A DNA stretch of 64,000 nt from Gymnodinialimonas sp. 202GB13-11 (GTDB lineage: Bacteria > Pseudomonadota > Alphaproteobacteria > Rhodobacterales > Rhodobacteraceae): contig NZ_JBFRBH010000001.1 in the NCBI RefSeq assembly GCF_040932485.1, positions 1,116,001 to 1,180,000 of the forward strand, written 5' to 3'. The position numbers were made by a program, and so were the translations under genes. Each line of letters starts with the position of its first letter. The stretch's first letter is position 1. Positions 1-64,000 of the stretch are shown here, piece by piece. The notes under the pieces were generated by a model. The model had not been told where the DNA came from and made no database searches. It saw only the letters and a program-made list of their open reading frames with translations.

Positions 1-2412
1 GTTCAGGACAACCCCGAATGGATGCCGAAGGACGACAGCAACCCCTATTTCACCTACGACCCGTCCAAATGCATCGTCTGCAACCGCTGCGTCCGCGCCT
101 GCGAGGAAGTGCAGGGAACCTTCGCGCTGACCATCGAAGGCCGTGGCTTCGACAGCCGCGTCTCCGCCGGTGGCCCGGACAATGATTTCCTGACCTCCGA
201 TTGCGTCTCCTGCGGGGCCTGCGTGCAGGCCTGCCCAACCGCGACGCTCGAGGAAAAATCGGTCATCGAGCTTGGCACGCCCGAACGCTCCGTCGTCACC
301 ACCTGCGCCTATTGCGGCGTCGGCTGCTCATTCAAGGCCGAACTGAACGGCGACGAACTCGTCCGCATGACGCCTTACAAACATGGCGAGGCCAACCGGG
401 GCCATTCCTGCGTCAAAGGCCGTTTCGCCTGGGGCTACGCCAACCACCAGGATCGTATTCTCAGCCCGATGATCCGCGACAGCATCGACCAGCCATGGAA
501 GGAAGTCAGCTGGGAAGAGGCCATGGACTTCACCGCCAAGCGCCTGAAATCGCTTCAGGAAAAGCATGGCCGCAAATCCATCGGCGTGATCACGTCCTCG
601 CGCTGCACGAATGAGGAAACCTACCTCGTCCAGAAGCTCGCCCGCGGCGTCTTCATGAACAACAACACCGACACCTGCGCCCGCGTCTGCCATTCGCCCA
701 CCGGCTACGGCCTGGGCCAGACCTTCGGCACCTCCGCCGGGACGCAGAACTTCGACAGCGTGCAGCACACGGACGTCGCCGTCATCATCGGGGCGAACCC
801 GACGGACGGCCACCCGGTCTTTGCCTCACGTCTGAAAAAGCGCCTGCGCCAAGGCGCGAAGCTCATCGTGATCGACCCGCGCCGCACCGATATCGTGCGC
901 TCGGCCCATATCGAGGCGTCGCACCACCTGCCGCTTCGCCCGGGCACCAACGTGGCCGTCGTCACGGCGCTGGCCCATGTCATCGTCACCGAGAAGATCT
1001 ATGACGAGGCCTTCATCCGCGAGCGCTGCGATTGGGATGAATTCCAGGATTACGCGGCCTTCGTCTCCGACCCGCGCCACAGCCCCGAGATGACCGAAGT
1101 GCTGACCGGCGTGCCCGCCAAAGAGCTGCGCGAGGCCGCCCGCCTTTACGCCACCGGCGGCAACGGCGCGATCTACTACGGCCTCGGCGTCACCGAGCAT
1201 TCCCAAGGCTCAACAACTGTCATGGGCATCGCGAACCTTGCCATGATGACCGGCAATATCGGGCGCGAAGGCGTTGGCGTGAACCCGCTGCGCGGCCAGA
1301 ACAACGTGCAGGGCTCCTGCGACATGGGATCATTCCCGCACGAACTGCCCGGCTACCGCCATGTGAAGGGCGACGAAGTCCGCGCGATCTTCGAGAGCAA
1401 GTGGAACGTCAAGATCGACCCCGAACCGGGTCTGCGCATCCCCAACATGCTGGATGCCGCCGTCGCGGGGGACTTCAAGGGCCTCTACTGCCAGGGCGAA
1501 GACATCCTGCAATCGGACCCTGACACGCACCACGTCCAGGCGGGCCTTGCCGCGATGGAATGCGTGATCGTCCATGACCTGTTCCTGAACGAGACGGCGA
1601 ATTACGCCCATGTCTTCCTGCCGGGCTCCACCTTCCTCGAAAAGGACGGGACCTTCACCAATGCCGAACGCCGCATCAACCGCGTGCGCGAGGTGATGAA
1701 GCCGAAACAGGGCTACGCCGATTGGGAAGTCACCCAGCTTCTGGCGCAGGCCATGGGCGCGGATTGGAACTATAACCATCCGTCTGAAATCATGGACGAA
1801 ATCGCCGAAACCACGCCCGGCTTCGCCAACGTCAACTACGACATGCTGGAAGAGCGTGGCAGCGTCCAATGGCCCTGCAACGACAATGCGCCCGATGGCT
1901 CACCCATCATGCATATCGACGGCTTCGTGCGCGGCAAGGGGCGGTTCATCAACACCGAATATGTCGCTACCGATGAACGCACCGGCCCGCGTTTCCCGCT
2001 GCTGCTAACCACGGGCCGCATCCTGTCGCAGTACAATGTCGGCGCGCAGACCCGGCGGACGGAAAACTCCGTCTGGCATTCCGAGGATGTGTTGGAAATC
2101 CACCCCCACGACGCCGAAGTGCGCGGCGTCAAAGAAGGCGATTGGGTCAAGCTGGCTTCGCGTGCGGGGGAAACGAGCTTACGTGCCACACTCACCGACC
2201 GGGTTGTGCCTGGGGTTGTCTACACGACCTTCCACCACCCGGACACGCAGGCCAATGTCATCACCACCGATTACTCCGACTGGGCCACGAACTGCCCGGA
2301 ATACAAGGTGACGGCGGTGCAAGTCGGCCTGTCGAACGGCCCGACCGAATGGCAGCGCGAGTATAACGCACAGGCCGAGCGCTCGCGCCGCATCCAGACG
2401 GCGGCGGAGTAA
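1..2412 (+). CDS. fdsA: NAD-dependent formate dehydrogenase, alpha (molybdenum) subunit, 5' end outside window
   Basis: Catalytic subunit that oxidises formate to CO2 at a bis-MGD molybdenum centre and passes electrons through Fe-S clusters to the diaphorase subunits. The frame is open from base 1, so the N-terminus, including the usual [2Fe-2S] domain, lies upstream. Numbering from the Met at base 22: two ferredoxin-type clusters (Cys17/20/23/27 and Cys61/64/67/71), the MGD-domain cluster (Cys95/98/102 and Cys130), and the RVCH motif with Cys223 as expected Mo ligand followed by His. The C-terminal molybdopterin-dinucleotide domain is complete. A small secreted protein, fdhD and fdsD follow in one operon, the pattern of cytosolic FdsGBACD enzymes such as that of Rhodobacter capsulatus. 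The beta and gamma subunits should lie just left of the window. Cys in place of selenocysteine is normal here. Confidence 0.95.
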   Translation, partial: VQDNPEWMPKDDSNPYFTYDPSKCIVCNRCVRACEEVQGTFALTIEGRGFDSRVSAGGPDNDFLTSDCVSCGACVQACPTATLEEKSVIELGTPERSVVTTCAYCGVGCSFKAELNGDELVRMTPYKHGEANRGHSCVKGRFAWGYANHQDRILSPMIRDSIDQPWKEVSWEEAMDFTAKRLKSLQEKHGRKSIGVITSSRCTNEETYLVQKLARGVFMNNNTDTCARVCHSPTGYGLGQTFGTSAGTQNFDSVQHTDVAVIIGANPTDGHPVFASRLKKRLRQGAKLIVIDPRRTDIVRSAHIEASHHLPLRPGTNVAVVTALAHVIVTEKIYDEAFIRERCDWDEFQDYAAFVSDPRHSPEMTEVLTGVPAKELREAARLYATGGNGAIYYGLGVTEHSQGSTTVMGIANLAMMTGNIGREGVGVNPLRGQNNVQGSCDMGSFPHELPGYRHVKGDEVRAIFESKWNVKIDPEPGLRIPNMLDAAVAGDFKGLYCQGEDILQSDPDTHHVQAGLAAMECVIVHDLFLNETANYAHVFLPGSTFLEKDGTFTNAERRINRVREVMKPKQGYADWEVTQLLAQAMGADWNYNHPSEIMDEIAETTPGFANVNYDMLEERGSVQWPCNDNAPDGSPIMHIDGFVRGKGRFINTEYVATDERTGPRFPLLLTTGRILSQYNVGAQTRRTENSVWHSEDVLEIHPHDAEVRGVKEGDWVKLASRAGETSLRATLTDRVVPGVVYTTFHHPDTQANVITTDYSDWATNCPEYKVTAVQVGLSNGPTEWQREYNAQAERSRRIQTAAE

Positions 2413-2415
2413 CGT

Positions 2416-2862
2416 ATGCTACGGCTGGTGCAATATGCAGTCACGGCGATGCTTGCCGCGCCCGGTGTTGCATCGGCAGATAGTATAACCTGCCCCGAAT
2501 TTTGGCAGCCGGTTGTGAACGAATTCGCCGCGCTGCTGGCGACGCCGGATTATGACGGGATCGCTGGCGGTGTTCGGTCGGAACGCGGCGTTCTGGGCGA
2601 CTGCTTTGACCTTGGGGCCGTGATGCCTATTTACGCAGCCCATCTTGAAGCTGTACCCGAGTTGATGCGCGGTGAACCCGAGCTCTGCGGCACCGTTTCT
2701 ATGGCAGGGGCGGATGGCTTTCTCATACTTCTGACGTTGCCTGAAGAGGAAGCCAGATTGGCTGGCGAGAGGTGTCAAAGACTTTTGGGGCAGCTGCCAC
2801 TTGCGATTTCGCTGCACCGCCGGGGTCTTGAGCGAGTAGGATATGAGGGCGGTGAGGGATGA
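2416..2862 (+). CDS. small secreted protein of unknown function inside the formate dehydrogenase operon
   Basis: 148 residues. The first ~21 residues form a signal peptide with an apparent cleavage after VASA. The mature part has four cysteines (26, 63, 91, 120), an even number that could make two disulfides in the periplasm. I recognise no family. It starts 3 bases after the alpha-subunit stop and overlaps fdhD by 4 bases (ATGA), so it is translationally embedded in the operon although formate dehydrogenase of this type is cytosolic. Base composition looks more AT-rich than its neighbours (for example around 2478-2510), a hint of later insertion. An antisense frame of the same length exists, but the sense frame has the signal peptide and operon fit. 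Confidence 0.75.
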   Translation: MLRLVQYAVTAMLAAPGVASADSITCPEFWQPVVNEFAALLATPDYDGIAGGVRSERGVLGDCFDLGAVMPIYAAHLEAVPELMRGEPELCGTVSMAGADGFLILLTLPEEEARLAGERCQRLLGQLPLAISLHRRGLERVGYEGGEG

Positions 2863-3668
2863 CACCCACCCACTCCATATCCGCCGAGGCCCTCGGCTCT
2901 TCCGACGCCCGCGACGTCGCGCGCTCGCTGCCCGAGGAAACGCCCGTTGCCGTGACCGTCAACGGCACGACGCAGGCCGTGATGATGTGTTCGCCCGCCG
3001 ACCTTGAGGATTTCGCCACCGGTTTCGCCTTCACCGAAGGCTTTGCCACGCCCGACCAGATCGAGAGCGTGGAGATCATCGAAAGCGATCAGGGGATTGA
3101 GGCACGCCTCTGGGTGCCCGACGCCATCGCCGAGGCGCTCGGCGACCGCCGCCGCGCCATGATGGGCCCGGTCGGCTGCGGCCTCTGCGGCATCGACTCG
3201 CTGGAACAAGCATTGCGCGATTTGCCGGTGTTGGGGCAGGGCGGCTCCATCGGTCTGGCCGAGGCCGCAAAAGCGCCCGAGATGTTGCGCGCCCACCAGC
3301 CGCTCCACGACCTGACCCATGCCGTCCATGCCTCAGGCTTCCTGACACCCGGCCAAGGCGTGACCCTCGCGCGTGAGGATGTCGGCCGTCACAACGCGCT
3401 CGACAAGCTGATCGGCGCGGCCTTGCGCGACGACACCGACCTCAGCCAAGGCGCCATCGTCCTGACCTCCCGCATTTCCGTCGAGATGGTCCAGAAAACC
3501 GTCCTCGCCGGATGTCCGATCCTCATCGCCGTTTCCGCCCCAACGGCCCATGCCGTGCGACTGGCCGAGGCCGCGAACCTCACCATCGCCGCCTTCGCTC
3601 GCGAAGACCGGCTCGAGACCTTTACCCATTCAAACCGCATCGACTGGAGCCAAACCCATGCCGCATGA
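2859..3668 (+). CDS. fdhD: formate dehydrogenase accessory sulfurtransferase FdhD
   Basis: 269 residues. FdhD (FdsC in this operon type) transfers sulfur from a cysteine desulfurase to the molybdenum cofactor before it is inserted in formate dehydrogenase. The catalytic CxxC pair is Cys107-Gly-Leu-Cys110 in a GCGLCG context, and the C-terminal half carries the conserved EDVGRHNALDK stretch and the SRIS segment of the family. Length is normal. It overlaps the preceding small gene by 4 bases and the following fdsD by 11 bases, so the three are translationally coupled. Confidence 0.96.
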   Translation: MTPTHSISAEALGSSDARDVARSLPEETPVAVTVNGTTQAVMMCSPADLEDFATGFAFTEGFATPDQIESVEIIESDQGIEARLWVPDAIAEALGDRRRAMMGPVGCGLCGIDSLEQALRDLPVLGQGGSIGLAEAAKAPEMLRAHQPLHDLTHAVHASGFLTPGQGVTLAREDVGRHNALDKLIGAALRDDTDLSQGAIVLTSRISVEMVQKTVLAGCPILIAVSAPTAHAVRLAEAANLTIAAFAREDRLETFTHSNRIDWSQTHAA

Positions 3669-3861
3669 AAAACTCACCCGCATGGCCAACCAGATCGCCA
3701 CCTTCTTCGCGACCCAACCCGGTGCCGATCAGGCCGAGCGTGTCGCTGCCCATCTGAAGGATTTCTGGGGGCCGGAAATGCGCGCCGAATTGAAAGCCCA
3801 CGCAGCCGAGGATGACAGCGATCTGGCACCGCTTGTCAAAGACGCGATCCCACTGATCTGA
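3658..3861 (+). CDS. fdsD: formate dehydrogenase delta subunit FdsD
   Basis: 67 residues from the ATG at 3658, starting MPHEKLTRMANQIATFF. This matches FdsD: a small cytosolic protein with an N-terminal MANQIA-type helix and a central DFWGPEMR motif. FdsD is required for maturation or stability of the FdsABG formate dehydrogenase and is usually the last gene of the operon, as here. The start overlaps the end of fdhD by 11 bases. A longer frame upstream exists but runs through fdhD and is not needed. Confidence 0.9.
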   Translation: MPHEKLTRMANQIATFFATQPGADQAERVAAHLKDFWGPEMRAELKAHAAEDDSDLAPLVKDAIPLI

Positions 3862-3910
3862 GCGCGGCCACCGCGGCACGCATTCCTCTATAAGATCTGT
3901 CCAAAACTCT

Positions 3911-3985
3911 TCCCGAACGGGAGGGGTTTTGCACCCCGGCCCTCCCAAAGTCCTCCCGAACGGGAACATCTCCTCCCGAACGGGA
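3911..3985. promoter_or_regulatory. three copies of the palindrome TCCCGAACGGGA
   Basis: TCCCG-AA-CGGGA occurs at 3911-3922, 3954-3965 and 3974-3985. The last two are exactly 20 bases apart start to start, about two helical turns, and the first is 43 bases before the second. The flanks extend to CTCCCGAACGGGAG in two copies. The 2-base centre is too short for a stable hairpin, so a bound dimeric regulator is likelier than a terminator. The copies lie between fdsD and the dehydratase and could serve the latter. I do not recognise the cognate factor. Confidence 0.5.
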
Positions 3986-4033
3986 GGGCTTTCGGCGGCT
4001 TGAGGCGGCGGCCTCGCGCGGGTAAGGTTTCAA

Positions 4034-4059
4034 TATACGAATTTCGGTCTCACTATACG
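4034..4059 (+). promoter_or_regulatory. TATACG direct repeat just upstream of the dehydratase
   Basis: TATACG occurs at 4034-4039 and 4054-4059, again exactly 20 bases apart, ending 10 bases before the dehydratase start codon. The block is AT-rich within a GC-rich region and is flanked by GGTTTC on the left and GGAACC on the right, giving an imperfect outer dyad. It could be a repressor site overlapping the transcription start. No function is demonstrated by sequence alone. Confidence 0.35.
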
Positions 4060-4069
4060 GAACCAAATC

Positions 4070-5839
4070 ATGTCCGACACCCGCGCCAACCGCCGTTACC
4101 GGTCCCAGGAATGGTTTGACAATCCCAACAACCCGGGCATGACCGCGCTTTATCTTGAGCGTTACCAGAACCAGGCATTCACCCAGGGCGAATTGCAGGC
4201 CGAAAAGCCGATCATCGGCATCGCGCAGACCGGCTCGGACCTTGTGCCGTGCAATAAAATCCATGTTTTTCTGATGGATAGGATCAAGGCAGGTATCCGA
4301 GACGCGGGCGGCATTCCCTTGGAGTTCCCTGTGCATCCGATCCAGGAAACCGGCAAGCGCCCCACCGCGGCCCTCGATCGAAACCTGCAATATCTGTCTT
4401 TGGTTGAGGTCCTGCACGGCTACCCAATCGACGGCGTGGTGCTGACAACGGGCTGCGACAAGACCACCCCCGCCATGCTGATGGGCGCGGCCACTGTCGA
4501 CCTCCCCGCCATCGCTTTGAACGGCGGTCCAATGCTCGACGGCTGGTACAAAGGCAAGCGCGCAGGTTCTGGAACTAGCATCTGGGAAGGCCGCAGACTG
4601 CTGGCCAAGGGCGAGATAGATTACAATGAATTCATGGAGTTAGCCTGCGCCAGCTCACCCTCGCTTGGCCATTGCAACACCATGGGCACGGCCTCAACTA
4701 TGAACGCCTTGGCCGAAGCCTTGGGCATGACGCTGCCGGGCGCAGCGGCCATTCCGGCCCCCTTCCGCGAGCGGATGGAGATGGCCTACCTCACCGGTCG
4801 CCGGGCGGTGGAAATGGTCGAGGAAGATCTCAAGCCCTCCGACATTCTCACCCGCCAAGCCTTTGAAAACGCGATCAAAGTCAACACAGCCATTGGCGGC
4901 TCCACCAATGCGCCACCGCATTTGCAGGCCTTGGCGCGCCATGCGGGTGTCGAGCTTCACGTCACCGATTGGGAAAAAATCGGCCACGCTTTGCCACTGT
5001 TGGTGAACATGCAGCCCGCCGGCGAATACCTCGGCGAAAGCTTTTTCCGTGCTGGCGGTGTGCCGGCTGTGATGGGCGAATTGATGGCCGAAGGGCTTCT
5101 GGACACCACCGTCATGACCGCATCCGGCAAGCCGCTCAAAGATGCGCTCGGTGCAATTCGCTCTCAAGATCAGGATGTTATCCGTCCCGTCGCCAACCCG
5201 ATGCGCGAAGAGGCGGGCTTCGCTGTCCTCTCTGGCAACCTCTTCGACAGCGCCCTTATGAAGACCTCCGTGATCTCCGAGGATTTCCGCACGCGCTTCC
5301 TGAAGGACAACCAGTTCGAAGGCCGCGCCATCGTGTTTGAAGGCCCCGAAGACTACCACGACCGCGTCAATGACCCCGACCTCGCCATTGACGATCGCTC
5401 GATCCTCTTCATCCGCGGCGTGGGCTGCGTGGGGTATCCCGGTTCAGCCGAGGTAGTGAACATGCAACCCCCTGATATGCTTATCAAAGAAGGGATCAAG
5501 CATCTGCCCACCGTGGGCGACGGGCGCCAATCCGGCACATCGGAATCGCCGTCGATCCTCAACGCTTCACCGGAATCCGTTGTTGGCGGCGGCTTGGCCT
5601 ATCTGCAGACCGGCGACACGGTCCGCCTTGACCTGAACGAAGGCACGCTGAACGCGATGGTTCCCGAAGAGGAATGGGCGACCCGCAAAGCGGCCTGGAC
5701 CCCGCCGGAGATCACACACCAGACGCCCTGGCAAGAACTCTACCGCAAACATGTGGGCCAGCTTGCAGATGGCGGCTGCCTTGAACTGGCGACAGCATAT
5801 CAACGGATCGCGAAGGACCTACCGCGCGACAACCACTAA
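4070..5839 (+). CDS. IlvD/Edd-family dehydratase, sugar-acid type (arabinonate/xylonate dehydratase-like)
   Basis: 589 residues. Members dehydrate 2,3-dihydroxy acids using a [2Fe-2S] cluster and Mg2+. Three cysteines in the family positions, Cys61 (VPCNK), Cys129 (GCDKT) and Cys202 (GHCNTMG), are the expected cluster ligands, and PSLGHCNTMGTASTMN is the family signature. Length and the C-terminal TSESPSILN segment fit the pentonate subgroup (L-arabinonate or D-xylonate dehydratase) better than valine/isoleucine IlvD or 6-phosphogluconate Edd. The exact substrate cannot be settled from sequence, since no sugar transporter or partner dehydrogenase lies next to it. It stands alone, preceded by the repeat-bearing 208-base region. 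Confidence 0.85.
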   Translation: MSDTRANRRYRSQEWFDNPNNPGMTALYLERYQNQAFTQGELQAEKPIIGIAQTGSDLVPCNKIHVFLMDRIKAGIRDAGGIPLEFPVHPIQETGKRPTAALDRNLQYLSLVEVLHGYPIDGVVLTTGCDKTTPAMLMGAATVDLPAIALNGGPMLDGWYKGKRAGSGTSIWEGRRLLAKGEIDYNEFMELACASSPSLGHCNTMGTASTMNALAEALGMTLPGAAAIPAPFRERMEMAYLTGRRAVEMVEEDLKPSDILTRQAFENAIKVNTAIGGSTNAPPHLQALARHAGVELHVTDWEKIGHALPLLVNMQPAGEYLGESFFRAGGVPAVMGELMAEGLLDTTVMTASGKPLKDALGAIRSQDQDVIRPVANPMREEAGFAVLSGNLFDSALMKTSVISEDFRTRFLKDNQFEGRAIVFEGPEDYHDRVNDPDLAIDDRSILFIRGVGCVGYPGSAEVVNMQPPDMLIKEGIKHLPTVGDGRQSGTSESPSILNASPESVVGGGLAYLQTGDTVRLDLNEGTLNAMVPEEEWATRKAAWTPPEITHQTPWQELYRKHVGQLADGGCLELATAYQRIAKDLPRDNH

Positions 5840-5881
5840 GGTCTCCGCGCCCCGGCGATTTGCAAAGCAAGGCGCAACACC

Positions 5882-6508
5882 TCAAAGGCGGGACAGGGCG
5901 ACCTTAAGATCGCCGTAGCCTGTGAAGCGACGTTCAAACGCCAATCCCAGCGCTTCGGCATGTCCGCGGGCCTTTTCGGTCAAGACCGGGTCGTCCACCT
6001 GCGCCTGATAGACGAGCTTTTCATAGTTTCCGAAATACATCTCACGCAATTCCGGGAAGCGGTCCAAACCGAGCGGCTTCGTCACAAACGCATCGAACTG
6101 CTTCACCAGAAAGTCGGTCAGGTAGAAGGCGGTCATTTCATCACGGGCCTCAAACGCCGCATTTCCTTCGAAAAAGCTGTAACAATGCGGGCCCTCCAGC
6201 ATCTCGACGCCCAATTCGGCGCATTTGGCTTGTAACAATCCGCCCGTGCCGCAATCGGCGTAGAGGACATAGACCTGCGCATATGCACCGGAGCGTGCGC
6301 GGACTGCAGACTCGACGGCGTCGGGGATCTGGTCGGGCGTGTTATGCAACTTGGCCGGTAAACAGTGCAGATCAAGATGATCCCACCCATTTAACCGTTT
6401 CAAAGCAAGGACTTCGTGGGCAAGTGCGCCACAAGCAAGCAGCAGGATTTGACCCTTTATTGGTGCATCCATGCCGAATTCGACCAGCTTTTTATCATCC
6501 ACGTGCAT
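5882..6508 (-). CDS. DUF1638 domain protein, probably corrinoid/methyl-transfer associated
   Basis: 208 residues, cytosolic. Matches the DUF1638 family: LLACGALAHE near the N-terminus, then YADCGTGG and EGPHCYSFFEG. Cys26, Cys86, Cys95, Cys109 and His31 are candidates for a metal or corrinoid role. From general knowledge the family is often found beside corrinoid methyltransferases in methanogens and other bacteria. Here a B12-binding protein and a homocysteine methyltransferase lie within 6 kb on the same strand. AGAAGGTG about 6 bases before the ATG supports the start; an internal Met at codon 13 is the alternative. Biochemical function unknown. Confidence 0.8.
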   Translation of the reverse strand: MHVDDKKLVEFGMDAPIKGQILLLACGALAHEVLALKRLNGWDHLDLHCLPAKLHNTPDQIPDAVESAVRARSGAYAQVYVLYADCGTGGLLQAKCAELGVEMLEGPHCYSFFEGNAAFEARDEMTAFYLTDFLVKQFDAFVTKPLGLDRFPELREMYFGNYEKLVYQAQVDDPVLTEKARGHAEALGLAFERRFTGYGDLKVALSRL

Positions 6509-6641
6509 TGAAACACCTTCTCACGGGCCCGTGCGCTCACAGAGCCGTCAATTGAGCGGAGCCTGTGATGCAGCGATGTTCAAGCCAGAAATCACTCACG
6601 GCGACACCGCCACCGACATCATACCAAAAGGGACCGACACA

Positions 6642-7148
6642 ATGGCAACCGCAACTACAAACCCGACATCCGCCGCGCTGCCGCGCATCACCCTCGACAC
6701 GCTCGTTCTGATCGCTCTGGCCGGAGCGGCAGGGACGATGGCCTTTGATCTCTGGGGCAAAACGATTGCGCCGCTTCTCGGCCTTGGCGGCCTGTCCCCA
6801 GTTGGTCTGGCGCGGGGCTTCCTCGGTGCGCTCGGTCTGCCGAATGGGGCGCCGTACGGCAACCTTATGCACCTGTTTCTGGTAGGTGTGATTGCTTACC
6901 CGGTCGGCTGGCTCTTCATTGCTCGTCCGCTTTTCAACAAAGCTGTGCCGGGGCTGCATTGGACCATTGCTTCGGCACTTTATGGTGCAGCGCTTTGGGT
7001 CTTCGCCATCGGCTTCATCGCATGGTTTGCAGGCAACCCGGCCTTCCTAGGTTTTGCACGGATCACTTGGGTCGCGCTGGCGGGTCATGTCCTTTACGGC
7101 GTCGTGGCTGCGGCCACAGTTGTCTATCTGGAAAAGCGCACGGCCTGA
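6642..7148 (+). CDS. small integral membrane protein, unknown function
   Basis: 168 residues from the ATG at 6642, chosen because AAAAGGGA lies just upstream; in-frame Mets at 6576 and 6471 are alternatives, the latter overlapping the divergent gene. After a Thr/Ala-rich leader there are about four hydrophobic segments (roughly residues 17-35, 73-92, 102-125 and 135-160). I recognise no named family with confidence. Transcription appears to start in the space shared with the divergent DUF1638 gene and ends at a strong terminator. Confidence 0.7.
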   Translation: MATATTNPTSAALPRITLDTLVLIALAGAAGTMAFDLWGKTIAPLLGLGGLSPVGLARGFLGALGLPNGAPYGNLMHLFLVGVIAYPVGWLFIARPLFNKAVPGLHWTIASALYGAALWVFAIGFIAWFAGNPAFLGFARITWVALAGHVLYGVVAAATVVYLEKRTA

Positions 7149-7170
7149 GATTTGTCGCGTAACGAGTTGT

Positions 7171-7202
7171 GGCGGGTCGCTTGGAAGCGGCCCGCCTTTT
7201 TT
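7171..7202 (+). terminator. rho-independent terminator
   Basis: A 12-bp stem, GGCGGGTCGCTT with AAGCGGCCCGCC (one T-G pair), has a 2-base loop and is followed by six T. It lies 22 bases after the membrane-protein stop and abuts the end of the convergent 57-residue gene. Confidence 0.9.
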
Positions 7203-7203
7203 G

Positions 7204-7377
7204 TCAGAGCTTGCGGACGAAGCTCCACGAGACAAGGCTCAGCATGGCCCCCACGCCAAGCGGTGCGGCCATCGCCCAAAAGCCGTTGCCCCAAGCCAGC
7301 GCCAGCCAAAGCAGCAGGCCGGAGCCTGCGAGAGCCACGAAGAAAAGTCCGAAGAGAATGCGGAATTGGATGCTCAT
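7204..7377 (-). CDS. 57-residue two-helix membrane protein
   Basis: Short frame starting MSIQFRILFGLFFVALAG. Two hydrophobic helices (about residues 6-27 and 31-50) are followed by the basic tail SFVRKL. GAGGA lies 9 bases before the ATG, and the stop sits directly against the terminator of the convergent gene, leaving no spare sequence. Both points support a real gene despite its size. Function unknown. Confidence 0.6.
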   Translation of the reverse strand: MSIQFRILFGLFFVALAGSGLLLWLALAWGNGFWAMAAPLGVGAMLSLVSWSFVRKL

Positions 7378-7447
7378 ATCTGGTCGTCCTCAAGTTGTTG
7401 TCGAGGCGCGAGATGGAGTGATTTGAGGGGCCGCCAAGCGCGGCGGA

Positions 7448-8311
7448 TTAACGCGGGCGTTGCAAGCGCGGGGCAAGGATGGCCACGGCTATTCCGATCA
7501 GGATGACAAGGCCGAAAATCGCCTCTGGCAGGGTGATGCGTTCGCCCAAAATGATGGCCGCCGTGACGATGCCCACAACCGGGATCCCAAGGGCAAAGGG
7601 CGTGACCTGAGCTGCGGGATGGCGAGAAAGAAGGGCCCCCCAGATCGAGTAGCCGATAATGGTTGATGCGATGGCGACGTAAAGGACAGCGCCCCAGCCC
7701 GCGGGGTTGAGAGCGGTTAGTGTGGCGAATGGAGTTGCGCCTTCGATCAGGGCGGAGAGGCCGAGCATGGGCAAAGGCGGGATGAGGCTGGCCCAGATGA
7801 ACAGGGCCAGCATGTTAACACCGGGCAAGCGTCGCAGGATCAGGTTGCCACAGGCCCAGGACAGGGCACCACACATGACCAGCGTGAGGCCCCAAAGCGT
7901 GATGTTTCCCCCGCCGTTGAGCGCGAAACCGGCAACGCCCGCACAGGCCAATGCAATGCCTGCCGCCTGAAGCCATGTGATCCGCTCTCCATAAACCAGG
8001 GCGGCTAGAAGGATCGTCAGCGGGGCCTGGCTCTGGAGAAGGAGCGAGGCGAGGCCCGCCGACGCATCGGCCCGCATGGCCGAGAACAGGAAGGCGAATT
8101 GGCCCATGTTCAAAAGCGCGCCCACGCCGATGATGGCGAGCCACGGGGCAGGGCGTTTGAAGAAGAAGAGCAATGGGACAAGGATTGCAAACCGCAGCCC
8201 CACGAAGAGGAGGGGCGGGAGTTCTTCCAGCGCCAGCTTCATCGCCGTGAAGTTCGTGCCCCAGACGAAAATCACGATTATCGCCAGCAGGATGTCGCGC
8301 GGGGGCATCAT
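7448..8311 (-). CDS. EamA-family (DMT superfamily) transporter
   Basis: 287 residues, about ten membrane helices arranged as two tandem EamA repeats. The first begins FVWGTNFTAMKLAL, and the second contains the WGALLSRHPAAQVTPFAL segment typical of EamA/RhaT-like metabolite exporters (O-acetylserine/cysteine exporter group). Substrate unknown. Its start overlaps the upstream acetyltransferase stop by 4 bases, so the two are co-translated, which suggests export and acetylation acting on related small molecules. Confidence 0.85.
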   Translation of the reverse strand: MMPPRDILLAIIVIFVWGTNFTAMKLALEELPPLLFVGLRFAILVPLLFFFKRPAPWLAIIGVGALLNMGQFAFLFSAMRADASAGLASLLLQSQAPLTILLAALVYGERITWLQAAGIALACAGVAGFALNGGGNITLWGLTLVMCGALSWACGNLILRRLPGVNMLALFIWASLIPPLPMLGLSALIEGATPFATLTALNPAGWGAVLYVAIASTIIGYSIWGALLSRHPAAQVTPFALGIPVVGIVTAAIILGERITLPEAIFGLVILIGIAVAILAPRLQRPR

Positions 8312-8733
8312 GGGGAGGCAAGGCCCGCCGAAAACATGGCCAGCCGCTGCCCGGTCCGTTCCCAGCCGAGGCTCGTGTAGAACCCTTCGGCCATGTCGGT
8401 CGGGTCGGCGACAACCCAGATTTCGGTACAGGCGAGGGTGAGCGCGTGCTCAGAGAGGCGCTGGATAAGGTCCGTTGCAATACCGCGTCTGCGGAACGGC
8501 TCGGCCACGCCAAGCTCGTTGATCCACATCTGCGGCGGTTTGTCGGGGTGGTGGTAGTGCATGCCGGTGATCATGCCGACCACCTGACCATCAAAAACCG
8601 CGACGGCCATGTGAAGGCGTGGATCCGCCAAATAGCTGTGCAGAAGGTCGGGTTGCGGAGGGGCGTCAAAAACGTCCTCGTGCAAATTTTCAAACAGGGG
8701 CGCATCGTTTGGCCCGGTCAGGATAATCTGCAT
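8308..8733 (-). CDS. GNAT-family N-acetyltransferase, AAC(3)-I-like
   Basis: 141 residues from the ATG at 8733 (MQIILTGPND); an in-frame Met 17 codons earlier is less likely. The acetyl-CoA loop is RRRGIATDLI, preceded by INELGVAEPF and followed by IWVVADPTDMAEGFYTSLGW, the order seen in the AAC(3)-I subgroup of GNAT enzymes. Resistance activity cannot be inferred; many chromosomal homologues have other substrates. Coupled by a 4-base overlap to the EamA gene downstream. Confidence 0.8.
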   Translation of the reverse strand: MQIILTGPNDAPLFENLHEDVFDAPPQPDLLHSYLADPRLHMAVAVFDGQVVGMITGMHYHHPDKPPQMWINELGVAEPFRRRGIATDLIQRLSEHALTLACTEIWVVADPTDMAEGFYTSLGWERTGQRLAMFSAGLASP

Positions 8734-8801
8734 GTCCGCCCCAATGAAAAAGCCCGCGCCGGGACATTCCCGCGCGGACTTCATGTTAGGCTTGGTCTGG
8801 C

Positions 8802-9509
8802 TCAGGCGCCAGCGGCCAGCTGGTTGTGCTTGCGGGCTACGAACTGCTTCGCGGTTTCAACGGCGACTGCGGCGTCCCGGCAATAGGCGTCTGCGCCGAT
8901 GGCTTTACCGAATTCCTCGTTCAGGGGCGCACCGCCTACCAGGACGATGTAATCGTCGCGGATGCCCTGCTCGACCATCGTATCGATCACGACCTTCATG
9001 TAGGGCATGGTCGTGGTCAAAAGTGCGGACATGCCGAGGATGTCTGGGCCTTCAGCCTCAAGCGCCTCCAGATAGGCTTCGACCGCGTTGTTGATGCCGA
9101 GGTCCACAACCTCAAAGCCTGCGCCTTCCATCATCATCGACACAAGGTTCTTGCCGATGTCGTGAATGTCGCCTTTGACGGTGCCGATCACCATCTTGCC
9201 CACACGGGGCGCTCCCGTTTCGGCCAGCAGGGGCTTCAGGATGGCCATGCCGCCTTTCATGGCGTTGGCGGCCATCAAAACCTCTGGCACGAACAGGATT
9301 CCGTCGCGGAAATCATTACCAACGATGGTCATGCCGCCCACCAGCGCTTCGGTGAGAACGCGGTAGGGTTCCCAGCCGCGCTCCAGCAGGATGTTCACGC
9401 CTTCTTCGATCTCCTCCTTGAGGCCATCGTAGAGGTCGTCGAACATCTGGGCGACGAGGTCTTCGTCGTTGAGTTCGGACAGGACGATATCGTCTTCTTC
9501 GTCAGACAT
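8802..9509 (-). CDS. corrinoid (B12)-binding protein, probable cobalamin module of a split methionine synthase
   Basis: 235 residues from the ATG at 9509, with GGAGAAG as ribosome site. An acidic leader is followed by a four-helix cap domain (about residues 15-98) and a Rossmann-like B12 domain (about 103-228). The base-off signature GDIHDIG has Asp114, His116 (the cobalt ligand) and Gly119, followed by SALLTTT and VGGAP. This equals the middle part of MetH or an MtbC/MttC-type corrinoid protein. The homocysteine methyltransferase 1.5 kb away supports the methionine-synthase reading; a demethylating methyltransferase system is the alternative. Confidence 0.88.
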   Translation of the reverse strand: MSDEEDDIVLSELNDEDLVAQMFDDLYDGLKEEIEEGVNILLERGWEPYRVLTEALVGGMTIVGNDFRDGILFVPEVLMAANAMKGGMAILKPLLAETGAPRVGKMVIGTVKGDIHDIGKNLVSMMMEGAGFEVVDLGINNAVEAYLEALEAEGPDILGMSALLTTTMPYMKVVIDTMVEQGIRDDYIVLVGGAPLNEEFGKAIGADAYCRDAAVAVETAKQFVARKHNQLAAGA

Positions 9510-9637
9510 GGGGCTTCTCCATGACAGGTCCGGGACGCACGCGGACCGGGGGCTTTTGAGAATTGGTAATCTTTTCCGGGCGCTGGACATGGCGAATTGC
9601 GACATGGGGCGTCTGCGCCGCGACCTGCCTTGCGAAT

Positions 9638-9652
9638 GTTCTATTTTTGTTC
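9638..9652. promoter_or_regulatory. LexA (SOS) box
   Basis: GTTC-TATTTTT-GTTC is a perfect match to the alphaproteobacterial LexA operator GTTC-N7-GTTC, with an A/T-only spacer as in strong sites. It ends 11 bases before the radical-SAM start codon and 129 bases from the divergent B12-binding gene. The first gene is the likelier target. One or two chance matches of this pattern are expected in 64 kb, but few would fall in a promoter. Confidence 0.75.
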
Positions 9653-9663
9653 CATGTTTGGGC

Positions 9664-10737
9664 ATGGCATTCCCGAACCCATCCAGACCTGCCGGGCGCG
9701 CGGCGCTGAGCAATGATGTCGGCCGGTTTGAGCGGCACGTACGGGAGGAGGTGGATGACGGGTGGGATATTGTAGAAGAAGCCAGCCCCCTGCGGACCGA
9801 AGTGACGGAGGAGGTGCCGCGGTCGGTGATCACCAAGAACACCTCGCCCGACATTTCGTTCGACCGCTCCATCAACCCGTATCGCGGGTGTGAACATGGC
9901 TGCATCTACTGCTTTGCGCGCCCAACCCACGCCTATCTGGGCCTGTCGCCAGGATTGGATTTCGAGACGCAGCTGATCGCGCGGCCCGAAGCCCCGCGTG
10001 TGCTGGAGGCCGAGTTGCGGCGCAAAAACTATCGGTGCGATGTGATCGCCATCGGCACGAACACCGATGCCTACCAGCCGATTGAGAAAGAGCGCCGCGT
10101 GATGCGGGGGATTCTTGAGGTTTTGCAACGGTTTCGCCACCCGGTCGGGATCGCCACCAAAGGCACCTTGGTTGAGCGGGACGCCGACATTTTGGGCGAG
10201 ATGGGGCAGGCGGGGCTGGCGCGTGTCGGAATGTCCGTCACGACATTGCAACCCGATCTGGCCCGCAAGATGGAGCCGCGCGTGCCGTCGCCCGCGCGTA
10301 GGTTGCAGGCGATTGGGCGGCTCAGCAAGGCAGGTATTCCGGTGAGCGTGATGGTCTCGCCTATCATTCCGGGGCTGACCGATCATGAGATCGAAGGAAT
10401 TGTCACCGCCGCGCGCGATGCGGGAGCGGTTGCAGCGAGCATGATCCCCCTGCGCCTGCCGCTTGAAGTCTCGCAGCTGTGGCAGGATTGGCTTGCCGAG
10501 TATTACCCTGAGCGGGTCGGTCGTGTGATGTCGAAGCTGCGCGATATGCATGGCGGAAAAGACTACGACGCCGAGTTCGGGAAGCGGATGCGGGGAGAAG
10601 GGATCTGGGCCGATCTTCTGCAACAACGTTTTTCGCGCGCTGTGCGGGCGGCTGGAATGGCTGAAAAGCTTCCGCCGCTGCGCACCGATCTGTTTGAGGT
10701 GCCGCTGGCGAACGGCGATCAATTGGCGCTGTTCTGA
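9664..10737 (+). CDS. PA0069-family radical SAM protein, spore-photoproduct-lyase-like, probably SOS-induced
   Basis: 357 residues from the ATG at 9664. The radical-SAM cluster motif CxxxCxxC is Cys76/Cys80/Cys83 in the context GCEHGCIYCFAR. The PA0069 family, related to the spore photoproduct lyase SplB group, has this motif together with the upstream NPYRG and the later IGTNTDAYQP, ATKGTLVERD and VMVSPIIPGL segments. Biochemical role unestablished. Starts further upstream would overlap the divergent gene. A LexA box immediately before the start suggests induction by DNA damage. No clear ribosome site is visible, so the exact start is uncertain. Confidence 0.85.
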   Translation: MAFPNPSRPAGRAALSNDVGRFERHVREEVDDGWDIVEEASPLRTEVTEEVPRSVITKNTSPDISFDRSINPYRGCEHGCIYCFARPTHAYLGLSPGLDFETQLIARPEAPRVLEAELRRKNYRCDVIAIGTNTDAYQPIEKERRVMRGILEVLQRFRHPVGIATKGTLVERDADILGEMGQAGLARVGMSVTTLQPDLARKMEPRVPSPARRLQAIGRLSKAGIPVSVMVSPIIPGLTDHEIEGIVTAARDAGAVAASMIPLRLPLEVSQLWQDWLAEYYPERVGRVMSKLRDMHGGKDYDAEFGKRMRGEGIWADLLQQRFSRAVRAAGMAEKLPPLRTDLFEVPLANGDQLALF

Positions 10738-10741
10738 TAGT

Positions 10742-10981
10742 TTATCGGTCATTCTTCTTAGACGATTTCGCAAAGAACGCGATGACGAAGAACGCGAGCG
10801 TGATGGCGCCCGGGATCAAAACCATGAATTGAAGGTCTTCGGAATTAAGCTCCCATGGTGCCGGTGTCGTGCAGTTGCCCGAAACGCTCCCAAAGGCACA
10901 TGCCATGGAGGCGATGAACTGATACCATAGGAACCAAGCCACGAGAGACAGGCAGCCAAGAATGATGAAGAGTGATCGCAT
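10742..10981 (-). CDS. small two-helix membrane protein
   Basis: 79 residues from the ATG at 10981 (MRSLFIILG). Two hydrophobic helices (about residues 3-24 and 50-72) flank a loop with two cysteines, and the tail is basic (KSSKKNDR). It starts 16 bases after the homocysteine methyltransferase stop, so it may be the last gene of that transcript, and ends 4 bases from the convergent radical-SAM gene. No recognisable family; no strong ribosome site. Confidence 0.55.
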   Translation of the reverse strand: MRSLFIILGCLSLVAWFLWYQFIASMACAFGSVSGNCTTPAPWELNSEDLQFMVLIPGAITLAFFVIAFFAKSSKKNDR

Positions 10982-10997
10982 GAGAGGCGTGCTTAAA

Positions 10998-12017
10998 TCA
11001 TGCACGGGCGCGGCGGCGACCCCGGCGTTCCCGTACCGGCCCGGCATTGGCTTCCGTGCCATCCACGTCTGATGAAAAGCCACCAAGCGCTGCTGCTATC
11101 ACCTCAAGGCTCGGGCGGTCGCCGCGTGGTGTCGTCTCCAACGCGCGGCGCATCTGGGTCAGATGTTCAGGGGTCGTGCCGCAGCATCCGCCGATGATCG
11201 TGGCGCCCGCATCCCGGGCCAGGCAGGCATAGTGTGCCATCAATTCGGGCGTGCCGTCGTAGTGGATATGACCATCGACGTATTTCGGGATGCCCGCATT
11301 GCCTTTGGCGATGATCGGACGCTCCGTCCCGCTTGCGGCAAAGCCAAGGACGGTACGCAGCAGATCGGACGCGCCGACACCACAATTTGCACCGAATGCC
11401 ACAGGCTTATGGTCCAGCCGCTCAACCATCGTGGCCATCGCGGCGGAGGTCAGGCCCATCATGGTGCGGCCTGCCGTGTCAAAGCTCATCGTGCCGCAGA
11501 AAGGCATTCCGGCCAGCTTGGCAGCCTCGGCAGCGGCCTTGTATTCCTCAGGTGCGCTGATCGTCTCGACCCACAGGACATCTGCGCCGCCTGCTTTCAG
11601 GCCCTCAGCCTGTTCGTGGAACATCTCAACGGCCAATTCATGGGTGAGCGCGCCCATCGGGGCCATGATCTCTCCGGTCGGCCCAACCGAGCCTGCAACG
11701 ATGACCGGGCGGCCCACTGTATCAGCAACCTCGCGGCCAATCTCGGCCCCGGCCTTGTTCAACTCAAACACGCGGTTCTGCGCGTCGTGCAGCTTGAGGC
11801 GGGCTGCCGTGCCGCCGAAAGTGTTGGTCAGGAAGAGGTCAGAGCCCGCATCAACTGCGCCCTGATAGAGTTTGGCGATGCGATCCGGATGGTCGATGTT
11901 CCAAAGCTCAGGCGCGTCGCCGGATTGCAGTCCCATGTTGAACAACGTCGTACCTGTTGCGCCATCGGCAAGCAGCCAATCGCGGGATTGCAAAAGGCGG
12001 GAAAGGGGGTCGGACAT
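10998..12017 (-). CDS. homocysteine S-methyltransferase family protein, probable homocysteine module of a split methionine synthase
   Basis: 339 residues. This is the zinc-dependent methyltransferase barrel that activates homocysteine as acceptor. Zinc ligands are Cys212 (GANCGVG) and the pair Cys278-Cys279 (GGCCGT), the pattern of MetH module 1 and of betaine-homocysteine methyltransferase, with which automated annotation often confuses it. The N-terminal DGATGTTL motif is present. The protein stops after this module and a basic tail (RRGRRRARA), so folate and cobalamin modules must come from other proteins. The corrinoid protein at 8802-9509 is the obvious partner. Confidence 0.88.
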   Translation of the reverse strand: MSDPLSRLLQSRDWLLADGATGTTLFNMGLQSGDAPELWNIDHPDRIAKLYQGAVDAGSDLFLTNTFGGTAARLKLHDAQNRVFELNKAGAEIGREVADTVGRPVIVAGSVGPTGEIMAPMGALTHELAVEMFHEQAEGLKAGGADVLWVETISAPEEYKAAAEAAKLAGMPFCGTMSFDTAGRTMMGLTSAAMATMVERLDHKPVAFGANCGVGASDLLRTVLGFAASGTERPIIAKGNAGIPKYVDGHIHYDGTPELMAHYACLARDAGATIIGGCCGTTPEHLTQMRRALETTPRGDRPSLEVIAAALGGFSSDVDGTEANAGPVRERRGRRRARA

Positions 12018-12113
12018 GAGAAGGCCTTGTTTTACGCGCGTGTGGGGGCGGTGTGCCTGCGGGCCGCATTATGAGCAAGGCGGAAAATCTGCATGATTTT
12101 CATGAGGCAGATT

Positions 12114-12145
12114 CAACAAAGGCGGGCGCCGAACCGGGCCCGCCT
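12114..12145 (-). terminator. rho-independent terminator after the zeta-subunit gene
   Basis: Arms AGGCGGGC (12120-12127) and GCCCGCCT (12138-12145) form an 8-bp stem with a 10-base loop. Read on the minus strand the stem is followed by TTTGTT. It separates the ATPase zeta gene from the homocysteine methyltransferase gene, which therefore needs its own promoter in the next ~100 bases. Confidence 0.75.
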
Positions 12146-12180
12146 CGTAATGAGGTCTGTGTGTTCAGGAAAAGAAGTGC

Positions 12181-12495
12181 TTAGACTTCGTCCATCAACT
12201 GCGCTTTGGCCACCGGCATCAGCGCCTCGTATTTCGCGCGAACGTCCGCCTCGGGCAGCTTGCCGTCCAGATCTCCAAGGACCTTGCGCATCACGTCCTC
12301 ATGGCCAGCCTCCTCGAAATCGGCTTTCACGACTTCGGCGGCGTAGGCGTTTGCATCATCGCCGGATTTGCCAAGTGCTTCGGCGACCCAAAGGCCCATC
12401 AGTTTGTTGCGGCGTGCTTCGGCCTTGAACTGCATCTCGGCGTCATGGGCGAACTTGTTTTCAAAGGCATCTGCGCGGTCGTCAAAGCCGGACAT
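12181..12495 (-). CDS. F1-ATPase inhibitor zeta subunit (DUF1476)
   Basis: 104 residues beginning MSGFDDRADAFENKFAHDAE, the hallmark of the alphaproteobacterial zeta protein first characterised in Paracoccus denitrificans. The N-terminal helix inserts in F1 and blocks ATP hydrolysis. The rest is a four-helix bundle (LMGLWVAEALGKSGDDANAYA, VVKADFEEAG, DVMRKVLGDL), and length fits. It is divergent from purC, a neighbourhood common in this order. Confidence 0.93.
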   Translation of the reverse strand: MSGFDDRADAFENKFAHDAEMQFKAEARRNKLMGLWVAEALGKSGDDANAYAAEVVKADFEEAGHEDVMRKVLGDLDGKLPEADVRAKYEALMPVAKAQLMDEV

Positions 12496-12666
12496 GGACT
12501 GTCTCCACTATGGGGTTGTTGCGTTTCGCCCGACCTTATCCCCCCGCGCCAGAGGGCCGCAAGCCGAACCCTGCGCGCGTGCTTGCGACACAAAGCGCGA
12601 TGACCTATAGCCAGCCCATAATTGCGTGGGCGCAGATAGCTCGCGCCACCTGATGGGACAGCATCC

Positions 12667-13428
12667 ATGGCACGCCGCAAAAAGGTCTACGAGGGTAAGG
12701 CCAAGGTCCTTTACGAAGGCCCTGAACCCGGAACTCTGGTGCAGTATTTCAAGGACGACGCGACTGCCTTCAACGCCGAGAAACGCGATGTGATTGACGG
12801 CAAGGGCGTGTTGAACAACCGCCTGAGTGAGTTTTTCATGAACGGGCTGACCGCGATCGGGGTGCCGAACCACTTCATCAAACGCATCAACATGCGTGAG
12901 CAGTTGATCCGCGCGGTTGAGATTATTCCTCTGGAAGTTGTGGTGCGGAACACTGCTGCAGGCTCAATCTGCCCACGGCTGGGGATCGAGGAAGGCACGC
13001 CGATGCCGCGCCCGATCGTCGAGTTTTACTTGAAGAACGATGATCTTGGCGATCCGATTGTCAGCGAAGAGCATATCATCGCGTTCCAGTGGGCCAGCCA
13101 GCAGGACATGGACGATATGGTTAGCCTCGCTCTGCGCGTGAATGATTTCATGAGTGGTCTGATGCTGGGTGTCGGGATCAAGCTGGTCGATTTCAAAATC
13201 GAGATCGGCCGGATCTGGGACGGCGACTTCATGCGCCTGATCGTGGCCGATGAGATCAGCCCCGATAGCTGTCGTCTTTGGGATATCGAGACGGGCCGCA
13301 AGCTCGACAAGGATGTGTTCCGCCGCGATCTGGGTGATCTGGCGGATGCCTATACGGAAGTGGCGCGGCGCCTTGGCGTGATGCCGCAAGGCCCGTCTGG
13401 CGTGTCGAAGCCGACGCTTATCAACTGA
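12667..13428 (+). CDS. purC: phosphoribosylaminoimidazole-succinocarboxamide synthase
   Basis: 253 residues. PurC (SAICAR synthase) joins CAIR and aspartate with ATP in step eight of purine synthesis. The N-terminal [14 protein letters not shown]-binding strand, the central VVRNTAAGS segment, and the [12 protein letters not shown] signature are all present, and the length is standard. It is followed by purS and purQ on the same strand. The upstream 171 bases are shared with the divergent zeta-subunit gene and hold its promoter. Confidence 0.97.
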
Positions 13429-13489
13429 AACGCCGCGTCCGGGGCGGGCGTGGGATGTGCATATTTTTGGAACAAAGAGGGCAGGGGCG

Positions 13490-13723
13490 ATGAAAGCTGT
13501 CGTGACCGTGATGCTGAAACAGGGCGTTCTGGACCCGCAGGGTGAGGCCGTGAAATCGGCCCTTGGCTCCATGGGGTTTGACGGTGTTGGCGGCGTGCGT
13601 CAGGGAAAGGTGATCGAACTGGACCTGGCTGATGGCACGACCGAAGCGCAGGTGACAGAGATGTGCGAAAAGCTGCTCGCGAACACCGTCATCGAAAGCT
13701 ACCGGGTGGAGATGGGCGCGTGA
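13490..13723 (+). CDS. purS: phosphoribosylformylglycinamidine synthase subunit PurS
   Basis: 77 residues from the ATG at 13490, preceded by GCAGGGGCG; a further in-frame Met at 13457 lacks such a site. PurS is the small structural subunit of the three-part FGAM synthase (PurLSQ) that channels ammonia from PurQ to PurL. The MLKQGVLDPQGEAVKSAL motif is diagnostic. It overlaps purQ by 4 bases; purL is not in this window. Confidence 0.95.
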   Translation: MKAVVTVMLKQGVLDPQGEAVKSALGSMGFDGVGGVRQGKVIELDLADGTTEAQVTEMCEKLLANTVIESYRVEMGA

Positions 13724-14388
13724 AGGCGGCGGTTCTTCAATTCCCCGGCTCCAATTGCGACCGCGATATGGTCGAAGGCTTCCGAAAGGCGGGGTTCGCG
13801 GCCAGCCAGGTCTGGCACAAGGAAACCACGTTGCCGGACGGGATTGACGTGGTCGGCGTGCCGGGCGGTTTTTCCTACGGCGACTACCTGCGCTGTGGTG
13901 CCATTGCCGCGCAATCGCCGATCATGCGCGCCGTGGCAGACTTCGCGGCCAAGGGCGGGCACGTTCTGGGGGTCTGCAATGGCTTTCAGGTTCTGTGTGA
14001 GACGCGCCTTTTGCCGGGTGTTCTGATGCGCAATGCAGGGCTGAAATTCGTTTGCCGGGCGGAGCCGCTTGCTGTGGCCACAACCGACAGCCCGTTCACG
14101 AACGGTTATGGCGCAGATCAGACGGTTTCTGTGCCGATTGCCCACCATGACGGCAATTATCAGATCGATGATGAAGGTCTGGCCGCGTTGAAGGCCGAAG
14201 ATCGCATTGCCTTCACGTATCAGGATAATCCCAACGGCTCCCGCGCGGACATCGCCGGTGTCCTGAGTGAAAATCGCCGTGTGCTTGGCATGATGCCGCA
14301 TCCGGAACGTGCCGTGGAAGAAACGCAAGGCGGTACAGACGGCGCGCCGCTCTTCGCCGCGTTAGCGGGTGCGCTGGTCGCAGCATAA
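13720..14388 (+). CDS. purQ: phosphoribosylformylglycinamidine synthase subunit PurQ (glutaminase)
   Basis: 222 residues starting at the GTG at 13720, which overlaps the purS stop (GTGA); the earlier in-frame ATG lies inside purS and is unlikely. This class I glutamine amidotransferase has the nucleophile elbow VCNGFQVL and the catalytic HPE in MPHPERAVE. The start VKAAVLQFPGSNCDRD and the PGGFSYGDYLRCGAIA oxyanion segment are typical. It supplies ammonia for conversion of FGAR to FGAM. Confidence 0.96.
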   Translation: MKAAVLQFPGSNCDRDMVEGFRKAGFAASQVWHKETTLPDGIDVVGVPGGFSYGDYLRCGAIAAQSPIMRAVADFAAKGGHVLGVCNGFQVLCETRLLPGVLMRNAGLKFVCRAEPLAVATTDSPFTNGYGADQTVSVPIAHHDGNYQIDDEGLAALKAEDRIAFTYQDNPNGSRADIAGVLSENRRVLGMMPHPERAVEETQGGTDGAPLFAALAGALVAA

Positions 14389-14434
14389 CCCCATCGGCCT
14401 TGAGCGTTAGCGCTGTGCAGCCTACGCTCTGCCA

Positions 14435-16207
14435 ATGAGTGTGACGGAGCGTACCCCCGGGCCTCGGGGCCTTTCTCGCTGGCGGCCGTGGTATTTGCGC
14501 GGATTGCTGGTCGTTTTTCTAGTCGCTGCCGTCAGTGTCATTTGGATCTCAAACATCTGGCTGACGGAACGCTTCACGGAAACAACCCGCAACCGAGCCG
14601 AGCTTCGATTGGCGATCTATTCCGGATCTGTCCTGTCGGAGATTCAACGCCACCAGGTCGTGCCTTTGCTGCTAAGCCGCGACCCCTCGCTGATCCGGTC
14701 GCTGGAGGCGAATGACTACACGAACACGTCGCAATACCTGATCTCCTACGTGGAGGATATCGGCGCGGCCTCGATCCTGTTGCTGGACCGCGAAGGCCGT
14801 GTTGTGGCGGCCACGGACCGCGCCCGAATTGCTGAACGCCGCGACGCAGATCCTTTTTTCGTTGAGGCGACGCGCAGCTCAGACACTGTATTTACTTCGA
14901 ATGAACCGGAAACGGGCCGGTTCGATTTCACATTCTCCCGGTCCATCGAAAACGGCGATGGGTTGTTGGGCGTCATTCTGGTCGAAATCGACCTCGCCCG
15001 TCTTGTCGACCGCTGGCGCGGCACCTCGGAGGCCGTGTTCCTCGCCAACAGCACGGGCGAGATCATTTTGTCGACCGAGGCCCGTTGGCGCGGCCGGACC
15101 GAGGCAGAGGCAATGTCGCTGCGGACCCCGCCGAACGCCATTCAACGGGCGCTTGAGGCGACGGGGGATTGGGCCTTTGGCGATCCGGGCCCCAATTTCT
15201 TCGGCTCGGCCACCATCCGGCTGGAAAGCCGTATCCCGTTCCGCGGTTGGCGGATCGTGAGCTACACCGCCTATACGAGCGTGCGGGAGCGGGTGAATGG
15301 CGTCCTCGCGCTGGAGATCATGGGATTCGCACTGCTTCTGGCGGGCGGCTTCTATGTTTTGAGCCGCCGCGCCCGGATGCAAAGTGCTGTTCTGGCACGG
15401 GAATCGGCGGAACTGCGCCGCCTCAATGCAAGGCTACAGCGGGAAATTGCCGAGCGTCAGAAGGTCGAACGGACCCTTGAGGAGGCGGAACAGAGCCTTC
15501 AGCAGAGCCAGAAGCTTGCGGCCCTGGGTGAGATGTCTGCCGCGGTCTCCCACGAGCTGAACCAACCCCTTGCTGCCATGAAAACCTACCTCGCCGGCGC
15601 GCGGCTGTTGTTGCAGCGCAAACGGACGGAAGAGGCGGCCTCCAGCTTCCAGCGGATCGACGACCTGATCGAACGGATGGGCGCGATCACCAGGCAGCTG
15701 AAAAGCTATGCCAGAAAGGGCGGAGACGCCCTTGAGCCCGTGGATATGCGTGAGGCGCTGAAGGGCGCGCTGACCATGATGGAGCCGCAATTGCGGACCG
15801 ATACAGTGGAGATCACCCAAAGCCTTCCGCGTAAGCCAGCGATGGTCATGGCGGACCGGCTGCGGCTGGAGCAGGTCATCATCAACCTCCTGCGCAATGC
15901 ATTGGATGCGATGAAGGGGACTGAGCGACGGGAGTTGGACCTCATGATCGTGGAGGGAGACGAGGTCATGCTGTCGGTGCGTGACAGCGGAGACGGTATT
16001 GACGATCTGGAGGCTTTGTTCGAGCCATTCTACACAACGAAGAAACCCGGAGAGGGGGTTGGCCTCGGCCTCGCCATCTCATCTGGAATTGTAAAGGACC
16101 TCGGCGGACGTCTTTCTGCGCGCAACTCAGATCGCGCGGGCGCCGTGTTCGAGGTCAGGCTTCCGGCTTTGGCCGAGGGGCAGGGTGGTCAGACGGCTGC
16201 CGAGTGA
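14435..16207 (+). CDS. DctB-like sensor histidine kinase
   Basis: 590 residues. Membrane helix at about 22-42, periplasmic double-PDC-type sensor region at about 43-290, second helix at about 289-310, cytoplasmic coiled coil (about 312-360), then the HisKA domain with His373 in SHELNQPLAAMKTY and a HATPase domain (INLLRNALDAM, DSGDGI, GVGLGLAIS). This layout and the ALSHELNQP-type H-box are those of DctB, which senses C4-dicarboxylates in rhizobia; here the ligand is unknown. It pairs with the response regulator 94 bases downstream. A second DctB/DctD-like pair lies at 60-64 kb. Confidence 0.88.
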   Translation: MSVTERTPGPRGLSRWRPWYLRGLLVVFLVAAVSVIWISNIWLTERFTETTRNRAELRLAIYSGSVLSEIQRHQVVPLLLSRDPSLIRSLEANDYTNTSQYLISYVEDIGAASILLLDREGRVVAATDRARIAERRDADPFFVEATRSSDTVFTSNEPETGRFDFTFSRSIENGDGLLGVILVEIDLARLVDRWRGTSEAVFLANSTGEIILSTEARWRGRTEAEAMSLRTPPNAIQRALEATGDWAFGDPGPNFFGSATIRLESRIPFRGWRIVSYTAYTSVRERVNGVLALEIMGFALLLAGGFYVLSRRARMQSAVLARESAELRRLNARLQREIAERQKVERTLEEAEQSLQQSQKLAALGEMSAAVSHELNQPLAAMKTYLAGARLLLQRKRTEEAASSFQRIDDLIERMGAITRQLKSYARKGGDALEPVDMREALKGALTMMEPQLRTDTVEITQSLPRKPAMVMADRLRLEQVIINLLRNALDAMKGTERRELDLMIVEGDEVMLSVRDSGDGIDDLEALFEPFYTTKKPGEGVGLGLAISSGIVKDLGGRLSARNSDRAGAVFEVRLPALAEGQGGQTAAE

Positions 16208-16301
16208 TTGAGAGATGCCTGCGCCCCGGCACGCAAGGGGGCGCAGATTACCATTCCCCATTTTCGCATGGCGAGCGGGGCACTGAAAAAGGATCTGCGA
16301 C

Positions 16302-17618
16302 ATGAAGATCGCGATTGTAGATGATGAGCAGGATATGCGGCAGTCGATCAGCCAATGGCTGGCGCTGTCGGGATTTGACACGGAAACCTATGCCAGCGCG
16401 GAAGACGCGCTAAAGGGGATCGGGGCGGACTTTCCGGGCGTCGTGGTCACGGATGTGAAGATGCCCGGCATGGATGGCATGGCTTTTCTCAAACGCCTGA
16501 TGGGCGTGGATAGCGGAATTCCGGTGATCCTGATCACCGGCCATGGCGATGTGCCCATGGCGGTGGAGGCGATGCGGATCGGAGCTTACGACTTCCTCGA
16601 GAAGCCGTTCAACCCTGACCGAATGACGGATTTGGCCAAACGTGCGGGCCAGCAGCGGCGTCTGACGCTCGACAACCGGGCGCTCCGCAAGGAGTTGAGC
16701 GACGGCACCGTCTTGATGCGAAAGTTGATCGGGTCGTCCCCGGTTATGGAACGGTTGCGCGAGGACATCCTCGACCTCGGTCAGGCCGATGGTCATGTGC
16801 TGATCACCGGGGAGACTGGGACAGGCAAGACATTGGTGGCCCATGCGTTGCACGCAGTCGGCCCTCGTGCCGGCAAGCAATTTGTCGTGCTGTCTTGTGC
16901 GGCCCACGAGGAGGAGGAACTGACGGCGAAGCTCTTTGGCCCTGTTGGGGAAGATCAGGACAAGCCGTTGGTGGAGCAAGCCCGGGGCGGCACGCTAGTG
17001 CTGGAAGATATTGAGAGCCTCAGCCAAAGCCTTCAAGCGCGCCTGCTGACGTTCATCAACGATCAGGGCACGCCGGCCGAGACGCGCATTGTAGCCATCT
17101 GTAATGCGCCCGAGCCTGACCAGTGCGAAGGGTCGCTGCGCCCGGATCTGTTCTACCGCCTGGCGGCCATGCGGATTGATCTGCCACCGCTGCGCCAGCG
17201 CGGCGAGGATATTCTGACGCTGTTCACCCGGTTTGGAGAGCAGTTCAGCGAGGAATACGGGACCGAAGCGCCGCAGGTGACAGCGCAAGAGGCCGCGCAG
17301 CTGTTGCAGGCTCCATGGCCAGGCAATGTGCGCCAGCTGATCAACATTGCTGAGCGCGCGATCCTTCAACAACGGCGCGGGTCGGGCACGATTGCCTCGC
17401 TTCTGATGTCTGACAACACGCAGATTGCCCCGCAAGCGATTGGCGAGGGCAAGCCGCTCAAGGAGTACGTCGAAGCGTTCGAGCGGATGCTGATCGACAA
17501 CACGATGCGGCGGCATCGCGGGTCCATCGCCAGTGTGATGGAAGAGCTCTGCCTGCCGCGCCGGACGTTGAACGAGAAGATGGCGAAATACGGGCTGAGC
17601 AGGTCGGATTACCTCTGA
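16302..17618 (+). CDS. DctD-like response regulator lacking the GAFTGA loop
   Basis: 438 residues. Receiver domain with Asp51 in VTDVKMPGMDG and Lys101; AAA+ domain with Walker A GETGTGKT (170-177); C-terminal Fis-type helix-turn-helix (GSIASVMEELCLPRRTL). Where sigma-54 activators carry ELFGHEAGAFTGA, this protein has KLFGPVGEDQDKP (about 210-222), so the sigma-54 contact loop is missing. Walker B reads LVLEDIES instead of LFLDEI. It may act with another sigma factor, as known for Rhodobacter NtrC, or simply bind DNA. The kinase lies directly upstream. Targets are not evident; an alpha/beta hydrolase follows. Confidence 0.88.
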   Translation: MKIAIVDDEQDMRQSISQWLALSGFDTETYASAEDALKGIGADFPGVVVTDVKMPGMDGMAFLKRLMGVDSGIPVILITGHGDVPMAVEAMRIGAYDFLEKPFNPDRMTDLAKRAGQQRRLTLDNRALRKELSDGTVLMRKLIGSSPVMERLREDILDLGQADGHVLITGETGTGKTLVAHALHAVGPRAGKQFVVLSCAAHEEEELTAKLFGPVGEDQDKPLVEQARGGTLVLEDIESLSQSLQARLLTFINDQGTPAETRIVAICNAPEPDQCEGSLRPDLFYRLAAMRIDLPPLRQRGEDILTLFTRFGEQFSEEYGTEAPQVTAQEAAQLLQAPWPGNVRQLINIAERAILQQRRGSGTIASLLMSDNTQIAPQAIGEGKPLKEYVEAFERMLIDNTMRRHRGSIASVMEELCLPRRTLNEKMAKYGLSRSDYL

Positions 17619-17632
17619 GCAGCTGTTGAAGC

Positions 17633-17662
17633 AGGCCATCGGCGCATGTCTGCCGATGGCCT
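17633..17662 (+). terminator. strong hairpin after the response-regulator gene
   Basis: A perfect 11-bp stem, AGGCCATCGGC (17633-17643) with GCCGATGGCCT (17652-17662), with an 8-base loop begins 14 bases after the stop codon. There is no T run, so it may be a stability element or a rho-assisted terminator rather than an intrinsic one. Confidence 0.5.
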
Positions 17663-17786
17663 GAACCCGCTTGTACCAGCCGCGAAATACCTCTGCTAAC
17701 ATCTGTTCGCGAACGTCCAAAGCGGGCAAATCCGTGCGCTCTCCGGCTTGTGTCTGGCCCGCTCTACCATGGAGATGGAAGTGGAG

Positions 17787-18548
17787 ATGCTGAGTGTGCA
17801 CACGCTTGGCGACCCTGACGGTCGCCCGGTCCTTTTTTTGCACCCCGGGAACACGGTGGGAACCGCATGGAAGGATGTCGTGGACCAGCTTCCGGGCATC
17901 AACGGCATATGCCCGGATCTTCCGGGCTTTGGCGCCAGTGCCCATCTGCCGTTGAAGGATTTTGAGGACAGCGCCGATCACCTTGCACGCTTTCTGGAGG
18001 CCGAGGGACTCGGCCCGCTGCCCGTGATCGGATATTCGCTTGGGGCCTATACAGGCATGATGTTGACCCTTCGCCACCCTCATCTTGTTGAAAAGGCGCT
18101 GCTGACGAGCTTCCAAGTCATGCCACTCAAGGGGCGGTGGTATCTGGTCCCGTTTCTGAATGTGATTTCGCCGCTGATGACCACGTTCCGCGCACGGAAA
18201 TCCGCATTCAAAGGTCTCGGTGTGGAAAATGCGGGATCGTGGTCTGTGACGCCCACGTCGCCATGCGATGCACGAACACTTCGTAGCATCGGTCGACTGG
18301 CTTGCGATTTCGACATTCGCGATCAGATCCACTCGATCGCGCGTCCCGTGCTTGTGATGTCCGGAGATCAAGAGATGGAGAGCATACAGGAAAGCGTGCA
18401 CCTTGTCGCGGAAGCCTCGCCCAACGCCAACGGGGCTTTCGCATCCGGCGGACACGGGTGGCCGGTGGTATCAAGTGCCATCTTCTTGCGAACCTTGAAA
18501 GCCTGGCTGGTGGATGCGCCGTTGCCAGACGCGTTGAAGATTGTGTAA
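17787..18548 (+). CDS. alpha/beta hydrolase
   Basis: 253 residues from the ATG at 17787, preceded by GGAAGTGGAG; in-frame Mets at 17748, 17769 and 17775 have weaker sites. The oxyanion HPGN motif, the nucleophile elbow GYSLGA, a late Asp (SGDQEM) and a final His (GGHGWPV) give a plausible Ser-Asp-His triad. No signal peptide, so cytosolic. Substrate unknown. It may be a single-gene unit, as a hairpin separates it from the two-component pair. Confidence 0.8.
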   Translation: MLSVHTLGDPDGRPVLFLHPGNTVGTAWKDVVDQLPGINGICPDLPGFGASAHLPLKDFEDSADHLARFLEAEGLGPLPVIGYSLGAYTGMMLTLRHPHLVEKALLTSFQVMPLKGRWYLVPFLNVISPLMTTFRARKSAFKGLGVENAGSWSVTPTSPCDARTLRSIGRLACDFDIRDQIHSIARPVLVMSGDQEMESIQESVHLVAEASPNANGAFASGGHGWPVVSSAIFLRTLKAWLVDAPLPDALKIV

Positions 18549-18990
18549 CCCGTGATGACGACGGAATAGTTTGGCCGATCGCCGTTTCCCCATTGTCATT
18601 CCGCCGCACCCTCCCTTAATGTGAAGGAACTGGCCATAAGCCAGCGATCAGTTTCTCTGCACCTTTGTCCCGGTGCCGCGCACATGACGCGACGGGGGAG
18701 GGCGGCAGGTCACTTGGTCTGATGCACGCACCCATTTTCTCGCGTCCGTCAGAACCGCACGTAACCGCGCCACATGGCGCATGAATGGATGGCGAAGCAC
18801 CCATGTTTCAGCCATCGGAGACAGACGCGATGCCCTGCCTAGGTGCACAAACGGATAAGCTATCAGGGCCACAGGCTTTGATCGTCCGGCCCGGGTCCAT
18901 CGCGCTATCAGTACAACGCCCAATGAAATTCGCAGCGCCACCGGGGTCCGCCCCGCCAACGCGCGTGTTCGGTGGGCGAGCAAGGATATC
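18549..18990 (+). other. gene-free leader region of rne
   Basis: 442 bases without a convincing gene. Short frames on both strands lack ribosome sites and recognisable products. It probably holds the rne promoter and a long 5' untranslated leader. Known RNase E genes carry long leaders through which the enzyme represses its own synthesis; a small hairpin (CTGGC/GCCAG near 18630) is visible. The leader assignment is inference. Confidence 0.45.
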
Positions 18991-21546
18991 ATGGCAAAAA
19001 AGATGCTCATCGATGCCACCCACGCGGAAGAAACCCGCGTCGTGGTGGCAGACGGCAACCGGGTTGAGGAATTCGACTTTGAGTCGCTGAACAAACGGCA
19101 ACTCGCAGGCAATATTTATCTGGCAAAAGTGACGCGGGTCGAACCCTCGCTTCAGGCTGCTTTTGTGGATTACGGCGGGAACCGGCATGGCTTTCTCGCG
19201 TTTTCCGAAATTCACCCCGATTACTACCAAATCCCCGTAGCGGATCGTGAAGCGCTTTTGGCGGAAGAACGCGCCTATGCTGAACAGCAGGCACGCGAAG
19301 ACGAGGAAGAAGCCCCAAAGCCCAAGCGGCGTCGTCGGCGGCGCAAACCGGCTGAGACAAAGGCCGAAGAGACTGGCGTTGATGCCGTAACCTCTGAGGC
19401 GCCATCGGGCATGGACGTCGTAGACCTCGAAGAGGGCGACGCCGATGACAGTGTAGCTGAGGCGGATGATGCCTCGGTTGAGGGCCTTTCCCCGATGGAG
19501 CTTGTCGCTGAAACGCCGGTTGAAGAGCCAAACGACGACTCTGATGCACCGGAAGCTGAAGCCGAGCAGGCAGCTGACGAAGACAGCGCTGACGGCGATG
19601 ATGATGGCGACGACAGCGATGCGGAAACCGTCGCGGATGACGACGACGAAGAGGAAATCCGCCCGGTGCGCAAACCGCGCCCGCGCAAGTACAAGATCCA
19701 GGAAGTCGTCAAGGTTCGCCAGATCCTGCTGGTGCAGGTCGTCAAGGAAGAACGTGGCAATAAGGGCGCTGCGCTGACCACCTATCTTTCGCTGGCAGGG
19801 CGCTACTGCGTATTGATGCCCAACACTGCGCGCGGTGGCGGGATCAGCCGCAAAATCACCAATGCGTCTGACCGCAAGAAGCTCAAGGAAATCGCCACCG
19901 CGCTGGACGTGCCGCAAGGTGCGGGCCTGATCGTGCGGACGGCGGGCGCACAGCGCACGAAAACCGAGATCAAGCGTGACTACGAATACCTGCAACGGCA
20001 ATGGGAACAGATCCGCGAGCTGACGCTGAAATCCATCGCGCCTGCGCCGATTTATCAGGAAGGCGATCTGATCCACCGCACGATCCGCGACCTCTACAAT
20101 CGCGATATCGGTGAAGTTCTGGTCGAAGGCGAGGCCGGCTACCGGCACGCCAAGAACTTCATGAAAATGATCATGCCGAGCCACGCGAAGAACGTGAAGC
20201 ACTACACCGACCCGATGCCGCTGTTCGCGAAGCACAAGGTCGAAGGCTATCTGGCCGACATGTTCAACCCGACGGTCCAGTTGAAGTCAGGCGGATACAT
20301 CGTGATCGGCGTGACCGAAGCGCTGGTGGCGATCGACGTGAACTCAGGCCGGGCCACGAAAGAAGGCTCGATCGAGGAGACGGCGCTCAAGACAAACCTT
20401 GAGGCCGCCGAGGAAGTTGCGCGCCAGTTGCGTCTGCGTGACCTTGCGGGCCTGATCGTGATCGATTTCATCGATATGGACGAGCGCCGCAACAACAATG
20501 CCGTTGAAAAACGCATCAAAGACAAGCTGAAGACCGACCGCGCCCGCATTCAGGTGGGGCGGATCTCCAGCTTCGGCTTGATGGAAATGTCGCGCCAGCG
20601 TCTGCGCCCCGGCATGTTGGAGGCCACAACGCAGGCCTGCCATCACTGCCACGGCACCGGCCTCGTGCGGTCGGATGACAGCCTTGCGCTGTCAATCCTG
20701 CGTCAGCTGGAAGAGGAGGGCACCCGTGGCCGCTCCAAGGAAGTGTTGCTGACCGCACCGGTTGGCATCGTGAACTTCCTGTTCAATTTCAAGCGTGAGA
20801 CGCTTGATGCGATCGAAGCCCGCTCTGGCATGGCGATCCGGATTGAAGCGGATGCCGCGCTGGTGGTGCCGGATTTCAAGATCGAGAAGTTCAAGACAGC
20901 CACCCGGAAGATCACAGCGACTGCGCCCGTGATCTCCATGGATGCTGCGTTGATGGATGATATCGACGAGGACGCGGAAACGCAGGCCGAAGTCGAGACG
21001 CCGGAAGACGATGATCAGCCCAAGAAGAAGCGTCGCCGTCGTCGCGGTGGACGTGGCCGTCGTCGCGGGGGCGAAGGCAACGAGGACGTGCAAAACACGG
21101 AAGACGGGGCTGAGGGCCAGTCTGAAGAGGCACAAAGCGCGGATGAAGGCGCGCAGTCGGATGCGGCACCTGAAGCTGCTGACGGTGACGAGGATCAACC
21201 TAAGAAGCGTCGCCGCTCGCGTCGTGGTGGGCGTGGCCGGAAATCGGTTGAGGCTGAGGCCGAAACAGAGGCGTCGCAAGAGCAGCCTGAAGCTGAGGCT
21301 GACGCATCATCGCCCGCAGAAGAAACCGCATCCGAAGAAGTTGCGGCTGAACCCACGCCGGAACCGGAACCGGAGGCCGAGCCTGTTGCTGAAGCTGCAA
21401 CGCCGGAACCGGAGCCTGAAGCGGCACCCGAGCCTGTTGCCGCACCGGAACCTGCGCCCGAACCGGTTGCTGCAGAGGCGGCCCCGGAACCCGCGCCAGA
21501 AGAACCGGCCAAGCCCAAGCGGCGCGGCTGGTGGTCACGCGGCTGA
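18991..21546 (+). CDS. rne: ribonuclease E
   Basis: 851 residues. Endonuclease for RNA decay and rRNA/tRNA processing, scaffold of the degradosome. The S1 domain is split: strands at about 36-90 and 233-290 flank an acidic, repetitive insert (about 100-232). The DNase-I-like core has the metal-binding DVNSG and the VIDFIDMDE strand. The zinc-link cysteines are in ACHHCHGTG, a variant of CPxCxGxG. The C-terminal scaffold has two Arg-rich RNA-binding patches (KKKRRRRRGGRGRRR and KKRRRSRRGGRGRK), a Pro-Glu-Ala repeat region and the end KPKRRGWWSRG. Length is shorter than the E. coli enzyme, as usual in alphaproteobacteria. Confidence 0.95.
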   Translation: MAKKMLIDATHAEETRVVVADGNRVEEFDFESLNKRQLAGNIYLAKVTRVEPSLQAAFVDYGGNRHGFLAFSEIHPDYYQIPVADREALLAEERAYAEQQAREDEEEAPKPKRRRRRRKPAETKAEETGVDAVTSEAPSGMDVVDLEEGDADDSVAEADDASVEGLSPMELVAETPVEEPNDDSDAPEAEAEQAADEDSADGDDDGDDSDAETVADDDDEEEIRPVRKPRPRKYKIQEVVKVRQILLVQVVKEERGNKGAALTTYLSLAGRYCVLMPNTARGGGISRKITNASDRKKLKEIATALDVPQGAGLIVRTAGAQRTKTEIKRDYEYLQRQWEQIRELTLKSIAPAPIYQEGDLIHRTIRDLYNRDIGEVLVEGEAGYRHAKNFMKMIMPSHAKNVKHYTDPMPLFAKHKVEGYLADMFNPTVQLKSGGYIVIGVTEALVAIDVNSGRATKEGSIEETALKTNLEAAEEVARQLRLRDLAGLIVIDFIDMDERRNNNAVEKRIKDKLKTDRARIQVGRISSFGLMEMSRQRLRPGMLEATTQACHHCHGTGLVRSDDSLALSILRQLEEEGTRGRSKEVLLTAPVGIVNFLFNFKRETLDAIEARSGMAIRIEADAALVVPDFKIEKFKTATRKITATAPVISMDAALMDDIDEDAETQAEVETPEDDDQPKKKRRRRRGGRGRRRGGEGNEDVQNTEDGAEGQSEEAQSADEGAQSDAAPEAADGDEDQPKKRRRSRRGGRGRKSVEAEAETEASQEQPEAEADASSPAEETASEEVAAEPTPEPEPEAEPVAEAATPEPEPEAAPEPVAAPEPAPEPVAAEAAPEPAPEEPAKPKRRGWWSRG

Positions 21547-21562
21547 TCCGAGACACGAAAAA

Positions 21563-21589
21563 GGGCGCCACAACGGCGCCCTTTCTTTT
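21563..21589. terminator. bidirectional rho-independent terminator
   Basis: Stem GGGCGCC/GGCGCCC with loop ACAAC, followed by TTTCTTTT on the plus strand and preceded by AAAAA, which serves the minus strand. It lies between the convergent rne and DsbA-family genes. Confidence 0.9.
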
Positions 21590-21611
21590 GGGTGGCACAG
21601 TTAGTGGAGCT

Positions 21612-22364
21612 CTACTCCGCCGTCTCGCGCAGGATCGCGACAATCTCCTGCATGTTCGGAAGCGGCACATAGCCCTGCACCAGTTGGTCGCCAAACACGA
21701 AGGACGGCGTGCCGGTGATGCCCATGCGACTGGCCAGATCGCGGTTGTAGTTGATCGTGGCCTCAACCAGCGGATCATCAATCGCGGCGAAAATGGCCTC
21801 ACTATCAAGGCCAAGATCCGTCGCAAGGCGCGCCAGCGACAGTTCGGTCACATCCGACCGCATACTGATCAGACCTTCATTCACCAGTTCATAAGCTTGC
21901 CCGCCAAGCGCAATGCGAGTGGCGATCGCGAAGCGACTGGCTAGCTCGGACTGCTCGCCCAAGATCGGGAATTCCTTGGTGATGATGCGGATATTGCCGT
22001 CTGCCTCGACCAATTCGGTCACCTCCGGATGCGCACGGCGGCAGAAGGAACAGCGATAATCGAGGAATTCGACGATCACGATATCGCCGTCCGGGTTGCC
22101 GCCGACATGGTCGAAGGCGGAATTGAACAGGGCGTCTTCGTTTTCGATGACGGCAAGCGCCTGCGCTTCGGCCTCAAGCTCGGCCTGACGTTGTTCCAAG
22201 ACAGCGAAGGCTTCCATCAGAACCTCAGGGTTCTCAAGGAGATAAGCGCGGACTTCCTCGCGGAAGAGGTCGCGCTCAGCGTCGGTTAAGTCATTCAAAT
22301 CAGTGGCTGCCGCCTGGCCCGCCAGCAGGGCTGCAAAGGCTGCACCCAACAAATACTTGCTCAT
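21612..22364 (-). CDS. periplasmic DsbA/Com1-family thiol oxidoreductase
   Basis: 250 residues from the ATG at 22364 (AAGGACGGAG upstream); further upstream Met codons would extend through the divergent promoter. Signal peptide with cleavage near AAATD. An N-terminal helical region (ENPEVLMEAFAVLE) typical of Com1/ScsC-like DsbA proteins precedes a thioredoxin fold with active site Cys105-Ser-Phe-Cys108 and cis-Pro loop TGTPSF. Expected role is disulfide formation or isomerisation in the periplasm. Transcribed divergently from the aminotransferase. Confidence 0.9.
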   Translation of the reverse strand: MSKYLLGAAFAALLAGQAAATDLNDLTDAERDLFREEVRAYLLENPEVLMEAFAVLEQRQAELEAEAQALAVIENEDALFNSAFDHVGGNPDGDIVIVEFLDYRCSFCRRAHPEVTELVEADGNIRIITKEFPILGEQSELASRFAIATRIALGGQAYELVNEGLISMRSDVTELSLARLATDLGLDSEAIFAAIDDPLVEATINYNRDLASRMGITGTPSFVFGDQLVQGYVPLPNMQEIVAILRETAE

Positions 22365-22478
22365 CAGAAAACTCCGTCCTTCGGATTTGCCAAGTCCTAC
22401 CATATCCAAACCTGCCCGCCACCATTGACGACACCTGCCTAGCCTGTTTTCTCCCTGCACAAAGCTGTGAGGTGAAAA

Positions 22479-23630
22479 ATGCGCCATTCTTCGCGAGCCA
22501 TCGTGGACCCGTTCATTGTGATGGACGTGATGGAAGCCGCCCGCGCGGCGGAGGAGGCCGGACGCCACATCATCCATATGGAAGTGGGCCAGCCCGGCTC
22601 CGGCGCGCCCGAGGCCGCGCGCGCAAAGCTGGCAGCCGAGATGGAAGCCGGGCCATTGGGCTATACGGTTGCGCTTGGTCGGCCCGACCTGCGCGAAGGC
22701 ATCGCGGCGCTTTATCAGGAATGGTACGGCATCGAGCTTGATCCGTCCCGCGTGGTCCTGACGGCCGGGGCGTCGGGGGCGTTCATTCTAGCCTTCACGG
22801 CACTTTTCGATGCGGGTGCGAAGGTTGCCTTGGGGGAGCCCTGCTATCCGTCCTACCGCCAGATTCTGTCCTCGCTTTCGCTCGAGCCTGTGGGGCTGCA
22901 AACCCACGCCGAGACGCGGTACCAACCGACGCCAGACCATCTGACGGTTAATCTTGACGGGTTGATCGTTGCCAGCCCCGCTAACCCGACCGGAACAATG
23001 CTGTTTGAGGCTGAGTTGCGTGCCTTGGCGGACGCGTGCACGTCGCGCGGTATCTCACTGATTTCCGACGAGATTTACCACGGCTTGCAGTATGAAGGGC
23101 GCGCCGTATCTGCGTTGGAAGTGACGGACGATGCCTACGTCATCAATTCCTTCTCGAAGTACTTTTCGATGACCGGTTGGCGGCTGGGTTGGATGGTGGT
23201 TCCGCTCGACCATGTCCGGATCATCGAACGTTTGGCGCAGAACATGTTCATCTGCCCCTCCCATGCCGCGCAAGTGGCGGCCCTTGGCGCGTTGTCACCG
23301 GATGGACGGGCCGAATTGGACCAGCATCGTGAGACTTATGCCAAGAACCGCACGATCCTTTTGAACGGCCTTGCGGAGGCCGGGTTGACGAAAACCGCGC
23401 CAGCCGATGGGGCGTTTTACGTCTACGCGGATGTGTCGAACTTCACGGACGATGCGCGGGCATTCGCGGCAGATATTCTCGACAAGGCGGGCGTTGCCGT
23501 GACGCCGGGGCTGGACTTTGACAAGGCGCGGGGTGCGGGTACGCTGCGCTTTTCCTATGCGCGCTCGACCGCGGACATCGAAGCAGGTGTGACGCGCCTG
23601 ATCTCATTCATGGATGCCCAAAAGGGGTAG
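22479..23630 (+). CDS. pyridoxal-phosphate-dependent class I/II aminotransferase
   Basis: 383 residues. Fold-type I aminotransferase. The PLP lysine is in NSFSKYFSMTGWRLGW, the PLP-phosphate region in TAGASGAF, and the AspAT-like ASPANPTG and DEIYHGLQY motifs are present. Substrate cannot be assigned; it belongs to the broad aspartate/aromatic group. Its last 17 bases overlap an in-frame upstream extension of amiC, but the likely amiC start lies beyond its stop. Confidence 0.88.
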   Translation: MRHSSRAIVDPFIVMDVMEAARAAEEAGRHIIHMEVGQPGSGAPEAARAKLAAEMEAGPLGYTVALGRPDLREGIAALYQEWYGIELDPSRVVLTAGASGAFILAFTALFDAGAKVALGEPCYPSYRQILSSLSLEPVGLQTHAETRYQPTPDHLTVNLDGLIVASPANPTGTMLFEAELRALADACTSRGISLISDEIYHGLQYEGRAVSALEVTDDAYVINSFSKYFSMTGWRLGWMVVPLDHVRIIERLAQNMFICPSHAAQVAALGALSPDGRAELDQHRETYAKNRTILLNGLAEAGLTKTAPADGAFYVYADVSNFTDDARAFAADILDKAGVAVTPGLDFDKARGAGTLRFSYARSTADIEAGVTRLISFMDAQKG

Positions 23631-23682
23631 GAGGGGCGCGCCGGATCAGCTATGCAGGGATCAAGCAAGAGGGAACATCCCC

Positions 23683-24891
23683 GTGATCCGAGCAGTCCTG
23701 ATAATCGCCTTAGTCTGGCTTCCGCTTCCTGCGCATTCGCAGGGATTCGGAGCCTTGGCGCGTGCCCTTCCTGAAGACAGCCACCTGACCGGCAATCGCC
23801 GTGGGGCCGAGTTGGAATTGGCGCTCAGCCAGGCCGTGCCGTTCCGGGTGTTCACTCTGTCCGATCCGATGCGCGTGGTCCTTGATTTCCGCGAGGTCGA
23901 TTTCGACGCCCTACCGGAAGGGTTCAACCGCGCCCGAACGGTAGAGAGCATCGCCTATGGCGGGGCGGCGACGCCCGGCTGGTCCCGAATGGTCTTGACG
24001 CTCAATGCGCCCATGCTGCCCGAGATCGCAGCGATGGAAACAGACGATGCGACGGGTGAGGCCGTGGTCAGACTTTCGCTACAACCGGTTGAGGAAGAAG
24101 CTTTTTCGGCAGCCGCTGGCGCGCCGCCGGGGTTAAGCGGCGTGCTACTGCCGGTTGTGACTGCCGCCGCCGCTCCGGCAGATGATGATACTTTGTTGAT
24201 TGTCCTGGACCCAGGCCATGGCGGCGTCGATCCGGGTGCCGTGCGAAACGGTTATACCGAGGCCGATCTGATGCTTTCGTTTGCCCGCGAACTGCGCGAG
24301 ATCATGCGCCGGACCGGCGATATTGAGGTTGTGATGACCCGCGATGCGGACGTTTTCGTTCCGTTGCCGACCCGCGTGACCATCGCGCGAGCCGCGGGCG
24401 CGGACCTATTCATCTCACTGCACGCTGACGCGATTGCCGAGGGGCGGGCGCAAGGGGCGACCGTCTATACGCTCGCCGAGGAAGCCACCGATGCCGCCAC
24501 CGCTGCGCTGGCCGAACAACATGATCGGGCGGACCTGCTCCAAGGAATTGATCTTTCGGGCAGCGATGACGAAGTGGTCAGTGTCCTTTTGGACCTCGCG
24601 CGCATCGAAAACGCACCTCGCAGTCGCGCCTTTGCCGACATTCTGGTGCAAGCCATTGATACGACAGGGTTAGACCTTCATGCCCGCCCACGGGGCGAGG
24701 GGGCCTTTTCGGTTCTAAAGGCCGCAGATTTCCCAGCCGCATTGTTGGAGGTTGGGTTCCTGAGCGATGGCGGCGATTTGCAAAACATCCTCGACCCCAG
24801 CTGGCGCGCGCGAATGCAGGCTGCCATCACAGGCGCCGTTGTCGCTTGGGCTCAGGCAGATGCAGCGGCAGACGCGCTTAGACGCCAGTAA
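23683..24891 (+). CDS. amiC: N-acetylmuramoyl-L-alanine amidase, AmiC type
   Basis: 402 residues from the GTG at 23683 (AGAGGGA upstream), chosen because it begins directly with the signal peptide VIRAVLIIALVWLPLPAHS. An AMIN domain (about 45-150) targets the septum or peptidoglycan. The Amidase_3 zinc domain has its ligands in DPGHGG, YTEAD and SLHAD, and the catalytic Glu in LEVGFLSD. It cleaves the lactyl-peptide bond to split daughter cells. PBP1A and prfB follow with a methyltransferase gene inserted on the other strand. Its 3' end overlaps that gene by 14 bases. Confidence 0.93.
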   Translation: MIRAVLIIALVWLPLPAHSQGFGALARALPEDSHLTGNRRGAELELALSQAVPFRVFTLSDPMRVVLDFREVDFDALPEGFNRARTVESIAYGGAATPGWSRMVLTLNAPMLPEIAAMETDDATGEAVVRLSLQPVEEEAFSAAAGAPPGLSGVLLPVVTAAAAPADDDTLLIVLDPGHGGVDPGAVRNGYTEADLMLSFARELREIMRRTGDIEVVMTRDADVFVPLPTRVTIARAAGADLFISLHADAIAEGRAQGATVYTLAEEATDAATAALAEQHDRADLLQGIDLSGSDDEVVSVLLDLARIENAPRSRAFADILVQAIDTTGLDLHARPRGEGAFSVLKAADFPAALLEVGFLSDGGDLQNILDPSWRARMQAAITGAVVAWAQADAAADALRRQ

Positions 24892-25486
24892 ACTCAGCCA
24901 ACCAAACGGAATGGCCGTTGAGGTCCGGATCGTCCGGGCGGAACCATATTTCGGTAAAACCATGATCCGCCAGCAATGCGCGGTAGGCGTCGGGCGCGAG
25001 GCTCATATGGTAAACCTCGGATGATCCGACCCGCCCCCAAACCTCGCCATGACTTGGACCAGAGGTGAAAACCAGTCGCGCCCCGGCAGCGGCATGGGTG
25101 GCGAAGATCGGAAACATCGCCTGCTGATCCTTCTCACTCAGATGAAAAAAGCTGTTGAAGGCCAAGATGATATCGTAGGTCTGCCCCAGATCCAGGGTGC
25201 GCATATCGGCGCAAATGGCGCGCGCCGCCGGCACCCGGTCGCGAAGTTCTGCGACCATGGCTGCCGCCCCATCGACGCCGGTGACGGAATCGCCCCGTTC
25301 CACGAACCATTGCGCAATCGGTTGCCCTGACCCGCAACCAAGGTCCAAAACGTCCAATCTCGGCTCCCGCCCGGCCACGCAGGCCTCAAGAATTGGCTTC
25401 TCCCACAAGGATTTGTCACGGCGATTTGCCCAAACGCGGGCTTCGCGTTCGTATGTAGGCAAAATCTGATCAGGTTTGCTTCGCAT
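24878..25486 (-). CDS. class I SAM-dependent methyltransferase
   Basis: 202 residues from the ATG at 25486 (MRSKPDQILPTYEREA). Motif I is LDLGCGSGQPIAQWF, an acidic residue ends beta-2 (VTGVDGAA), and the post-I region reads ADMRTLDLGQTYDIILAFNSFFHL. The substrate pocket gives no clear assignment; it resembles small-molecule methyltransferases. It is convergent with amiC and divergent from PBP1A, interrupting what is otherwise an envelope-gene row. Confidence 0.85.
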   Translation of the reverse strand: MRSKPDQILPTYEREARVWANRRDKSLWEKPILEACVAGREPRLDVLDLGCGSGQPIAQWFVERGDSVTGVDGAAAMVAELRDRVPAARAICADMRTLDLGQTYDIILAFNSFFHLSEKDQQAMFPIFATHAAAGARLVFTSGPSHGEVWGRVGSSEVYHMSLAPDAYRALLADHGFTEIWFRPDDPDLNGHSVWLAEFTGV

Positions 25487-25583
25487 TTCCCCGTAATAAC
25501 ACGGCAAATTCTCGCCGTCGTGTTTTGACCGCCCTCGCGCGCGCGCGTATACAGGAGCACGACTTGGGGACGACGAGCACAAC

Positions 25584-28154
25584 ATGCGATTCATTATCGG
25601 TATTTTCGGCGCGATTTTCAGCGCCATCACTTTGGGTTTGGTCTTTGCCGCGCTTGGCGTTGGCGGGCTGATCTTCATGTACTCGCGTGGCTTGCCGGAC
25701 CATGAAACACTGGCGAACTACACGCCGCCGACCATCAGCCGGATTTATTCGCGCCAAGGCATGATTGTGGACGAATTCGCCTCGGAACGGCGCTTGTTCA
25801 CACCCGCCGACGAAATCCCCGATCTTGTCGCCTATGCCTTCGTTTCTGCCGAAGACCGCAATTTCTATAACCACGCCGGCTACGACCCGCGCGCCATTGC
25901 CGCCGCTTTTGTTGAAGCGATCCGGTCACGTGGTCGGGACGTGCGCGGTGCATCGACGATCACGCAGCAGGTGATGAAGAACTTCCTCTTGGACGGGTCG
26001 CGTACGGTTGAGCGGAAGGTGCGAGAGATCATTCTTGCCGCCCGGATCGAGCGGACGCTGTCCAAGGATCGCATCCTTGAGCTTTATCTGAACGAGATTT
26101 TCCTCGGTCAGAATTCCTATGGTGTGACGGCTGCCGCGCAGACCTACTTCAACGCAACGTTGGAAGATCTGACACTTGAGCAGGTGGCCTACCTTGCTGC
26201 GCTGCCACAGGCGCCGTCGCGCTTTCACCCCGTCAACGACTATGAACGCGCCATCAACCGCCGCAACTACGTGCTGCGTGAGATGTATGAGAATGGCTAC
26301 ATCTCCGAGCAGGAGATGGAGGAGGCGCAGGCCACCGCACTGGAAACGGTGCAGGGCGGTCATATCGAAGCCTTCCGCCTGACCCGACCACCGCGCAATT
26401 ACTTCACCGACGAAATTCGCCGCCAGCTGAGCGCGGAATACGGCGCTGATGAGTTCTTCTCCGGCGGCTATGCCGTGCGCTCGACCATGGACGAAAGCCT
26501 GCAGGAAGTGGCCGAATCCGCACTGCGCCGTGCACTGGAACGCTATGACCGCAACCTTGGCACGTGGCGCGGCGCTTACACGACAATTGACCCGGCGAAT
26601 CTGGGCGAAGGCGATGAAGCCACTTGGCGCGCCGCCTTGGCTGATGCGGACATCCCGCGTGACATTGATGGTTGGTTCGCCGCGGTGGTGCTTGAGGTCG
26701 GCGACAGCTCTGCCCGGATCGGCATTGAGGGCGTTGAAGAAGACGAGGATGGCCATTTCATCCCCGCTGAAGACGTGCAATGGGCGCGTCCGCTGCGCGA
26801 AGATGGCTCCCGCGGGAATACAGCGCGCGTGGCTGGTGATTTGCTGAGTGTTGGCGACGTTGTGCATGTTCGCCGAATGACTCGCGATAGCGATGGGTCA
26901 TTCATGCGCTGGACGCTGCGGCAAATTCCCGAAGTGCAGGGCGGCTTTATGGCAATGGATGTCCATACGGGCCGCGTGCTGGCGATGCAGGGTGGCTTTA
27001 GCTATCAGCATTCGTCGTTCAACCGCGCCACCCAAGCCACCCGGCAACCTGGATCGAGCTTCAAGCCCTTTGTATATGCAGCGGCTCTGGACTCCGGCTA
27101 CAGCCCCAACACCATCGTCATCGACGCCCCGATTGAGGTGCGCACGGGCGAGGGGATCTGGCGGCCGCAAAACGCTTCGAACCAGTTCTACGGCCCATCT
27201 CCGTTACGGACGGGTATCGAGCGCTCACGGAACCTGATGACTGTGCGTCTCGCCCAAGAAGTCGGGATGGACACCATCGCACGCTATGCCGAGCGGTTCG
27301 GGGTATACGACGAGATGCAGCCATTCCTCGCCAATTCGCTTGGCTCGCAGGAAACCACGCTCTTCCGCATGGTCGCGGCCTACGCGATGTTTGCCAATGG
27401 CGGTGAACGTGTGGAGCCGACCCTCGTGGACCGCATCCAAAACCGCTATGGTGAAACGGTCTATCGCCACGACCAACGGCTTTGCCCGGATTGCGAATTG
27501 GCCTCGCTTGAGCCCGGCGTGGCCCCGCGGATTGTGTCCACACGAGAACGGGTGATGGACCCGATCACAGCCTATCAGCTGACCTCCATGATGCGTGGCG
27601 TTGTCCAGCGCGGTACTGCGTCGAGCACTGTGAACCTTCCCGTGCCGACTGCCGGTAAGACCGGCACAACGAATGAGGCGCGCGATGTCTGGTTCGTGGG
27701 CTTCACGTCGAACATCGCGGCTGGCTGTTATATTGGCTACGACCAGCCCGAGCCGCTTGGACGCGGCGCATCGGGCGGCGGCATGTGTGGCCCGGTCTTC
27801 CAGCGTTTCATGCTGGAAGCGATCGAGGAATATGGTGGCGGCGACTTCCCCGTGCCAGAGGGCGGCCAGTTCTTCCCCATCGACCGCTATTCCGGCGCGC
27901 GGTTGCCCGCAGGCTCATCGGGCGATCATGTTGTCTACGAGCTGTTCCGTGAAGGTGAGGAGCCCTATCAGGGTCTGCTCTCGGTTATCGATGGTGGTTG
28001 GGCCATGTCGTCCGACATCCCGATGTTCACGCGGCCCGGCGACAGCGGTGGCGGTGGTGGGCAGGGCGTGCTTGTCGAAACCTCCGACGGTGACACCGCG
28101 CGTGTGCCGACGGCAACCGGCTTCGGCACGCTCAGCTCCGGCGGATTGTACTAG
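25584..28154 (+). CDS. mrcA: penicillin-binding protein 1A
   Basis: 856 residues. Bifunctional class A PBP that polymerises glycan strands and cross-links peptides in the periplasm. Membrane anchor at about 5-33. Glycosyltransferase domain with catalytic Glu90 in SAEDRNFYNH and the GASTITQQ and RKVREI motifs. OB-like insert with many acidic residues (about 330-440). Transpeptidase with SxxK in GSSFKPF, SxN in ERSRNLM and KTG in AGKTGTT. A Gly/Ser-rich tail ends the protein. amiC and prfB neighbours are usual in the order. Confidence 0.96.
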   Translation: MRFIIGIFGAIFSAITLGLVFAALGVGGLIFMYSRGLPDHETLANYTPPTISRIYSRQGMIVDEFASERRLFTPADEIPDLVAYAFVSAEDRNFYNHAGYDPRAIAAAFVEAIRSRGRDVRGASTITQQVMKNFLLDGSRTVERKVREIILAARIERTLSKDRILELYLNEIFLGQNSYGVTAAAQTYFNATLEDLTLEQVAYLAALPQAPSRFHPVNDYERAINRRNYVLREMYENGYISEQEMEEAQATALETVQGGHIEAFRLTRPPRNYFTDEIRRQLSAEYGADEFFSGGYAVRSTMDESLQEVAESALRRALERYDRNLGTWRGAYTTIDPANLGEGDEATWRAALADADIPRDIDGWFAAVVLEVGDSSARIGIEGVEEDEDGHFIPAEDVQWARPLREDGSRGNTARVAGDLLSVGDVVHVRRMTRDSDGSFMRWTLRQIPEVQGGFMAMDVHTGRVLAMQGGFSYQHSSFNRATQATRQPGSSFKPFVYAAALDSGYSPNTIVIDAPIEVRTGEGIWRPQNASNQFYGPSPLRTGIERSRNLMTVRLAQEVGMDTIARYAERFGVYDEMQPFLANSLGSQETTLFRMVAAYAMFANGGERVEPTLVDRIQNRYGETVYRHDQRLCPDCELASLEPGVAPRIVSTRERVMDPITAYQLTSMMRGVVQRGTASSTVNLPVPTAGKTGTTNEARDVWFVGFTSNIAAGCYIGYDQPEPLGRGASGGGMCGPVFQRFMLEAIEEYGGGDFPVPEGGQFFPIDRYSGARLPAGSSGDHVVYELFREGEEPYQGLLSVIDGGWAMSSDIPMFTRPGDSGGGGGQGVLVETSDGDTARVPTATGFGTLSSGGLY

Positions 28155-28191
28155 GCACTAACATCTCTCGCAGGTCCAAAGCAGGCCATGC

Positions 28192-28219
28192 CCCCTTCAA
28201 GCCGTAACTGGCTTGAGGG
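28192..28219 (+). terminator. hairpin between mrcA and prfB
   Basis: Imperfect stem built from CCCTTCAAGCC and GGCTTGAGGG with loop GTAACT and one bulged T. No T run follows. It may reduce read-through from mrcA or be a processing site ahead of prfB. Confidence 0.4.
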
Positions 28220-28272
28220 CCGCCGGGTGTTCCACTACATCTGCCTCACACGTCCCGAGAAAGCCCTGATCC

Positions 28273-29400
28273 ATGCGCGCCGAAACTCAAGCTAATATCG
28301 AAAAGATCCAGAATTCGCTGACCCTTCTGGGCCAGCGCATGGATATCGAGACAGCGCCCCATCGCCTTGAGGAGTTCAACGCGATGGTCGAGGATCCGAA
28401 CCTTTGGAACGATCAGGAAAAGGCCCAAAAGCTGATGCGCGACCGGCAGGTGCTGGTCGACAAGCTAAAGACCTATGAGGCGATCAAGCAGGGCGTTGAA
28501 GACAATGCAGAGTTGATCGAACTGGGCGAGATGGAAGGCGACGAGGAAGTCGTGGCAGAGGCCGAAGCGGCCCTCGCCGCCCTTGTCGATGAAGCCGCCG
28601 CGAAAGAGCTTGAGGCGCTTCTGGATGGGGAAGCCGACAGCAACGACACGTTCTTAGAGATCAACTCAGGCGCGGGTGGCACGGAAAGCTGCGATTGGGC
28701 CAGCATGTTGGCGCGGATGTATACGCGTTGGGCCGAAAAGCAGGGCTATGAAGTGGACCTGCAAAGCTACAGCCCAGGGGAAGAAGCGGGCATCAAATCC
28801 GCCGTCTACAAGATCAGCGGGCATAACGCCTATGGCTGGATGAAGTCGGAATCCGGTGTGCATCGTCTTGTGCGGATCAGCCCCTTTGACAGTGCTGCCA
28901 AGCGCCACACCTCTTTCACATCGGTGAAGGTCTATCCGGTCGTCGACGACAATATCGAGATTGAGGTGAACCCCAGCGACATCCGCATCGACACCTACCG
29001 GTCGTCCGGTGCGGGGGGGCAGCACGTGAACACCACTGACTCCGCCGTGCGGATCACGCACCATCCCACGGGCATCGTTGTGACCTCTTCCGAAAAATCC
29101 CAGCACCAGAACCGCGACATCGCCATGAAGGCGCTGAAATCGCGGCTCTACCAGATGGAGTTGGATAAACGCTCCGCCCTCGTGAACGAGGTGCATGAGG
29201 CCGCGGGCGATGCGGGGTGGGGCAATCAGATTCGCTCCTACGTCTTGCAGCCCTATCAGATGGTGAAGGATCTGCGGACGTCGTATGAGACATCGGACAC
29301 CCAAGGCGTACTCGACGGCAATCTTGATGGCTTGATGGCGTCGGTCCTTGCCCACGGAGTATCCGGCAAAGGCCGGGCTGAGGCGCAGGGCGACGATTAA
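28273..29400 (+). CDS. prfB: peptide chain release factor 2
   Basis: 375 residues. RF2 reads UAA and UGA and triggers peptide release. The stop-codon tripeptide SPF is at 203-205 (RISPFDSAAK) and the catalytic GGQ at 248-250 (GAGGQHVN). The coding frame is uninterrupted from the first codon: the in-frame UGA that forces autoregulatory +1 frameshifting in many bacteria is absent. Start is supported by the RF2-type N-terminus (MRAETQANIEKIQNSL). Confidence 0.97.
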   Translation: MRAETQANIEKIQNSLTLLGQRMDIETAPHRLEEFNAMVEDPNLWNDQEKAQKLMRDRQVLVDKLKTYEAIKQGVEDNAELIELGEMEGDEEVVAEAEAALAALVDEAAAKELEALLDGEADSNDTFLEINSGAGGTESCDWASMLARMYTRWAEKQGYEVDLQSYSPGEEAGIKSAVYKISGHNAYGWMKSESGVHRLVRISPFDSAAKRHTSFTSVKVYPVVDDNIEIEVNPSDIRIDTYRSSGAGGQHVNTTDSAVRITHHPTGIVVTSSEKSQHQNRDIAMKALKSRLYQMELDKRSALVNEVHEAAGDAGWGNQIRSYVLQPYQMVKDLRTSYETSDTQGVLDGNLDGLMASVLAHGVSGKGRAEAQGDD

Positions 29401-29478
29401 GCAGCGGGCCCCATCGCCTGTGGCCAACGCCGCGTTTTTGCATTCTCATGGAACAAAGATGGGCGGGGAGGGCCTGAC

Positions 29479-30876
29479 ATGGCGGAGCTATGGGAGCTTA
29501 GTGCGGGCGAGTTATCGCGCCGGATTGCAAAGCGCGAGCTATCCCCCGTTGATCTGATGCGTGAGACATTGGCGCGGATTGATGCCGTGAATGGCGACGT
29601 GAACGCCATAGTCTCGCTGCGCGACCGCGAAGTGTTGATGGGGGAAGCGCGGCTGGCAGAGGCGATGGCCCCGCAAGGCTGGCTGCACGGCATTCCAGTC
29701 GCGATCAAGGATTTGGTGGCAACGAAAGGCCTGCGCTCGACCTCAGGCTCGCCCCTTTTTGCAGACCATGTGCCCACGGCTGATGACGGATTAGCGCGGC
29801 GCCTGAAGGCAGCTGGAGCCATCGTGATCGGCAAAACGAACGTGCCGCAATTCGGGCTCGGCTCACATTCGGCAAATCCCGTTTTCGGCGTAACCCGCAA
29901 TCCGTTTGATTTAACCCGCACTGCTGGCGGTTCATCCGGCGGGGCAGGGGCCGTGCTTGCGACGGGTATGCTGAGCATCGCAGACGGCTCGGACATGATG
30001 GGAAGCCTGCGCAACCCCGCCGCATGGAACGATGTGTGGGGCTTTCGCCCGAGTGTCGGATTGGTTCCGGGGGAACCGGGGGAAAAGGCGCTGCTGCACC
30101 GGCTTTCAACCCACGGCCCAATGGCGCGCAGTGTGTCGGATATGGAGCGCCTGTTGACGACTATGTCGGACGGAGCCTTTCGCGCTGCATCGGATGAATC
30201 GGCGAGTGTAAAGGTCGGCTGGTTGGCGGATTGGGGCGGCGCCTATCCGATGGACGCCGGATTGCTGGAGGCAGGAAGCGAAGCGCTGACAGCCGTCTCA
30301 GAAAGTCTGGGTTGGGAAATCAACCTCGTCGCACCACCCGTAGACGCCGAGCTTTTGTGGGAAAGCTGGACGACACTGCGATCCTTCGTCGTGGCCATGG
30401 AGTTGGGCTGCCATTGGCGGGCGGAGACCGAGCGCGGATTGCTGAACGCGCAAGCAGTATGGGAAATCGAACGCGGGCTGTCCCTGACCGGAGACGCGAT
30501 TGAACGCGCGCTGGCACAGCGGCAGATTTGGTTGGCGGCGCTGCATGACCTCTTCACGCGGCATGACGCGCTGATCCTTCCTTCCACCCAGATATGGCCA
30601 TTCCCGGCAAAGTGGGATTGGCCGAAGGAGGTCGCGGGCCGAGCCATGGACACCTACCACCGTTGGATGGAAGTTGTCGTGCCCGCAAGCCTTGCGGGTG
30701 TTCCAGCCATAGCCATGCCTGCAGGGTATGATGAGCAGACCGGACTGCCGCATGGACTTCAGATGTTTGGCGCACATGGAGCGGATCCGAAGTTGCTTGC
30801 GCTTGGTCGTGCATGGGAGCGCGCGATTGGACCGCGCCAATGCCGCGACCCAAGGCATTTTGCACGCGACGGTTGA
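29479..30876 (+). CDS. amidase-signature family amidase
   Basis: 465 residues. The Ser-cisSer-Lys triad is visible: Lys77 (IPVAIKDL), Ser152 (TAGGSSGGAG) and nucleophile Ser176 (SDMMGSLRNPA). The motif around the nucleophile is SDMMGS rather than the commoner SDGGGS. No signal peptide. The length fits general amidases; GatA is unlikely since no gatB/gatC is nearby. Substrate unknown. A ribosome site (GGGGAGGG) lies upstream of the ATG. Confidence 0.88.
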   Translation: MAELWELSAGELSRRIAKRELSPVDLMRETLARIDAVNGDVNAIVSLRDREVLMGEARLAEAMAPQGWLHGIPVAIKDLVATKGLRSTSGSPLFADHVPTADDGLARRLKAAGAIVIGKTNVPQFGLGSHSANPVFGVTRNPFDLTRTAGGSSGGAGAVLATGMLSIADGSDMMGSLRNPAAWNDVWGFRPSVGLVPGEPGEKALLHRLSTHGPMARSVSDMERLLTTMSDGAFRAASDESASVKVGWLADWGGAYPMDAGLLEAGSEALTAVSESLGWEINLVAPPVDAELLWESWTTLRSFVVAMELGCHWRAETERGLLNAQAVWEIERGLSLTGDAIERALAQRQIWLAALHDLFTRHDALILPSTQIWPFPAKWDWPKEVAGRAMDTYHRWMEVVVPASLAGVPAIAMPAGYDEQTGLPHGLQMFGAHGADPKLLALGRAWERAIGPRQCRDPRHFARDG

Positions 30877-30910
30877 ACGCGCTACACTTCGCGCGGGAGG
30901 GCCGTGCGCC

Positions 30911-31714
30911 ATGTCAGATCTGACAAGCCATCCGGTCGGGGAAGGAGCCCCGGATATCCGCGACATGCAGGTCGCCGATCTCAACAAGGCCCTGCGTGCA
31001 GGCGCAAAGGATTTCCGCCGCAAACCAGCCTTCGGCCTATTCTTTGCAGCCGTCTACGTGATCGGCGGATGGTGCATTTACTTGCTGTTGTTTCGGGCGC
31101 ATCTCGAATGGCTCGCGATCCCGCTGACCTTTGGTTTTCCTCTGATCGGGCCATTCCTTGCCGTGGGTCTATACGATGTGTCACGGCGACTAGAGGCGGG
31201 GGATGAGGATTGGAAAGCCAGCGATATTTTCGCGGTGGTCTGGCGCCAAAGGCTCAGGCAATTGCCGACCATGGCATGGGTAGTCATCGTCTACTTCCTG
31301 TTCTGGTCGTTCTTTGCACACATGTTGTTCGCGCTGTTCCTCGGCCCTTCGGCGCTGACCAATGTGACAACCTCTTATGCTTATCTCCTGGAACCCGAAG
31401 GCCTGACCATGCTGTTGGTCGGCGCAGCGTTCGGGGCGGTCTTCGCCTTTGTTTTGTTCGCGCTGACTGTGGTGTCTCTGCCGCTGTTGCTAGACCGAGA
31501 AGTAGACTTCGTAACCGCCATGATCACCTCGGTCGCCGTGATCCGCCAGAACCCGAAGGTCATGCTGGTCTGGGCCTTCATGATCGCCGCACTCACATTC
31601 TTGGCAATGCTGCCGGGCTTGCTGGGACTGATGCTGGTGCTGCCGGTTCTCGGCCATGCCTCATGGCACATCTACCGTTTGGCGACGGTCTCCGGCACGG
31701 GGATTGCCCAGTAG
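30911..31714 (+). CDS. DUF2189 membrane protein
   Basis: 267 residues from the ATG at 30911. After a cytosolic leader there are about six hydrophobic helices, with the family features GWCIYLLLFR, FPLIGPFLAVGLYDVSRRLE and HASWHIYRL near the end, which match DUF2189 (family of unknown function, often beside respiratory or copper genes). Begins 34 bases after the amidase stop. Its 3' end overlaps the convergent MFS gene by 43 bases. Confidence 0.88.
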   Translation: MSDLTSHPVGEGAPDIRDMQVADLNKALRAGAKDFRRKPAFGLFFAAVYVIGGWCIYLLLFRAHLEWLAIPLTFGFPLIGPFLAVGLYDVSRRLEAGDEDWKASDIFAVVWRQRLRQLPTMAWVVIVYFLFWSFFAHMLFALFLGPSALTNVTTSYAYLLEPEGLTMLLVGAAFGAVFAFVLFALTVVSLPLLLDREVDFVTAMITSVAVIRQNPKVMLVWAFMIAALTFLAMLPGLLGLMLVLPVLGHASWHIYRLATVSGTGIAQ

Positions 31715-33093
31715 GCTATGGTGGCGCCCATTGCCGTAAGGGCGGCCACAATCCAACACAGAAGTTGGAAGGCCGCGGTCATCGCGTCGGCATGGCCGGA
31801 CGTTCCGGAAAAGCCGCCGAAACTGCCTGTGCCACCTGCCGCTGTGTAGGCCTGCGCGGCAACGCTTCCCATGACAGCCACCGCGATCAATCCGCCGACC
31901 CGGCTGACCGCGTTGTTGAGGCCGGAGCCGGTGCCGGATCGTTCATCGGGGACCGATCCCATGATGGCGGTGGACAGCGGGCTGACGACCAGAGCCATGC
32001 CGAGGCCCATCAAAGCTGTTCCCGGCAGAACAGACAGCCAGAAATCCTGAAAGGGCGCCAAAAGTGCGAGCAGCACGAAGGACAACGCAACCAAAGCACC
32101 ACCCGTGCCGATCATGCGCCCTGCGCCGTAGCGATCTGCCCATGTTCCCGCGCGGGCAGACAGGAGCGAGATAAAGACCGACAGCGGAGCAAAGGCGGCG
32201 GCGGCCAAGGCCTCCGGCGTTTGCCAGCCCGCGATCAGCGTCATGGGCAGGAAGAACAGCACGGTTGTCAACGCGAAGTAGATCAGGAATGTCGCGAGAT
32301 TTGCGGCGGAGAAGGTGGGGTTCTTGAAAAGGGCGAGCGGCACCATTGGATTTGGGCTGTGCGCTTCCCACCAGAGGAAGGCCGCAAGTAGCCCCGCCCC
32401 GAGGCTGAGCAGGGGCCATGAAGCGCCCCCCGTCAGTCCAAACGTCAAAAGCGCCAAGGCGGCTGAAATCAACACCGCACCTGGCACATCCAGCGGATGA
32501 TCGGGGCGCGACGGATCTGCCGCTACGTGACGCGCGAGAAGCCAGATGGCCAAGACACCAAGGGGCAAGTTGATGGCGAACAACCAGCGCCAGACCTCCG
32601 GCCCGCCAAGGCTGAGCGCGACGCCCCCGAGGATCGGGCCCATTGCTGTGGTCAGTGAGGAGGCTGCGGCCCAAAAGCCAATGGCGCGCCCGCGTTCTTC
32701 CGGCGGATAGGCACGCGCGATCAGGGCGAGGCTGCCGGGAACCATCACCGCCGCGCCAAGTCCTTTCAAGACGCGGCCAGCAATCATCACCTCAGGCGTG
32801 GGGGCGAGGGCGCAAATGATCGACGCAACTATGAAAACCGCAATGCCAATAATGAAAGAGCGGGCGAGGCCGAAACGATCTCCGACTGCACCACCCAACA
32901 GTATCAGAGCGGACAGCGGCAGCAGATAGGCGTTGTTGATCCACTGGCCCTGAACGAGGTCTGCGTTCAAACCATCCCGGATGGCCGGCAGGGCGATGGA
33001 TATGATTGTGCCGTCAATAAAGCCGAGCGCGGAGGCAAGGATTGCGGAGACCAGAACCCAACGCCGCGCCTCTGGCGCGCATAAGGGGGGCAA
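31672..33093 (-). CDS. DHA2-family MFS multidrug-type transporter
   Basis: About 473 residues and 14 helices. Family motifs: FIDGTIISIALPAIRDGL in helix 1, GGAVGDRFGLAR between helices 2 and 3, and motif C-like ILGGVALSLGGPEVWRWLF. This is the EmrB/QacA group of proton-coupled exporters. The start is uncertain: there is no in-frame ATG between the bactofilin gene and helix 1, so the TTG at 33093, right after the bactofilin terminator, is the best candidate; starts further upstream would run through that terminator and the bactofilin gene. The 3' end overlaps the DUF2189 gene by 43 bases. Confidence 0.82.
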   Translation of the reverse strand: MPPLCAPEARRWVLVSAILASALGFIDGTIISIALPAIRDGLNADLVQGQWINNAYLLPLSALILLGGAVGDRFGLARSFIIGIAVFIVASIICALAPTPEVMIAGRVLKGLGAAVMVPGSLALIARAYPPEERGRAIGFWAAASSLTTAMGPILGGVALSLGGPEVWRWLFAINLPLGVLAIWLLARHVAADPSRPDHPLDVPGAVLISAALALLTFGLTGGASWPLLSLGAGLLAAFLWWEAHSPNPMVPLALFKNPTFSAANLATFLIYFALTTVLFFLPMTLIAGWQTPEALAAAAFAPLSVFISLLSARAGTWADRYGAGRMIGTGGALVALSFVLLALLAPFQDFWLSVLPGTALMGLGMALVVSPLSTAIMGSVPDERSGTGSGLNNAVSRVGGLIAVAVMGSVAAQAYTAAGGTGSFGGFSGTSGHADAMTAAFQLLCWIVAALTAMGATIAYWAIPVPETVAKR

Positions 33094-33120
33094 GGAAAAG
33101 CCGGGCGCATGGCCCGGCTT
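33092..33120 (-). terminator. rho-independent terminator after the bactofilin gene
   Basis: On the minus strand, GCCGGGC and GCCCGGC form a 7-bp stem (9 with flanking A-T pairs) with a 5-base loop, followed by TTTTCCTT. It lies 35 bases after the bactofilin stop. Confidence 0.85.
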
Positions 33121-33154
33121 CTCAGAATTCGGTACTGTCGGTTGGTTCGCCAGA

Positions 33155-33769
33155 TCAGCTGTCCGACTTGGACGATGATGGCTGAGGCGCTGGACCTGCC
33201 GCCGCCGGACGCGGGATCGAAGGGGCCGCAGGTGCTTCCGGTGCGGAAGAGGCGCTGCCACCGGTTGTGATCGGCGTGCGCGGCGCGGCATTGTTGGCGC
33301 CGGTCGACAGCGGGTCTTCCGCGCGCTGTACGGAGCCTTCGAAATGCGCACCAGACTCTATGGCGATCGTCTTGTGGATGATGTCGCCTTCAACACGCGC
33401 GGTTGAGGTCAAGCGGACCTTCAAGCCGCGAACGCGACCCACGACACGGCCCGTGACCACGATGTCGTCGGCCACAATCTCACCCTCTATATTGGCGCTT
33501 TCGCCAACCGTCAGTAGGTGGGCGCGGATGTCGCCCTGAACGGTGCCTTCCACCTGGATGTCACCCGTTGTGCGCAGGTTGCCCACGATGGTCAGGTCGG
33601 ACGACAGCATCGATGGCTGAGGTTTCGACTTGCTGCCGGATGCTGCGGATGTGGATTTGTTCATGGTGTCTCCAGAAGTCGTGCCCGCCGCGGGGCTATC
33701 ACCGTCGGAACCATCGGACGCGCCGCCCTGCTTTGGTCCGGGTTCGTTGATTTTGGATTTAGAAAACAT
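33155..33769 (-). CDS. bactofilin
   Basis: 204 residues. The central region (about 50-150) is the bactofilin beta-helix: TIVGNLRTTGDIQVEGTVQG, IEGEIVADDIVVTGRVVGRV and related short repeats with glycine and valine at regular intervals. Disordered tails rich in Ser, Pro and Ala flank it. Bactofilins polymerise on the cytoplasmic membrane and position cell-wall enzymes. It overlaps the M23 peptidase gene by 11 bases, a conserved pairing in alphaproteobacteria (such as BacA with LmdC-like proteins). Confidence 0.92.
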   Translation of the reverse strand: MFSKSKINEPGPKQGGASDGSDGDSPAAGTTSGDTMNKSTSAASGSKSKPQPSMLSSDLTIVGNLRTTGDIQVEGTVQGDIRAHLLTVGESANIEGEIVADDIVVTGRVVGRVRGLKVRLTSTARVEGDIIHKTIAIESGAHFEGSVQRAEDPLSTGANNAAPRTPITTGGSASSAPEAPAAPSIPRPAAAGPAPQPSSSKSDS

Positions 33770-35096
33770 TGCGTCCTGCCCTTATGAACGTCATCGGGTT
33801 AACGGGGGTCCCATTGCGATGCACTTCATAGTGCAAATGCACGCCCGTGCTCCGACCGGTGGTTCCCATATCACCGATAAGTTCCCCACGCGAGACCCTT
33901 TCCCCTTCGCTCACGCGGATACGATTGAGATGGGCATAGCGTGTCATGAAACCGTTATTGTGCCTGATTTCGACTGTAAGTCCGTAGCCGCTTTGACGGC
34001 CAGCGAATTCGACAACGCCTGCGCCACCGGCAACAATTGGCGTACCGCGGGAGCCCGCGAAATCAAGGCCGTTGTGCATCCTGCTGCCGCCATTGATCGG
34101 GTCGCGGCGTGGGCCAAAGCCCGACGTCTGGCGGTAGCTGCCGTTGACCGGGTTTCCGAACGGCAGACGCTCGGCTGCGATGCGCCACAGGTTGATCTCG
34201 TCGAGTTCCTGCAAAAGCTGGTTGGCGCGATCAGAAAGAGGGTCCGGGCCACTGCCCGAGGTCGAGATGATCGGCGTCAACGGACCACCCTGGCCGGAAT
34301 AGCCCTGCCGTACGCTTTCGATCAGGTCATCGGTGCTGAGGCCTGCCGCGCTGAACATCTCATCCAGCGGCTCCATCGAGACGGCGACGGCCTCTTCCAA
34401 CTGGCGGAAGACGCGGTTCTGGCGTTCTTCGGTCAGTGCGGCTTCGAAGTTGAGGCGGTTGATCTCGTCCACAGCTTGCGCCATCAGCGAATGGCCTTCG
34501 TCGCGCTCGCCTGCTGTCAGCTCAAGCGCCTCGTTGAGGAAGGCCAGCGTTTGCTGCAATTCCCATTCCCGCTCAGCTGCGGTCTGGACTGTTCCGGTAT
34601 TTGCCTGAAGCTCATTCTGGAAGGAAGCGGCGGCAACACGTGCTTCGTCACGCTCATCAATCGTGCGGCGTAGTGTGGCTTGGATCACGTCCACGGCGGT
34701 CTCAAGCTCTCGGCGACGCTCCTCGGAGTCGAGAAGCCGCGTCTGCATTTCAGAGACCTGATCCATCGCCAAAGCGAACCGATCCTGTGCCGCAGCAGCC
34801 GCAGCAGCCCGCGCATCACGCTCAAGCGCCATCGCATTCAAGCGCTCTTGGTACATGGCCTGTTCGCGCTGCGCGAGGTCGCGGGCATTGCCGGCGGAAA
34901 TGGTGTCGATCAGGAAGATGGAGGTTACGATGACCGTCCAGCCCACGAACACCGCGGACCCAAGGATCATGCTTGCCTGGGTGACGGGACGCAGCCGGAT
35001 AAAGCGCGTTCCCTCTTCCGATTTCAGGAAAAGCCGTTGTTCTGGCAAATGCCGTTCAAGCGCCGCATTCACGCGACTCATAAGCCGGGATGTCAC
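33759..35096 (-). CDS. M23-family peptidase with N-terminal coiled coil (bactofilin partner)
   Basis: 445 residues. A short cytosolic part, one membrane helix (about 40-65), a long coiled coil (about 75-220) with DUF5930-like character, then an M23 LytM domain. Zinc/catalytic residues are visible in HNGLDFAG and GVHLHYEVHRNG, so the peptidase should be active on peptidoglycan cross-links. It is the first gene before bactofilin with an 11-base overlap, so the filament and its enzyme are made together. The 201 bases upstream hold its promoter; I see no clear motif there. Confidence 0.92.
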   Translation of the reverse strand: MTSRLMSRVNAALERHLPEQRLFLKSEEGTRFIRLRPVTQASMILGSAVFVGWTVIVTSIFLIDTISAGNARDLAQREQAMYQERLNAMALERDARAAAAAAAQDRFALAMDQVSEMQTRLLDSEERRRELETAVDVIQATLRRTIDERDEARVAAASFQNELQANTGTVQTAAEREWELQQTLAFLNEALELTAGERDEGHSLMAQAVDEINRLNFEAALTEERQNRVFRQLEEAVAVSMEPLDEMFSAAGLSTDDLIESVRQGYSGQGGPLTPIISTSGSGPDPLSDRANQLLQELDEINLWRIAAERLPFGNPVNGSYRQTSGFGPRRDPINGGSRMHNGLDFAGSRGTPIVAGGAGVVEFAGRQSGYGLTVEIRHNNGFMTRYAHLNRIRVSEGERVSRGELIGDMGTTGRSTGVHLHYEVHRNGTPVNPMTFIRAGRNVF

Positions 35097-35297
35097 TGTC
35101 CTTACGCCTCGCTTCCCCTTGTGTTTATCCGCGCCACCGTCTTGTCCCCAGTGGCGGTTGCGGCGTGCTTGGGGATAAGCTACGCCGCCTTAAGTGCCAA
35201 CATAGTAATCTTAAAGTATGGAAAAGGCACCAAAAAAGCGCGCAAATCTGGCGGAAATCCGCCGATCTTGCTGGCGTTCTTCTAGCATATCCCGAAA

Positions 35298-36191
35298 TCA
35301 GCCCGCGAGTGGCCAGTAAAAGTCTGGCGGCAAGCCAGCTTCGGCGCGCTTTTCTTCGTTGAACGGCGGTTTCAGGGCACCGTGGAAATAGCGTTGAACC
35401 AGATCGTGAAACGCCTCTTTCGGTTCGATGTCATGGCGACCACACAGGAAGTGGAACCATTTTGACCCATAGGCGACGTGGTGTACCTCTTCTGCGTAAA
35501 TCACGTTCAGGGCGTCCACGGCCTGAACCGCCGCCGGATCATCTTTGGCTTTCTGAAACGTCGCGATCATCGACGGCGTCACATCAAGCCCACGTGCCTC
35601 CAACACCATCGGCACGACGGCCAGCCGTCCCATGAGATCTTCGGCAGTATCCTCCGCCGCGCGCCACATACCGGCATGGGCGGGCAAGGCACCATAATGG
35701 CTGCCCATCGCCTCCAAGCAGTCGTCCATCAGATTGAAATGTTTGGACTCTTCGTCGGCGGCCTTCACCCAATCATCGAAGAACCCGATTGGCATGGGCG
35801 TATCAGAGAACCGCGCGATGATGTCCCAATGCAGATCAACCGCGTTCAACTCGATATGCGCAACCGCATGGAGGATCGCCATGCGTCCTGCGGTCGAGCC
35901 TGGCTTGCGGCGCGGTACATCACGGGGGTCGAGCAATTCCGGCGCATCCGGACGCGCGGGCTGATCGGGCGGCGTGGCCGTTCCAATCTCCGGTACCTCA
36001 CCCGCCGCCCGAGCGGCCTGCCAAGTCGCGGCATAGTCCCGCGACAGGGCTGTCTTTTCGCGGGCGTGCGCGGTTCGCAGAACATCGTCTGCCATCTGAG
36101 CCAGAGGTTTCATATGCCCCGTCTCTGCTGTCCCGCGAGCTCGGTCAAGGGGGGTAGGTGAGGCGCTTAGCAGCCTCACCACCTCGTTCAC
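35298..36191 (-). CDS. DUF455 ferritin-like protein
   Basis: 297 residues. A ferritin-like four-helix domain with likely di-iron ligands in AILHAVAHIELNAVDLHWD, DEESKHFNLMDDCLE and YAEEVHHVAYG, the pattern of DUF455, which is related to MiaE-type hydroxylases. Substrate unknown. A Pro/Asp-rich stretch (about 65-95) lies ahead of the domain. Its start overlaps the upstream peroxiredoxin stop by 4 bases, which couples the two and suggests an oxidative-stress or oxygenase context. Confidence 0.85.
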   Translation of the reverse strand: MNEVVRLLSASPTPLDRARGTAETGHMKPLAQMADDVLRTAHAREKTALSRDYAATWQAARAAGEVPEIGTATPPDQPARPDAPELLDPRDVPRRKPGSTAGRMAILHAVAHIELNAVDLHWDIIARFSDTPMPIGFFDDWVKAADEESKHFNLMDDCLEAMGSHYGALPAHAGMWRAAEDTAEDLMGRLAVVPMVLEARGLDVTPSMIATFQKAKDDPAAVQAVDALNVIYAEEVHHVAYGSKWFHFLCGRHDIEPKEAFHDLVQRYFHGALKPPFNEEKRAEAGLPPDFYWPLAG

Positions 36192-36649
36192 AGCGCTTGC
36201 GCGGCTTCTAGTACCGCCTCAGCATGTCCGGGCACTTTCACTTTGCGCCAGACCTGCGCGACCTTGCCCTCACCATCGATAAGGAACGTGGCACGCTCGA
36301 TCCCCATAGATTTCTTGCCGTACATGTTCTTCTCAACCCACACACCGTATTGCTCGCACACATCGCTTTCGGCGTCGGAGACGAGCGCGACTCCGAGCTC
36401 ATGTTTGGCAACGAACTTGTCATGCTTCGCCACGGTATCTTTCGAAATGCCAATGACTTGCGTGTTCGCGGCATCAAAGTCGGCCCCGAGGCCAGTGAAG
36501 GCAATCGCCTCCTTCGTGCAGCCGGGCGTGTCATCGCGCGGGTAAAAATAGAGCACCACCTTTTTCGGGCGCAGGGATGAGAGGCTGATCGTTCCCCCTC
36601 CGTCACGGGGCAGGTCGAATTCTGGGGCGGCGTCACCGATTACGGGCAT
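36188..36649 (-). CDS. bcp: thioredoxin-dependent peroxiredoxin, Bcp/PrxQ type, single-cysteine variant
   Basis: 153 residues from the ATG at 36649 (AAAGGAT upstream). The peroxidatic Cys44 is in PRDDTPGCTKEAIAF. The usual resolving cysteine five residues later is Ala49-like here, and the only other cysteine is about 97 (ESDVCEQYGV). It reduces hydroperoxides in the cytosol; the resolving partner could be Cys97 or another thiol. Co-translated with the DUF455 gene and divergent from the large AsmA-like gene. Confidence 0.92.
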   Translation of the reverse strand: MPVIGDAAPEFDLPRDGGGTISLSSLRPKKVVLYFYPRDDTPGCTKEAIAFTGLGADFDAANTQVIGISKDTVAKHDKFVAKHELGVALVSDAESDVCEQYGVWVEKNMYGKKSMGIERATFLIDGEGKVAQVWRKVKVPGHAEAVLEAAQAL

Positions 36650-36740
36650 GGATCTATCCTTTTTTCTGCGCGGCACTGGTGCCGATCGGGTTTGCAAGCT
36701 AGGCGGATTGCAGACAGATTAAAGGGCAACGCAACAACGG

Positions 36741-39700
36741 ATGGTAGGGCCGCACACGCGGATGGAGCAGACCGAAGCCACCCAACCTGAAACACCACGG
36801 CCTCGGCGGCGGTTCTGGATCCGCGCGCTGGCAATTGTTGTGTTCGTTTTGCTGATCCCGGTCGCGGCACTCTGGCTGCGTTTGACTGTTGCCCCGATGG
36901 CCGTGCCGGAAGGCATTCAAAGCCGTATCGAAACCCGCATCAACGATGCGATGACAATCGGCGATGTGAGTGTCGGCAATATGGTGCTGGCCTTGCCGCA
37001 GGGCGGGCGTGCACCGGCCTTCGAATTTCGGGAAGTCGCCGTCACCACTCCCGACGGCGAAGTACGAGCCGCATTTCCAGGCCTGCGCGTTCGGGTCGCC
37101 CCCGGCCCATTGCTGGCGGGGCAAATGCGCGTTCGCCAAGTTGTCGTCTCAGATGCAGGGCTAAACCTTCGGCGCGGCGCTGATGGACGGTTCGATCTCG
37201 ATTTTGGCGGGGTCCAAGATGGGCCAGCCCGTGAACCGGAAGGGGGCGACGTAAGCCTGACCGACACGCTGTCACGCTTGGATCAGATGTTTTCCGCGCC
37301 CGTATTTTCGCAGCTTCAGGAAGTGCGCGGCGAAGGGATGGCCGTAAGCCTCGCCGATGAGTTGACGGGTCGCGACCTGAGATTGCACGACGCCGTCATG
37401 CAGCTGGAACGGCGCAGGGATGGCCTCGCCATATCAGTGGGTGGCCGACTTGCAGGCAGCCGTGACGCAGTGATTGATATCGCGTTGTCGCGGAACGCGC
37501 GTGAGGGCGAAACCGAAGTCTCTATGGAGTTCGTGAACCTTGCGGCCCGCGATCTTGCCGCCAGCAGCCCGGCACTGGCATGGCTCGATCTGATGCGGGC
37601 GCCAATCGACGGGGAATTATCGGCCATTTTGGCAGATGACGGATCGCTTGGCGCGGTGGATGGCGATTTGCGGGTTGCCGCAGGTGTTTTGAGCCTGCCG
37701 GGGCAGGAGGAACCCACGCCTTTTGACGCCATGACGGCTCGTATCGCCTACGACCCCGAGGCACGGCGGGCCATCTTGCAGGAGGTTATGCTCGCGTCCC
37801 AGCAACTCTCGTTCAATGGCACGGGGCATGCGGATGTGGCCCCCGACGGGTCGCATTACACCGGGCAATTCTCTCTCAGCAACATCGCGGCTGATCCGGA
37901 TGGCCTGTTCGATGCGGCGCTCGACATCGACGGAGCAGCCGTTGATTTGCGCCTGTCGCTTGGCGAAACGGTTGTGGCCGAGATTGGGCGCGCAGTCGTC
38001 TATGATGGCGATTTGCGCGCGATGGTCGATGGCACCCTGACCGCCGCGCCCGAGGGATTAAGCCTGGCCTTTAATGCGCAGCTTGCCGAGGCTGATCTTG
38101 AGACGATCCTTGCCTATTGGCCTCGTCAGGCCATCCCCAACACGCGGTGGTGGGTCACGGAGCGCATGATCGCAGGTCGCGCCGAAGGCGTGGATTTCGC
38201 CTTTCGCGGTGCGCCTGACGCGGCCGACAGAATGGAGCTGTCGTTTGATTTCGCAGATGCCGATATTCGCGCCGTCCCCGCCGGCCCACCAATACGAAAC
38301 GCATCTGGTTTCCTGACTCTACAGGATTCGCGGCTTGTCGTTGGCCTTGATGCCGGTGCCGTATTGGCGGAAGGGCAATCAGGCGGCGCAGGCTTGGCGG
38401 GCTCCCACATGGTGATTGAGGATGTCTCGGTTCCCGGCCCGTTGGCCGCGTTTGATCTTTCCATTGCAGGCGATTTGACCGACGTGATGCACGTGCTTGC
38501 TGGTCCGCCATTCGCCGTACTGGAAACCAGCGGTTACACCCCCGAAGAGATTGGAACAGGCCAGATCAGCGCAAACGTTCAGCTTGCCACTCATCTTGTG
38601 CAGCGTGACGCAGATGCGGGGCTGGACGGGCTGGATATTGACGTTGACGGGATTGTAACGGGCTTTCGTGCCACGGAACTGGTGCCCGACCGGACCCTCG
38701 TCGCGGATCGCATGACCATACGAATGAACCCGGAGGAGCTTGCGATCGGCGGGCGGGCAGCCCTCGACGGCGTTCCTGTCAGCGGGCAATGGTCCGTCCG
38801 TCTGGCCGAAGAAGCGGATCCCGGCAGTCTGGTGCAGGCGCGGGCAACGTTGAACCGGCAGTCTTTGGCCACGTTTGGCGTAGAGCTGCCAGATTGGTTG
38901 ATGTCAGGGCAGGGGGCCGCTGACCTGACTGTTTTCCTGCGCGCCAATGGTGCTGCAACGATGCAGGTCCGCTCCGATCTCGACGGCATTGGCCTTGCCA
39001 TCCCCCCTCTTGCGTGGCGATTGCCCGAGGGGCAGACGGGAACGTTCAGCGCTGATATACGCCTCGGGACCAATCCGGAGGTTCGGCAAATCGGCCTGCA
39101 GGGCGCGGGGCTAACCCTGGATGGCGCGATCAGTTTCACCGAGAATGGATATCTCAACCGCTTCTCCGCCGGGCAATTCCAGCTTGGATCGTGGCTGGAT
39201 GTGCGCGGTGGGCTCGTCGGGCGCGGCGCTCAGGCCCCGGCGATAGAGATTTCCGGCGGCACGCTCGATTTCCGCACCATGCCGTCGCTCGCCAGCACCG
39301 GTGGTTCCTCCAGCGGCGACATCGGCCCCCTCGATATCTCGCTCGACCGGATGCAGATCACGGCAGGCATAGCGTTGACCGGCCTGCGTGCAGATCTGAA
39401 CGGTGCCACGATGAGTGGTGATTTCAGGGGTCGTGTGAACGATGCCGTCGCCGTCAACGGGCAGCTTGTTCCAAGCCCCAACGGGCCATCTGTAAGGATG
39501 CAGTCCGACGATGGCGGCGCGGTGCTGCGGGCGGCCAATATCATCACAAACATCCATGGCGGGCCGTTCGACCTGATCCTCGCCGCACGCCCGGAGCAGG
39601 GGCAATACGATGGGCAAGTCACCATTGACAGCCCGCGCCTGCGCGACGCGCCTGTCATGGCGGAAATCCTGAACCTGATCTCAGTTGTTGGCTTGCTTGA

Positions 39701-40061
39701 GCAATTGGGCGGTGAAGGGATCAATATGGGCGAAGTGAACGCCCGCTTCCGCGTCACACCGGACCGGATCACAGTCACTGAAGGCGCCGCCGTCGGCCCT
39801 GCCATGGGCATATCTATGGACGGGGTCTACGATGTCGCGTCCGAGCGGTATGAGATGCAAGGCGTGGTCTCGCCCTTCTACATCGTGAACGGCCTGTTCG
39901 GTGCGCTCTTTGCCACACGTCGCGAGGGGCTATTTGGCTTCAATTATCGTGTGATTGGTGATGCTGAAGATACCCGCGTTTCGGTCAATCCCCTCTCGAT
40001 CCTGACCCCCGGCATCTTCCGAGAGATTTTCCGCGCCCCGCCGCCTGACTTCAGCGAGTAG
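36741..40061 (+). CDS. large AsmA/YhdP-like membrane-anchored protein (DUF3971)
   Basis: 1106 residues (or 1099 from the Met at 36762). A single N-terminal helix (about 26-48) anchors a very long periplasmic region rich in beta strands, with a DUF3971-like middle part (about 350-800) and an AsmA-type C-terminal region (LDISLDRMQITAG, VNGLFGALFATRREG). Architecture equals YhdP/AsmA/TamB bridge-like proteins that carry phospholipids between inner and outer membranes in gamma-proteobacteria; that role is inferred here. queA starts 6 bases after its stop, a common arrangement in the order. Confidence 0.85.
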   Translation: MVGPHTRMEQTEATQPETPRPRRRFWIRALAIVVFVLLIPVAALWLRLTVAPMAVPEGIQSRIETRINDAMTIGDVSVGNMVLALPQGGRAPAFEFREVAVTTPDGEVRAAFPGLRVRVAPGPLLAGQMRVRQVVVSDAGLNLRRGADGRFDLDFGGVQDGPAREPEGGDVSLTDTLSRLDQMFSAPVFSQLQEVRGEGMAVSLADELTGRDLRLHDAVMQLERRRDGLAISVGGRLAGSRDAVIDIALSRNAREGETEVSMEFVNLAARDLAASSPALAWLDLMRAPIDGELSAILADDGSLGAVDGDLRVAAGVLSLPGQEEPTPFDAMTARIAYDPEARRAILQEVMLASQQLSFNGTGHADVAPDGSHYTGQFSLSNIAADPDGLFDAALDIDGAAVDLRLSLGETVVAEIGRAVVYDGDLRAMVDGTLTAAPEGLSLAFNAQLAEADLETILAYWPRQAIPNTRWWVTERMIAGRAEGVDFAFRGAPDAADRMELSFDFADADIRAVPAGPPIRNASGFLTLQDSRLVVGLDAGAVLAEGQSGGAGLAGSHMVIEDVSVPGPLAAFDLSIAGDLTDVMHVLAGPPFAVLETSGYTPEEIGTGQISANVQLATHLVQRDADAGLDGLDIDVDGIVTGFRATELVPDRTLVADRMTIRMNPEELAIGGRAALDGVPVSGQWSVRLAEEADPGSLVQARATLNRQSLATFGVELPDWLMSGQGAADLTVFLRANGAATMQVRSDLDGIGLAIPPLAWRLPEGQTGTFSADIRLGTNPEVRQIGLQGAGLTLDGAISFTENGYLNRFSAGQFQLGSWLDVRGGLVGRGAQAPAIEISGGTLDFRTMPSLASTGGSSSGDIGPLDISLDRMQITAGIALTGLRADLNGATMSGDFRGRVNDAVAVNGQLVPSPNGPSVRMQSDDGGAVLRAANIITNIHGGPFDLILAARPEQGQYDGQVTIDSPRLRDAPVMAEILNLISVVGLLEQLGGEGINMGEVNARFRVTPDRITVTEGAAVGPAMGISMDGVYDVASERYEMQGVVSPFYIVNGLFGALFATRREGLFGFNYRVIGDAEDTRVSVNPLSILTPGIFREIFRAPPPDFSE

Positions 40062-40067
40062 ACCTGC

Positions 40068-41123
40068 ATGAAACTGGACGATTTCGATTTCGATCTGCCC
40101 GAACGGCTGATCGCCACGCGACCTGCTCAGCCGCGCTCGTCAGCGAAACTGCTGCTGGCCAACGGAGATATGATTGCCGACAAAACGGTCACCGATCTTC
40201 CCGATGTGCTGCGCCCTGGCGACCGTCTCATCCTGAACGACACCCGCGTTATCCCCGCACGTCTGACCGGCGAACGCCCCCGCATGACACCCGAAGGTGA
40301 AGTGCGCGCCAAGATCGAAGTGACGTTACTTGAGCCGCAAGCTGATGGGAGCTGGTCTGCCTTGGGCAAACCCATGCGCAAGTTGAAGCTTGGTGAGAAA
40401 ATCATATTTAGCAAAGATCTGGAGGCCGAAGTTCATACAATGGATGAAGGCTTGCACCTCCGCTTCAACCTCACCGGCGATGATTTCGACGCCGCCCTGA
40501 ACGCCGCCGGCGCCATGCCTTTGCCGCCCTATATCGCGGGCAAGCGCGCCCCGGATGAGCGCGACAAGGATGATTACCAAACCATCTGGGCCAAGCGCGC
40601 CGGTGCGGTCGCCGCCCCAACAGCCAGCCTCCATTTCGATGAAGCCTTGATGGAGGCGATCAAATCGCGCGGTATCGATGTGACCTTCGTCACCCTGCAT
40701 GTCGGGGCCGGAACTTTCCTGCCTGTGAAGGTCGAAGACGTCACCACGCACAAGATGCACGCCGAATGGGGCGAAGTGCGTGAAGAGGCTGCGGCTGAGA
40801 TGAACGCCACCCGCGCCGCCGGCGGGCGGATCATTCCCGTGGGGACAACCGCCCTGCGCCTGATCGAAAGCGCCGCAAACGATGACGGCACGATGCAAGC
40901 GTTCGAAGGCACGACCGAGATTTTCATCTACCCTGGCTATCGCTGGAAGATCACTGACGCGCTGATGACCAACTTCCACCTGCCCAAATCAACTCTGCTC
41001 ATGCTCGTCTCCGCCCTGATGGGGCAGGACACGATCCGGTCCGTTTACGACCACGCTGTCGCAAACGACTATCGGTTTTTCTCTTACGGCGACGCTTCCT
41101 TGCTAATCCCGTCGCGAATCTGA
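40068..41123 (+). CDS. queA: S-adenosylmethionine:tRNA ribosyltransferase-isomerase
   Basis: 351 residues. QueA moves the ribosyl part of SAM onto preQ1 in tRNA to give epoxyqueuosine. Start [20 protein letters not shown], the [10 protein letters not shown] segment, [11 protein letters not shown], and [16 protein letters not shown] are conserved signatures; length is normal. It probably shares a transcript with the AsmA-like gene. tgt is not in this window. Confidence 0.96.
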
Positions 41124-41186
41124 CAGACGCGCGGTCTCGGCCCGTGGCAATCGGGGCGCTTCACTTGGCCAGCACGGGAGGCCCAG

Positions 41187-42488
41187 ATGTTCACAGTTAT
41201 CCGCACGGCCTGGGCGCTTCTGCTTGGCATGTTCCTTCTGCAGATCGGCAATGGCTTGCAGGGCACCCTGATGGGCGTGCGCGGCGCGATTGAGGGGTTC
41301 TCGACGTTTGAGCTTTCGCTGATCGGTTCGGCCTATTTCGTGGGCTTCCTCGGCGGCTCTCGGATGGCCCCTAAATTCATCGCGTCGGTCGGGCATGTCC
41401 GGGTCTTTGCGGCGCTCGGCTCGTTCATCTCCGCAATCGTCATCACCTATCCCATCGTCACGGAAGCATGGGCGTGGATGTTGCTGCGTGTGGGCTTGGG
41501 CTTCTGCCTGTCTGGTGTCTACGTCACGGCAGAAAGCTGGCTGAACAACTCGGCCACCAATGAGACGCGGGGACAATCGCTCTCGGCCTATATGCTAATG
41601 CAGATGATGGGCCTCGTGGCGGGGCAGGGCATTCTGGCGGCTGGCGATCCGTCGGGCTGGATCCTGTTCATCATCCCGTCCATCCTCGTCTCCCTCAGCT
41701 TTGCGCCCATCCTTCTCTCGGCCGTTCCGACCCCGGCGATTGAGGCAACGCGCCCAATGTCGCTGCGACAGGTCTACGATGCCTCGCCGTTCGCCGTCAT
41801 CGGCATGTTGTTCATGGGCGGCGTGTTCGCAGGGCAATTTGCGATGGCGCCCGTCTACGCAACCGAAGTGGGCCTTAGCCTCGGGCAATTGTCCGTTTTC
41901 ATTTCGTCCTTCTTCATTGGCGCCATCGTGCTGCAATATCCTATCGGCTGGATGTCCGACCGTATGGACCGCCGGACTTTGATCATCGGTGCCTCTGCCC
42001 TCGGCGCTGCCGTTGCTATGGCTGGCGTCTTCTTGGCCGACAGCTATCTGGCGCTCCTGATTATCGCGGCACTGTCCGGTGGTTTAGCACAGCCACTCTA
42101 CGCCCTGCTGCTGGCTTACCTGAACGACTACCTCGCTGTCGAAGATATGCCCGCCGCCTCCGGTGGTATGATCTTCGTCAACGGCATTGGGGCCATTGCC
42201 GGTCCACCTATCATGGGTCTTCTCATGGGCCAGATCGGGCCGGGCGGGTTTTGGTTATTCCTCGCCGCGGTGTTGGGGGGCGTGGCGGCCTACGGTATCT
42301 ACCGGATGACCCAGCGCGTTTCGGCCTATGTGGAAGAGGATAATTACGATAGCGTACCATACGCCAACATCATGCCCGGCGCGGCGTCAGCCGTGGCCGT
42401 TGAAACGGCGCAAGAGCTCTACATCGAGGCCGCCGAAGAGATGGCCGAAGAGGGCGGAGACGATGCGGAGGAGGAGACCCACCTATGA
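41187..42488 (+). CDS. MFS transporter, YcaD-like
   Basis: 433 residues, 12 predicted helices. Features of the YcaD-type subgroup: GSAYFVGFLGGS in helix 2, the ESWLNNSATNETRGQSLSAY segment between helices 4 and 5, and LQYPIGWMSDRMDRR in the central loop. A C-terminal cytosolic tail is strongly acidic (last ~35 residues). Substrate unknown. It overlaps the following DUF924 gene by 4 bases. Confidence 0.85.
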   Translation: MFTVIRTAWALLLGMFLLQIGNGLQGTLMGVRGAIEGFSTFELSLIGSAYFVGFLGGSRMAPKFIASVGHVRVFAALGSFISAIVITYPIVTEAWAWMLLRVGLGFCLSGVYVTAESWLNNSATNETRGQSLSAYMLMQMMGLVAGQGILAAGDPSGWILFIIPSILVSLSFAPILLSAVPTPAIEATRPMSLRQVYDASPFAVIGMLFMGGVFAGQFAMAPVYATEVGLSLGQLSVFISSFFIGAIVLQYPIGWMSDRMDRRTLIIGASALGAAVAMAGVFLADSYLALLIIAALSGGLAQPLYALLLAYLNDYLAVEDMPAASGGMIFVNGIGAIAGPPIMGLLMGQIGPGGFWLFLAAVLGGVAAYGIYRMTQRVSAYVEEDNYDSVPYANIMPGAASAVAVETAQELYIEAAEEMAEEGGDDAEEETHL

Positions 42489-43057
42489 CAAGCGCCAAAG
42501 ATGTTGTCGCCTTCTGGCACGAGGCGGGGCCTGAAAAATGGTACGCCAAGGATGATGCGTTTGATCAGGCGATCCGTGACCAGTTCGGCGCGGCTTGGAA
42601 GGCGGCGCATGACGGCGGCCTGCGCAATTGGGCCGTAGACGCCGAAGGTGCGCTTGGCTTAGTCATCCTGCTTGACCAGTTTCCACGCAACATGTTCCGT
42701 GATGATCCGCGCGCCTACGCAACTGACGCAGCAGCGCTTGAGGTCTCCGGTCAGATGATCGCCAATGGATGGGATCGCCAGATTGACGAGCCCATGCGCC
42801 AGTTCGTCTACATGCCGTTCATGCATTCTGAGGAAATGGCCCATCAGGAAATCTGCATCGATCTGATGGAAAGCCGGATGGAGGAGGGGAACAACGCCCT
42901 CCACGCCCGCGTGCACCGGGAAATCATCGCGCGCTTTGGCCGGTTTCCCTACCGTAATGGTCCGCTGGAGCGTGGCATGACAGCGGAAGAACAGACCTTC
43001 ATTGATGAGGGTGGCTACGGCGCGATCCTGCGAGAGATTGAGGCATCTGACGCCTAA
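42485..43057 (+). CDS. DUF924 family protein
   Basis: 190 residues, alpha-helical, cytosolic. Matches DUF924: FWHEAGPEKWYAKDDAFD at the start, LGLVILLDQFPRNMFR in the middle, YMPFMHSEEMAHQE and RFGRFPYRN later. Function is unknown although the family is very widespread. Coupled by a 4-base overlap to the MFS gene; dihydrolipoyl dehydrogenase follows after 152 bases. Confidence 0.9.
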   Translation: MTSAKDVVAFWHEAGPEKWYAKDDAFDQAIRDQFGAAWKAAHDGGLRNWAVDAEGALGLVILLDQFPRNMFRDDPRAYATDAAALEVSGQMIANGWDRQIDEPMRQFVYMPFMHSEEMAHQEICIDLMESRMEEGNNALHARVHREIIARFGRFPYRNGPLERGMTAEEQTFIDEGGYGAILREIEASDA

Positions 43058-43209
43058 AGCTCACGTCGATCAGCGGGCGGCAACGGCTTGCAACAAGCCT
43101 TGCGCTGGGTGCAACCCGGCCTGCGACCTAGCGTCAATTGTCGCTGCCATCCGGATAGTTTAACGTTGAACAAATGCTTCAAACAGACTCTGCCGGAAGG
43201 AACGACCCC

Positions 43210-44607
43210 ATGGCTGCACAGAATTTCGACGTTATCGTAATCGGCGCAGGACCCGGCGGCTACGTTGCCGCGATCCGCGCCAGCCAGCTTGGCCTGAAGA
43301 CGGCGATTGTGGAACGCGAGCATATGGGCGGTATCTGTCTCAACTGGGGCTGTATCCCGACGAAGGCGATGCTGCGTTCGTCTGAGGTGTTTCATCTGAT
43401 GCATCGGGCGAAGGAATTCGGCCTGAAGGCGGACGGGATTGGGTACGACCTGAATGCCGTCGTCGACCGTTCGCGCAAGGTCGCCAAGCAGCTTTCGGGC
43501 GGCGTGGCGCATCTGATGAAGAAGAACAAAGTCACCACGATCATGGGCGAGGCGACGATCCCGGCCAAGGGCAAGGTCTCGGTCAAGACCGACAAGGGCA
43601 CCGAAGAGCTTACGGCCAAGAACATCATCCTCGCCACCGGCGCTCGTGCGCGGGAATTGCCGGGACTGGAGGCCGATGGCAAGCGGGTCTGGACCTACAA
43701 GGCCGCGCTGACTCCGCCGCATATGCCGAAGAAACTGCTGGTGATTGGCTCCGGCGCCATCGGCATCGAATTCGCCAGCTTCTACAACACGCTTGGCGCC
43801 GACACGACCGTGGTCGAGGTCATGGATCGCGTGCTGCCGGTGGAAGATGAGGAGATCTCCGCCTTCGCGAAGAAGTCGTTTGAGAAGCAGGGGATGAAGA
43901 TCCTGCAGAAGGCAATGGTCAAGCAGCTTGATCGCAGCGCGGACAAGGTCACGGCCCATATCGAGGTGGGCGGCAAGGTCGAGAAGCATGATTTTGATAC
44001 CGTGATCTCTGCCGTTGGGATCGTTGGCAATGTCGAAAATCTAGGGCTGGAAGCCTTGGGTGTGAAGATCGACCGGACCCATGTTGTGACGGATGAGTTC
44101 TGCCGCACGGGAGTAGAGGGTCTTTATGCCATCGGCGATATCGCGGGCGCGCCCTGGTTGGCGCACAAGGCCAGCCACGAGGGTGTGATGGTGGCCGAGT
44201 TGATCGCGGGCAAGAACAATGTCCATCCGATCAAGCCGGAAAGCATCGCGGGTTGCACTTATTGCCATCCGCAGGTGGCTTCTGTGGGCCTCAGCGAAGC
44301 AAAGGCCAAGGAGAAGGGCTACAAGGTCAAGGTCGGGCGCTTCCCGTTCATCGGCAATGGCAAGGCGATTGCGCTGGGCGAGCCTGAGGGCATGATCAAG
44401 ACCGTGTTCGACGAGAAAACCGGCGAGCTTCTGGGCGCGCATATGATCGGGGCAGAGGTCACGGAACTAATCCAGGGCTATGTCGTGGGCCAGAAACTGG
44501 AGACCACGGAAGAGGATCTGATGGAGACGGTCTTCCCGCATCCGACGCTCAGCGAGATGATGCACGAGAGCGTGCTGGATGCCTATGATCGGGTGATCCA
44601 TATCTGA
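43210..44607 (+). CDS. lpdA: dihydrolipoyl dehydrogenase
   Basis: 465 residues from the ATG at 43210 (GGAAGGAACG upstream). E3 flavoenzyme that reoxidises dihydrolipoamide of 2-oxoacid dehydrogenase complexes and passes electrons to NAD+. FAD motif VIVIGAGPGGYVAA, redox pair Cys43/Cys48 in GGICLNWGCIPTKAM, NAD motif VIGSGAIGIEFA, and the His-Glu pair in PHPTLSEMMHES. The E1 and E2 subunits are not nearby, so which complex it serves is not visible. Confidence 0.95.
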   Translation: MAAQNFDVIVIGAGPGGYVAAIRASQLGLKTAIVEREHMGGICLNWGCIPTKAMLRSSEVFHLMHRAKEFGLKADGIGYDLNAVVDRSRKVAKQLSGGVAHLMKKNKVTTIMGEATIPAKGKVSVKTDKGTEELTAKNIILATGARARELPGLEADGKRVWTYKAALTPPHMPKKLLVIGSGAIGIEFASFYNTLGADTTVVEVMDRVLPVEDEEISAFAKKSFEKQGMKILQKAMVKQLDRSADKVTAHIEVGGKVEKHDFDTVISAVGIVGNVENLGLEALGVKIDRTHVVTDEFCRTGVEGLYAIGDIAGAPWLAHKASHEGVMVAELIAGKNNVHPIKPESIAGCTYCHPQVASVGLSEAKAKEKGYKVKVGRFPFIGNGKAIALGEPEGMIKTVFDEKTGELLGAHMIGAEVTELIQGYVVGQKLETTEEDLMETVFPHPTLSEMMHESVLDAYDRVIHI

Positions 44608-44624
44608 GGCGCTTGGGCCAGCTA

Positions 44625-44655
44625 CTCACGCGTGAGCAGAGGTATTACACCTCTG
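44625..44655. other. palindrome and small hairpin after lpdA
   Basis: CTCACGCGTGAG (44625-44636) is a perfect 12-base palindrome. Directly adjoining it, CAGAGGT and ACCTCTG (44637-44643, 44649-44655) form a 7-bp hairpin with a 5-base loop, followed by an AT-rich stretch unlike the surroundings. Possibly an lpdA transcript-end structure. Confidence 0.4.
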
Positions 44656-44690
44656 ATAAATAACTAAAATCACGTTATAGTATAAGAATG

Positions 44691-44724
44691 AAAACGGGCG
44701 CTGCGGTGAAGCAGCGCCCGTTTT
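44691..44724. terminator. bidirectional rho-independent terminator
   Basis: A perfect 14-bp stem, AAAACGGGCGCTGC with GCAGCGCCCGTTTT, with a GGTGAA loop. The A and T ends serve both strands. It separates the convergent lpdA and von Willebrand genes. Confidence 0.92.
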
Positions 44725-44743
44725 CCGTTTCGTATCCGATCGT

Positions 44744-47700
44744 CTATTGCAGAGTTATCGGCACCTCGGCGATCACGACGCGATCCTGGTCGATGAAATA
44801 GCGGATCACGTAGGAGCCGGGCGCTTCGGGCAGGGTGAGCGAAAGCGGGGTGCCGTCGCTGGTGCGCGCATAGCTTTGCCACTGTCCGCCGCCCGTTGCA
44901 CCGGCGAGGCCGATCCCGATGAAATCGCGCGGATAGTTCGGGCCGGTCCAACCGACTTCGATCGTTGAGCCTGCCGCCGCTGTGGCAGGTGCGGTCAGCG
45001 TCGCCTCGGCGGGCGTGACCTCAAGTGGCACTTCGGCAAGCGCCAAGCGGTCCTGATCCATGAAATAGCGGATCACGTAGCTGCCCGGGTTTGGCGGAAC
45101 CAGCAAGTTCATCGGGTTGCCATCGCTGGTGCGCGTGTAGTTCTGCCACTGACCGCCGCCTGTCGCGCCCGCTAGTCCGATCCCCACAAAGTCGCGCGGG
45201 TAGTTCGGGCCGGTCCAGCCAAGTTCGATTGTAGAGCCTGCTACCGCCGTTGCAGGCGCGGTGATCGTGGCCTCGGCTGGTGTTACCGTGATGGTGGCCG
45301 AGGCGAGGCTGACGCGGTCCTGATCAAGGAAGTACTGGATCGCGTACGTTCCTGGAGTCGAGGGAACCAACAGTTGCACCGGATTGCCTTCGTCGGTGCG
45401 CACGTAATTGTTCCAACGCGCGCCGCCGGTCGCACCTTCCAGCCCGATGCCGATGAAGTCGCGCGGCTGGTTCGGGCCGGTCCAGGCCACTTCGATGGTG
45501 GAGCCTGCCACAGCACTTGTGGGCGCTGTGATCGACGCTTCTGCAGGTGTCACTGTGATCGTGGCCGAGGCCAGCGTGACCCGGTCCTGATCCAGAATGT
45601 ACTGGATCGAGTAGGTGCCCGGCGCCGATGGAACCAACAGACGCACTGGATTGCCTTCGTCGGTGCGCACGTAATTGTCCCAACGTCCAGCACCAGTTGC
45701 GCCTTCAAGCCCAATGCCGATGAAATCGCGGGGCTGGTTCGGCCCAGTCCACGCCACTTCGATGGTGGATCCGACCTCGGCCGTTGCCGGCGCGGTAATG
45801 GAGGCTTCGGATTCCTCTACAACCACGGTCATGCGGGCGAGGACCTGACGACCCTGCGCCTGAACATAGCGCAATTCGTAGGTGCCGGGCTCCGTCGGGT
45901 AATTCAACCGGACGGGATTTCCGCTGTCGACACCGACGCGCGTTGCAAAGTCATAGCTATGGTTCGCGGTATTTGCCGGGTTAATGAACCCAATCCAGTC
46001 ATTGTCATAGCCCGGGCCGGTCCAGCCAACCTCAGCCACCGTTCCGACTTCACCCGTCGAAGCCGCTGTGAGGGAGGCTTGGACCTCGGACACAACCACA
46101 GTCATGCGCGCCAACACTTGACGACCCTGCGCCTGGATATAGCGCAGTTCGTAGGTTCCCGCCGCTGCCGGATAGTTGAGGCGCACGGGGTTGCCTTCGG
46201 AAACCCGAACAAGGGTTTCGAAATCGTAGGAATGGTTGGTCGTGTTCGCCGGGTTGATGAACCCGATCCAGTCGCCGTCATAGTCGGGGCCGGTCCAGCC
46301 GACCTCAGCCTGCGCCCCGGCCGTGCCGGTGGGCGAAGAGGTAAGTGAGGCTTGGACTTCGGAGACCACGACTGTCATGGCTGCGAGAGTCTGACGGCCT
46401 TGCGCCTGGATATAGCGTAGCTCGTATGTGCCAGGGGTGGCCGGGTAGTTCAGGCGCACAGGGTTGCCCTCGGCGACGCGGACAGACGTCTCGAATTGGT
46501 AGCCATGGTTGGCCTCGTTCGATGGGTCGATGAAGCCGATCCAGTCACCGTCATAGGCGGGGCCGGACCAGCCAACCTCGGCCTGCGCCCCGGCGGTGCC
46601 GGTTTGCGCCGATGTCAGGGTGGCCTGAACTTCGGAGACCACGACCGTCATGGCCGCCAAGGTCTGGCGGCCTTGCGATTGGACATAGCGCAGCTCGTAG
46701 GTTCCCGCCGCTGCCGGATAGTTGAGGCGCACAGGGTTGCCTTCGGACACGCGCACGGACGTCTCGAACTGGTAGCCGTGGTTTGCTTCGTTGGCAGGGT
46801 CAATGAAGCCGATCCAATCGCCGTCATAGGCGGGGCCGGTCCAGCCTACTTCGGCTTGCGCGCCGGCGGTGCCGGTTTGCGCCGAGGTGAGCGTTGCCTG
46901 AACGGCGGAGACTTCGACCGTCATGGCAGCCAAGGTCTGGCGGCCCTGTGACTGGATATAACGCAATTCGTACGTGCCAGGTGTGGCCGGGTAGTTGAGG
47001 CGCACAGGGTTGCCTTCGGAGACGCGCACGGATGTCTCAAACTGGTAGCCATGGTTGGCCTCATTGGCAGGGTCAATGAAGCCGATCCAGTCGCCGTCAT
47101 AGGCAGGGCCTGTCCAGCCGACCTCGGCCTGCGCGCCGGCGATGCCGGTGGACGCCGCGGTGAGGGTTGCCTGAACATCCGTGACTTCAACGATCTGGCT
47201 GGCCAGCGTGGTGCGCCCAAGGGCCATCACATAGCGAAGCTCGTATGTGCCGGGCTCAGGCGGATAGTTGAACGTTGCTGGTGATGACAGGCCCGTGAGA
47301 CGGGTTGAAGACAGCGCCTGATAGCCATGGTTGGCGGTGTTGTCGACTGGGAAGAAGCCGAGCCAATCGCCTTCGAAATTCGGGCCGGTCCATTGGATCG
47401 TGGCCTGGCTACCGGCGACGCCGTCGGTGGTTTCAACCGATGCGGGCTGGGGCAAGACCTCGAACGGGACGCGGGCGAGGACGCGGCGGCCATTTTCGGC
47501 ATCAATATAGCGCAACTCGTAGAGGCCGGGGCGCGGCGGCACGCGCATCGACAGCGGATTGCCTTCGTTGGTGCGGGCATGGGTTGGGGCCTGAAAGCCG
47601 TGATTGCCGGTATTGTCGGGCTCGAAGAAGCCGAGCCAGTCGGAGGCGCCGCCTGGACCGGTCCATGCGACCTCGATCGTCTCGCCCGCGCGGGCTTGTG

Positions 47701-49144
47701 CGACGGTGGTGAGGGAGGCTTGCGGGATGGGCTCCTCGAAGACGACGACGATTTCGCGGGGCTGATCGACGACCACGAAATCGGTGCTGACCTCTTGTTC
47801 CTGCACGGTCCAGTAGGCGGTGACGCGGTAGGCGCCGCGGGTCAGGGAGACGGTGGCCGGGTTGGTCGTGGCGATGGTGGGGGCAGGGTCAAGCGGTGTG
47901 ACTTCCCAAACCACCGGGTCGGTCACGGGTAGGCCGCTGGCCGAGCCGATGCGGGCGATGAAATTCACGTCCACGGTCAGCGCGGGTAAGGGGACGATGA
48001 CCTGCTGGGGCGTATTGGGCTCGACCGTGAAGCGGGCCTCATGGGTGGTGCCCTGATTCACGCGTTCCACGGTCAGCAAGTAGTCGCCGGGCAGAAGGGC
48101 CACGTTGCCAGCGGGGGCCTGGACGGGGCCCAGCAGGACGGTGCCGGCGGAGTCCTGCAGCGTCCAGTTCAGCGGCGAGGCGGGGACCGACATGTCAGGC
48201 TCTACCCGGGCGGTGAAGGTGACGGAGCTCGTCTCGATGATCGGGGGCATGGCGACGATCACGAGGTCGGTCTGGCCTTCGATCACGTCGAACCCTGTCT
48301 GGTAGGTCTGCGGGCCTTCGGGTTCGGTGCGGGTGGCTTGCGCGATGTAGCGGCCGGGGAAGAGTTCCACATCGATGGCGGGCGCTTGCACGCCGGAGCT
48401 GAGGACATCGCCATCTGCACCCAGAAGCGTCCACGTGACGGGGCGGGTCGGCAGGTTGCCTTGGGGCAAGACCTGCGCCTCGATCCGCATGGGTGTGGGC
48501 TGGGCAGCGACAACGACCTGTTCCAACGCGGCGGAAAGTTCAACGGCGTTGTCGGCGGTCAGGAATTGGCCGCCGGTATTGTCGGCGATGCACTGCATTT
48601 GTGCGCGGGCCTCCGGTTCCGAGGCGACATCGAAGCCGATGACATGGGCGGTGAAGGCAACACCTGCGGCTTCAAGCTCAGCGGCGATCGCGCAGGGATC
48701 CGGATTGCAGTTCTCGATGCCGTCAGAGACGAGGATGACGGTGGCGGCCTCTTCCGTATGACGCAGAGACTGGGCGGCAGCGATGACGGCGTCGGTCATG
48801 GGCGTGCGGCCGCGGGGGTTGATGGAGTTCACCGCCTCAAGAATACGTTCCTGGGTGAAGGGGGCGGGTTCCACGATGGTCTCGATATCGCCGCAGGAGC
48901 CACGTTCGCGATGGCCATAAACGGTTAGGCCAAGTGAAACGTCATCAGCCATATCCGCCAGCAAATCCGCGATCACGTTGCGCGCAATGACGATCTTGTT
49001 CACGCCGTCGATCTGGCCCCACATGGAGCCGGAGCCGTCGAGCACAAGAATGGTGTTGGGGCGATCACTTGCCTGGGCGAAAGCCATCACCGGCAACATC
49101 ACAATCGTCAGCAGGGCGAGGAAAAAAGCGCGCATCGGGAACAT
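44744..49144 (-). CDS. secreted von Willebrand factor A protein with fourteen tandem beta domains
   Basis: 1466 residues. Signal peptide (about 1-23, cleavage near AFAQ). The vWA domain (about 28-212) has an intact metal site: Asp-x-Ser-x-Ser in LVLDGSGSMWGQ, Thr in RGRTPMTD, and Asp in VSDGIENCNPD. Next come three related ~84-residue beta units (about 219-302, 306-389, 391-472), then eleven tandem units to the end: seven of ~91 residues (476-1113) with the core GWTGPAYDGDWIGF, and four of 89 residues (1114-1466) with AWTGPNQPRDFIGI. The unit looks like an Ig-like fold. No anchor or sorting signal is visible, so it may be periplasmic or secreted. Role unknown: adhesion, matrix or a protein-binding scaffold are possible. 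Confidence 0.88.
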   Translation of the reverse strand: MFPMRAFFLALLTIVMLPVMAFAQASDRPNTILVLDGSGSMWGQIDGVNKIVIARNVIADLLADMADDVSLGLTVYGHRERGSCGDIETIVEPAPFTQERILEAVNSINPRGRTPMTDAVIAAAQSLRHTEEAATVILVSDGIENCNPDPCAIAAELEAAGVAFTAHVIGFDVASEPEARAQMQCIADNTGGQFLTADNAVELSAALEQVVVAAQPTPMRIEAQVLPQGNLPTRPVTWTLLGADGDVLSSGVQAPAIDVELFPGRYIAQATRTEPEGPQTYQTGFDVIEGQTDLVIVAMPPIIETSSVTFTARVEPDMSVPASPLNWTLQDSAGTVLLGPVQAPAGNVALLPGDYLLTVERVNQGTTHEARFTVEPNTPQQVIVPLPALTVDVNFIARIGSASGLPVTDPVVWEVTPLDPAPTIATTNPATVSLTRGAYRVTAYWTVQEQEVSTDFVVVDQPREIVVVFEEPIPQASLTTVAQARAGETIEVAWTGPGGASDWLGFFEPDNTGNHGFQAPTHARTNEGNPLSMRVPPRPGLYELRYIDAENGRRVLARVPFEVLPQPASVETTDGVAGSQATIQWTGPNFEGDWLGFFPVDNTANHGYQALSSTRLTGLSSPATFNYPPEPGTYELRYVMALGRTTLASQIVEVTDVQATLTAASTGIAGAQAEVGWTGPAYDGDWIGFIDPANEANHGYQFETSVRVSEGNPVRLNYPATPGTYELRYIQSQGRQTLAAMTVEVSAVQATLTSAQTGTAGAQAEVGWTGPAYDGDWIGFIDPANEANHGYQFETSVRVSEGNPVRLNYPAAAGTYELRYVQSQGRQTLAAMTVVVSEVQATLTSAQTGTAGAQAEVGWSGPAYDGDWIGFIDPSNEANHGYQFETSVRVAEGNPVRLNYPATPGTYELRYIQAQGRQTLAAMTVVVSEVQASLTSSPTGTAGAQAEVGWTGPDYDGDWIGFINPANTTNHSYDFETLVRVSEGNPVRLNYPAAAGTYELRYIQAQGRQVLARMTVVVSEVQASLTAASTGEVGTVAEVGWTGPGYDNDWIGFINPANTANHSYDFATRVGVDSGNPVRLNYPTEPGTYELRYVQAQGRQVLARMTVVVEESEASITAPATAEVGSTIEVAWTGPNQPRDFIGIGLEGATGAGRWDNYVRTDEGNPVRLLVPSAPGTYSIQYILDQDRVTLASATITVTPAEASITAPTSAVAGSTIEVAWTGPNQPRDFIGIGLEGATGGARWNNYVRTDEGNPVQLLVPSTPGTYAIQYFLDQDRVSLASATITVTPAEATITAPATAVAGSTIELGWTGPNYPRDFVGIGLAGATGGGQWQNYTRTSDGNPMNLLVPPNPGSYVIRYFMDQDRLALAEVPLEVTPAEATLTAPATAAAGSTIEVGWTGPNYPRDFIGIGLAGATGGGQWQSYARTSDGTPLSLTLPEAPGSYVIRYFIDQDRVVIAEVPITLQ
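44747..47719 (-). repeat. eleven tandem 267-276 bp coding repeats
   Basis: Coding repeats for the C-terminal units of the vWA protein. Units 3 to 7 keep an exact 273-bp period (45806-47170), and units 8 to 11 a 267-bp period. Units 3 to 5 (46352-47170) are nearly identical in protein and highly similar in DNA, so they are recent duplications, whereas units 1 and 2 have diverged. The array is a likely place for copy-number change and for assembly error in short-read data. Confidence 0.88.
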
Positions 49145-49289
49145 CCGTTTTGGTCAATAGGGGCAGTCGAGTGGGCAGAATCCGCTCGTTTCGTACACGC
49201 TAACGTGTTCTCCGCAATCCGCAAAGACCGGTTTTCCCGCCTTTTTTCGCGTCATTGACGCCCGAGTTGAAACAGATCATGCCTGCGCC

Positions 49290-50399
49290 ATGCCCACGGA
49301 TCGCACCCCATGGCCGCTGATCGCGGCGCTTTACGTGACCGGCCTTTTGGCAGGGGCGCAATTTTCGAAAGTATCGTTGACGCTGGAGGGATTGGCGCAG
49401 GTTTATCCGGGCTGGCCGGTGGCCTTTGCAGTTTCCGGCGTGGCGGTGATTGGCATCCTGTTCGGGGTCATGGCGGGCGGTGTGACAGCCAGCATCGGGC
49501 CAAGGCGCGCGATCCTCTGGGCGCTTGCAATCTCAGGGCTGGCCGGTGGGCTTGGCGCGCTTTTGCCCCCCTTTCCGGTTCTCATGGCGATGCGGGTCTT
49601 TGAAGGGGTTGGCCACCTGATCCTTGTGGTGGCTGTGCCCACGCTGATGGCCGGTTTATCTGCGGACAGGGACCGGGCACTTGTGATGGGCCTTTGGGCG
49701 ACGTTCTTTGGCGTTGGCTTTGCTTTAACCGCCCTGCTGATCGGCGAGTCGGGTGTGAACCATGTCTATGCCGGCCATGCCGCGTTGGTCTTGGCGATGC
49801 TGGCCCTGCTCGCCTGGATGTTGCCCAAAGGTGTGGTGAGTGTGCGCCGCGCGATGCCGCGCCTGTCGGACCACCTGCTGATCTACACAACGCCGCGCCT
49901 GTTCGCACCGGGGCTTGGGCATGGGATCTACGCGGGCCTGTTTCTGGCGTTGATTACGTTTCTGCCGGATGCACTTGGCGCACCGTGGCTTGGCCCAGTT
50001 TTGCCTTTGGCCGGGATTGTGGGATCGTTTGCAGCGGGGATATTCGCGCGCTGGATCGCGCCGGATACGTTGGTGTGGAGCATGTTTGCCGCCATGGCCG
50101 TTATGTTCGCGGCAACGATGATGTCGGGGCCTGCCGCACCTTACGTTTTGATTGCGGCCATGGCCGTCAGCGGCGTGGTCGCGGGTGCAGGCTTTGCGGC
50201 GGTTCCATGGTTGAACGAGGCCAATGACGACCGTGCGCTGGCCAACGGGGCTTTGGCGCAACTTGGTAATATAGGCACCTTCAGTGGCACGCCCATTTTC
50301 GCGGCCTTGGCGGTGGGGGCCTATTTCCCTGTCGCCATTGCGGTGTGCATCGTGGCAGCTTTTGTCACCGGTCTGGCCTACCGCGCCGCGCGTTCCTGA
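49290..50399 (+). CDS. MFS transporter
   Basis: 369 residues with about 11-12 hydrophobic helices. N-terminal half has [16 protein letters not shown] in helix 1 and the motif-A-like [14 protein letters not shown] between helices 2 and 3. It resembles compact CynX/NimT-like or sugar-type MFS members; substrate unknown. Divergent from the vWA gene, with 145 bases between them. Its last codons hold the first half of the uvrA LexA box. Confidence 0.8.
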
Positions 50400-50406
50400 A
50401 ACGTTC
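50392..50406. promoter_or_regulatory. LexA (SOS) box of uvrA
   Basis: GTTC-CTGAAAC-GTTC is a perfect alphaproteobacterial LexA operator. It overlaps the stop codon of the upstream MFS gene (50397-50399) and lies 54 bases before uvrA. uvrA is a known LexA target in Rhodobacter and other alphaproteobacteria, which supports the call. Confidence 0.88.
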
Positions 50407-50460
50407 TTCTTTTTTGGTTGGAGACTCGGGGCCGCTCCCCTATGTGTTAGCGCAAGGTAA

Positions 50461-53343
50461 ATGGGGGCAGTCATGCCAGAGCTGAAGCAGATCGAAGTGC
50501 GCGGTGCGCGTGAGCACAATCTAAAGAATATCGATCTGGATATTCCGCGTGACCAGTTGGTGGTTGTCACCGGTCTTTCGGGCTCGGGCAAGTCGTCGCT
50601 GGCGTTTGATACAATCTATGCCGAAGGGCAGCGGCGATACGTGGAATCGCTGTCGGCGTACGCCCGCCAATTCCTTGATATGATGGAGAAACCTGACGTC
50701 GATCATATCGCGGGGCTGAGCCCGGCGATCTCAATCGAGCAGAAGACGACATCGAAAAACCCGCGGTCCACCGTGGGCACCGTGACCGAGATTTATGACT
50801 ACCTGCGCCTGTTATATGCCCGCGTCGGCACGCCCTATTCGCCTGCCACCGGCAAGCCCATCGAGGCCCAGCAAGTTCAAGACATGGTCGACCGGGTGAT
50901 GGCGATGGAGGAGGGCACGCGCGCTTACCTACTTGCCCCCATCGTGCGCGACCGGAAGGGCGAGTACCGGAAAGAGTTTCTTGAGCTGCGCAAGCAGGGC
51001 TTTCAGCGTGTGAAGGTGGATGGAGAGTTCCACGATCTGGATAACCCACCGACATTGGACAAGAAATTCCGCCACGACATCGATGTTGTTGTGGATCGGA
51101 TCGTGGTGCGCGAAGGGACGGAAACGCGTTTGGCCGACAGCTTCCGTACGGCTTTGGATTTGGCCGATGGCATTGCCATTCTGGAGACGGCTCCAAAAGA
51201 CGGCGATCCGGAGCGGTTCACGTTTAGCGAGAATTTCGCCTGTCCGGAGAGCGGCTTCACGATCCCGGAGATCGAGCCGCGCCTGTTTTCATTCAATGCG
51301 CCGTTTGGGGCCTGCCCGGCCTGTGACGGGTTGGGGCATGAGTTGTATTTTGATCCGGGCCTGATGGTGCCGGATGTGACGCTGTCGTTGGAAGACGGGG
51401 CGATTGCGCCGTGGCGGAAGGGGAAGTCGCCGTATTTCGTTCAGACAATTGAGGCGATTGCCCGCCATTACGGGTTTGACGCCAAGACGCCGTGGAAAAA
51501 ACTGCCGGAGAAGATCCAGAACGTTTTCTTGCGCGGTTCGGGCGAGGAAGAGATCAAGTTCCGCTACGACGAGGGCGGGCGCGTGTACCAGGTGGAGCGC
51601 ACGTTTGAGGGTGTGATCCCGAATATGGAGCGCCGCTATCGCGAGACGGACAGCGCGTGGATCCGTGAGGAATTCGAGCGGTTCCAGAATAACCGGCCCT
51701 GTGGGGTTTGTGACGGCTACCGCCTGCGGCAGGAGGCTTTGGCGGTGAAAATCGGCAAGCCTGACGCGTTGCAGCACGTGGGGCAGGTTGTGCAGATGTC
51801 GATTGCCGAGGCCTTGGCCTGGTGTGAGACGGTGCCCGACGCGTTGACGGCGCAGAGGAACGAGATTGCACGGGCAATTTTGAAGGAGATCCGGGAGCGT
51901 CTCGGGTTCCTGAATAATGTGGGTCTTCAGTATCTTACGTTGAGCCGGAATGCCGGGACACTGTCGGGTGGGGAGAGCCAGCGGATCAGGTTGGCCTCGC
52001 AGATCGGTTCGGGTTTGACGGGGGTGCTTTATGTGCTCGACGAGCCTTCGATTGGCTTGCATCAGCGGGATAATGACCGGCTTTTGACGACGCTGAAGAA
52101 CCTGCGCGATCAGGGGAATACTGTGATCGTGGTGGAGCATGATGAAGAGGCGATCCGCGAGGCGGATTATGTTTTCGACATCGGACCCGGTGCCGGTGTG
52201 CATGGCGGCGAGATCGTGGCGCAGGGCACGGTGGAGCAGCTGATTGCCACCAAGGGCTCTGTCACTGGCGACTACCTCGCCGGGCGGCGTGAAATCGCGG
52301 TGCCGAGCGAGCGACGCAAGGGCAACAAGAAGAAGGTTTCGGTTGTGAAGGCGACCGGGAACAATCTTCAAAACGTCACGGCAGATTTTCCATTGGGTAA
52401 GTTCGTTTGTGTGACGGGCGTGTCCGGCGGCGGCAAGTCGACGCTGACGATTGAGACGCTGTTCAAGACGGCGTCGATGAAGCTGAACGGCGCGCGGCAG
52501 ACGCCTGCGCCGTGTGAAACGATCAAGGGGTTGGAGCATCTTGATAAGGTGATCGACATTGACCAGCGCCCGATTGGGCGAACGCCGCGGTCGAACCCGG
52601 CGACCTATACTGGGGCCTTCACGCCGATCCGCGACTGGTTTGCCGGGCTGCCGGAGGCGAAGGCGCGGGGCTACAAGCCGGGGCGGTTCTCGTTCAATGT
52701 GAAAGGTGGGCGGTGTGAGGCCTGTCAGGGCGATGGCGTCATCAAGATCGAGATGCACTTCCTGCCCGATGTCTACGTGCAATGCGAGACCTGCAAAGGC
52801 GCGCGGTACAATCGTGAGACATTGGAAATTCGCTTTAAAGGCAAAAGCATAGCGGACGTTCTTGATATGACGGTTGAAGATGCACAGACGTTCTTCAAGG
52901 CCGTGCCGTCGATCCGGGAAAAGATGGATGCGCTGGTACGTGTGGGTCTTGGATATATCAAGGTTGGCCAGCAAGCGACAACGCTATCAGGGGGTGAAGC
53001 GCAGCGGGTGAAGCTGTCGAAGGAGCTGGCGAAACGGTCAACGGGGCGGACGCTCTATATCCTGGATGAGCCGACCACGGGCCTGCATTTCGAAGATGTG
53101 CGCAAGCTGCTGGAGGTGCTGCACGAGCTGGTCGATCAGGGCAATACGGTTGTCGTGATCGAACACAACCTCGATGTGGTGAAGACCGCTGACCATATCA
53201 TCGACATCGGCCCAGAGGGCGGCGATGGCGGGGGGCGGATCGTGGCGGAGGGTACACCGGAGCAGGTCGCCGAGGTCGCGGAGAGCCATACGGGTCATTA
53301 CCTTGCACCGATGCTGAAAGCCCGCAAACACGCGGCGGAGTAA
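50461..53343 (+). CDS. uvrA: excinuclease ABC subunit A
   Basis: 960 residues (956 if the second Met at 50473 is used). DNA-damage recognition ATPase of nucleotide excision repair. Two ABC units: Walker A in [12 protein letters not shown] and [10 protein letters not shown], signatures LSGGESQRI and LSGGEAQRV, zinc modules CPACDGLG...CDGY and CEACQGDG...[10 protein letters not shown]. Length is standard. A LexA box lies upstream, so it should be SOS-induced. Confidence 0.97.
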
Positions 53344-53347
53344 GCCG

Positions 53348-54151
53348 ATGCTCGCGGCGCTGGCCGCTCCTTTTCGCCATGGAAGCGGCGCGTGTCGAGC
53401 GGCGTTGGTGATGTTCGGACTGCCGTTTGCGGCGACGATCGCGTTGCAATTTGCCACCGGGCTGATTTTGGCGGGGCACTACACGCGCGACTTCTGGGCC
53501 GCGGATGGGAGCGGGGACCCCGTGATGTTGCAGCACCTGATGTGGATCGCGGGCCACCCTGAGACGCTGATCGCAATTCTGGTCGTTAACGGGATCATCC
53601 TTGGGCCGTGGGGGTTGGCAATCTGGTGGCGTGCTTTAGGCGGGGTTGGCGGATGGCGTGTGCCGTTCGCACAGATCCTACGGGTCGCTGGTTTGCTTCT
53701 TTTGGTGCTGGCGCCGTTTCTTCTGGAAGCGTTGTTGCTTGCGCGGTGGCCAATTCTTCCACCGAGCATCGACATTGTGATCTGGGTGCTGGTCCCGATG
53801 ATCTCGGTCTTGGCCTTCCTAAAGCTTGCGCCGCGCTTTGCCGCTGCTCTGGAGCGTTCCCGCGGTCCCACCCCCGGTTGGGGCCGCGTTGCCGTGACGG
53901 CCGCAGCCTTCGCGGTCTTCGCGCTTTGCCTACAAATCCCGGCGGTCTTGGGGTGGATGGGCGTCGAAGCGTTTGCGCAGGTGGTGCTATCATCGGATTG
54001 GAACCCACCATTGTGGGTCGCTCATTTCCTTTTCATGGATTGGCAGATGATCCTGAGCCAACTTGCAGTTGTCTACAGCGCCCTTGTTCTGATCGCGTTG
54101 GCCTACCGCCTTACGCAGCCCCAGATCGAAACAACCGCCAGTGCAGCGTGA
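53348..54151 (+). CDS. polytopic membrane protein, unknown function
   Basis: 267 residues with about seven hydrophobic helices, starting 4 bases after the uvrA stop. I recognise no named family. Conserved-looking points are WIAGHPETLIAILVVN and the late LVVYSALVLIALAYR helix. Its placement behind uvrA implies read-through from the SOS promoter, unless translation is weak. The 3' end overlaps the convergent site-2 protease gene by 41 bases. Confidence 0.7.
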   Translation: MLAALAAPFRHGSGACRAALVMFGLPFAATIALQFATGLILAGHYTRDFWAADGSGDPVMLQHLMWIAGHPETLIAILVVNGIILGPWGLAIWWRALGGVGGWRVPFAQILRVAGLLLLVLAPFLLEALLLARWPILPPSIDIVIWVLVPMISVLAFLKLAPRFAAALERSRGPTPGWGRVAVTAAAFAVFALCLQIPAVLGWMGVEAFAQVVLSSDWNPPLWVAHFLFMDWQMILSQLAVVYSALVLIALAYRLTQPQIETTASAA

Positions 54152-54836
54152 TGCTGGGAAAGTAGAGCAGCACGAAGCCGAAGGTGAAGTAGGCCGCGAA
54201 GAGCAGCGGTATCCACAGGATCGCCAGCCCCACGCCAACCGCACCGGACACTTTGTTTGCCGTTATGCCGCGCATGAAGCGGTGCAGCCATGAGTTGAGC
54301 AAGCGCCCCCCGTCCAGCGGGAGGACGGGGATCAGGTTGAAAAGGGCCAGGAACAGGTTGAGGCGGGCGAACATGAAAAGCGCCTCATACGCCGGGCCGG
54401 GGCCGATGAAAGGCGCGATCGGGTAACCGTTTACAATTGTCTCACGGATGATTTCGGTGACGGTCAGGGGTAGGGCTAGCGTTGCCAAGGCCCAAAGCGT
54501 CAGGTTCACCAAGGGGCCGGCGATAGCGATGAATTCCTCCTGCTTCGGCGTGACGGAGCCGGTGAATTCACAAAACCCGCCACCTCCGAACAGGACCACG
54601 CGGGTGACGGGCACCCCTTGCACCACGCAGGCCGCCGCATGACCAAGTTCATGGAGGAGGATGGCCACGACGATCATGCCGAAGGCCAAAGTCGCTGCAC
54701 CGATGCCGCGATCAAGGTAGAGCACCCCAAACAGGATCGCGAGGACGATCAAGCTGACGTCAAACTGGATCGGGATCCGCCAGGGGCCGGGCAGTGTGAA
54801 AAGTGGTGTGTCGCCCAAGCCCTTGGCCTTTTGCAA
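54111..54836 (-). CDS. site-2 (M50) protease family protein
   Basis: 241 residues. Intramembrane metalloprotease with HExxH at His62-Glu63-x-x-His66 (LLHELGHAA) and the second zinc motif LDGGR in NLIPVLPLDGGRLL. About six helices; no PDZ domain, so it belongs to the compact S2P group. The start codon is TTG at 54836, directly after the stop of the TerB-like gene with no base between; no in-frame ATG is available nearby. Coupling to that gene suggests related function. Confidence 0.85.
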   Translation of the reverse strand: MQKAKGLGDTPLFTLPGPWRIPIQFDVSLIVLAILFGVLYLDRGIGAATLAFGMIVVAILLHELGHAAACVVQGVPVTRVVLFGGGGFCEFTGSVTPKQEEFIAIAGPLVNLTLWALATLALPLTVTEIIRETIVNGYPIAPFIGPGPAYEALFMFARLNLFLALFNLIPVLPLDGGRLLNSWLHRFMRGITANKVSGAVGVGLAILWIPLLFAAYFTFGFVLLYFPSITLHWRLFRSGAA

Positions 54837-55466
54837 TTAAATCGGCCGCAGCCCTTCTTCGGCGAAGATGCCATTGGCATAGGGGCGCGGCAAGTCGAGG
54901 GCTGGTACCAACGCGTGCAGCTCTGCCACTTCGCTGTCATCGAGGTGGCCGTCAGCCTTGGCCACTGCGATGGCAGAGCGCATCACAAGCTCTTTGCCGG
55001 TGTCGTTCAGGCCGGGGGCCACGGCGCGCAGGTAATCGGCGATGGAAGAGGTGTCGGCGCGGGCGGCCTCAAGCTCGGCTGCGATGTCCCCTTCGTCGAT
55101 GCTCCGTTTGGTGATGTTGGAAAAGGCTTGCGTGATCTGAGTGATCTCTGCGTCGTCGATGTCACCATCGGCTAGTGCCATTTTGAACATCACACGTTTG
55201 GCGGCGACGGAAAAAGCGGCCTCAAACTCAGCGCGGGCGCGGTCCGGGTCCATCTGGAGCACGCGTTCGTTGTAGGTGGCCTTGCAGGTGTTGCATTCGA
55301 CGTATTCGCCGAGCTTGCCCATGGGAAAGATCGGAATGAAGAAAAAGGTGAACCAGCGTTTGACCTCTTGCAGGGTATAGTTGTGGCGCGTGTTGCAATC
55401 GGGGCAGTAGAACTCCCCCTCGCCAGCGGCGGATGTGCGGCCCTTGGTGCCCCAGATTAGGATCAT
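54837..55466 (-). CDS. zinc-ribbon plus TerB-like domain protein
   Basis: 209 residues. An N-terminal zinc ribbon (Cys21/Cys24 and Cys58/Cys61) flanks a hydrophobic, possibly membrane-associated stretch (FTFFFIPIFPMGK, about 39-51). A C-terminal TerB-like helical domain has two acidic metal-type loops (ADGDIDDAEI and ADGHLDDSEV). This resembles TerB-family proteins of unknown function rather than proven tellurite resistance; no other ter genes are present. Immediately upstream of the S2P gene on the same transcript. Confidence 0.8.
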   Translation of the reverse strand: MILIWGTKGRTSAAGEGEFYCPDCNTRHNYTLQEVKRWFTFFFIPIFPMGKLGEYVECNTCKATYNERVLQMDPDRARAEFEAAFSVAAKRVMFKMALADGDIDDAEITQITQAFSNITKRSIDEGDIAAELEAARADTSSIADYLRAVAPGLNDTGKELVMRSAIAVAKADGHLDDSEVAELHALVPALDLPRPYANGIFAEEGLRPI

Positions 55467-55539
55467 GCGGTTTCTCCTGAATAGCGGTGTCCGGTCGTGT
55501 GGCCACCGTTGCAGGAGGATGCGGATATGGGAAGGCGGG

Positions 55540-56706
55540 TTATCCGCAGGTCACGGGCAGGCTTTCGAGGCCATGGAAGTGGTAGATGTCGGCGTAGCGT
55601 GAAGGGGATGCGGCCCGGAGGTTCGGGCAGCGCTCGAAGAGGGCGGGCAGGGCGATGCCCAGTTCGAGGCGGGCAAGCGGTGCGCCGACGCAGAAGTGCA
55701 GGCCCGCCCCGAAGGCAAGGTTGGCGGGGCCTTGGCGGTCTGGGTTGAATGTGGTCGGGTCCGGGTAGGTGGCGGGATCGTGGTTGGCGGCGGCCAACAG
55801 AAGCCCAACCTGATCGCCGCGCAGGAATGTGTGGCCTTGCAGCGTGACCTCTTCGTAAGCGTATCGGGTGAACATGTGTAGCGGCGGGTCAATGCGCAGC
55901 ATTTCTTCGACGAAGGGGGCAGCGTCGGCGGGCGGGCGGTGGCTGTCCGAGAGGCAGAGTTTGATGGCGTTGCCGAGGGAATGGACCGTCGCCTCGTGCC
56001 CTGCGTTCAGAAGCAGGATGCAGGTGGTGATCAGTTCGTCAGTGGAGAGGGTTTCGCCATCCTCTTCCGCGGCGATGAGGGCTGAGATCAGATCATCTGC
56101 GGGGTTTGCCCGTTTCTCGGCCACATAGCCGCGCAGGAAAGCGACGAAGTCTTCGGTGGCTTGCACGGCCTTTTCTTCATCGGCGCTGGTGCGACCTGCC
56201 TGATACATCATCACCATCGCATTGGACCAGCGCAGTAGGTCGTCGGCCATGGCCTCTGGCACGCCAAGAAGGCGGGCGATGATGATGACGGGGATAGGGC
56301 GGCAGAATGTGTCGAGCAGGTCGTGTTCACCGTTGGGAAAACGGTCGATGAGATCGTGGGTGAGTTGGGTGATTTCCGGGGCCAGCGCCTTGATGCGGCG
56401 CGAGGTGAAGGCGTGTAGGACAAGGCGGCGCAGGCGGGTGTGGCGGGGTGGCTCAAGCTCCAGCATGGAATGGGCCTCGACATCGTAAAAGGGTTTGAGG
56501 TGGTTGGGGATTGGAAGCTGGTCCACCGGTTCGCGGCCAAAACGACGGTCGCGCAGGATGGTATTCGTGAGGGCGTGGGTTGTTGTGCAGATCAGGTCGT
56601 ATTCAGCCCAGTGGAACAGTGGCCCTGTGGCGCGAGCGCGGTCGTAGAAGGGGTAGGGGTTTTGGACGAAGTCTTGCTCTGTCGGAGGCTGGTGAAGGGT
56701 CTGCAT
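55540..56706 (-). CDS. cytochrome P450
   Basis: 388 residues from the ATG at 56706 (MQTLHQPPTEQDF); an in-frame Met 14 codons upstream is the alternative. Heme-binding Cys339 in FGAGLHFCVGAPLARLE, ExxR at Glu268-Arg271, and the oxygen-binding helix AGHEAT (235-240). It is a soluble bacterial P450 of class I type, needing a ferredoxin and reductase. Neither is encoded nearby. Substrate unknown; the gene stands alone between the TerB-like gene and the TRAP terminator. Confidence 0.92.
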   Translation of the reverse strand: MQTLHQPPTEQDFVQNPYPFYDRARATGPLFHWAEYDLICTTTHALTNTILRDRRFGREPVDQLPIPNHLKPFYDVEAHSMLELEPPRHTRLRRLVLHAFTSRRIKALAPEITQLTHDLIDRFPNGEHDLLDTFCRPIPVIIIARLLGVPEAMADDLLRWSNAMVMMYQAGRTSADEEKAVQATEDFVAFLRGYVAEKRANPADDLISALIAAEEDGETLSTDELITTCILLLNAGHEATVHSLGNAIKLCLSDSHRPPADAAPFVEEMLRIDPPLHMFTRYAYEEVTLQGHTFLRGDQVGLLLAAANHDPATYPDPTTFNPDRQGPANLAFGAGLHFCVGAPLARLELGIALPALFERCPNLRAASPSRYADIYHFHGLESLPVTCG

Positions 56707-56773
56707 GGCGTCTATTGGATGCCTCCGGCGGGGATATTTCTGGCACACGGAAGACGGCGCGTGCCCGGAATGG

Positions 56774-56805
56774 AAAACGCGCGCTCCGTGGTCGGCGCGC
56801 GCGTT
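56774..56805 (-). terminator. rho-independent terminator of the TRAP operon
   Basis: On the minus strand a 9-bp stem, AACGCGCGC with GCGCGCGTT, with a 12-base loop is followed by TTTT (the last stem T pair contributes). It lies 30 bases after the TRAP permease stop and ahead of the P450 gene. Confidence 0.8.
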
Positions 56806-56835
56806 AACCTTAATGCGGTGTGAAGCGTCGAAAGG

Positions 56836-59181
56836 TCAATCCGCGCCGCGCACTGGGATCGGCGCATTGGGTGCGGGATTGAAGATGCGCTGGACCACGA
56901 AGATCGCGACCGCGGTTCCGACGCCGATGAGGTCCGTGATGATGCCGCCTTCGATCATCAGCAGGGCCGCGATGATCAGGGCCGCGCGCAGGAACCAGGC
57001 CGGGCGGCTGCCCATGAACCATCCCTGGATGCCGGACGATAGCAGGAAGATTCCAAAGATCGCCGTGACGCCAGCACGGACGAGGTTGTACCACGCCGGG
57101 GCCTCATGCACCATTTCGCCTGCGACCTCCACGATCGGTCCCTGCATCAGGAGCGCGCCGTTGTAGAAGAACATGAACGGCACGATGAAGGCAGCGATGC
57201 CGATCTTGAACGAGGCGACAGAGGTTTCCATCGGGTTCGAGCCTGAGATGCCTGCGGCTGCGTAACTGGCCAGGGCCACGGGGGGCGTGATGGCCGAGAC
57301 CACCGCGAAGTAGAAGACGAAGAAATGCGCCGTCAGGTGGGGGATGCCGAGCTGCACGAGGCCCGGAGCCACGACAGAGGCTGCGACGGCGTAGGCTGCG
57401 GTTGTGGGCATGCCCATGCCAAGCAGGATCGCGATGCACATGGCGAAGAAGAGCGCCAGAAGCTGAGAGACACCGGCAAGGTCCAGCAGCACAGCGGAGA
57501 AGCGCGCGCCGACGCCGGTGAGGCTGATGACACCCACGATGATGCCCGCACAGGCGCAGACCGCGATGATCTGGATGGACATGGTGCCAGCAATCTCAAA
57601 GGCTTTCACGATGCTTCGCGGGCCCATGCGATAGGGGGTGAGCCAACTCACCACGGCTGCGGCGCCAGTCGCCAGCGTCCCTGCGCGGATCACGGAATAC
57701 CCCATGAAGAGTGCTGCAATCAGGATGACGATGGGCAGGAACAGGAAGACCCGGCGTGCCATGTCGCGGAATTTCGGGATCTCATCCTCGTTCATGCCTT
57801 TCATGCCGAGCTTGGCGGCCTCGAAATCGACCATGAAGTAGATCGAGGTGAAGTAGAGGATGGCGGGAATGATCGCGGCTATCGCGATCTCCTGGTAAGG
57901 GATGCCGGTGATCTCGGCCATGATGAAGGCGCCTGCGCCCATGATCGGCGGCATGATCTGCCCACCGGTGGAGGCCGCAGCCTCAACCGCGCCGGCGGTT
58001 TGCTTGCGATAGCCAACCTTCTTCATCAGCGGGATCGTGAGCGAGCCCGTGGCAACCACGTTGCCGGCTGAGGTGCCGTTGATCATGCCCATCAGACCGG
58101 AGGCAAAGATCGCCACCTTGGCCGGGCCACCACGCGCACGACCTGCGGCGGCGAAGGCGAAATTCACAAAATAATCGCCCACCTTGGAGGCCTGAAGGAA
58201 GGCCGCGAAGATGATGAACAGGATGATGTAGGTGGACGAGACTGCCGTTGTCGGCCCGATGATGCCCGCATCCGAATAGACATGGCCGAAGAAGCGCTGC
58301 CAGGAATAGGGATTTTGTACCGCTAGAATGCCCGGCAGGAGGTGCGCTGTGAATGTATAAAGCAGGAAAATCCCGGTGATGACGACCAGCGCCATCCCGG
58401 TGACCCGGCGGGTCAGTTCCAGGATCATCGCCGAGCCTGCGGTGGCTGCAAAGGCGACCCCGATGGGCACAAAGGACGTGCCGACCGAGTTACGCGCGGC
58501 GGTGCCATAGATGACGACGAGATAGAGCGCCACAACAACGGCGCAGAGCGCCAGAACGATATCAGCCGCCGCGATCTGCGAGCGGGCTTGCCGTTCAAAC
58601 CAGCTCAGCACGATGGCGCCGCCTGTGGCCACCAGAAGCGGCAGGCCAAAGCGATAGACCTCAGCATTGTAAGTATCCGTGCCGGGGAAGGAGCCCCATG
58701 TGATCAGCCCGCCCATCTCGGGCAGCGTGCCCGAATTGATTTGCACAATGAAGGTGATGACGGTGTATCCCGCCAACAGCGCGGGCAGTATCAGGATATA
58801 GCCTGCCAGAGACAGAAGCCGTGATTTTCGTACCTCGGCCGCTTCATTGCTGAACTTATGGGACGCATAAAGCGCAAAACCCAAAACGAGCGCGCCCGCG
58901 ATATGGACAATGCGGAAGTTCCACGTCTCCATCGGGAAGCGCGGCAGGAACGAGATGTCGATCCCGGTCCAGCTTGAGATCGACAGACCGTTCAAGGCGG
59001 CCATGTGGAAAGCCGCGTAAATGAACGCGAGACCAGCCGTCGCCGTGAACATCCATCCGCTGAACAAGCGACGATTGCCTTCAACAGGCTCTTCATCCAC
59101 GCCCTCGGCCAGAACGGGGCCATCAATTTGATCGTCGGTGGGCTGCTGCGCGGTCTGGTCGGTCATTTTTGGGGCGTCCAT
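56836..59181 (-). CDS. TRAP transporter permease, fused DctQM type (TAXI-associated)
   Basis: 781 residues (776 from the second Met). About 18 helices: the small DctQ-like and large DctM-like permeases are fused, as in TAXI-TRAP systems. Signature segments GTSAGNVVATGSLTIPLMKK, AAASTGGQIMPPIMGAGAFI and GMGMPTTAAYA are intact. A 45-residue acidic cytosolic leader precedes helix 1. It takes up a small organic anion with Na+ or H+, delivered by the TAXI binding protein encoded just upstream. A terminator lies between the two genes. Confidence 0.95.
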   Translation of the reverse strand: MDAPKMTDQTAQQPTDDQIDGPVLAEGVDEEPVEGNRRLFSGWMFTATAGLAFIYAAFHMAALNGLSISSWTGIDISFLPRFPMETWNFRIVHIAGALVLGFALYASHKFSNEAAEVRKSRLLSLAGYILILPALLAGYTVITFIVQINSGTLPEMGGLITWGSFPGTDTYNAEVYRFGLPLLVATGGAIVLSWFERQARSQIAAADIVLALCAVVVALYLVVIYGTAARNSVGTSFVPIGVAFAATAGSAMILELTRRVTGMALVVITGIFLLYTFTAHLLPGILAVQNPYSWQRFFGHVYSDAGIIGPTTAVSSTYIILFIIFAAFLQASKVGDYFVNFAFAAAGRARGGPAKVAIFASGLMGMINGTSAGNVVATGSLTIPLMKKVGYRKQTAGAVEAAASTGGQIMPPIMGAGAFIMAEITGIPYQEIAIAAIIPAILYFTSIYFMVDFEAAKLGMKGMNEDEIPKFRDMARRVFLFLPIVILIAALFMGYSVIRAGTLATGAAAVVSWLTPYRMGPRSIVKAFEIAGTMSIQIIAVCACAGIIVGVISLTGVGARFSAVLLDLAGVSQLLALFFAMCIAILLGMGMPTTAAYAVAASVVAPGLVQLGIPHLTAHFFVFYFAVVSAITPPVALASYAAAGISGSNPMETSVASFKIGIAAFIVPFMFFYNGALLMQGPIVEVAGEMVHEAPAWYNLVRAGVTAIFGIFLLSSGIQGWFMGSRPAWFLRAALIIAALLMIEGGIITDLIGVGTAVAIFVVQRIFNPAPNAPIPVRGAD

Positions 59182-59221
59182 CGAATGAAAGGGCGGTGAG
59201 CCGTTCGAAGAGTCTTACGGG

Positions 59222-59254
59222 AAAAAGGCGGGCCTGACTCTCGCCAGGCCCGCC
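59222..59254 (-). terminator. internal terminator/attenuator between binding protein and permease
   Basis: On the minus strand GGCGGGCCTG and CAGGCCCGCC form a perfect 10-bp stem with an 8-base loop followed by TTTTT. It lies 15 bases after the TAXI gene stop and 40 bases before the permease. Partial termination here would give more binding protein than permease. Confidence 0.85.
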
Positions 59255-59269
59255 CCGATGATCTGGGGT

Positions 59270-60265
59270 TTAGCCGCCGAAGATCTGGTCAGCCGGAATT
59301 TCGGCGCCGGCATTTTCAGTGAACCACTGGGCCGCGCCCGGGTGCCACATCATCACACCGTTGTTGGTGTCCCAGTTCTCAGGCAGCGTCGCGGTGGCCG
59401 CGCGGTGGATGTTCACCATCCGCTCATTGTCGGCCATGATCACGTCGACTACCGAATAGACGAAGCTGTCAGGCAGTTCGCAATTGGCGATGGCGAAGTT
59501 CCACATGGAAACCGCAGGCGAGTCCGCATCAAGCGCCTCATACGTGTCTGCGGGCATGTCGAACGGCGTCACCGGGAAGTTCTCCAGGATCGACGCGCGC
59601 TCTTCCTCGGTCATCTCGATGATGGTGATCTCGGTCGAGGCTTCTAGCTGGCTGATCGCCGGGGTTGGGATACCACCTGCAACACCCCAAACGTCGAGCA
59701 GGCCGTCCTGAAGCTGGCTGCCCATGTCATTGAAGCCGCCGTTGCGACGTTCAAACGAGGCACCAAGGCTTTCCATCATGCGCGGGAAGTAGGTGTCCGC
59801 GGTGGAGCCTGCGGGGCCGAAGCCCATCAGCGCACCTTCGGGAATGTCGGAGACCGACTCGATGCCGGAGGACGCGAGCGCCGTGATGTAGAATGGCGTC
59901 TGGTACATCGGGAACATCGCGCAGGCGCCGGTCATTTGCAGGCCGGGGGCGATGGGGTTGTTGCCCGCGATCGAGTCCGAGGCCGGGCCCATTGTGGTCA
60001 TGCCGAACTGTGCTTCGCCGGTGTGGACAAGCGCCATGTTCTGCATCGGGCCACCGGTGACTTCGGCGCCGCCGGAGATGCCGAGTTCGTCCGCCACAAG
60101 GTTGGCCCAACCGGAGCCATAGGCAAAGTAAGTGCCGCCCTGGCTTGCCGTGCCAAGCGTGAAGCTTTCCGGCCAGCCTGTGCGGTCAATGTGGCCGTCT
60201 GCAAAGGCGGCGGAGGACACAAGGGCAGTGGAGAGCGCGAGTGCGCCCAGTTTTGTAAACGTCAT
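59270..60265 (-). CDS. TAXI-family TRAP solute-binding protein
   Basis: 331 residues from the ATG at 60265 (AGGGAG upstream); a long upstream extension is not credible. Signal peptide MTFTKLGALALSTALVSSAAFAD. Mature protein has the TAXI features LGTASQGGTYFAYGSGWANL and the later GPAGSTADTYFPRMM. It binds the substrate in the periplasm for the fused permease. Ligand not predictable; characterised relatives bind glutamate/2-oxoglutarate-like acids. First gene after the DctD-like regulator. Confidence 0.95.
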   Translation of the reverse strand: MTFTKLGALALSTALVSSAAFADGHIDRTGWPESFTLGTASQGGTYFAYGSGWANLVADELGISGGAEVTGGPMQNMALVHTGEAQFGMTTMGPASDSIAGNNPIAPGLQMTGACAMFPMYQTPFYITALASSGIESVSDIPEGALMGFGPAGSTADTYFPRMMESLGASFERRNGGFNDMGSQLQDGLLDVWGVAGGIPTPAISQLEASTEITIIEMTEEERASILENFPVTPFDMPADTYEALDADSPAVSMWNFAIANCELPDSFVYSVVDVIMADNERMVNIHRAATATLPENWDTNNGVMMWHPGAAQWFTENAGAEIPADQIFGG

Positions 60266-60395
60266 GGATGTCTCCCTGGTTAACGCGCGCCGGCTCCCCA
60301 CCGGGCGCTTGGGCGAAGGGATGCGGGGCCGGGTGGGGGCAGACAACAGCCACGTCCTCTTGTTTGCGCTAACGCCGCGCCTGCACATCCGGATT

Positions 60396-60455
60396 TGGGT
60401 GGAATTCGACCCAAAAGGTGCCAATGGATGGGTCGAAAGTGACACATTCGGCCCA
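60396..60455. promoter_or_regulatory. cluster of four TGGGTCGAA-type half-sites upstream of the TAXI gene
   Basis: TGGGTGGAA (60396-60404) and TTCGACCCA (60405-60413) form a contiguous 18-base near-perfect palindrome. TGGGTCGAA (60429-60437) and TTCGGCCCA (60447-60455) form a second palindrome with a 9-base spacer. All lie in the 208-base gap between the DctD-like gene and the TAXI gene, 131-190 bases before the TAXI start, a fitting place for activator sites. Binding by the adjacent regulator is inferred. Confidence 0.55.
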
Positions 60456-60473
60456 ATGTGGGGTGTTGAAGGC

Positions 60474-61814
60474 TTAGCTTGCGCGGGTTGGACGGAAGCT
60501 TTGCAGCTCCAGCCCGTGCTTTTGCATCTTCTCGTAGAGCGCTTTGCGGCTGATCCCCAGCGCCTCGTACGTGGCTTTGGCGGAGCCACCATGGGCGCTG
60601 AGTGCAGCAGCGATCAGGTCGCGTTCATGGGCGGCCATTCGGTCTGCCAGTTTGCCGGTGGGCGTCGCGTCGCTGGCCGTTCCATCAAGGCCGAGGATGG
60701 CGCGTTCGGCTGCATTGCGAAGCTCCCGCACATTGCCGGGCCAGTCGCGTGCGGCCATCTCGGCCAGCGCCTCGGGTGAGATCACTGGAACGGGTCGGTT
60801 ATGGCGGGCGGAGGCCTGGCTCAGCAGGATCTGGTAAAGGCCCGGAATATCTTCGCGCCGTTCGGCGAGGGTGGGCATCTGCACTGTCACAACGTTGAGG
60901 CGATAGAACAGGTCATCGCGGAACGTGCCAGCGGCGACGGCGTCTGACAGAGAGTGCTTCGACGCCGCGATGACGCGCAGATCGAGGGCCACGGCCTCGT
61001 TCGAGCCAAGCGGTGTGATGGCGCGGTCTTGCAGGGCGGTCAGCAACTTGCCCTGAACGGGGAGCGGGAGGCTGTCGATCTGATCCAGAAACAGGGTGCC
61101 GCCGCGGGCATGTTCGAACTTGCCGTAGCGTTCGCGCGTGGCACCGGGAAAGGCACCGGGGGCATGGCCGAAAAGTTCACTGTCGATCAACGCTTCCGGC
61201 AAAGCGGCGCAGTTGATGGCCACAAAGGGGCGCGCGGCGCGGTCCGAGGCGGCGTGGATCGCGCGGGCGGCGACCTCTTTGCCGGTGCCGGTGGCCCCTT
61301 CGATCAGGACATCCGTATCGGCGCTTGCAACGGCACGCAGACGGTTGCGCAGAGAGGACATGACGGCGGAGCGTCCGTTCAGGCGGCTGGTGATCGGGTC
61401 GTTCGCGCCGGAATCCCCGCGCAGGGCCCGCACCTCCATCGTCAGGGCACGCTTTTCCAAGGCGCGGCGCACGATGTCCACAAGGCGCGCGGGATCGTAG
61501 GGCTTTTCAATGAAATCATACGCCCCGGCCTGAAGGGAACTGACGGCAAGTTCCACATCGCCGTGGCCTGTCACCAAAATGACAGGCAGGTCCGGGTCGC
61601 GGTCGAGTGCGGCCCGCATCAGCGCGGTGCCATCCATCTGGGGCATACGGATGTCGGTGACGAGGATGCCGGGAAAATCGTCTGAGATATGCTCAAGAGC
61701 CTCGCTTGCGGAGGCGCAGAGCAGGGCAGGCAAGTCGGCCAGTGCGAGCGTCTGTCCGGCGGCCGTACGCAGGTCGGGCTCATCATCGACAAACAGGACG
61801 GGGCCAAGGGTCAT
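60474..61814 (-). CDS. DctD-like sigma-54-type response regulator with GAFPGA loop
   Basis: 446 residues. Receiver with Asp54 (VTDIRMPQMDG) and Lys104; AAA+ domain with Walker A GATGTGKE (173-180); loop GAFPGA (220-225) in place of GAFTGA; Walker B LFLDQIDS (241-248) in place of LFLDEI; Fis-type helix-turn-helix near the end (GSAKATYEALGISRKALYEKM). Both altered positions matter for sigma-54 contact and ATP hydrolysis in well-studied members. Overlaps the kinase gene by 4 bases and precedes the TAXI gene, so it is the likely regulator of the transporter. Confidence 0.92.
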   Translation of the reverse strand: MTLGPVLFVDDEPDLRTAAGQTLALADLPALLCASASEALEHISDDFPGILVTDIRMPQMDGTALMRAALDRDPDLPVILVTGHGDVELAVSSLQAGAYDFIEKPYDPARLVDIVRRALEKRALTMEVRALRGDSGANDPITSRLNGRSAVMSSLRNRLRAVASADTDVLIEGATGTGKEVAARAIHAASDRAARPFVAINCAALPEALIDSELFGHAPGAFPGATRERYGKFEHARGGTLFLDQIDSLPLPVQGKLLTALQDRAITPLGSNEAVALDLRVIAASKHSLSDAVAAGTFRDDLFYRLNVVTVQMPTLAERREDIPGLYQILLSQASARHNRPVPVISPEALAEMAARDWPGNVRELRNAAERAILGLDGTASDATPTGKLADRMAAHERDLIAAALSAHGGSAKATYEALGISRKALYEKMQKHGLELQSFRPTRAS

Positions 61815-63667
61815 TGCGCCGCCACCTCTGCGGGGGCGGGGGCCGCGGCCTCAAGAACAATGCGGAAGACTGCACCGCCTTGGGGATGGTTTGTGACCGC
61901 CAACTGCCCGCCGAAGTCGCGCACGATGTTATAAGAAATCGACAAACCCAGCCCGAGACCCTGACCAGGGTCTTTCGTGGTGAAAAACGGATCAAAGGCC
62001 TGCTCAAGCGCGTCCTGCGACAGGCCGGGGCCGAAATCACGGACAGCGATTTCGGAGCTTTCGCCGCCGGTCAGGATGATTTCGATCCTTTGCGGCTCCA
62101 TTCCCGCCATCGCATCAAGCGCATTGCCAAGCAGGTTGACGACGACTTGTTGCAAGCGAACCGGGCCACCGCGCGCCCAGATCTCGGCGGGTGGACGGTC
62201 ATAGTGCACATCCACGGCGCGCAAACGGGGCTGCATCAATTCCAGCGCGTCATCGACCACCTGCGTCAGCGCAACGGGGCCGGTCCGGTCCTGCGGACGG
62301 CGGGCAAAGTTCCGCAAATGCTTTGAGATCGACGCCATCCGGTCGGCCATGCCTGAGATGCGTTCGATATTCTCGCGGGCCTCGGTCGATCGCCCGCGAT
62401 CGAGGAAAGTGCCGGCATTCTCAGCATAGGATTTCACGGCGGCCAGCGGTTGGTTGAACTCGTGGCTCAACGCGGCGGACATGGACCCAAGCGCGGCGAG
62501 TTTGCCAGCCTGTACCAGTTCTTTCTGTGTTGCGCGCAGGCGTTCTTCCGTTGCGCGCCGTTCCTCAACCTCGGACTTCAGGGCAGCGGTGCGTTCCGTA
62601 ACGCGCGCTTCCAGTAAGGCGGCGAGCGATTGCTCGGCAGCGAGACGTTCGATGAGGCGGGCGCGGCGCCCGAGAACGGCGGCAAGGATCAAGCCCGCGA
62701 TCACGATCACCAACCAAAGCAGCAAGACGGTTGTCCACGCTTGTTGGGTCGCGGGGCCTGTGGGCGTCAGGATCGAAACCCGCCACCCTGCGGCTGCGAT
62801 CAGGGCGGTTTGGCTGACGAACCGTTCATCCCCAACCTCCAGAAGGTCCAGACCGAAGCCAAGATCGGGGTCTAATGGTTCGGTTCCAAGAGAAAGGGGA
62901 CGCAAACGCTCAACCGGATATTGTCGTGTCAAAGTGATCTGTTCGACGGCGGCATCCGGCAAGGGGGCAATCGTGCGAAAGTGCCAATCGGGCCGGTCGG
63001 AGAGGAACACGACGTTGTTTACATCTGTCACGATGATGGTGGACGCACTTTCGGCCCAAGCCTCCTCGAAGCCATCAAGGCTGAGCTTTACGGCAACCAC
63101 GCCCAGAACCTCGGTATTGTCGATCACAGGTGCCGCGAAGAAGTAGCCGCGTTGCCCCGATGTCGTCCCCAAGGCATGAAAGCGCCCTAACCCGGCGCTG
63201 AGGGCATCCGAGAAATAGGGGCGGAAGCTGAACGAACGGCCCAGAAAGGACGTGTCGGAGCGGTAATTGGACGTCGCGATTGTCCGCCCGCTGAGGTCCA
63301 TCACGTAGATATCTGACACTTCGAGCGAGAGAGCCGCCTGACGAAGCATCTCGTTTGTGAAGGGCACAAGCCCCTCGTTTTCCGGCTCGGCCAACGTTTG
63401 GTGCAGGATCTGGCGATCTGCGATCAAGGCAGGCAAAGCCTGCGTTCGCTCCAATGCGCCGCGCAGAACCTGAGTGGCCAGCCGCAAGGTTGCGGTATCC
63501 TCAGCCCCGGCTTGCCTGAAATAGAGGCGCTCAATACGGGGCTGCGCCGCCAGAACGCCGATCAGGGCGGCACATACCGCCAACGCCACCAGCCAAATGG
63601 CCCGCCGGGGGCGTGCAGCGCGTGTGCGCAAGGGCGATAGCCCGTTGGAAGATCGCGGTTCGGTCAC
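61811..63667 (-). CDS. DctB-like sensor histidine kinase of the TRAP system
   Basis: 618 residues if started at the GTG at 63667; there is no in-frame ATG between this point and 63862, and the latter lies inside the divergent secreted-protein gene. Membrane helices at about 22-42 and 311-333 enclose a double-PDC periplasmic sensor region. His402 is in LSHEFNQPLAAVKSY; HATPase motifs follow (VVNLLGNALDAM, DFGPGL, GLGLGLSIS). It probably senses the TRAP substrate and signals to the regulator whose gene it overlaps by 4 bases. Confidence 0.88.
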   Translation of the reverse strand: MTEPRSSNGLSPLRTRAARPRRAIWLVALAVCAALIGVLAAQPRIERLYFRQAGAEDTATLRLATQVLRGALERTQALPALIADRQILHQTLAEPENEGLVPFTNEMLRQAALSLEVSDIYVMDLSGRTIATSNYRSDTSFLGRSFSFRPYFSDALSAGLGRFHALGTTSGQRGYFFAAPVIDNTEVLGVVAVKLSLDGFEEAWAESASTIIVTDVNNVVFLSDRPDWHFRTIAPLPDAAVEQITLTRQYPVERLRPLSLGTEPLDPDLGFGLDLLEVGDERFVSQTALIAAAGWRVSILTPTGPATQQAWTTVLLLWLVIVIAGLILAAVLGRRARLIERLAAEQSLAALLEARVTERTAALKSEVEERRATEERLRATQKELVQAGKLAALGSMSAALSHEFNQPLAAVKSYAENAGTFLDRGRSTEARENIERISGMADRMASISKHLRNFARRPQDRTGPVALTQVVDDALELMQPRLRAVDVHYDRPPAEIWARGGPVRLQQVVVNLLGNALDAMAGMEPQRIEIILTGGESSEIAVRDFGPGLSQDALEQAFDPFFTTKDPGQGLGLGLSISYNIVRDFGGQLAVTNHPQGGAVFRIVLEAAAPAPAEVAAQ

Positions 63668-63707
63668 GGGATTCGTTATGGCAGGGCCTTGGCAAGTCGG
63701 CAAATCC

Positions 63708-63750
63708 GGAAAATTCCCCGCTGCATTATTCCAACCAATCCACTGGAATA
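63708..63750. promoter_or_regulatory. inverted repeats in the divergent promoter
   Basis: TATTCCA (63727-63733) and TGGAATA (63744-63750) are perfect 7-base arms with a 10-base spacer. Nearby GGAA-AA-TTCC (63708-63717) repeats the same half-site theme. They lie between the kinase gene and the divergent secreted-protein gene and could control either. Confidence 0.4.
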
Positions 63751-63824
63751 GGCCCGCCCACCATGCATAAATGAACGAGGAGCCGGCGCGCGACAGGACA
63801 CGCCGGTCTATTGGAGGAAAATTT

Positions 63825-64000
63825 ATGAAGTTTACTCTTTCTGCCCTTGCAACAACGGCCACGCTGGCCCTGACCGCCGGAATGGCTCAGGCTCAGGAGG
63901 TTTCGTGTGGTGGCATCGGCGTGACAGGGCAGTGGATTGGCGGCAGCGCCGAAGCGTCCGATATCTCGACATCCGAGGGCCCATTGCTGCAATCGAACGT
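63825..64000 (+). CDS. secreted protein, cut by the right edge
   Basis: 58 complete codons are visible. GGAGGAAAA 5 bases before the ATG is a strong ribosome site. The first ~24 residues are a signal peptide (MKFTLSALATTATLALTAGM, cleavage near AQAQE), and the mature protein begins EVSCGGIGVTGQWIGGS. Too little is present to assign a family. It is transcribed divergently from the DctB-like kinase. Confidence 0.75.
   Translation, partial: MKFTLSALATTATLALTAGMAQAQEVSCGGIGVTGQWIGGSAEASDISTSEGPLLQSN

What the first reader, a model, noticed from the sequence alone, without database searches (positions are those of the whole stretch)
9638..10737. LexA box in front of a spore-photoproduct-lyase-like radical SAM protein
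A perfect GTTC-N7-GTTC operator with an A/T-only spacer sits 11 bases before the start of a PA0069-family radical SAM protein (CxxxCxxC at Cys76/80/83). The family is widespread but has no established function. LexA control would link it to DNA damage, for example reversal of a photolesion or nucleotide modification. Chance matches of the box are possible in 64 kb, but placement at a promoter is notable.
Basis: partly seen in the sequence, partly recalled or inferred. Interest (0 to 1): 0.7.

Follow-up and report, generated by a model that had tools for sequence, protein, structure and literature searches.

The report
SOS-controlled radical SAM repair-like enzyme
A bacterial gene for an iron-sulphur radical enzyme that resembles a DNA-repair enzyme sits behind a conserved DNA-damage switch; that link is already published for its relatives, but what the enzyme acts on is unknown and it lacks a key residue of the known repair enzyme.

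Summary
GTTCTATTTTTGTTC lies at 9638-9652, 11 nt before the ATG (9664) of a PA0069-family radical SAM protein. The bare motif is no commoner than chance, but the placement is conserved: a perfect box precedes 66 of 72 orthologues examined in the family, 85 of 97 in other Alphaproteobacteria and 76 of 80 named loci. In 28 of 39 orthologues from other classes the gamma/beta LexA box CTGT-N8-ACAG takes its place; none of the 39 has the alpha box. LexA control is close to certain, short of a binding assay.

It is not new in kind: LexA sites before 'splB' in alpha- and beta-Proteobacteria were published in 2012.

I read it as an SOS-induced radical SAM enzyme, probably acting on damaged nucleic acid by chemistry other than SPL's. 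The substrate is untested.

The parts
9630..9635 (+). -35-like element TTGCGA
   Evidence: Read. TTG at -35..-33 from the ATG is conserved in family loci with 12-nt spacing (43 loci: T 43, T 32, G 36). TTGC-N4-box occurs once in the window against 0.02 expected. The strict E. coli promoter scan finds no site here.
9638..9652 (+). LexA operator GTTCTATTTTTGTTC (alphaproteobacterial GTTC-N7-GTTC), filling 15 of the 17 bases between the -35 and -10 elements
   Evidence: conserved in 66 of 72 family loci and 76 of 80 named loci.
9653..9658 (+). -10-like element CATGTT, 17 bp from the -35 element; first base of the ATG (9664) is 6 nt downstream, predicted transcription start (leaderless)
   Evidence: Read; TANNNT peaks at -12 from the ATG in orthologues (25 of 65 short-spacing, 27 of 61 long-spacing loci). 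In the window the spacing is 11, so the element sits one base closer. Prediction only.
9664..10737 (+). PA0069-family radical SAM protein, 357 aa, CxxxCxxC at Cys76/80/83
   Evidence: NF033668 501.7 bits; Pfam Radical_SAM 82.7 bits; predicted fold closest to spore photoproduct lyase.

Best explanation
The gene is an SOS gene. LexA bound at 9638-9652, between the -35 and -10 elements, blocks RNA polymerase. When RecA filaments form on damaged DNA, LexA cleaves itself and the gene is transcribed, most likely from the A of its own ATG as a leaderless mRNA, so induction needs no Shine-Dalgarno sequence. The product is a [4Fe-4S]/SAM radical enzyme with the overall fold of spore photoproduct lyase. 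It most likely acts on damaged nucleic acid, but not by SPL's cysteine-dependent H-atom return. Shown here: operator, its conservation in step with the LexA motif of each class, fold similarity, missing conserved cysteine. From established knowledge: the LexA/RecA switch. Inferred: promoter strength, leaderless start, nucleic-acid substrate. Confidence by step: LexA control 0.95, leaderless start 0.7, damaged nucleic acid as substrate 0.55, not an SPL in mechanism 0.75. The figure below is for LexA control together with a nucleic-acid-damage role.
Against: No expression, binding or start-site data for this gene. The E. coli consensus scan finds no promoter at 9500-9720, and the -10 match CATGTT is weak. 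A strict leaderless pattern is not enriched in this genome (4 matches against 2 for the reversed control) and does not include this gene. 20 of 146 alpha loci have other box-ATG distances. 11 of 39 non-alpha and 12 of 97 class orthologues lack a perfect box, and a Pseudorhodobacter plasmid copy has none. Nothing here shows a DNA substrate; the model is poor (pLDDT under 50) at 77-100, the cluster-binding loop.
Confidence: 0.55

Rival explanations
1. It is an SOS-induced enzyme whose substrate is not damaged DNA: for example an RNA or nucleotide-modifying radical SAM enzyme, or a maturase of another protein, raised during DNA damage.
Against: SPL stands clearly above the other folds, and relatives fall in what published work calls SplB/COG1533. 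SOS control kept across different LexA motifs fits damage repair best.
Confidence: 0.28
2. It is a true spore photoproduct lyase that reverses 5-thyminyl-5,6-dihydrothymine, as proposed for splB of alpha- and beta-Proteobacteria.
For: Best fold match is SPL; the Tyr before the third cluster cysteine is invariant (285 of 285); published authors call the LexA-regulated alpha/beta gene splB.
Against: No cysteine beyond the cluster three is conserved: the next best columns reach 74, 72 and 55 of 285. SPL needs C141 (PMC3742179 passages). The residue after the third cluster cysteine, Tyr99 in SPL, is Phe in 239 of 285, window protein included. No SPL model is among the 10 NCBIfam hits at E 1e-3, and phmmer and the profile search of PDB sequences did not find SPL.
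Confidence: 0.12
3. The box serves the divergent corrinoid-protein gene (8802-9509, minus strand) rather than the radical SAM gene, or both.
For: The box lies in the intergenic stretch between two divergent genes; 128 nt separate it from the corrinoid gene's start at 9509.
Against: The box stays next to the radical SAM ATG in lineages whose upstream neighbour differs: a corrinoid-protein-like neighbour lies upstream in only 14 of 80 named loci (identified by reading), against a box in 78 of 80.
Confidence: 0.03
4. The box is a chance match without function.
For: The bare motif is not enriched in window or genome.
Against: Conservation at one position in orthologues, far above shuffles, and exchange for the gamma/beta box outside the class.
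Confidence: 0.02

Closest known systems
LexA-regulated splB genes of alpha- and beta-Proteobacteria (Sanchez-Alberola et al. 2012, PMC3323433; section 8 and passages seen)
   Same: A radical SAM protein called SplB, preceded by the class-specific LexA box, predicted by comparative genomics in groups with different LexA motifs.
   Different: That work does not, in the parts I saw, describe the -35/-10 geometry, a leaderless start or the missing SPL cysteine, and says the trait is not seen in gamma-Proteobacteria. My non-alpha sample has CTGT-N8-ACAG in 28 of 39, and one named gamma locus (Aeromonas, L372) has it. Whether its splB genes are all PA0069-family members I did not check.
Spore photoproduct lyase (PDB 4FHC to 4FHG, 4K9R, 4RH0)
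   Different: No conserved cysteine in place of C140/C141; Phe in most members where SPL has Tyr98/99; LexA control instead of sporulation control (the latter as told in PMC12029717, passage).
Rv2578c family radical SAM proteins (NF038135)
   Same: Second-best NCBIfam match, 229 bits over residues 52-288; a 'DNA repair photolyase' of M. tuberculosis is induced by mitomycin C in a RecA-dependent way (PMC8151990 passage). That this gene is Rv2578c is recalled.
   Different: Below that family's cut-off of 430 bits.
mmcB SOS gene of the same family of bacteria
   Same: Box-to-ATG spacing 11-12 nt in 18 of 30 loci examined, TTG upstream of the box.
   Different: Unrelated protein (PF06319).

Membership tests
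Alphaproteobacterial LexA (SOS) regulon | GTTC-N7-GTTC operator at the promoter | tested here: met
   9638-9652; 11 nt before the ATG.
Alphaproteobacterial LexA (SOS) regulon | Operator conserved before orthologues | tested here: met
   66 of 72 and 85 of 97; 76 of 80 named.
Alphaproteobacterial LexA (SOS) regulon | LexA present, and the same motif before known SOS genes of the genome | tested here: met
   lexA at C1:1761427-1762113 with three half-sites upstream; recA and mmcB; imuB-like gene.
Alphaproteobacterial LexA (SOS) regulon | LexA binding and damage induction | not testable with these tools
   Needs experiment.
PA0069 family radical SAM protein (NF033668) | Score above the curated cut-off | tested here: met
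   501.7 bits, cut-off 360.
Spore photoproduct lyase | Overall fold | tested here: met
Spore photoproduct lyase | Radical SAM CxxxCxxC | tested here: met
   Cys76/80/83, 285 of 285 sequences.
Spore photoproduct lyase | Fourth, catalytic cysteine (C141 in B. subtilis, C140 in Geobacillus) | tested here: not met
   No further conserved cysteine in 285 sequences; best column 74 of 285. By counting back from the shared TK motif the SPL cysteine falls on Asn133, or Thr132 with a one-residue gap; neither column holds a Cys. The automatic alignments do not cover this stretch reliably, so the exact column is inferred.
Spore photoproduct lyase | Tyr directly after the third cluster cysteine (Y99 Bs / Y98 Gt) | tested here: not met
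   Phe84 here; Phe 239, Tyr 46 of 285.
Spore photoproduct lyase | Match to an SPL sequence model | tested here: inconclusive
   No SPL model among the 10 NCBIfam families at E 1e-3; I did not check that the library holds one. PDB sequence searches did not return SPL. hhalign of the profile with a 206-residue SPL piece: probability 23%, E 9e-4, 151 columns.
Spore photoproduct lyase | Repair of spore photoproduct | not testable with these tools
   Needs enzyme assay.
Leaderless mRNA | -10 element placing the start at the ATG, and no Shine-Dalgarno | tested here: met
   Orthologues: T-12 37, A-11 43, T-7 30 of 43 at 12-nt spacing; TANNNT peak at -12 in both spacing groups; SD-like 4-mers in 2 of 65 short-spacing loci but 14 of 61 long-spacing ones. 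Against: the strict promoter scan of the window finds none.
Leaderless mRNA | Mapped 5' end at the start codon | not testable with these tools
   Needs 5' end mapping.

The most novel reading that the evidence does not exclude
Alphaproteobacteria keep a distinct class of SOS promoter (this gene and mmcB) in which the LexA operator lies between or on the -35/-10 elements and the mRNA begins at the AUG. Through it they express, under damage, a radical SAM enzyme of SPL fold that mends an unrecognised DNA lesion by a chemistry without SPL's cysteine/tyrosine radical relay.
Probability: 0.25. Interest if true: 0.75.

Novelty: new member of a known kind. Interest (0 to 1): 0.42.

Why it matters
SOS control of splB-like genes is on record, but their substrate is not, and authors have taken spore photoproduct or general photoreactivation for granted (PMC3323433, PMC3925955). 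The conserved loss of SPL's catalytic cysteine argues against that and makes the question testable: which lesion accumulates in a mutant? A LexA-repressed leaderless promoter, if confirmed, would be an SOS output that does not depend on Shine-Dalgarno initiation during damage stress.

Tried and rejected
Bare-motif statistics: no signal in window or genome, so conservation was used instead. Strict leaderless pattern in the own genome: 2+2 matches against control 0+2, uninformative and missing this gene because its spacing is 11. Strict E. coli promoter scan: none. PADLOC: no family for P0001 at E 0.01. PDB sequence searches: no SPL; weak hits only, best SkfB E 0.0013. Mafft placement of the SPL fragment puts its cysteine at V26 across a large gap and the global pairwise alignment is meaningless, so I counted from the TK motif. 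Neighbourhood as a clue to function: the corrinoid protein and homocysteine methyltransferase next door are not general neighbours. Phages: 10 records with distant matches only, none covering 80% of the query. Gram-positive boxes: one Arthrobacter relative has a one-mismatch match to GAAC-N4-GTTC (GAACATACATTC), a Priestia one none; too few to use. Xanthomonas-type box: 1 of 39 non-alpha loci (L157, TTAGTAATAATACTA); that this is the Xanthomonas LexA motif is recalled. Pseudomonas PA0069 as an SOS gene (Cirz 2006) and the Caulobacter SOS regulon (da Rocha 2008) are recalled; PA0069 with LexA gave no held paper, PA0069 alone three listed ones, one opened and irrelevant, and PMC2238201 is not held. 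Searches bearing on novelty of a leaderless LexA promoter: 2 papers, seen as a listing; 12 of 95 listed; passages of three read; they name leaderless mRNAs in Sinorhizobium (171) and Bradyrhizobium (192 at the start codon) but no LexA.

Full report
1. What is there. The box GTTCTATTTTTGTTC is at 9638-9652 and the gene starts at ATG 9664. The protein is a PA0069-family radical SAM protein (NF033668, 501.7 bits, cut-off 360) with Cys76/80/83. Upstream and divergent is a B12-binding (corrinoid) protein gene (8802-9509, -), downstream and convergent a homocysteine S-methyltransferase gene (10998-12017, -).

2. Chance. GTTC-N7-GTTC alone is at chance level: 3 in the window, 1.79 expected; 105 in the genome, 127 for the reversed control. 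With an A/T-only spacer it is unique in the window, 0.00 expected. TTGC-N4-box is also unique, 0.02 expected. The same 15-mer occurs once more in the genome (C1:654958-654972, -).

3. Conservation. I searched NF033668 in three samples: family 109 of 149 genomes matched, 106 over the cut-off; class 100 of 190, 92 over; phylum 117 of 299, 111 over. From these I read 208 loci: 72 of the family (70 of the 109 matched, plus L185 and L190), 97 of other Alphaproteobacteria (69 of the 92 over the cut-off, plus 28 top-scoring ones, which over-represent a few rhizobial genera) and all 39 non-alpha ones over the cut-off. Within 300 nt upstream a perfect box stands in 66 of 72, 85 of 97 and 0 of 39; CTGT-N8-ACAG stands in 0, 0 and 28 of 39. 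In-gene controls were 4, 1 and 0 for the alpha box and 0 for the gamma box; the reversed pattern was found in 0, 4 and 0. With inverted boxes and about 200 nt the counts are 67 of 72 and 81 of 97; shuffles reached at most 3 and 2, and 1 for the gamma box. Of the five family loci without a box, four have a one-mismatch box and L047 has only a truncated upstream stretch.

4. Named genomes. A scan of species genomes gave 80 named loci, the best of at least 596: 76 have the box, 2 (both Ruegeria) have it inverted, and 2 (L234, L305) are one mismatch away; in-gene and reversed controls were 0 of 80.

5. LexA. The genome has lexA (188.9 bits) with GAAC-N7-GAAC-N7-GAAC before it. Boxes lie before recA, mmcB and an imuB-like gene. 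In the class sample 91 of 92 genomes with PA0069 over the cut-off have a LexA match at E 1e-3, against 69 of the other 98. Genome size confounds this: many genomes without the gene are small.

6. Promoter geometry. Anchored on the ATG, 43 of the 65 family loci scored have exactly 12 nt between box and ATG. In these 43, T-35 (43), T-34 (32), G-33 (36), T-12 (37), A-11 (43) and T-7 (30) stand out. In other Alphaproteobacteria 50 of 85 have 23-25 nt; with 24 nt (20 loci) T-35 (20), T-34 (20), G-33 (18), T-12 (14), A-11 (18) and T-7 (17) stand out at the same places, although the box is 12 bp further up and now covers the -35 element; with 25 nt (20 loci) the signal is blurred (T-13 12, A-12 15, T-7 15). 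TANNNT peaks at -12 in both groups (25 of 65 with spacing 9-16; 27 of 61 with 21-28; 20 of 146 loci fit neither). This is the spacing expected if transcription starts at the A of the ATG. SD-like 4-mers at -20 to -4 occur in 2 of 65 and 14 of 61. In the window: TTGCGA 9630-9635, 17-bp spacer filled by the box, CATGTT 9653-9658, ATG 6 nt later. The strict E. coli scan does not accept this promoter. mmcB has the box 11-12 nt before its ATG in 18 of 30 loci (24 of 30 have a forward box); recA has an inverted box 41-74 nt upstream in 26 of 30 (30 best of 48 and of 51 matched genomes). Leaderless mRNAs are experimentally known in Alphaproteobacteria (PMC3616915, PMC4842269; passages).

8. Reading. 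LexA control of a radical SAM enzyme of SPL fold is well supported. That it repairs DNA is likely but inferred; that it is an SPL is unlikely. The window genome also has a Phr-type photolyase homologue, so it would not be the only photolesion enzyme.

9. What was known. [quoted passage not shown] PMC8565304, PMC7739468, PMC3765255 and PMC8151990 (passages) report SOS links of SplB-like or radical SAM proteins in other phyla. The finding is thus a member of a known kind; the promoter geometry and the missing catalytic residues are additions I did not meet in those passages or in the listings.

Noticed in passing
Own genome C1:1213519-1213641 (L006:1020-1142): A 40-aa ORF with one hydrophobic stretch and an SD sequence, 3' of a RecG-like gene and behind LexA-like half-sites GTTCTCAAATGTTCTCAAAAAGTTC; no Pfam match. 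It could be an SOS cell-division inhibitor like Caulobacter SidA (recalled).
   Followed up: partly
Own genome C1:654958-654972 (L001, minus strand): The identical 15-mer box, 3 nt before an ATG whose roughly 128-aa ORF matches only the C-terminal OB-fold part of error-prone DNA polymerase (PRK05672 positions 951-1039 of 1047).
   Followed up: partly
L229-L308: An RNase HII gene (PF01351 checked for one) follows the PA0069-family gene on the same strand in 43 of 80 named loci, by title mostly Hyphomicrobiales, so it may be SOS-expressed there.
   Followed up: partly
mmcB loci L310-L339: mmcB has the same 11-12 nt box-ATG geometry in 18 of 30 loci.
   Followed up: yes
L055, L247, L249: In a few Rhodobacteraceae (two titled Ruegeria) the box is inverted (GAAC-N7-GAAC) but still just before the ATG.
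   Followed up: partly
L157: A non-alpha orthologue without CTGT-N8-ACAG has TTAGTAATAATACTA upstream, like the Xanthomonas LexA motif (recalled).
   Followed up: no
L373 (Pseudorhodobacter turbinis plasmid): A plasmid-borne PA0069-family copy without a LexA box in 500 nt upstream.
   Followed up: no
Phage records H6-H10: Distant radical SAM relatives in Dulem virus 36 (annotated as PA0069 family) and in Acidianus two-tailed viruses (24-27% identity over about 47% of the query).
   Followed up: no
window 17849-17863 (-), 50392-50406 (+): Two more GTTC-N7-GTTC matches with G/C-containing spacers, at the chance level.
   Followed up: no
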